DNA of 20,519 bases from a virus: IMG/VR virus record IMGVR_UViG_3300005295_000216, positions 1 to 20,519 of that record; one strand, written 5' to 3'. How positions within the stretch are numbered: the first letter of the stretch is position 1; each line of letters opens with the position of its first letter. Below the pieces are notes generated by a model, which ran no database searches, was not told the origin of the DNA, and worked only from the letters and a program-made list of their open reading frames with translations. Shown one piece after another: positions 1-20,519 of the stretch. The position numbers were made by a program, and so were the translations under genes.

Positions 1-128
1 TTCAAGGGGACCAGAATGTAGCAATACAACATAAGCACATTCACACATTAGTGCGCGAACTGGACGATACGTCACTTGCACGCATGCTCACACAAGAGCC
101 TCTACCCCCGCCCCGAGAGGACCGTTGA
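1..128 (+). CDS. 3' end of an unidentified phage protein (partial, starts upstream of the window)
   Basis: Reading from base 3, an open frame of 41 codons ends at a TGA at 126-128, and the other two plus frames close within the first 35 bases. The visible tail has a plausible helical stretch (HTLVRELDDTSLARML) followed by a polar, proline-rich end (PLPPPRED), which looks like an ordinary protein C-terminus. It lies upstream of the packaging genes, where phages often place the small terminase subunit, but no recognisable motif remains, so that identity is only a guess. The true start and length cannot be seen. It could also be a chance open frame, because 41 codons without a stop is not decisive in GC-rich DNA. 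Confidence 0.5.
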   Translation, partial: QGDQNVAIQHKHIHTLVRELDDTSLARMLTQEPLPPPREDR

Positions 129-457
129 CGCCTGGTCCCAGGATTAGCTGGCACCGTCTCGCAAAAATCTACTAACGCGCGTACGAGAGGTGCCCGGCAG
201 CGAGATGCTCAACGCTGCGCGGAAGGAGCGGAGAGTCAGCGTCGGTCGAGGGGCGCTGCCCTCTCAGCTAGCTGACTACTACGCCGGCGGGCCGGATAAC
301 TTATTGTGAAGACGTAGCCCCCTACCGGTCCCCCAAACCTGTCAAGAGTACCTCACCCTGAGATGGGCTGAGAAGGGGAAAACGGAAAAGTGCCGGCATC
401 ACAAAATGAACACGGTGGCCGTCCAAGAGGTAAACTAGCGTCACAATCGAGTGAAGG
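129..457. other. Intergenic leader with several hairpins, no convincing gene
   Basis: About 330 bases lie between the partial first gene and the GTG at 458. No frame gives a convincing protein. The best is a 34-codon ORF at 205-309 (ATG, starting MLNAARKERRVSVG) with no clear ribosome site. The stretch is rich in inverted repeats. GCAGCG at 197-202 pairs with CGCTGC at 213-218. CAGCGTC at 237-243 pairs with GGCGCTG at 252-258 (one G-T pair), and an alternative longer fold pairs AGTCAGC with GCTGACT at 271-277. CCGG at 284-287 pairs with CCGG at 292-295 around a four-base loop, and ACGG/CCGT pair at 412-422. This could be a terminator and promoter region, a structured RNA, or a packaging site next to the terminase genes. 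I cannot tell which, and I see no tRNA. Confidence 0.5.
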
Positions 458-727
458 GTGGCTCGACAAGGGGTGTCGTCAAAGCGACTGAGCGACCAGA
501 AGCGTCTGGCTGCCGTGCAGAAGATCAAGCACGCCGGTGAGTATCTCGAAATAGCGCCTGATGAGCGTTGGCTGCTGGTCAGCAGGTGCGCTGCGTGCCG
601 TAGGCCGGTGCTCATCGCCTCGACGTGTTACGAGTGTGCGACTGGCAAGCCGAATAAGATGCGTGCTAAGCACGTGTTCTTAGCGCCGGATAAAGACATG
701 CCAAAAGAGGTAAAAATAGATGATTAG
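458..727 (+). CDS. Small zinc-ribbon protein, function unknown
   Basis: This 89-residue protein starts at GTG 458; the in-frame TGA at 452-454 excludes an earlier start. The N-terminal 35 residues are basic and helical. Four cysteines follow as CAAC (C44, C47) and CYEC (C57, C60), the CxxC-x9-CxxC layout of a zinc ribbon, and the C-terminus is lysine- and acid-rich. Zinc ribbons of this size usually bind nucleic acid or protein partners. Its position before terL makes a packaging or regulatory role possible, but it does not resemble a small terminase I know. Its last 8 bases overlap the start of the next gene (ATGATTAG), so the two are probably translated in a coupled manner. Confidence 0.72.
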   Translation: MARQGVSSKRLSDQKRLAAVQKIKHAGEYLEIAPDERWLLVSRCAACRRPVLIASTCYECATGKPNKMRAKHVFLAPDKDMPKEVKIDD

Positions 728-1634
728 AGCGATTTGGATACACCAGTTTGATCAGCTAGCTGAGCGCACGGTAGATGACATAGCGCAGACGCTCAAGCCA
801 CGCGACATCGACTACGTGTACGTCAAGGCGATGGACGGCATGCACTGGATGGGCCACATCTACGATCATCCGCTCGCCCCATTGCCAACCAACTTCGCGC
901 AGACGGTGGCTGACTTTGAACTGTGCGGGCTGGTGCTCGTGCCGTGGGTCGTGCCACGCGGGGCCAACCCGGTCATCGAAGCGCAGACACACGCTCGCTG
1001 CGCTGACCTGGCGCACGGCTCGATCATCGTTGACTTCGAGTATCGCTACGCGCAGTTCTTCGATCAGGGCGACATCGCCGCGTGGCTCACCTACAAGGCC
1101 ACCTTGCAGGCGGCAAACGGGATGCAGTGGTGCGCCGTAGCGCCCGATCCACGTCAGCCTGGACGCGATTACGATCAATACGTGTTAAGCGGCTTCGACG
1201 CGATCTTGCCGCAGACGTACTGGTCAGATTTTCAACAGGGCTGGCAGACTACGCTCGATGCTGCCGATGCGGCGTTGAACACGCTGCTCATTCCCAAGGA
1301 GCCGATCCTGCCGTGGAACGCCCCGCCGCAGGAGATCAACCAGGCGATGATCTATCTCGACGCGGGCGAGACGGACGCGGTTAGCCTGTGGCGCATGGGT
1401 GTCGCCAACGAGGCGGTCCTCGACGCCTTTGCCGGCTACATCGAAGAAGACGACGACGGGACGTACACGCCTGACGGGGAGGGCGACGAGATGCCGTGCG
1501 CGAGCCTGATCAACGCCCTTGGCTTCATCGCTGGCGACGTGATTCGCCCGCTGCGCACGTTCAAGAACAAAAAGGTGCGTCAGGCCATCGCTACTATCGA
1601 CCGTGTCGCCAGGGACAACGGCATCGGTGGCTAG
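720..1634 (+). CDS. TIM-barrel glycoside-hydrolase-like protein (candidate cell-wall hydrolase)
   Basis: This 304-residue protein starts at ATG 720 behind a good ribosome site (AAAAGAGG about 10 bases upstream). Eight hydrophobic strands recur at regular spacing: AIWIHQF (4-10), YVYVKAMDG (32-40), GLVLVPWVV (70-78), SIIVDFEY (101-108), MQWCAVAPDP (135-144), DAILPQTYW (160-168), EPILPWNAP (194-202) and AVSLWRMG (220-227). This is the pattern of a (beta/alpha)8 barrel. The acidic pair D105/E107 at the end of strand 4 is where GH18- and GH25-type enzymes carry catalytic acids. After about residue 241 there is an acidic linker and then a basic helical tail. I infer a glycan hydrolase, possibly an endolysin or virion lysin, but cannot name the family. 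The catalytic assignment is unproven, and the protein could be a non-enzymatic barrel. Confidence 0.7.
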   Translation: MIRAIWIHQFDQLAERTVDDIAQTLKPRDIDYVYVKAMDGMHWMGHIYDHPLAPLPTNFAQTVADFELCGLVLVPWVVPRGANPVIEAQTHARCADLAHGSIIVDFEYRYAQFFDQGDIAAWLTYKATLQAANGMQWCAVAPDPRQPGRDYDQYVLSGFDAILPQTYWSDFQQGWQTTLDAADAALNTLLIPKEPILPWNAPPQEINQAMIYLDAGETDAVSLWRMGVANEAVLDAFAGYIEEDDDGTYTPDGEGDEMPCASLINALGFIAGDVIRPLRTFKNKKVRQAIATIDRVARDNGIGG

Positions 1635-3120
1635 GGCACGTATCAAGCCGCCGCCTGGGGTGGACCCGGTCGAGTTCATGCGGGCTGCCCGCATGGAGGG
1701 CGCTCGACGCTGGTTCCTGCAATTCGTGCAGTACACCTTCGCTGGATTCCACACCTCCAAGGCGCACGTCTTTTTAGCCAAGCAGCTTGAGCAGTTCGAG
1801 GCTGACGTGCGGGCCGGCAAGAGCCCGCGCCTGATCATCACCCTGCCACCCCGCTTCGGCAAGAGCGAGCTTGCCACGCGCCGCTACCCCGGCTGGCTGC
1901 TCGGGCGTAACCCCGATTGGACGGTGTTCATCGTCAGCTACAGCGCCGAGCTAGCCGAAGAGTTGTCGGCTGACGCCCGCCGCGTGTTGCTCTCTGACGA
2001 GTACGCCGACCTGTTCGGGCCGCTGTATCAGCCCGAGGGCAAGGACGACACCGTCGAGCTAGACCGCGAGAGCCGCGCTGTTGCCCACTGGCGCATCGCC
2101 GGCCACCGAGGGGGCGTGCGAGCGGTTGGCGTGGGTGGCTCGCTGACCGGCCGTGGGGCCAACGTATGCATCATTGACGACCCGATCAAGGGCCGTAAGG
2201 AGGCCGATTCTGAGCTTGTCCGAGAAGACCTCTGGAAGTGGTTCAGAGGCACCCTGCGTACACGTATTGAACCCGGCGGCGGGATCATTCTCATTCACAC
2301 TCGTTGGCACCACGACGATCTCACCGCCCGGCTTCTTGATCAACGTGCAGATCGCTGGCAAGTGCTCCATCTGCCAGCGTTGGCAGAGGATGACGATATC
2401 CTGGGCCGACGACCCGGCGAACCTCTCGACCCGGTTCGTTACAACGAAGCAGCCCTAGAGGACATCCGCGCCGACACCGACGACCGCGAGTGGTACGCGC
2501 AGTACCAGGGCAAGCCCACACCGGACGAGGGCGACCTGTTCAAGCGTGACTGGTTCGCCATCGAGCGCGACCCGTATGGCTTCGCGGACGACGCACCAGG
2601 GCACGTCTTTCAGTATTACGACACGGCGCACGGCAAGAAGAACCCGCGCCGCAAGGGGGATCGAACGATATGCACCACGTGGCGGCTCGAAGGCAACCGC
2701 TATCGACTGCTCCATGTCTATGCTGGGCGGCCAGGATACCCCGACTTAAAGCGCCTGGTAACTGGCCTCCGCGATCAGTGGCGTGCACGCGCTGTGATTG
2801 TGGAAGATCACTCATCTGGTCAGTCATTGATCCAAGACCTGAGAAATGAAACGAGCATCCCGATCCTGGCCTGGAAGACCGGCAACGAGTCGAAGGTCGA
2901 GCGGGCCAAGGCGGTCAGCCCGCTGTGGGAGGCCGGCATCGCCGTCGTGTCGTGCGACCAGCGTGCGGCCGAAGAGTTTGTGCGGGAGCACTTGCAATTC
3001 CCCAATGGTAAATTTGACGACATTGTTGACTCTTCGAGCATGGCGTTAGCTCATATGGAAATCTTCAATAGAGCCCGTAATAGAACGCCAATGTTCAGGA
3101 AGTTTGTGGTGACAAGATGA
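1627..3120 (+). CDS. terL: Terminase large subunit (packaging ATPase and nuclease)
   Basis: TerL drives DNA into the procapsid and cuts it at the portal. With the GTG at 1627 the protein has 497 residues. The ATPase domain shows a Walker A motif LPPRFGKSE (residues 73-81, K79), a Walker B motif CIIDD (181-185) and the coupling motif HTRWHHDD (224-231). The C-terminal RNase H-like nuclease domain has its acidic residues in order: D332 in YYDTAH, E393/D394 in VIVEDHSSG, and D464/D465/D468 in FDDIVDSS. Length and order are normal for the family, so it looks intact. A GTG at 1603 would add eight residues. I prefer 1627 because it has an upstream AGGGA and gives the same 8-base overlap (GTGGCTAG) seen at neighbouring junctions. 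Confidence 0.95.
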   Translation: MARARIKPPPGVDPVEFMRAARMEGARRWFLQFVQYTFAGFHTSKAHVFLAKQLEQFEADVRAGKSPRLIITLPPRFGKSELATRRYPGWLLGRNPDWTVFIVSYSAELAEELSADARRVLLSDEYADLFGPLYQPEGKDDTVELDRESRAVAHWRIAGHRGGVRAVGVGGSLTGRGANVCIIDDPIKGRKEADSELVREDLWKWFRGTLRTRIEPGGGIILIHTRWHHDDLTARLLDQRADRWQVLHLPALAEDDDILGRRPGEPLDPVRYNEAALEDIRADTDDREWYAQYQGKPTPDEGDLFKRDWFAIERDPYGFADDAPGHVFQYYDTAHGKKNPRRKGDRTICTTWRLEGNRYRLLHVYAGRPGYPDLKRLVTGLRDQWRARAVIVEDHSSGQSLIQDLRNETSIPILAWKTGNESKVERAKAVSPLWEAGIAVVSCDQRAAEEFVREHLQFPNGKFDDIVDSSSMALAHMEIFNRARNRTPMFRKFVVTR

Positions 3121-3275
3121 ACATAGAAAACGAAGAAGAACTCGAAAGCCTCAAGCAAGAGATAGAGGCATTGATTGTTGAGGCAGAAAGTCTAGATGGT
3201 TACCTGTGCGATTTGTTGAAGCGACTGCGAAAGATAGCTGATGAAGAGTTGGTACACACTCCCCCCGCCGCTTGA
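3117..3275 (+). CDS. Small acidic helical protein (52 residues), unknown
   Basis: A 52-codon gene starts at the ATG inside the terL stop (ATGA, 3117-3120) and ends at TGA 3273-3275. The product is strongly acidic (about 14 Asp/Glu against 5 Lys/Arg) and heptad-like (EELESLKQEIEALIVEAES), so it is probably a single helix or coiled coil. The four-base overlap with terL and the dense packing of this cluster support a real gene. The DNA is clearly richer in A and T than terL or the portal. I do not recognise a family. A packaging or portal accessory role is only a positional guess. Confidence 0.62.
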   Translation: MNIENEEELESLKQEIEALIVEAESLDGYLCDLLKRLRKIADEELVHTPPAA

Positions 3276-3402
3276 TCCGGTCGCGGCCAACCGCTTGCGG
3301 GCGCTGCGCTCACGTTGGTCGATCAAACTGCGCAAGTATTGGCACAGCAAGGAGCGCAACCGTTACGAGCGAGTGCGTCGTGTAGACTCGTCGCGTGGCT
3401 GA
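3241..3402 (+). CDS. Small basic protein (53 residues), unknown
   Basis: This ATG ORF overlaps the end of the preceding mini-gene by 35 bases in a different frame. It ends at TGA 3400-3402, overlapping the portal start by 8 bases (GTGGCTGA), the same type of junction as at 720 and 1627. The product is strongly basic (about 15 Lys/Arg against 4 Asp/Glu), with an N-terminal WYTLPPPLDP and a basic helical part (LRALRSRWSIKLRKYWHSK). Such charge suggests binding to nucleic acid or to an acidic partner. The ribosome site is weak. It fills an otherwise uncoded gap before the portal, which supports it, but a chance ORF is not excluded. Confidence 0.55.
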   Translation: MKSWYTLPPPLDPVAANRLRALRSRWSIKLRKYWHSKERNRYERVRRVDSSRG

Positions 3403-5467
3403 GGCTCGTCGCTCTAAGAAGGATAAGGAAGAGTTAGACGAGGCCGACTGGCTGACCGCCGATTTCGTCCAGGCGCTGTACGAATCGCGCCGATCAGACG
3501 GTGACGAGGCTCGCCTGCGGCGTGAGATGAACGCCATGCGCGACCTCGTAGACATGAACGTCAAGCCGAACATCCCGCAGGAGTACGAGGCCATCGCCCA
3601 GGAGATCAGGACGCCCTTCGTCAAGGACGCCTGGTTGCGGGTCGCTGGCAGCATGACGCAAAACGACCCCGTCCCACACATCGAGCCGGCTGACGACAAG
3701 GACGAGTACCGTCGCGCTGCCTCGATTGGCGAGCGGTGGACCGATGCCGCCTTCTACCAGATGAGCGATGAGATCGGTGACGACGTGATCTACGAGGGCG
3801 TCAAGGCTGTCATCCGTGACCGTGAGTCGGTCATCAAGGTGGTCTACCGGCCAGACGCCTGGGCGAGCTTCCCCGACCGCAAACGAACAGAGACGGCCGA
3901 CGAGTACCGCGCCCGCACCGAGCGATCCAAGAAATCGAGCCGCTTGCCCACGGCGTGGCGACTGATCGACCGCAAGAGCATGCTGTTTGAGGATGGTGAG
4001 TTTGGCGATGGCTGGTGCATCGAGTACGGCGAGTACCCGCGACCCTTGCTCGGGCGCGACTTCAAGATGGCGCTCGACCCGTATGGCAAGCTGGTGGACC
4101 CGGCTGTGCTGCTGGGCGGCACACCAACGGCACAGGGCGACTTTCGCGGTCAGGGCGCTCGCGCTGTCAAGATCGAATATTGGGATGTCGAGTGGTGGGC
4201 GGTCGTCATCGACGGCAATATGGCCCCGGGTTTTCCCAAGCCAAATCCGTATCGGGGCTCACCAAATAACGGACTTCCATACTTTCGGGCACGCATCATT
4301 GACAGCCCGATGCTGTCACTGCGCTACCTCGTTCCTGCTCTCGACTCGCTGCTTACCATGCATCTCAATTGGGCGTTCCTTGGGGCGTACCCGAACCCCA
4401 AGCTGACCTCGCAGCCCAACTCGACTGTGCCCAGCCTGGGCCTGGGCGCAGATGGCGGGGTGCCGGGCGGGGAAGACAACCAGCCGCCTGATTTCCAGTG
4501 GAAGCCGGGGCTGATGATCATCCCGCCACCCGGCTACGACTTCAATTTCGTTCAACCACCACCCATCGGCAACGACGTGGTAGTCATGGAGCAAAACTTA
4601 CGAGCACTGATCGACATTGCTGGCATTCCATCGGTTTTGCGGGGAGCGGCTGCTGCCGATGCCTCGGGGTACTTGGCCAATCAACTGATCACTGCCGCTT
4701 TGATCCATTACAAGCAGATGACAAAAGCCGTGCAGAGGCAATTCAGCGCCATAGGCAGCTTTCTATGGTGGATCGTTTCGGCAAAGGTAAAGCAAGAAGT
4801 ATTCGTATTAGAACAGACCGAAGAAATAGATCAAAAGACACGTAAAAAGAATGCCAAAAAGGCGTGGTTGTCGCTCACGCCTGATGGGCCGCTGACGACG
4901 ACGAGTGCACCTGTCACGCACTTCGCCAAATTTACCTACCGCATGCGTCCGGTGCTGCCGACCGACGAGCAGGCCAGGGCGATGATCGCCGTGCAGGCGA
5001 CCAACGCGCCGAAGCCGCTGTACGGCCGCAAGCGAGCGCTCGAAAAGTTCATGCAAGAGGAAGACCCGGAAGGGGTGCTCGATGAAATCTACGTCGAAAA
5101 CGTTCTGGACAACGATCCGACTGTCCACGCCACCATCGTGGGACGTGCATTACGGGAAGCTGGCTTCCCCGCGCCGATCCCCAACAACCCCGCTTCACAA
5201 CTTGTGGGGCCGAACGGACAGCCGCTCATCGGTGGTGGCACGGCTGCTCCGGGACCGCAAAACACCGAGCCGCCCGGCGGTGCCCCGTCACCCTTCTCCC
5301 CTGGCCCGAGTGCCAACGGGCAGCCCGGTATCCCCGGGCTCACCCAGCCGATCCAGCCGCCTCAGCCCGGCGGAGGTCCGAGCCGTGGTGGGCGGAATAG
5401 CAACGGGCTTAGTGCTCGCGGCGCTGGTGGTTATCCTGGGCAACCGGGCGGGAATCAGGGCCGTTGA
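3395..5467 (+). CDS. Portal protein
   Basis: This 690-residue protein begins at GTG 3395. It directly follows terL and two mini-genes, which is the expected place for the portal, the twelve-fold ring at the capsid vertex through which DNA is packaged and ejected. Length and character fit: a charged helical N-terminus, a mixed alpha/beta body with many Trp/Tyr/Pro residues (EYWDVEWWAVVIDG near residue 260), and a long-helix region (LRALIDIAGIPSVLRG, then LIHYKQMTKAVQRQFSAIG) typical of portal stem and wing. From about residue 596 the tail is low-complexity Gly/Pro/Gln. A short A/T-rich stretch lies at 4780-4870 in the helical part. The call rests on position, size and general resemblance to podovirus-type portals rather than a single diagnostic motif. 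Confidence 0.85.
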   Translation: MAEARRSKKDKEELDEADWLTADFVQALYESRRSDGDEARLRREMNAMRDLVDMNVKPNIPQEYEAIAQEIRTPFVKDAWLRVAGSMTQNDPVPHIEPADDKDEYRRAASIGERWTDAAFYQMSDEIGDDVIYEGVKAVIRDRESVIKVVYRPDAWASFPDRKRTETADEYRARTERSKKSSRLPTAWRLIDRKSMLFEDGEFGDGWCIEYGEYPRPLLGRDFKMALDPYGKLVDPAVLLGGTPTAQGDFRGQGARAVKIEYWDVEWWAVVIDGNMAPGFPKPNPYRGSPNNGLPYFRARIIDSPMLSLRYLVPALDSLLTMHLNWAFLGAYPNPKLTSQPNSTVPSLGLGADGGVPGGEDNQPPDFQWKPGLMIIPPPGYDFNFVQPPPIGNDVVVMEQNLRALIDIAGIPSVLRGAAAADASGYLANQLITAALIHYKQMTKAVQRQFSAIGSFLWWIVSAKVKQEVFVLEQTEEIDQKTRKKNAKKAWLSLTPDGPLTTTSAPVTHFAKFTYRMRPVLPTDEQARAMIAVQATNAPKPLYGRKRALEKFMQEEDPEGVLDEIYVENVLDNDPTVHATIVGRALREAGFPAPIPNNPASQLVGPNGQPLIGGGTAAPGPQNTEPPGGAPSPFSPGPSANGQPGIPGLTQPIQPPQPGGGPSRGGRNSNGLSARGAGGYPGQPGGNQGR

Positions 5468-5649
5468 CGCCCGTTGAAGTGGTCCTGTTGCTCATATGTG
5501 TAGTATTGATCATCTGGCTGGGGCGGCAGGAGGTTGACAGTAGTGCCATTGAAGAAGGGCTCGTCACGCAAGGTCATCAGCCAGAACATCAAGACGGAGA
5601 TGAACGCTGGTCGTCCGCAGAAGCAGGCGATTGCCATCGCCATGAGTAA
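5464..5649 (+). CDS. Small single-span membrane protein (61 residues)
   Basis: A TTG start sits in the portal stop (TTGA, 5464-5467). The N-terminal segment [17 protein letters not shown] (residues 4-20) is a strong transmembrane helix, followed by a hydrophilic tail. The second half overlaps the 47-residue gene at 5543 in another frame, so its sequence there may be constrained by that gene. Only 75 bases separate the portal stop from 5543, and they code almost entirely for the hydrophobic helix, which favours real coding. The uncommon start codon and weak ribosome site lower confidence. A lysis-related role (holin or spanin-like) is possible but unsupported by motif. Confidence 0.45.
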
Positions 5650-5686
5650 AGCGGGCAAAGCTCGCAAGAACAAAAGCCACTATTAG
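5543..5686 (+). CDS. Conserved small basic phage protein (47 residues)
   Basis: The GTG at 5543 has an excellent ribosome site (AGGAGG at 5528-5533, nine bases upstream) and gives 47 codons to TAG 5684-5686. The product begins [20 protein letters not shown] and contains [19 protein letters not shown]. This is the pattern of a very short basic protein that I recognise from many phage structural regions (MPL.KG.S...IS.NI..E...GKPQ.QA.AIA...A). Its function is not known. The lysine-rich helix suggests nucleic-acid contact or a packaging role. It overlaps the membrane ORF at 5464 in another frame. Its short length makes it easy to miss in automatic annotation. Confidence 0.85.
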
Positions 5687-5698
5687 AAAGGACTAGGC

Positions 5699-6019
5699 AT
5701 GGCTAAGCACACGAAGGAAACGTTAAGCGACGGGCATCGTGACGAGATCGCACAACGAATGGTAGCGACGTTCGTGCGCGAGATGAAGTCAGACGTGACC
5801 ATCGGCCACCCCTGGATGGGCTTGAGCCAGACCCAACAGACAGACCTGGCCGAACTGATGTACGCAGAAGTACGACCGGTGGTAGACGAACTCGACGTGC
5901 TGGCTGGCATGGCCATCGACTTGGACGAGGAAAACGCCGAAGCGATGACGGCAGCCGCCAACCCCAAGCGGGCCAAGGCGACCAAGGACAAGGACGACGA
6001 TGACGGAGGGCCGAAATGA
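5699..6019 (+). CDS. Small acidic phage protein, unknown (106 residues)
   Basis: The ATG at 5699 follows the ribosome site AAAGGA. The product is soluble and mostly helical: DGHRDEIAQRMVATFVREMK, then a middle part with GLSQTQQTDLAELMYAEVRPVVDELDV, and a highly charged Lys/Asp tail (KATKDKDDDDGG). I do not recognise a family. The gene ends in ATGA shared with the next start, so it belongs to the coupled run of small genes after the portal. A head-completion or regulatory role cannot be told apart from the sequence. Confidence 0.75.
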   Translation: MAKHTKETLSDGHRDEIAQRMVATFVREMKSDVTIGHPWMGLSQTQQTDLAELMYAEVRPVVDELDVLAGMAIDLDEENAEAMTAAANPKRAKATKDKDDDDGGPK

Positions 6020-6228
6020 TGTTGCTCGGTCGTTCGGTCATCACGTGGATCGTGCTCGTGTTCGTGGCCGTGTGTGTGTTCATCCTGGCCAAGTGGTTAG
6101 TTCCGCTGCTGTTTGCCCTGATCGGTGTCGCCATTCCTGACCAGCAATCTACGATCCTGGCGCTGTTGATCGCTATCGGTGTTATGTTGGGTGGCTATAG
6201 CTGGCGTCGTGGTGAGCCGACACCATGA
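6016..6228 (+). CDS. Two-span small membrane protein, holin-like
   Basis: This 70-residue protein starts at the ATG in the previous stop (ATGA, 6016-6019). Two hydrophobic helices are evident, VITWIVLVFVAVCVFILAKW with the following VPLLFALIGVA region, and then STILALLIAIGVMLGGYSW, separated by a short polar turn (PDQQ). It ends with a charged tail (RRGEPTP). Size and two-helix topology match class II holins, which make the membrane lesions that release endolysins, but many unrelated phage membrane proteins look the same. No endolysin lies directly beside it. The closest candidate is the barrel protein at 720. Confidence 0.7.
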   Translation: MMLLGRSVITWIVLVFVAVCVFILAKWLVPLLFALIGVAIPDQQSTILALLIAIGVMLGGYSWRRGEPTP

Positions 6229-6242
6229 GTGAGGATGGGTGA
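6225..6242 (+). other. Possible five-codon relay minicistron
   Basis: An ATG overlaps the stop of the membrane gene (ATGA, 6225-6228) and reads M-S-E-D-G before a TGA at 6240-6242. That stop itself overlaps the GTG start of the next gene (GTGA, 6239-6242). The peptide is too short to matter as a product, but the arrangement would hand a terminating ribosome from one gene to the next, and its GAGG also serves as a ribosome site for the GTG. This is inference from sequence arrangement only. Confidence 0.25.
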
Positions 6243-6523
6243 GCGGAGGACAAGGGGGTCAGGACAAGCTCAGAGCCCGCCATGCGCGGGTGCAGTCGGT
6301 CATTGTCACCGCCAGCCCACCCACCAACATGGTCGTGTACGCCGGCTTCGTGTACGCCAACGCGGCGTCGGTGCCGGCGAACATGCTGTCGGTTCGCTCC
6401 GACACCTACTCGCTTGGCTCAGCCCCGGCAGCCGGCGTCAGGCGCATCGCGGTGATGTCGTTTTCGCTGTCGTCCCCCAACATCCCGCCGAACCTACGAC
6501 GGGTGGCCATCGTGCCGGAGTAG
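6239..6523 (+). CDS. Small unknown phage protein, beta-rich (94 residues)
   Basis: The GTG at 6239 has GAGG a few bases upstream. After a Gly/Gln/Arg-rich start (MSGGQGGQDKLRARHARVQ) the protein alternates short hydrophobic strands with turns: SVIVTASPP, MVVYAGFVYANAASVP, RRIAVMSFSLS, RRVAIVPE. This suggests a small beta domain, possibly a virion component. No family is recognised. It ends two bases before the next ATG. A long frame shared with the downstream gene also runs through this region but is unlikely to be coding. Confidence 0.65.
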   Translation: MSGGQGGQDKLRARHARVQSVIVTASPPTNMVVYAGFVYANAASVPANMLSVRSDTYSLGSAPAAGVRRIAVMSFSLSSPNIPPNLRRVAIVPE

Positions 6524-6525
6524 TC

Positions 6526-6816
6526 ATGGCTGAGCCAGAGCACGTCATCGAGCGGCGTTCCCGCCTGCTGTCGCAGAAGATGGCCTCGCGGGTGACCATG
6601 CTGCGCAACTTCATCGCCCCACCTGGCGCTCGCCCGCCGTTCACCAAGCAGATGCAAAACGACATGGCCTTGCAGTGGTGGAAGGTGCACCGCTACGACG
6701 AGATCGGCTCGCGGGTGCTGACCATGATGCAGCCAGCCGACATAGCTGAGCTTGACTCGGCGCTGATCGAGCGCCAGGTGGCCGAGCAAAACAGCGAGGG
6801 TCAGACGCTGGCATGA
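6526..6816 (+). CDS. Small helical phage protein, unknown (96 residues)
   Basis: This starts at ATG 6526, just after the preceding stop, and ends in ATGA shared with the next gene. The product is hydrophilic and helical, with a conserved-looking middle (MLRNFIAPPGARPPFTKQMQ, then MALQWWKVHRYDEIGSRVL) and an acidic C-terminal helix. The frame stays open far upstream, but the ATG at 6526 is chosen because the upstream part is arginine-rich antisense-like sequence overlapping the 6239 gene. Function is unknown. Confidence 0.7.
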   Translation: MAEPEHVIERRSRLLSQKMASRVTMLRNFIAPPGARPPFTKQMQNDMALQWWKVHRYDEIGSRVLTMMQPADIAELDSALIERQVAEQNSEGQTLA

Positions 6817-7076
6817 CGCTTGAAATACTTGTTTTATTACTGCTCGTTGTTGCTTTCATAGGCGTATTAATACTCATGTCAATGCTTGTCATTATAGTTC
6901 GAGAGTTTGGCCCACCGGTAGTGCGTACACAAGACCAGATGAGAGCAGTAGAACACAGTGCTGCAACGACTGGCCATACCCACACGCTGGCTGTCAACTC
7001 GACGCATGAAGAAATGGGCAAGCAAGTTGTCGTCAAGCGTTGCCAGTGCGGGCATGTTGTCCGAGAAGTGGTGTAA
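6813..7076 (+). CDS. Single-span membrane protein with a small cysteine motif (87 residues)
   Basis: This starts at the ATG in the previous stop (ATGA, 6813-6816). Residues 3-29 form one long hydrophobic helix (EILVLLLLVVAFIGVLILMS and onward). A soluble tail follows with His and Thr residues and ends in CQCGHVV, which has only two cysteines, so a metal site would need another partner or dimerisation. The coding DNA is notably A/T-rich compared with neighbours. Candidate roles are lysis accessory (inner-membrane spanin-like) or virion membrane contact. There is no specific evidence for either. Confidence 0.65.
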   Translation: MTLEILVLLLLVVAFIGVLILMSMLVIIVREFGPPVVRTQDQMRAVEHSAATTGHTHTLAVNSTHEEMGKQVVVKRCQCGHVVREVV

Positions 7077-7085
7077 TGTTGGCCC

Positions 7086-8900
7086 ATGACGGCTGGCCGA
7101 CAGACCGATAACCTGGGCGACCGTCTTTTTCGCGCTGTCCGCGCTATCGACCCGACTGCGCCGGCTGGCCCGCATCAGATGCTCGTCTCTGGCACCGTCA
7201 ATATCGGCGGCGGCGCTGTCGGTGGTGCTGGCGGCACGTCGATGGTCGATGACAACACCTTCACCCCGGCTGGCACGAGCATCACCCCGATGGGCGGCTA
7301 CGTTGGCGGGCGACAGGTAGCCAGCGGCCACGCTGGTGCGGTGGCGATGAGCGGCAGCGCCATCCTGCAAGTTCACGTTGTCGCTGGTGGGGCGGGTGGT
7401 GGCGCGGCCAACCTGACCGTCCAAGGCACAGCCGGTAACGATGTCAGCGTCGGCGTTGCCTCTGGCGCAGCCGGCGCTGCTGGCAACTGGCCGGTGCCGG
7501 TCGCATACGCCTCTGGCCGTTACCAGACCGTCAATCTAGGCACGCCAATCGGCATCTTTGGCTCGCTCAGCGGCGTGGCCACGGTTCACCTTGGCCTCCC
7601 GGCAACCGTCAACCTGGGCAGCATCCCGACCGTCAACCTGGGCCAGGGGACCGTCAATATCGGCAACGTCCCAGCCGTCACCGGCTCGGTCAGGGTGACC
7701 GTCCTGGGCGGCTCAGTGGGCGTGCTGCCGATTGGCGACTTCACGGTGTGGACGGCAAATGCGGCCGGCGGTGGCGGTTTCGCTTCTGTTGGCGTGTATG
7801 GCTCTGTGACCGGCTTGATGACGGTCAACCTGGCCAGCCATATCGACACGGTCAACTCAGCGGTGCGCGTCAACGTGGTTACCGGCGGTGCTGGTGGCGG
7901 CAACGCCAACCTGACCACGCGCGGCACGGCTGGTACCGACTTGCACGTTGGCCAAGCCTCAAACAACCTGGGCGCGTGGCCGAATTACGACGGTGGAATG
8001 TGGCTGCCGGTCATGTACCCAAGCGGCTATTACCCGACCGTCAACATCGCCGGAGGTGGAGCCGGAGGGGGCTTCGCCAGCGTTGCGGTGTATGGCTCGC
8101 CAGCCAACCCGGTGTACGCCATCGGATCGGTCAACGTTGTCAATGCCGTTGGCGTCTTCGGCTCAGTCAGCGTGACTGGATCAGTCAACATCGTGCCGCC
8201 AACGAACATGACCGTCTGGCTGGCCAATCAAAACGCAGGCTCCGGGTTTGCTAGCGTAGCTGTGTACGGCAGTCCGGCTAATCCGGTGTACGTCATCGGC
8301 TCTGTCAACGCTGTCGGTGGTGGTGGCTCTGTCGGCGTGACGCAGATTGGTGCGCCGTGGACGGTGACCGGGTCTGTCGGTGTCACTCCGCTCGCCGTCT
8401 TCACCGTCAATATGGGCATGGGCACAGTCAATGTCGGCAACATTGTTGGTATCACCGGCTCCGTGTCGATCCTGGGATCGGTCAACATCGGCGGTCAGCC
8501 GATCTCTATGGTCGGCTCCGTTGGCGTGACTCCGCTGGCGTCGTTCAGTCTTGGTGGTATTGTAGAGGTCGATACTCGCGCATCACTGACTGCCACACAG
8601 TGGATCATCTCCGGTGCTGCATCCGGGCAGTTTGTTGTTGCTGGCAGCGCACCAGCCGGAGTAAGAGTGCGTCTTAGCTCGTATCAGCTTATCGCTACAG
8701 GCACCGTGGACTTCCAGTGGATGAGCCCGAGTGGCGTGGCGATGTCCGGCTCCATGCGACTGCTGCCAGGTGCTGGCTTTGGCTTGGCCGGCGCATTCCC
8801 GAATGGACCAGTGCTGATCGGCTCGCAGCAATCCGCGATCTACATCCTGAGCGCTGGCACGCAAAACATCGGTGGTGTTGCCATAGGCTGGTTGGAATGA
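7086..8900 (+). CDS. Repetitive Gly/Val-rich fibre- or spike-like virion protein
   Basis: This 604-residue protein is built of short beta-forming repeats (TVNIG, TVNLG, GSVNIV, GSVGVTPLA) with many glycines. A longer unit containing FASVAVYGSPANPVY occurs at residues 330 and 388, with a diverged copy at 232 (FASVGVYGS). Near residues 55-73 it carries DDNTFTPAGTSITPMGGYV, a motif I know from metagenomic phage structural proteins. The last ~100 residues look like a compact beta-sandwich (VRVRLSSYQLIATGTVDFQW ... GVAIGWLE) of the type that ends phage fibre and decoration proteins, possibly for trimerisation. I infer an extended beta-structured surface protein, perhaps receptor-binding. Tail fibre versus head decoration cannot be decided. 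Confidence 0.7.
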   Translation: MTAGRQTDNLGDRLFRAVRAIDPTAPAGPHQMLVSGTVNIGGGAVGGAGGTSMVDDNTFTPAGTSITPMGGYVGGRQVASGHAGAVAMSGSAILQVHVVAGGAGGGAANLTVQGTAGNDVSVGVASGAAGAAGNWPVPVAYASGRYQTVNLGTPIGIFGSLSGVATVHLGLPATVNLGSIPTVNLGQGTVNIGNVPAVTGSVRVTVLGGSVGVLPIGDFTVWTANAAGGGGFASVGVYGSVTGLMTVNLASHIDTVNSAVRVNVVTGGAGGGNANLTTRGTAGTDLHVGQASNNLGAWPNYDGGMWLPVMYPSGYYPTVNIAGGGAGGGFASVAVYGSPANPVYAIGSVNVVNAVGVFGSVSVTGSVNIVPPTNMTVWLANQNAGSGFASVAVYGSPANPVYVIGSVNAVGGGGSVGVTQIGAPWTVTGSVGVTPLAVFTVNMGMGTVNVGNIVGITGSVSILGSVNIGGQPISMVGSVGVTPLASFSLGGIVEVDTRASLTATQWIISGAASGQFVVAGSAPAGVRVRLSSYQLIATGTVDFQWMSPSGVAMSGSMRLLPGAGFGLAGAFPNGPVLIGSQQSAIYILSAGTQNIGGVAIGWLE

Positions 8901-9514
8901 CTCGTCCACTGTATGTTATGCCTGTCACCACTGCGGACGGGCCACACGGACCAACACGCACATCGAAGTATCTGTCCGAATTCAGCACCTTCAGCTACGG
9001 CATCTTTCAGTACGGAGCCGAGCCGTGGTGCATGGCCGGCGTGACTGACATTTCTGTTGCCGCAGACGCATCGCTTGTTGCCCACCCCGATGTGTTCAAG
9101 CTGCCTGACGATCTCGACCAGACGATGGGCTCGGTCGGCAACCGCAACCAGGCCAGAAATGCGCTTGAAGCAGTCAACATGCCGGGCACGTGGATACAGA
9201 CGAGCGACACGTACAGGACTGTCGTCCGCTTCATTGGTTCGCTGTGTCTTTACATGGGCTGCTTCAACGACCACTACGACTTGCCTGTAATCTTCGACGG
9301 TACAACGACACTTAGCACGCTCTTCAGCGCCTTGACTCAGTCGCAGCGCGATGCCATGCAGGGGTGCGCAGACTATTTCGGCCTCGACGGATCGTCGCTG
9401 ATCGGCAGCAACTCGTTGCGCATAATCCTCAAGGCGATTGGTGACGACTTCTCCGCGCAATACGCATTGGGCACCAATCCAATGACGCGTCTTGATCTGG
9501 CGGGGCCGCTGTGA
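8897..9514 (+). CDS. Unknown virion-region protein (205 residues)
   Basis: The start is the ATG overlapping the stop of the fibre-like gene (ATGA, 8897-8900). An earlier in-frame ATG at 8717 lies inside that gene and is rejected. The protein is soluble, with aromatic- and glycine-rich beta-like N-terminal parts (YLSEFSTFSYGIFQYGAEPW), an asparagine-rich middle and a helical C-terminal half (LSTLFSALTQSQRDAMQGCA). I recognise no domain or catalytic motif. Its place between two probable surface proteins, with four-base overlaps on both sides, suggests it is made with them and may be part of the same virion structure or its assembly. Confidence 0.75.
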   Translation: MTRPLYVMPVTTADGPHGPTRTSKYLSEFSTFSYGIFQYGAEPWCMAGVTDISVAADASLVAHPDVFKLPDDLDQTMGSVGNRNQARNALEAVNMPGTWIQTSDTYRTVVRFIGSLCLYMGCFNDHYDLPVIFDGTTTLSTLFSALTQSQRDAMQGCADYFGLDGSSLIGSNSLRIILKAIGDDFSAQYALGTNPMTRLDLAGPL

Positions 9515-10134
9515 CGACGCTGTTTACTGACGCTTTCACCCGCGCCGATGGCACGTTGGATAGCACCAATTGGGACACATTGACCGGTGAAGCGAGCCTG
9601 CAAATCGCCTCCAATCATCTGGTGCCGAGCGCGTTCAACGCTGACAACTGTGATTACGTCAACAGCACCGGTGTGGCATCTATCCCCAACGATCAATGGG
9701 CGCAAATTACGCTGCTCAATCCAACGTCGTCATCCGGAGGTGGCGGCGAGGGAATCGGCATCGAGTTGCGTTGTGCCACTGCCGCCCGGACAGCCTATCG
9801 CTGCCTGGCTGGCAACACCACGATCACCTTTTCAAAAATGACTGACTCTGGTACGTACAGCGGCGTGATTGCATCGGCAACTGGCCTGACAATTGTTGCT
9901 AATGATGTGCTCTACGCTGAGGTGCAGGGCACCACGGTCATCATCAAGCTCAACGGCGTGACGAAGATTACGCAGACCGATTCGAGCATCGCCTCTGGCC
10001 GCTTTGGTATAGGCCATTCCAGCGACACGACGGGCACACCGCAGTTAGACGACTTCACCGGCGGCGACTTTGCTGGTGGGGCCGCTGCTGTTGCGCCTTC
10101 ACGCAGGCGCACCCTTGTCGGCGCGGGCGTTTAG
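9511..10134 (+). CDS. Concanavalin/LamG-like beta-sandwich protein
   Basis: This 207-residue protein starts at GTG 9511 overlapping the previous stop (GTGA), with GGCGGGG upstream. It begins LFTDAFTRADGTLDSTNWDT, the classic opening of LamG/concanavalin-like modules (DxFxRADGxLxxxNW). It continues with alternating strands, including an inner-sheet segment LYAEVQGTTVIIKLNGVTKI, and closes with RFGIGHSSDTTGTPQLDDF, again typical of the fold. The C-terminal tail is Ala-rich and basic. Such domains in phages bind glycans or decorate capsids and fibres. There is no signal peptide or enzyme motif. Sugar binding is inferred from the fold. Confidence 0.8.
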   Translation: MTTLFTDAFTRADGTLDSTNWDTLTGEASLQIASNHLVPSAFNADNCDYVNSTGVASIPNDQWAQITLLNPTSSSGGGGEGIGIELRCATAARTAYRCLAGNTTITFSKMTDSGTYSGVIASATGLTIVANDVLYAEVQGTTVIIKLNGVTKITQTDSSIASGRFGIGHSSDTTGTPQLDDFTGGDFAGGAAAVAPSRRRTLVGAGV

Positions 10135-10157
10135 CGTATGCTAGTGGGCGCACGCTG

Positions 10158-13100
10158 ATGGCTCCACGCTACTCGTACATCCCGATGGAGGCGCTCGACC
10201 AGGCTGATCTTCAGCAGCAGGCCAGGGATTGGGCTGATCAGCAACGCAAGCAGATTGCCGAGGATTGGGCCAGGTCGAATGTACCCGACCCTTTAGCCGG
10301 CCTGGGCGGTCAGGACCCGTACCTGAGCCAGCTAAATTCCAGCCTCGCAACGCCAACCCTCGCCCCGCCGGCGCTCGTAACACCTCCCGCCCCAAGCGCT
10401 AACCGGCCGAGCGTCCTCACGCCCAGCGTTGATGAATTAGCGCCAAGCCTGGGCGGGCCGGTCAAGAGCGTCAAGCCTGGTAGCTCGCTCAACGACATCA
10501 GCCAGTTTGGCGACCAGACGCTGACGGAGGCTGAGGCATACGCGGCGTGTGGTCCGGCGGCTGCTGTCCGACTGGCCAGCGTGTACGGCAATCAGATTCC
10601 CCTGCGGGCTGCGCTGGACGCTGCCAAGCAAACCAACTGGACGGCCGGCGGCGGCATGAATGGCGTCCAGAACGAGCAGAACCTGCTCACCAACCTGGGC
10701 ATCCACACCAAGCTGGACGCGAGCCCGACGCAGGAGAAGGTGATTGCTGACGCGCTCACCGGCAACCCGGTCACCATCAGCACCAATCGCCACTACTTCA
10801 CCGTCTCTGGCTACGACGCGGAGAAGGGCTTGTACGTTGGCCGCAGCGGCTCGGACCTCAAGGGTGGCTCTGAGTGGCTGTCGTGGGACTCGATCAGTCG
10901 CCTGGGTGGTGGCATCAATGGGGCGCTGTTCGTCAACAACCCCAACTCTGAGATGGACTCACCGCAAACAAAGATTGCGCAGGGCGACCTCAAGGGCGCA
11001 CTGGTGGACTACGCTCGCCAGGCAGCCAAGAAGGTCGGCATTGACCCGGACATCTTCGTGCGCCAGATCAATCAGGAGTCCGGATTCGATCCGAACGCTG
11101 GCAGTCCGGCCGGTGCGCAGGGCATCGCGCAGATCGTGCCGAAGTGGCACCCCGGAGTGGACACCAGCGACCCGAAGGCCAGCCTGGATTACGCTGCCGA
11201 CCTGATGCGCTCGCATCTGCAACATTACGGCGGCGACTATTCCAAGGCGCTCGCTGCGTACAACGCCGGAGCCGGGGCGGTGCAGCAGTACGGTGGCGTA
11301 CCGCCATTTGAAGAGACGCAGACATACGTCAAGAACATCCTGGGTGGCGCAAAAGATCAGCTTGCCAAGGTCCCCGGTGACATCGCGGAGTCACTCTTCC
11401 AGCAGGGCGACATGAACCGCACCACGGTGCGCCAGACGGGTGAATTCACCACCGGGGTCAACGCTAGCTTGGAACAGCAGCAGCGCGAGGCGAACCCGAT
11501 GATGAAAATCATCCCGGGCATGGGTGGTGATCCGATGCGGGCGATTTCGTCTGGCCTGGGCGCTGCTGGGATGCCCAGCGCAGAGGAACTCGGTGCGCCG
11601 CAGATTCCCACTCCATTTGGCTCTGTCCCACTTGGCCCGCGTGAGTTGATTGGCTTCGCTGCCGGCATGCAAGTGCCGCAGGGGCCAGCCGGCAAGCTTG
11701 GGGCGGGTGCCAGTAAGGCGATCACGAAGTCTGCCGGGGCCGTGGCTGCCTCTGCCGGCAAGAGCACCCTCGAACGCACCTTTGACATGTTCGAGCGCAA
11801 CCGCCAGATGCGTGATCCGGGCTTGCTTGCACGAGCCGGTCAGACGCTATCCACGTTGGGTGTCAATCTGGAACGGCAGTTGGCCGACCGCTACGTCGAT
11901 CTTAACCGGCTGGGACACAAAGTCGAGGTTGCGGTGTCCACGTATCTCGGCAGGCTGCCGGGTGCTGAGCAGCGGGTGAAGACGGAATTTACGCCGCTGT
12001 ATAAGGCGTTAGGCGATGGCACCGGGCAAAACGGTCGCTCGATGATCGACAACTTCAACGCCTTCGTCAAGCATCAGCGCGACCTCGAAGTCGCCCTGGC
12101 GAAGTCGCCTCAGGTCACGCAGGTTATTCCGGGTGGGGTTACGCAGACCGGACCCACTCAATTTACGCGGACGCAGACAAAGGTGGCCACCGGCCCGAGC
12201 GGGCTGCGTAGCGCCTCCGCCGGCTCCACTGGCGCGTCAGACGCACAGGGCGCATTGATCGAGTTGCAGGAGTCACTGACTCCGAAAGAGTGGCAGCAAC
12301 TGCTGGACGCTGACAAGGTCCGTCAGGGTGCGCTCGACAGGTTGCTTGATGACCGTGTTGCAAGCGGGTTACTCAGCAACGAGGATCGTCAGATGTTGCT
12401 GGAGATATATCCGCATTACAACCCGACCGTGGCGATGCGTAATGTTGACGCGGAGATCATGCGGACTGGTGGCGGCAAACGCATGACGCAGTTAACCAAC
12501 AACTTTCGTAGGTTGATGGCCGATGGCATCAAGGACGACACCGAAGAGCCGGCACTGAGTGCCATCCGTGGCCTGATGCGTGGCGATCTGGACATCCGCC
12601 GCAACAACACGGTGCGGGCCATCGTGGAGGACCTGAAGACCGCTGGCAAGTTGGGCAGGATCGAGCTTTCGACCTATCCCGGCGAGCGTGCTGGCAAGTT
12701 GCAGTGGTACGAGGACGGCAAGCGATTGATGGCTGATGTGCCGGAAGAAGTTGACCGCGCAGCCAAGGCGCTTGATGACACCAGGCTGGGGTTGGCTGGA
12801 CGCATTGCATCGTGGTCCAACGCTCCGCTGCGCACTGGCGCTGTCGTTCTTAGCCCGCCGTTCTGGCTGGTCAACGCGGCTGCCGACTACATCACGCTGT
12901 TTATCCGAGAGGGTGGCAGCGCGGCCGGTCGTGTGCCGCGCATGTGGGCCGAAGCCGCTCGGCAGGGGCCGCTGTATCAGGAGTTGGCCAGGTCCGGCGG
13001 CATGATGTCTACGCTCTCGCGCACCGGCGAGCATGCTGACGTGGAGAAGCTGATCCAGCAGTCTGGCGGGCTGGTGCTCAAGAACATGCCGCAGTGGCAG

Positions 13101-14537
13101 CGGCTGCTGAAGGCTGCCAATCCGCTCAACCCGATCAGGAAGATTGGTGAGGTAATCGAGCTTGCACCGCGCCTGGCAACGTTCGAGGCGCAGCTTGAGC
13201 GCAGCGCTCCGGGGAAGGGCACTAAGGCCCTGTCTACGTTGGGCGGACCCGGATTCGGACATGGCTCAACGGCCGAGGCAGCGATGGCTGCCCGCCGCGC
13301 CACCGTTGACTTCGCCCGGTCCGGCCAGTTGATCAGGACGGTCAATCCACTGGTGCTGTTCTTGAACGCTCGCGTGCAGGGCACGTTGCAAGTTGGTCGC
13401 ACACTGCGCGACAACCCCAACAGCAGATGGCGACTGGCTTCCGTGCTGGCTCCGGTTGTCGCCGCGCACGCCTGGAATGTCACTAACTTTCCCGAGGAAT
13501 ACGGGGACATTCCGGATTGGGAGAAGGACAGCTTTGTCCCTGTCATCACTGGTCATGGCACCAAAGATGAAAAGGGGAAATTTACCAACATCCCGCGCAT
13601 TAGTATTCCACTACGTGAGTGGGCGATGTTTACCGTTCCATTCCGCGCGGTACTGAACAAGATGACCGGCGCTGATGCGCGTAATGTGTTGCAACTGGCT
13701 AGCGATACATTGCAAACCACCGGTCCGGTGTCCGGTGAATCAGCTACCGCAGGCGTTGGTGGCCTGATTCCTGCTCCAGCACGCACGCCATTGGAGCTTG
13801 CCACCAATCAGAAGTTCTTCACTGGTGCGCCCATTGAGCCGGAGACGATGCGCAATCTGCCGCCGTCAGCCAAATACACAGACCGCACGACCAATGTCGC
13901 ACAAGGCTTGTCATGGGCCAGCCGCAACGCTCCGGGTCCGTTCAAGTCAACTATCAGCCCGACGCAAATGGACTTCATCATTCAGGAGAACCTGGCCGGG
14001 CTTGGCCGCTTCCTGACCGGTGACCGCATAAATCCGCTTAGCTCTATCTATCGCACTTCTGCTGGGCAGACAGAGCAGAACACTTTCAAGCTGATGGACA
14101 AGCAGATTGCTGATATGCGTGAGAAGGTGGCCGATCAGACCAGGCAAGACCCTGAGTTTGCCAATGCGACCAAAGACCGCCAGCAGCAAATGCTGCGTCA
14201 GGACCAGATTCAACTGGAAGAGACGCTCAAGGAGAAGTACGGGGTAGAGCCTAAAGAGAAGGACTACGGTCTGCCTAACAAATACCGTGGTGTTACCGAT
14301 CCTGCCAAGCAATTGCAGATTGATAAAGCGATAAGCAAATACGACAACTGGCGGGCGGAATTGCGGTTGCGGCCGTCTGAACGTAGTGCGCCAAAGCCAA
14401 CCCCTGAAGAGCAACGCTTGGCTGCGGTCTACGGTCGAGAGCGCATGCGCAACCCCACCCTGACGCGGGTACGACAGCAGCAGCGGCGTGCGCAGGACGC
14501 TCGGGCGGGCCGTGTTACCGAGCTAGCTCGGCAGTAG
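10158..14537 (+). CDS. Giant virion protein: cysteine peptidase + lytic transglycosylase + long internal region
   Basis: This protein has 1459 residues. Residues about 115-250 form a C39/papain-like cysteine peptidase module with candidate catalytic C131 (AYAACGPAAAV), H212 (TNRHYFTVSGY) and D233. Residues about 280-395 form an SLT-type lytic transglycosylase with catalytic E307 (INQESGF), AQGIAQIVP and AYNAG (367-371). The remaining ~1050 residues are mostly helical with a few hydrophobic stretches (PPFWLVNAAADYITLF near 895, VNPLVLFLNARVQG near 1060). They recall large polyvalent or internal virion proteins of podoviruses, such as the T7 gp16 type. The likely role is ejection: entering the cell envelope with the DNA and locally opening peptidoglycan. 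The start ATG lacks a clear ribosome site. The large C-terminal part has no certain family assignment. Confidence 0.85.
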   Translation: MAPRYSYIPMEALDQADLQQQARDWADQQRKQIAEDWARSNVPDPLAGLGGQDPYLSQLNSSLATPTLAPPALVTPPAPSANRPSVLTPSVDELAPSLGGPVKSVKPGSSLNDISQFGDQTLTEAEAYAACGPAAAVRLASVYGNQIPLRAALDAAKQTNWTAGGGMNGVQNEQNLLTNLGIHTKLDASPTQEKVIADALTGNPVTISTNRHYFTVSGYDAEKGLYVGRSGSDLKGGSEWLSWDSISRLGGGINGALFVNNPNSEMDSPQTKIAQGDLKGALVDYARQAAKKVGIDPDIFVRQINQESGFDPNAGSPAGAQGIAQIVPKWHPGVDTSDPKASLDYAADLMRSHLQHYGGDYSKALAAYNAGAGAVQQYGGVPPFEETQTYVKNILGGAKDQLAKVPGDIAESLFQQGDMNRTTVRQTGEFTTGVNASLEQQQREANPMMKIIPGMGGDPMRAISSGLGAAGMPSAEELGAPQIPTPFGSVPLGPRELIGFAAGMQVPQGPAGKLGAGASKAITKSAGAVAASAGKSTLERTFDMFERNRQMRDPGLLARAGQTLSTLGVNLERQLADRYVDLNRLGHKVEVAVSTYLGRLPGAEQRVKTEFTPLYKALGDGTGQNGRSMIDNFNAFVKHQRDLEVALAKSPQVTQVIPGGVTQTGPTQFTRTQTKVATGPSGLRSASAGSTGASDAQGALIELQESLTPKEWQQLLDADKVRQGALDRLLDDRVASGLLSNEDRQMLLEIYPHYNPTVAMRNVDAEIMRTGGGKRMTQLTNNFRRLMADGIKDDTEEPALSAIRGLMRGDLDIRRNNTVRAIVEDLKTAGKLGRIELSTYPGERAGKLQWYEDGKRLMADVPEEVDRAAKALDDTRLGLAGRIASWSNAPLRTGAVVLSPPFWLVNAAADYITLFIREGGSAAGRVPRMWAEAARQGPLYQELARSGGMMSTLSRTGEHADVEKLIQQSGGLVLKNMPQWQRLLKAANPLNPIRKIGEVIELAPRLATFEAQLERSAPGKGTKALSTLGGPGFGHGSTAEAAMAARRATVDFARSGQLIRTVNPLVLFLNARVQGTLQVGRTLRDNPNSRWRLASVLAPVVAAHAWNVTNFPEEYGDIPDWEKDSFVPVITGHGTKDEKGKFTNIPRISIPLREWAMFTVPFRAVLNKMTGADARNVLQLASDTLQTTGPVSGESATAGVGGLIPAPARTPLELATNQKFFTGAPIEPETMRNLPPSAKYTDRTTNVAQGLSWASRNAPGPFKSTISPTQMDFIIQENLAGLGRFLTGDRINPLSSIYRTSAGQTEQNTFKLMDKQIADMREKVADQTRQDPEFANATKDRQQQMLRQDQIQLEETLKEKYGVEPKEKDYGLPNKYRGVTDPAKQLQIDKAISKYDNWRAELRLRPSERSAPKPTPEEQRLAAVYGRERMRNPTLTRVRQQQRRAQDARAGRVTELARQ

Positions 14538-14687
14538 CGTTTCGATGATCCAGCCGACGCCAGCAGTGACAGCGATCAACAGTAGCCACGCAAAGCCGTT
14601 GATAGTGCCGCCGCCGTACACTGCTGCCGTAAGCAACAGGATGGCCGGTATGCCGAGAACGACTGCGACGACCAGAAGTGCCTTCAT
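14523..14687 (-). CDS. Antisense two-span membrane protein (54 residues), holin-like candidate
   Basis: The only sizeable gap between plus-strand genes in the virion block holds a complete minus-strand ORF, ATG at 14687-14685 and TAG at 14525-14523. It encodes two clean hydrophobic helices, ALLVVAVVLGIPAILLLTAA (residues 3-22) and FAWLLLIAVTAGVGWII (32-48), joined by a short Gly-rich turn (GGGTING), with a Lys start and a short acidic/polar end. That is a typical tiny holin or membrane-peptide topology. It overlaps the 3' end of the giant gene by 15 bases. It has no ribosome site upstream, and a plus-strand ORF of 52 codons (14545-14703) also fits the gap, so the call is tentative. Confidence 0.42.
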   Translation of the reverse strand: MKALLVVAVVLGIPAILLLTAAVYGGGTINGFAWLLLIAVTAGVGWIIETLLPS

Positions 14688-14705
14688 GGCAGGGGGAGTA
14701 TAGCT

Positions 14706-16295
14706 ATGGCAGGACCAGACAGCGGGGCAGGGGGCCGGCCGGTATCGCCTAACACGACCAGCGTTTCAAACGACCCGGAGATTGTCACCGCCCAGCAGGC
14801 TCTCGACGCTGCTCGGGCCACGTTGCTCAACGCTCAGTTGCGCTACGACAACGCCGCAGCAATCCGCGACAAGACGCCCGCCGCCGGCAGTGATAGCTAC
14901 AACCCGGACGTTAGCGATCAAGCTGAAGCGGCTTTTGGCGATGCGGCGAGCATTTTAGCCAAAGCTGAAGAGCAGTGGTCGCTCGCTAATCGCCAGCTAG
15001 CCATCACCTACGCCGGCATCGCTGCCCGAGTGCAAACGCCTGAGCAGAAGGCAGAGGCCCAGGCAAACGCCAAATACCACACCGCGCAGGCGACTCTGGC
15101 CGAGGCGCAAGCTGCCAACCTCAAGGCGACCGGGTCGGATCAGAAGGCCGAGTCAGAGGCTCAAGTCAAGAAGGCGATGGCAGACGCCGACAGGATATCT
15201 GCCGAGATCAAGCAGATCATCCCGGAACAGGCGGCTCAACTTGCCGCCCAAACGAAGGAAACGTCTGCTCGCACAAACGTGCTCATCCCGGCTCAAGCCA
15301 AGCTCGCCAGCGCTCAGGCCGAGCAGACAGCCGCAGAGACAACCGATTTACTGCCCCAACAGGTCAAGGAGGTGCAGGCCAGGGTCAAGCAGATTCTGGC
15401 GTCAGCCGGCTTCACCGAGGCACAGACCGAGGCAGTTGCATCGACAATAGGCCAGACCAAGGCGCAGGCCGAGCTTCTGGCCCAACAGGCTGCAAAAGCA
15501 AAGCAAGACATCACCCGCCCGACGCAGATCACGCAGGGGCTGGATCAGCCCGAACTGGCGTTCCAAGACCCGACCACTGGTCAGGTCACTGCGCAGAAGA
15601 ACCCGGCCTATCACGCCGCGAACTCGCAACTGATGCAGAATCAGTACGATTCGCTCAGCTTGATCCAGGGGATGATGGAGAGCGGCCAGATGTCGCCCCA
15701 AGAGGGGCAGATATACATGGACGGCATCCGCAAGCAGACGGAAGCTGCCCTGGCTGGCACGACGCCCTTCGACATACAGAAGGAGCAGCAGAACATCAAG
15801 GAGAATCAGGCCACGCTGGGCCGTGATCTGCTGCAAAACCGCATGGCGTCTAGCTCTCAGCTTGCTGGCAACCTGATGAATGGCCTGATTTCAGGTGCGG
15901 GTAAGCTGACTCACCCGATGTCGTTCAGCAACCTCAACCCCCTGGCGATGGCCGGCGACTTCATCACTCAGCAGGGTGGCGGGCAGGGTGTGTACGACAC
16001 GGCTGTGGCCTTGATTCAGGGGCTCATGGGCCAGCAACAGGCGGCACAGGGCCAGCCCGTCATCCCCGGCGTGCCCCGCCCGCAGCCGGCTGCTGCCGGC
16101 CCTGCTGGTCCCGCTGGCCCGGCCGGCCCGGCTGGTCCCGGTGGTCAACCGCTGCTGCCGCCTGGTCAGGCAGGCACCGTGTCGCCATACGATCCGCGCT
16201 ATCTTGGCATGCTGCCTCAGCGTGCTCAAGCGGCGCGTGCACCTCAACCGTGGGAGCGTAGTGTTAACTTTAATCCGTATTCGAGGCCATACTGA
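14706..16295 (+). CDS. Coiled-coil virion protein with collagen-like segment (candidate ejection protein)
   Basis: This 529-residue protein has a strong ribosome site (GGGGGAG upstream of ATG 14706). Residues about 25-270 are Ala/Gln/Glu/Lys-rich continuous helix with heptad-like spacing (AQATLAEAQAANLKATG, AKLASAQAEQTAAETT, KAQAELLAQQAAKAKQD). A less regular middle follows, then residues 465-479 are five Gly-Pro-X triplets (GPAGPAGPAGPAGPG), with a Pro/Arg-rich end. Long Ala/Gln coiled coils next to a transglycosylase gene resemble podovirus internal core proteins and, in composition, the DNA-pilot proteins of small phages. I therefore infer an internal or ejection role. A scaffold or fibre function is an alternative. 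No family is firmly recognised. Confidence 0.65.
   Translation: MAGPDSGAGGRPVSPNTTSVSNDPEIVTAQQALDAARATLLNAQLRYDNAAAIRDKTPAAGSDSYNPDVSDQAEAAFGDAASILAKAEEQWSLANRQLAITYAGIAARVQTPEQKAEAQANAKYHTAQATLAEAQAANLKATGSDQKAESEAQVKKAMADADRISAEIKQIIPEQAAQLAAQTKETSARTNVLIPAQAKLASAQAEQTAAETTDLLPQQVKEVQARVKQILASAGFTEAQTEAVASTIGQTKAQAELLAQQAAKAKQDITRPTQITQGLDQPELAFQDPTTGQVTAQKNPAYHAANSQLMQNQYDSLSLIQGMMESGQMSPQEGQIYMDGIRKQTEAALAGTTPFDIQKEQQNIKENQATLGRDLLQNRMASSSQLAGNLMNGLISGAGKLTHPMSFSNLNPLAMAGDFITQQGGGQGVYDTAVALIQGLMGQQQAAQGQPVIPGVPRPQPAAAGPAGPAGPAGPAGPGGQPLLPPGQAGTVSPYDPRYLGMLPQRAQAARAPQPWERSVNFNPYSRPY
16098..16142 (+). repeat. Collagen-like Gly-Pro-X repeat
   Basis: Five consecutive nine-base codon triplets encode GPA GPA GPA GPA GPG in frame with the 529-residue protein. 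Codons vary at third positions (GGC/GGT, CCC/CCG/CCT), so the repeat is kept at protein level rather than being a recent DNA duplication. Collagen-like runs are common in phage structural proteins, where they trimerise. Confidence 0.75.
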
Positions 16296-17383
16296 TGGGC
16301 GTATTAGTAAACGGGGTTTGGCACGAGGAACTGGCTGACCCAAGCGATTCGGGCGGTAGCAACCTGACTAACGTCAACCAGTCGCCCTCATATCAGCAAC
16401 CTTCACCCTCACCTTCACCCTCACCTTCACCGAATCCAGGACCGGGTGGGGCCCCGCCGTGGCTGTCCGACTTCCAGAACCTGATGGGCGGCATCAGTCA
16501 GGGCGGCGCTGACTACTACCAGATCGAAAAAGACAAGCTCACGCTGATGCAGCAGCAGTTCGAGCAGCAGAAGAAGCAAGCCGAACTGGACATGCAGCTT
16601 GCCAAGAATGCTGACGAGCGGGCTGCTGCGCAGCTAAAGATTGCGCAGGCCGATCAACTCTTGCGTGAGAACCAGTTCGCGCAGTCGAAGCTCGAATTCG
16701 AGAAGAACTTCACCCAGCGGCAGATCGAGTACCAGGGCACACTCGCCAAGGGCTTGCTCGACACGGCATCGCAGTTGCGCGGCCCCAAGGACTGGCTCAA
16801 ATACTCGGAATTCCTGGGTGGCGGCAAGAACCTGATGGATCAGCTTTACGGTGGCGAGGCGAATGCGGCCTTTGGTGGTGAGAAGGGCTTCAGCCAGCCG
16901 ATCAGCATTCAGGACGTGATCAACTCGCTGGGGGCCGGGCAGGCGCTCAACGGACAGATCGGTCAGCCAGGGCAGGCGGGGCCAATCCCCACGACGGCTA
17001 CGCCGGGCGGGGCCGTGGTGGGCGGGGCAGTCCAGCAGCCGATAGGCGCGTATACGCCGGGGACCTCTCCTGGCTCAGCTATTGACCCGAGGTCGTACTC
17101 GACTGGTGCGCCTGGTGGCGGGCAGTCTGGCGTAAGCGGCGGGCAGGGTGGGGTGCCTGGGGCGTTCAACGTGCCACTGCCGCACCAGATCAACCCTGCG
17201 CAGTGGGACTCGATGTCGCAAGCAGCCCGCGACCTGACGATGGGGCTGGCCGAGGGTGGCTACACCCAGCAGGGCTCGTATACGCCCGAAGACTACCTGC
17301 GTATACTCAACGCATCGCGGCCAATGGGCACAGCATCGCGCATGACAAGAAGTGCCTATAATGCGCCGGTAGGATCGTTCTAA
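16295..17383 (+). CDS. Second coiled-coil virion protein with Pro-Ser linker (candidate ejection protein)
   Basis: This 362-residue protein has its ATG at 16295 sharing one base with the previous stop (TGATG). It begins MGVLVNGVWHEE, then a Ser-Pro repeat linker (about residues 36-46). From about residue 70 to 160 there is a long charged/Gln helix (LMQQQFEQQKKQAELDMQLA, then RENQFAQSKLEFEKNFTQRQ). The C-terminal half is Gly/Gln/Pro-rich low complexity, ending SAYNAPVGSF. The architecture parallels the preceding protein: disordered end, coiled coil, Gly/Pro-rich end. The two may work together in the virion interior or as ejection proteins. Family unknown. Confidence 0.65.
   Translation: MGVLVNGVWHEELADPSDSGGSNLTNVNQSPSYQQPSPSPSPSPSPNPGPGGAPPWLSDFQNLMGGISQGGADYYQIEKDKLTLMQQQFEQQKKQAELDMQLAKNADERAAAQLKIAQADQLLRENQFAQSKLEFEKNFTQRQIEYQGTLAKGLLDTASQLRGPKDWLKYSEFLGGGKNLMDQLYGGEANAAFGGEKGFSQPISIQDVINSLGAGQALNGQIGQPGQAGPIPTTATPGGAVVGGAVQQPIGAYTPGTSPGSAIDPRSYSTGAPGGGQSGVSGGQGGVPGAFNVPLPHQINPAQWDSMSQAARDLTMGLAEGGYTQQGSYTPEDYLRILNASRPMGTASRMTRSAYNAPVGSF
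16401..16430 (+). repeat. Short tandem 12-base repeat (Pro-Ser codons)
   Basis: CTTCACCCTCAC occurs twice in tandem followed by a half copy (16401-16430). It encodes alternating Ser and Pro in the linker of the 362-residue protein. Perfect DNA identity suggests recent expansion by slippage, so copy number may vary between relatives. Confidence 0.8.
17357..17362 (+). promoter_or_regulatory. Candidate -10 box before scaffold and capsid genes
   Basis: A perfect TATAAT, unusual in this GC-rich DNA, lies 25 bases before the scaffold ATG at 17388, with a TG dinucleotide two bases upstream. No good -35 hexamer sits 15-19 bases before it. The bases also encode Tyr-Asn in the end of the upstream gene, so coincidence is quite possible. 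Confidence 0.25.
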
Positions 17384-17387
17384 GAAA

Positions 17388-18152
17388 ATGACTCAAGAAG
17401 ATACCTCCGCACCTGAGCCGACCACAGAGGCACCAGTAGCGACCGAAGACGCCACTACTGAAGCCGTTCCTGCCGCCGAGCCAGAGGTTGAATGGACGGT
17501 TATCGAGAAGGCGCTCGACAAGGTTCCAGCAGATCAACTGCGCAAGCACAAGCGCTTTGCTGGCATTCTTGGCGGGACGCTACAGCAGGCTAGGGTAGAG
17601 TGGGAAAGGTCAACAGCGGCAGAACGGGAGCGACAGGCCCGCGAGGCGGCGCACAGAGAGCTTACCGATCTAGCACAGAACGACCCGATTGCCTTCTCGG
17701 AGAAGTGGTTGGGCCAGGATGCTACCGACAGGATGCGCCGAGAACTGGACACTATGCGGGCTGACACAGCCCGGCAGTACATGCACCAGATCGGCACAAC
17801 GTTCGGCCGCGAATTTGAGCTTACCGAAGACGACGTTGCAGAGATTGCGCAAGCCGTTGTTGGTAAGAGCAATGACGAAGTGTTACCAGCGTTCAACGTG
17901 GCAGCAGCCAGGATCATCAGTCAGCGCGAGGCGCGTAAGGCGTTTGATTCATGGCGAACCAAAGAGCTTGCCAAGGAGCGCGAGGCGCTCAGGCAAGAGG
18001 TTGCTGCCGAGATGATGAAGGGCGAACCGTCGCCCAGCATCAGGCGCTCAACACCCCCCTCTACCGTCAAGCCTCATCAGTTAGCCGACAAAGACTTCGA
18101 CGCCTGGTACGAAGAAAACGTGCTCAAACGTGCCAGGAGTTTCAGAGGGTAA
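17388..18152 (+). CDS. Capsid scaffold protein (probable)
   Basis: This 254-residue protein lies immediately before the major capsid gene, the standard place for a scaffold. It starts with a disordered Thr/Glu/Ala/Pro-rich acidic segment (residues 1-35). It continues with a charged helical body (LQQARVEWERSTAAERERQA, LDTMRADTARQYM, EREALRQEVAAEMM) and ends with a short basic tail (FDAWYEENVLKRARSFRG). An acidic disordered start, helical middle and basic C-terminal hook for the capsid protein is the usual scaffold architecture. There is no protease motif. The ribosome site is weak. The call rests on composition and location rather than sequence identity. Confidence 0.75.
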   Translation: MTQEDTSAPEPTTEAPVATEDATTEAVPAAEPEVEWTVIEKALDKVPADQLRKHKRFAGILGGTLQQARVEWERSTAAERERQAREAAHRELTDLAQNDPIAFSEKWLGQDATDRMRRELDTMRADTARQYMHQIGTTFGREFELTEDDVAEIAQAVVGKSNDEVLPAFNVAAARIISQREARKAFDSWRTKELAKEREALRQEVAAEMMKGEPSPSIRRSTPPSTVKPHQLADKDFDAWYEENVLKRARSFRG

Positions 18153-18158
18153 AGGCTC

Positions 18159-19166
18159 ATGGCATACCAAATTTTGGGAACGGGTGGTCTGACTGTTGAA
18201 GACCAGTTGGCCACGTTTTCCAAAAGGCTCCTTCGGCGGTTCAGGGCGAAGCCAACGTTCGCGCAGTTCGCCAAGAAAGACGGCATCCCGGTCAACGGTG
18301 GGCGCGGCATCTCGTTCCGTGGCCTCACCAGCATCTACCCGGCGGGCCTCGGCGGCTCGGCAGCGGCAGGCTCAGCGCCGGGCGCGTTGACTGAAGGCAC
18401 TCCTGGCGCGGCTATCGACGCTACCTGGCGTGAGGTCGTGGTCACCGTATCTCAGTACGGTCAGTTTTTGCAGGTTACCGACGTGGCAGCCCTGCAAGCA
18501 CTCGACAAGGTTGTCCCGCAGTACGTCGAGGGTTTTGGCGAGTCGATGAACGACGCCATTGATCTCGTCACCCGAGATGCGCTGATTGCCGGTACGAACG
18601 TGCAGTACGCCTCTATCGCCACCACTCGTGGTGGTGCTTCTGGCATCGGCTCGGGCATGAACTTGACCCTTGCTGAACTGCGCGAGGCAAAGCGCACGTT
18701 GCTGCGGAACAACGTCCCCGGCAACAGCAAGGCGAACGGCAAGTACGTCGTCGCCACCAGTCCTGAAGCCCTGTTCGATCTTGAGGCGGACTCGAACATC
18801 ACGAACTTCTGGCAGTATGCCGGCGAGCGCGGCATGGGCAACCAGTTGTTCGACACGATGTTTCAGGACTTGCCGATGGGCTTCCGTCTGTTCATCACCA
18901 CCAACACCCGCAACTTCATCGACGCTGGTCTGTCAACTGCTGACGTGCACGCGACGCTGGTGTTTGGCGAAGAGTGGTTCGGTGCTGTTGACTACGACGC
19001 TCTGCCGTCAGAGGTCATCGTCAAGGAGCGTGGCTCGGGTGGCACAAGCGACCCGCTCAATCAGTTGGCCACGGTGGGCTGGAAGGCGTCCTGGGGAGCC
19101 AGGATTCTGAACCAGGCCAATGGCGTTCGCATCGAGCACGCAACTAGCACCAACACGATGGGCTAG
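18159..19166 (+). CDS. Major capsid protein, N4-gp56 type (HK97 fold)
   Basis: This 335-residue protein follows the scaffold gene by six bases, with AGAGGGTAAAGG as ribosome site. Hallmarks of the N4-gp56 capsid family are visible: an N-terminal fishing region ending IPVNGGRGISFRGLTSIYPA, a Gly/Ala-rich loop then LTEGTPGAAIDATWREVVVT, the QYGQFLQVTDVAALQALDK segment, LTLAELREAKRTLLRNN, and the C-terminal DPLNQLATVGWKASWGA (residues 298 onward). The family adopts the HK97 fold and builds the icosahedral shell. Length is normal and no maturation-protease gene is seen nearby. No delta domain or extra insertion is evident. Confidence 0.92.
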   Translation: MAYQILGTGGLTVEDQLATFSKRLLRRFRAKPTFAQFAKKDGIPVNGGRGISFRGLTSIYPAGLGGSAAAGSAPGALTEGTPGAAIDATWREVVVTVSQYGQFLQVTDVAALQALDKVVPQYVEGFGESMNDAIDLVTRDALIAGTNVQYASIATTRGGASGIGSGMNLTLAELREAKRTLLRNNVPGNSKANGKYVVATSPEALFDLEADSNITNFWQYAGERGMGNQLFDTMFQDLPMGFRLFITTNTRNFIDAGLSTADVHATLVFGEEWFGAVDYDALPSEVIVKERGSGGTSDPLNQLATVGWKASWGARILNQANGVRIEHATSTNTMG

Positions 19167-19169
19167 CCA

Positions 19170-19201
19170 GTGGGCGGGGGCTGGATGTCACCTCCCCCCA
19201 C
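19170..19201 (+). terminator. GC-rich hairpin directly after capsid gene
   Basis: GTGGGCGGGG pairs with CTCCCCCCAC with one bulged base around a ~10-base loop, beginning four bases after the capsid stop. There is no T-run behind it, so it is more likely an attenuator or a stabilising 3' end for capsid mRNA than a classic terminator. Confidence 0.4.
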
Positions 19202-19207
19202 CAGCAG

Positions 19208-19247
19208 GAGTGAGGGAGAGAGCTTGCAGAGGACTCTCTCCCCACTC
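19208..19247 (+). terminator. Second hairpin between capsid and downstream gene
   Basis: GAGTGAGGGAGAGAG (19208-19222) pairs with CTCTCTCCCCACTC (19234-19247), 14 pairs with one bulged A, around an 11-base loop. It ends 19 bases before the next ATG. The following CGTTCT is only weakly T-rich. It could reduce read-through so that capsid is made in excess over the downstream genes. Confidence 0.5.
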
Positions 19248-19266
19248 GTTCTACTGAGAGAGGGAT

Positions 19267-20007
19267 ATGGCAGGACGATCTTGGTCACCCGAGCAACGCG
19301 AGCAACAGCGCCAGCGGATGAGGAACATGAAACGGCGACAGGCTGGCTTGCCAGAAGATGAGCCGGCCCCTGCGCCCGTAGCCGTACCGGCGAAGGACGA
19401 GGCTGCCGACGAATTCAAGGAGTTGGCTGCGCGGCTGTACAAGGTGGCCGATGACCGCGAGCAGCGGGTCAAGGTGCTCGATGAGCTTGAGGGGTTCCTG
19501 GCCAAGCTCAACCCCAAGGACTACCCCGAGCTTGCGCAGAGCGAGACGGTCATGCGCTTCATCGACCTGATTGCTGAGCGCAAGGCAGAGCAGAACAAGG
19601 ATGACCCGCCTGGCACGATCTATGGCCGGGGTACGATGGCTGAGCACAAGAAGGCGTGGACCGAGCTTGATCTGCGCAAGAGTGACATCGCCAAGGTCGA
19701 GTTTGAGGTCAACGAGAACGAGTCCGTAATCTGGCAAGGTCTTCGCCGCGACTACGAGCCGGGCATCACCTACACCGATTATCGCTGCTTCGTTGATCTG
19801 ATCCGCGAGAAGAACCGCAATCTGCGGCTGGCAGTCGAGCACACCGAGTACATGTTCAAGCAGCGCAACACGCTGACCGACCGGGGCATGGCCACACTCG
19901 GCTCAGCCAGGGTGCGCGGCTCTGCCGACAGAGGGTCATTCCGCCCGGCTGCTGGGCTGTTTGAGCCAGAGTATGGGGCTGGTGGAGGCGACGAAGAAAC
20001 CGCATAG
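19267..20007 (+). CDS. Unknown phage protein downstream of capsid (246 residues)
   Basis: The ATG at 19267 follows GAGAGAGGG. The N-terminus is basic and helical (SWSPEQREQQRQRMRNMKRR) and resembles the short W-x-PEQR motifs seen at the start of some phage DNA-associated proteins. A Pro/Ala linker (residues about 30-45) and a mainly helical body follow (EFKELAARLYKVADDREQRV, FIDLIAERKAEQNK, VIWQGLRRDYEPGITYTDYR). The tail is Gly/Arg-rich. I recognise no family or catalytic site. Its position after the capsid suggests a head-completion or minor virion role, separated from capsid expression by two hairpins. Confidence 0.75.
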   Translation: MAGRSWSPEQREQQRQRMRNMKRRQAGLPEDEPAPAPVAVPAKDEAADEFKELAARLYKVADDREQRVKVLDELEGFLAKLNPKDYPELAQSETVMRFIDLIAERKAEQNKDDPPGTIYGRGTMAEHKKAWTELDLRKSDIAKVEFEVNENESVIWQGLRRDYEPGITYTDYRCFVDLIREKNRNLRLAVEHTEYMFKQRNTLTDRGMATLGSARVRGSADRGSFRPAAGLFEPEYGAGGGDEETA

Positions 20008-20016
20008 AATGAGCGA

Positions 20017-20519
20017 GTGCCACGAAAAATAGCTGAAGGGGATAAGCCTGATCTTGCTTTCGCCATCATCGCCAAGGATGCCGAGCAGTCAATTCCGGCG
20101 CTCCTGGCGTCCATTCAACCAGTTGCGCGGCAGATCGTCGTCTGCGTCGATGAACGAACGACGGACAAAACTGCGCGAGTGGCTAAACGATTCGGAGCAG
20201 AAGTCCACCCCATCCGTGTCTCCGACTGGCACGAGTGTGACCTCCACGGACGGGTCCTCGCCCAGCACTTCGCCAACGCACGAGACGAATCGTTCACGTA
20301 TTTAGACCCCGCCATCAAGTGGTGGTGTTGGATCGACAGCGACGACATTCTGAAGGGGCAGGAGCATCTTGCTGACATCCTTGCTGCGATACCTGACGAT
20401 GCTGTGGGCATCTGGACGCCCTACCACTACTCGACCATGCGTAGTGGTGCAGCCACGAATACGCTCTTTCACCGTGAGCGCATCCTGCGCTCGTCTGTCG
20501 GCTGGAAATGGGAGTTTCG
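20017..20519 (+). CDS. Family 2-like glycosyltransferase (partial, runs off the window)
   Basis: The GTG start at 20017 gives 167 codons still open at the window end. The fold signature is clear: LAFAIIAKDAEQSIPALLAS (residues 13-32), IVVCVDERTTDKTARVAKRF (40-59, the nucleotide-binding DxxxTDxT segment), NARDES (87-92), and the metal-binding WIDSDD (105-110). FHRERI and a GWKWEF motif follow near the visible end. The expected reaction is transfer of a sugar from a nucleotide sugar. The acceptor could be a virion protein, host surface glycan or modified DNA. The start is ten bases after the preceding stop with a weak ribosome site. The C-terminal part is missing, so specificity cannot be judged. 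Confidence 0.85.
   Translation, partial: MPRKIAEGDKPDLAFAIIAKDAEQSIPALLASIQPVARQIVVCVDERTTDKTARVAKRFGAEVHPIRVSDWHECDLHGRVLAQHFANARDESFTYLDPAIKWWCWIDSDDILKGQEHLADILAAIPDDAVGIWTPYHYSTMRSGAATNTLFHRERILRSSVGWKWEF

Follow-up and report, generated by a model that had tools for sequence, protein, structure and literature searches.

Phage proteins that combine the LPD38 domain (large polyvalent protein associated domain 38) with lysozyme-type domains represent a phage-only polyvalent architecture and are predicted to be injected with the DNA (Iyer et al., 2017; PMC5512222). Polyvalent proteins are suggested to undergo self-processing by peptidases that they contain, for which the survey lists four superfamilies (zincin, assemblin-like, DD and LonC), none of the cysteine type (PMC5512222). 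In phage T7, the N-terminal transglycosylase of gp16 is needed for entry through a highly cross-linked wall (PMC8954989). The gene described here is located on the IMG/VR viral record IMGVR_UViG_3300005295_000216, the whole 20,519-base stretch of which was analysed and is referred to as the window. Its features are as follows.

10158..14537, + strand: whole gene, 1459 amino acids; ATG start, the sole start codon after the preceding in-frame stop
10500..10955, + strand: C39-like papain-fold peptidase module, residues 115-266, from profile, residue counts, AlphaFold and PDB matches
10503-10505, + strand: Q116, conserved
10548-10550, + strand: C131, conserved
10791-10793, + strand: H212, conserved
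10845-10847, + strand: S230, conserved
10854-10856, + strand: D233, mostly conserved
11010..11306, + strand: lytic transglycosylase SLT domain, residues 285-383, Pfam SLT E 6.4e-18
11076-11078, + strand: E307, the SLT catalytic residue, unchanged in all 46 distinct relatives
11370..12317, + strand: poorly conserved linker, approximately residues 405-720, from alignment and model confidence
12330..14012, + strand: conserved helical body, residues 725-1285, phrog_9854 E 2.5e-21
13494..14018, + strand: LPD38, residues 1113-1287, Pfam PF18857 E 4.4e-20

A single open frame of 1459 codons, as noted in the preliminary description, occupies exactly positions 10158-14537 of the window. Given the base composition of the window, an open run of this length would arise by chance with a probability of about 3e-21, and the GC content at the three codon positions (0.636/0.482/0.722) is skewed as for a coding gene; the ORF is genuine. 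No clear ribosome-binding site was seen upstream of it. The residues previously singled out as catalytic, C131, H212, D233 and E307, were all present under those numbers in the translation.

The peptidase of the window itself gave a weak single-sequence match to Pfam C39_2 (PF13529; residues 126-226, E 0.038), its 15 bits falling below the curated cut-off of 24. Most relatives scored better than the window copy; L113 (29.9 bits), whose module is 44% identical to that of the window over 147 residues, and L044 (25.1 bits) were above the cut-off, and C39_2 was matched at E 0.01 by 39/46 and 12/16 relatives in two sets. Direct searches of viral contigs with the full protein or the peptidase alone returned no relatives, the patterns used being too specific. 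A DNA pattern on the peptidase Cys motif identified 107 viral contigs, nearly all of which encode long proteins with the same module close to the N-terminus. Because this pattern itself selects for the cysteine, the search was repeated with a pattern for a distant motif, which added 20 new contigs; the cysteine was kept in 15 of the 15 that included the Cys region, even where the neighbouring residues differed. A profile of the module had 127 matches. The module is present in more than 120 environmental phage contigs and had no match among 50,697 phage genome records, so the lineage appears to be largely uncultured. Two further occurrences were observed: L057 (4000-5037) encodes a tandem pair of C39-like modules in one protein (residues 147-294 and 337-482), and L113 (559-1359) encodes the same module as a stand-alone 266-amino-acid C39_2 protein on a Chloroflexi MAG contig, adjoining the cellular genes for rubrerythrin and macroglobulin.

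Residue counts over distinct sequences showed Q116 (106/106), C131 (113/113), H212 (107/107) and S230 (107/107) to be invariant, with D233 kept in 100 of 105 and replaced by Ala in the other five. No scored homologue had lost Q116, C131, H212 or E307. The peptidase triad C131/H212/D233 had been regarded as intact, which stands for C131 and H212; given the five alanines at D233, the C/H/D triad as earlier stated is uncertain, and sequence spacing suggests that the usual C39 Asp position would lie closer to S230. The same substitution at the proposed third triad residue would suit a module that is inactive and has a wall-binding or structural role. Such a role is very improbable in view of the invariance of Q116, C131 and H212 and the retention of C131 among relatives recovered with the pattern lacking the Cys.

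An AlphaFold model of residues 108-268 (pLDDT 92.4, pTM 0.87) predicted a papain-like fold. Foldseek ranked the ComA C39 peptidase first (E 2.7e-4), and VIA-align ranked the pseudomurein endoisopeptidase PeiR first (Z 15.0 over 136 residues, 2.6 A) and ComA C39 second (Z 13.7). ComA, PCAT1 and a B. anthracis C39-like protein were all among the top fold matches, which also included papain-like contact-dependent toxin domains. A profile search of the PDB by sequence revealed nothing relevant for either the peptidase or the body. As PeiR leads ComA, a signal-peptide processing protease, by just 1.3 Z, the fold alone does not decide the substrate. Together, the relatives and the predicted fold confirm the putative peptidase as a C39-like papain-fold module.

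The SLT assignment (PF01464) was firm, with 64.9 bits against a cut-off of 21.3; together with the invariance of E307 this agrees with the proposal of an intact transglycosylase. Against PHROGs, residues 284-555 matched phrog_342 (internal virion protein with endolysin domain), mainly through the SLT domain. A glycan cutter adjoins the peptidase in about 60 relatives where one was detectable; the SLT domain comes first in 54 relatives of the peptidase module, and glucosaminidase is the partner in 21 of the 46 members without a detected SLT domain. These SLT and glucosaminidase counts were taken from Pfam and the SLT profile, because an iterated glucosaminidase profile drifted into SLT. Among the C39 carriers found, only the window and L023 have the peptidase first. 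We considered whether the order of peptidase followed by glycosidase was unique to the window and rejected this, as a glucosaminidase-like domain follows the peptidase in L023 and a glucosaminidase follows M23 in L192. Judged from these sequences, domain order is swappable, and the order of peptidase and then SLT seen in the window is rare.

The remainder of the protein had been described as lacking a firm family, which proved wrong: LPD38 was identified at residues 1113-1287 with a score of 73 bits (curated cut-off 27), and phrog_9854 extends across 725-1285. An alignment search with the body revealed relatives in at least 293 viral contigs, and the body is approximately 25% identical in isolated phages, for example, the Bacillus Page group and Pelagibacter podoviruses. 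A structure search of the remainder, with a body model of 1055 residues (mean pLDDT 68.7), matched many viral LPD38 proteins in BFVD (E down to 3e-23) and did not yield a relative in the PDB, where nothing was significant (best E 0.29; best VIA Z 5.6) and long models are weakly tested; no solved relative of the body was thus found, which does not by itself show a new fold. The linker preceding the body has no invariant columns before residue 333 of alignment A6, and the first ~150 residues of its model are mostly below pLDDT 50, followed by helical structure. The gene is accordingly classed, by sequence, as a phage-type LPD38 'polyvalent protein', in which SLT domain, C39-like peptidase and body unite two disparate enzymatic domains in one chain. 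Other layouts were also seen. L144, L210 and other members of A5 encode LPD38 proteins that lack the C39-like peptidase and have ddrB-ParB, MuF_C, ADP-ribosyltransferase, PBECR3 or zeta-toxin domains within the N-terminal part, and in L033 the LPD38 protein extends across two overlapping frames (5814-11114 and 10895-12184), representing a frameshift or a sequencing error.

Among 13 distinct close relatives by body sequence, the peptidase was C39-like in 10, M23 in two (L167 and L192, in both together with glucosaminidase) and NlpC/P60 in one (L136); the alignment behind this comparison was built from C39 carriers and the replacements rest on three contigs. The protein of L136 (4434-8027) has a polyvalent layout in which LPD38 occurs with NlpC/P60 and a GNAT acetyltransferase domain. 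NlpC/P60 and M23 enzymes are mostly peptidoglycan endopeptidases. The replacement of the C39-like module by unrelated wall-type peptidases argues that its job is to cut wall peptides, and it is the strongest evidence for the suggestion, made in the preliminary description and still the best-supported reading, that both kinds of peptidoglycan bond are attacked at DNA entry.

It is fairly unlikely that the cysteine peptidase has a protein substrate instead of peptidoglycan, whether it would release units of its own polyprotein once injected or cleave a protein of the host, in what would be a large lineage of uncultured phages. The first of these possibilities is that the module is a built-in protease dividing the polyprotein into separate working units at assembly or after injection. 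A precedent is the function suggested for the zincin metallopeptidases of other polyvalent proteins (PMC5512222); peptides are processed by C39 enzymes, including ComA, which was among the top fold matches, and the window protein contains no HExxH zincin motif, so that no other processing enzyme is visible. We nevertheless regard this possibility as improbable, since NlpC/P60 or M23, families not known for polyprotein processing, take the place of the module, a substitution that favours wall cutting at DNA entry; moreover, there is no conserved site between the enzymes and the body, and the peptidase is always N-terminal and usually adjoins a wall glycosidase. The second possibility, that the peptidase is injected as an effector and, after DNA entry, cleaves a protein of the host such as one of defence or regulation, would fit the injected effectors of other polyvalent proteins, the GNAT, ADP-ribosyltransferase, ParB or zeta-toxin domains in relatives of the window protein and the contact-dependent toxin domains among the fold matches. 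Little credence is given to it here, because SLT or glucosaminidase adjoins the module, wall endopeptidases replace it and one type of module has long been conserved, as opposed to the turnover expected for effectors.

The LPD38 gene lies among phage structural genes. The window, which is probably a genome fragment, encodes a large terminase (phrog_38) and a major head protein (phrog_1357), as well as the following syntenic partner.

3395..5467, + strand: likely portal gene, named by position and synteny

This portal candidate had no Pfam or PHROG match. A homologue was present in 40 of the fetched loci and, in those listed, is located on the same strand and upstream of the gene for the LPD38 protein. 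A near search of phages with the whole window gave no match. Positions 7086-8900 encode a fibre-like protein of 604 amino acids made of recurring GSVGV/TVNLG-type motifs, for which no Pfam or PHROG match and, using TRF, no tandem array in the DNA was found. In Pelagibacter phage Lederberg, tail-tube genes are followed by the genes for an internal virion protein and a 589-amino-acid protein, the LPD38 gene and a tail fibre gene; this matches the T7 order 14-15-16-17, with the LPD38 gene in the position of gp16.

It had also been proposed that the peptidase might process virion proteins as a maturation protease. Nothing supported this: a conserved cleavage site was not apparent, and the family of the capsid, phrog_1357, resembles those of phages not known to need a protease. 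Neither a separate maturation protease nor an endolysin was seen within the 20.5-kb fragment, as might be expected if the protein were the capsid maturation protease or acted in host lysis late in infection. Both functions are extremely doubtful, given the probable incompleteness of the window, the capsid match, the location of LPD38 proteins among structural genes and the presence in Bacillus phage Page of a separate holin and endolysin beside the LPD38 gene.

On this evidence the protein is probably an LPD38 entry protein, whose peptide and glycan cutters together open the wall during DNA entry. The LPD38 body (approximately residues 725-1290) would be carried in the particle, as the whole protein probably is, and would enter the host envelope together with the DNA, as T7 gp16 does. 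There the N-terminal enzyme pair would open the peptidoglycan: lytic transglycosylation by the SLT domain would sever the glycan strands, whilst a peptide bond of the stem or cross-bridge would be broken by the C39-like cysteine peptidase. Counting against wall cutting at entry are the relatives without a detectable glycan cutter and the location of the LPD38 gene of the window outside a T7 gene order.

Should this entry role be correct, the apparent repertoire of enzymes injected by phages would gain a papain-fold peptidase. The swapping of C39-like peptidases with NlpC/P60 or M23, and of SLT with glucosaminidase, provides a natural experiment on how phages fit their wall-cutting enzymes to their hosts. 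Both modules are small and accessible to experiment; if active, they would be potential wall hydrolases of a kind that has received little study.

Compared with known systems, T7 gp16 resembles the window protein in length (1318 versus 1459 amino acids), in a wall-cutting transglycosylase near the N-terminus and in a helical remainder, but has no peptidase. No sequence match was found between gp16 and the body of the window protein, the phrog_342 match lying mainly over the SLT domain. Both kinds of bond are cut by the tail-knob protein gp13 of phi29, which carries a lysozyme domain in addition to a peptidase. Like the window protein as interpreted here, gp13 is a wall-degrading protein of the virion, and its peptidase is an M23 D,D-endopeptidase (PMC9662197); it differs in its enzyme families, its much smaller size and its location at the tail tip in place of an LPD38 body. 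The best fold match, PeiR, belongs with PeiW and PeiP to the lysins of archaeal viruses, Cys/His/Asp cell-wall peptidases (PMC4592898) that differ from the window module in sequence (12% identity), in acting on pseudomurein instead of peptidoglycan and in lacking fusion to a virion body. Peptidases of the C39/C39_2 group (ComA, PCAT1, PF13529) share the fold and the Q/C/H arrangement, and many relatives match PF13529, whereas the window module has no ABC transporter and no known leader-peptide substrate; no report of C39 peptidases in phage particles was found in the literature searched. The surveyed LPD38 polyvalent proteins (PMC5512222) also have an N-terminal lysozyme-type domain, a long variable middle, LPD38 near the C-terminus and a structural gene neighbourhood; an example is gp69 of Burkholderia phage JC1, in which an LT-like domain occurs together with LPD38 (PMC9144972). 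To this known class the window protein adds a C39-like cysteine peptidase, of a superfamily absent from the list in that survey.
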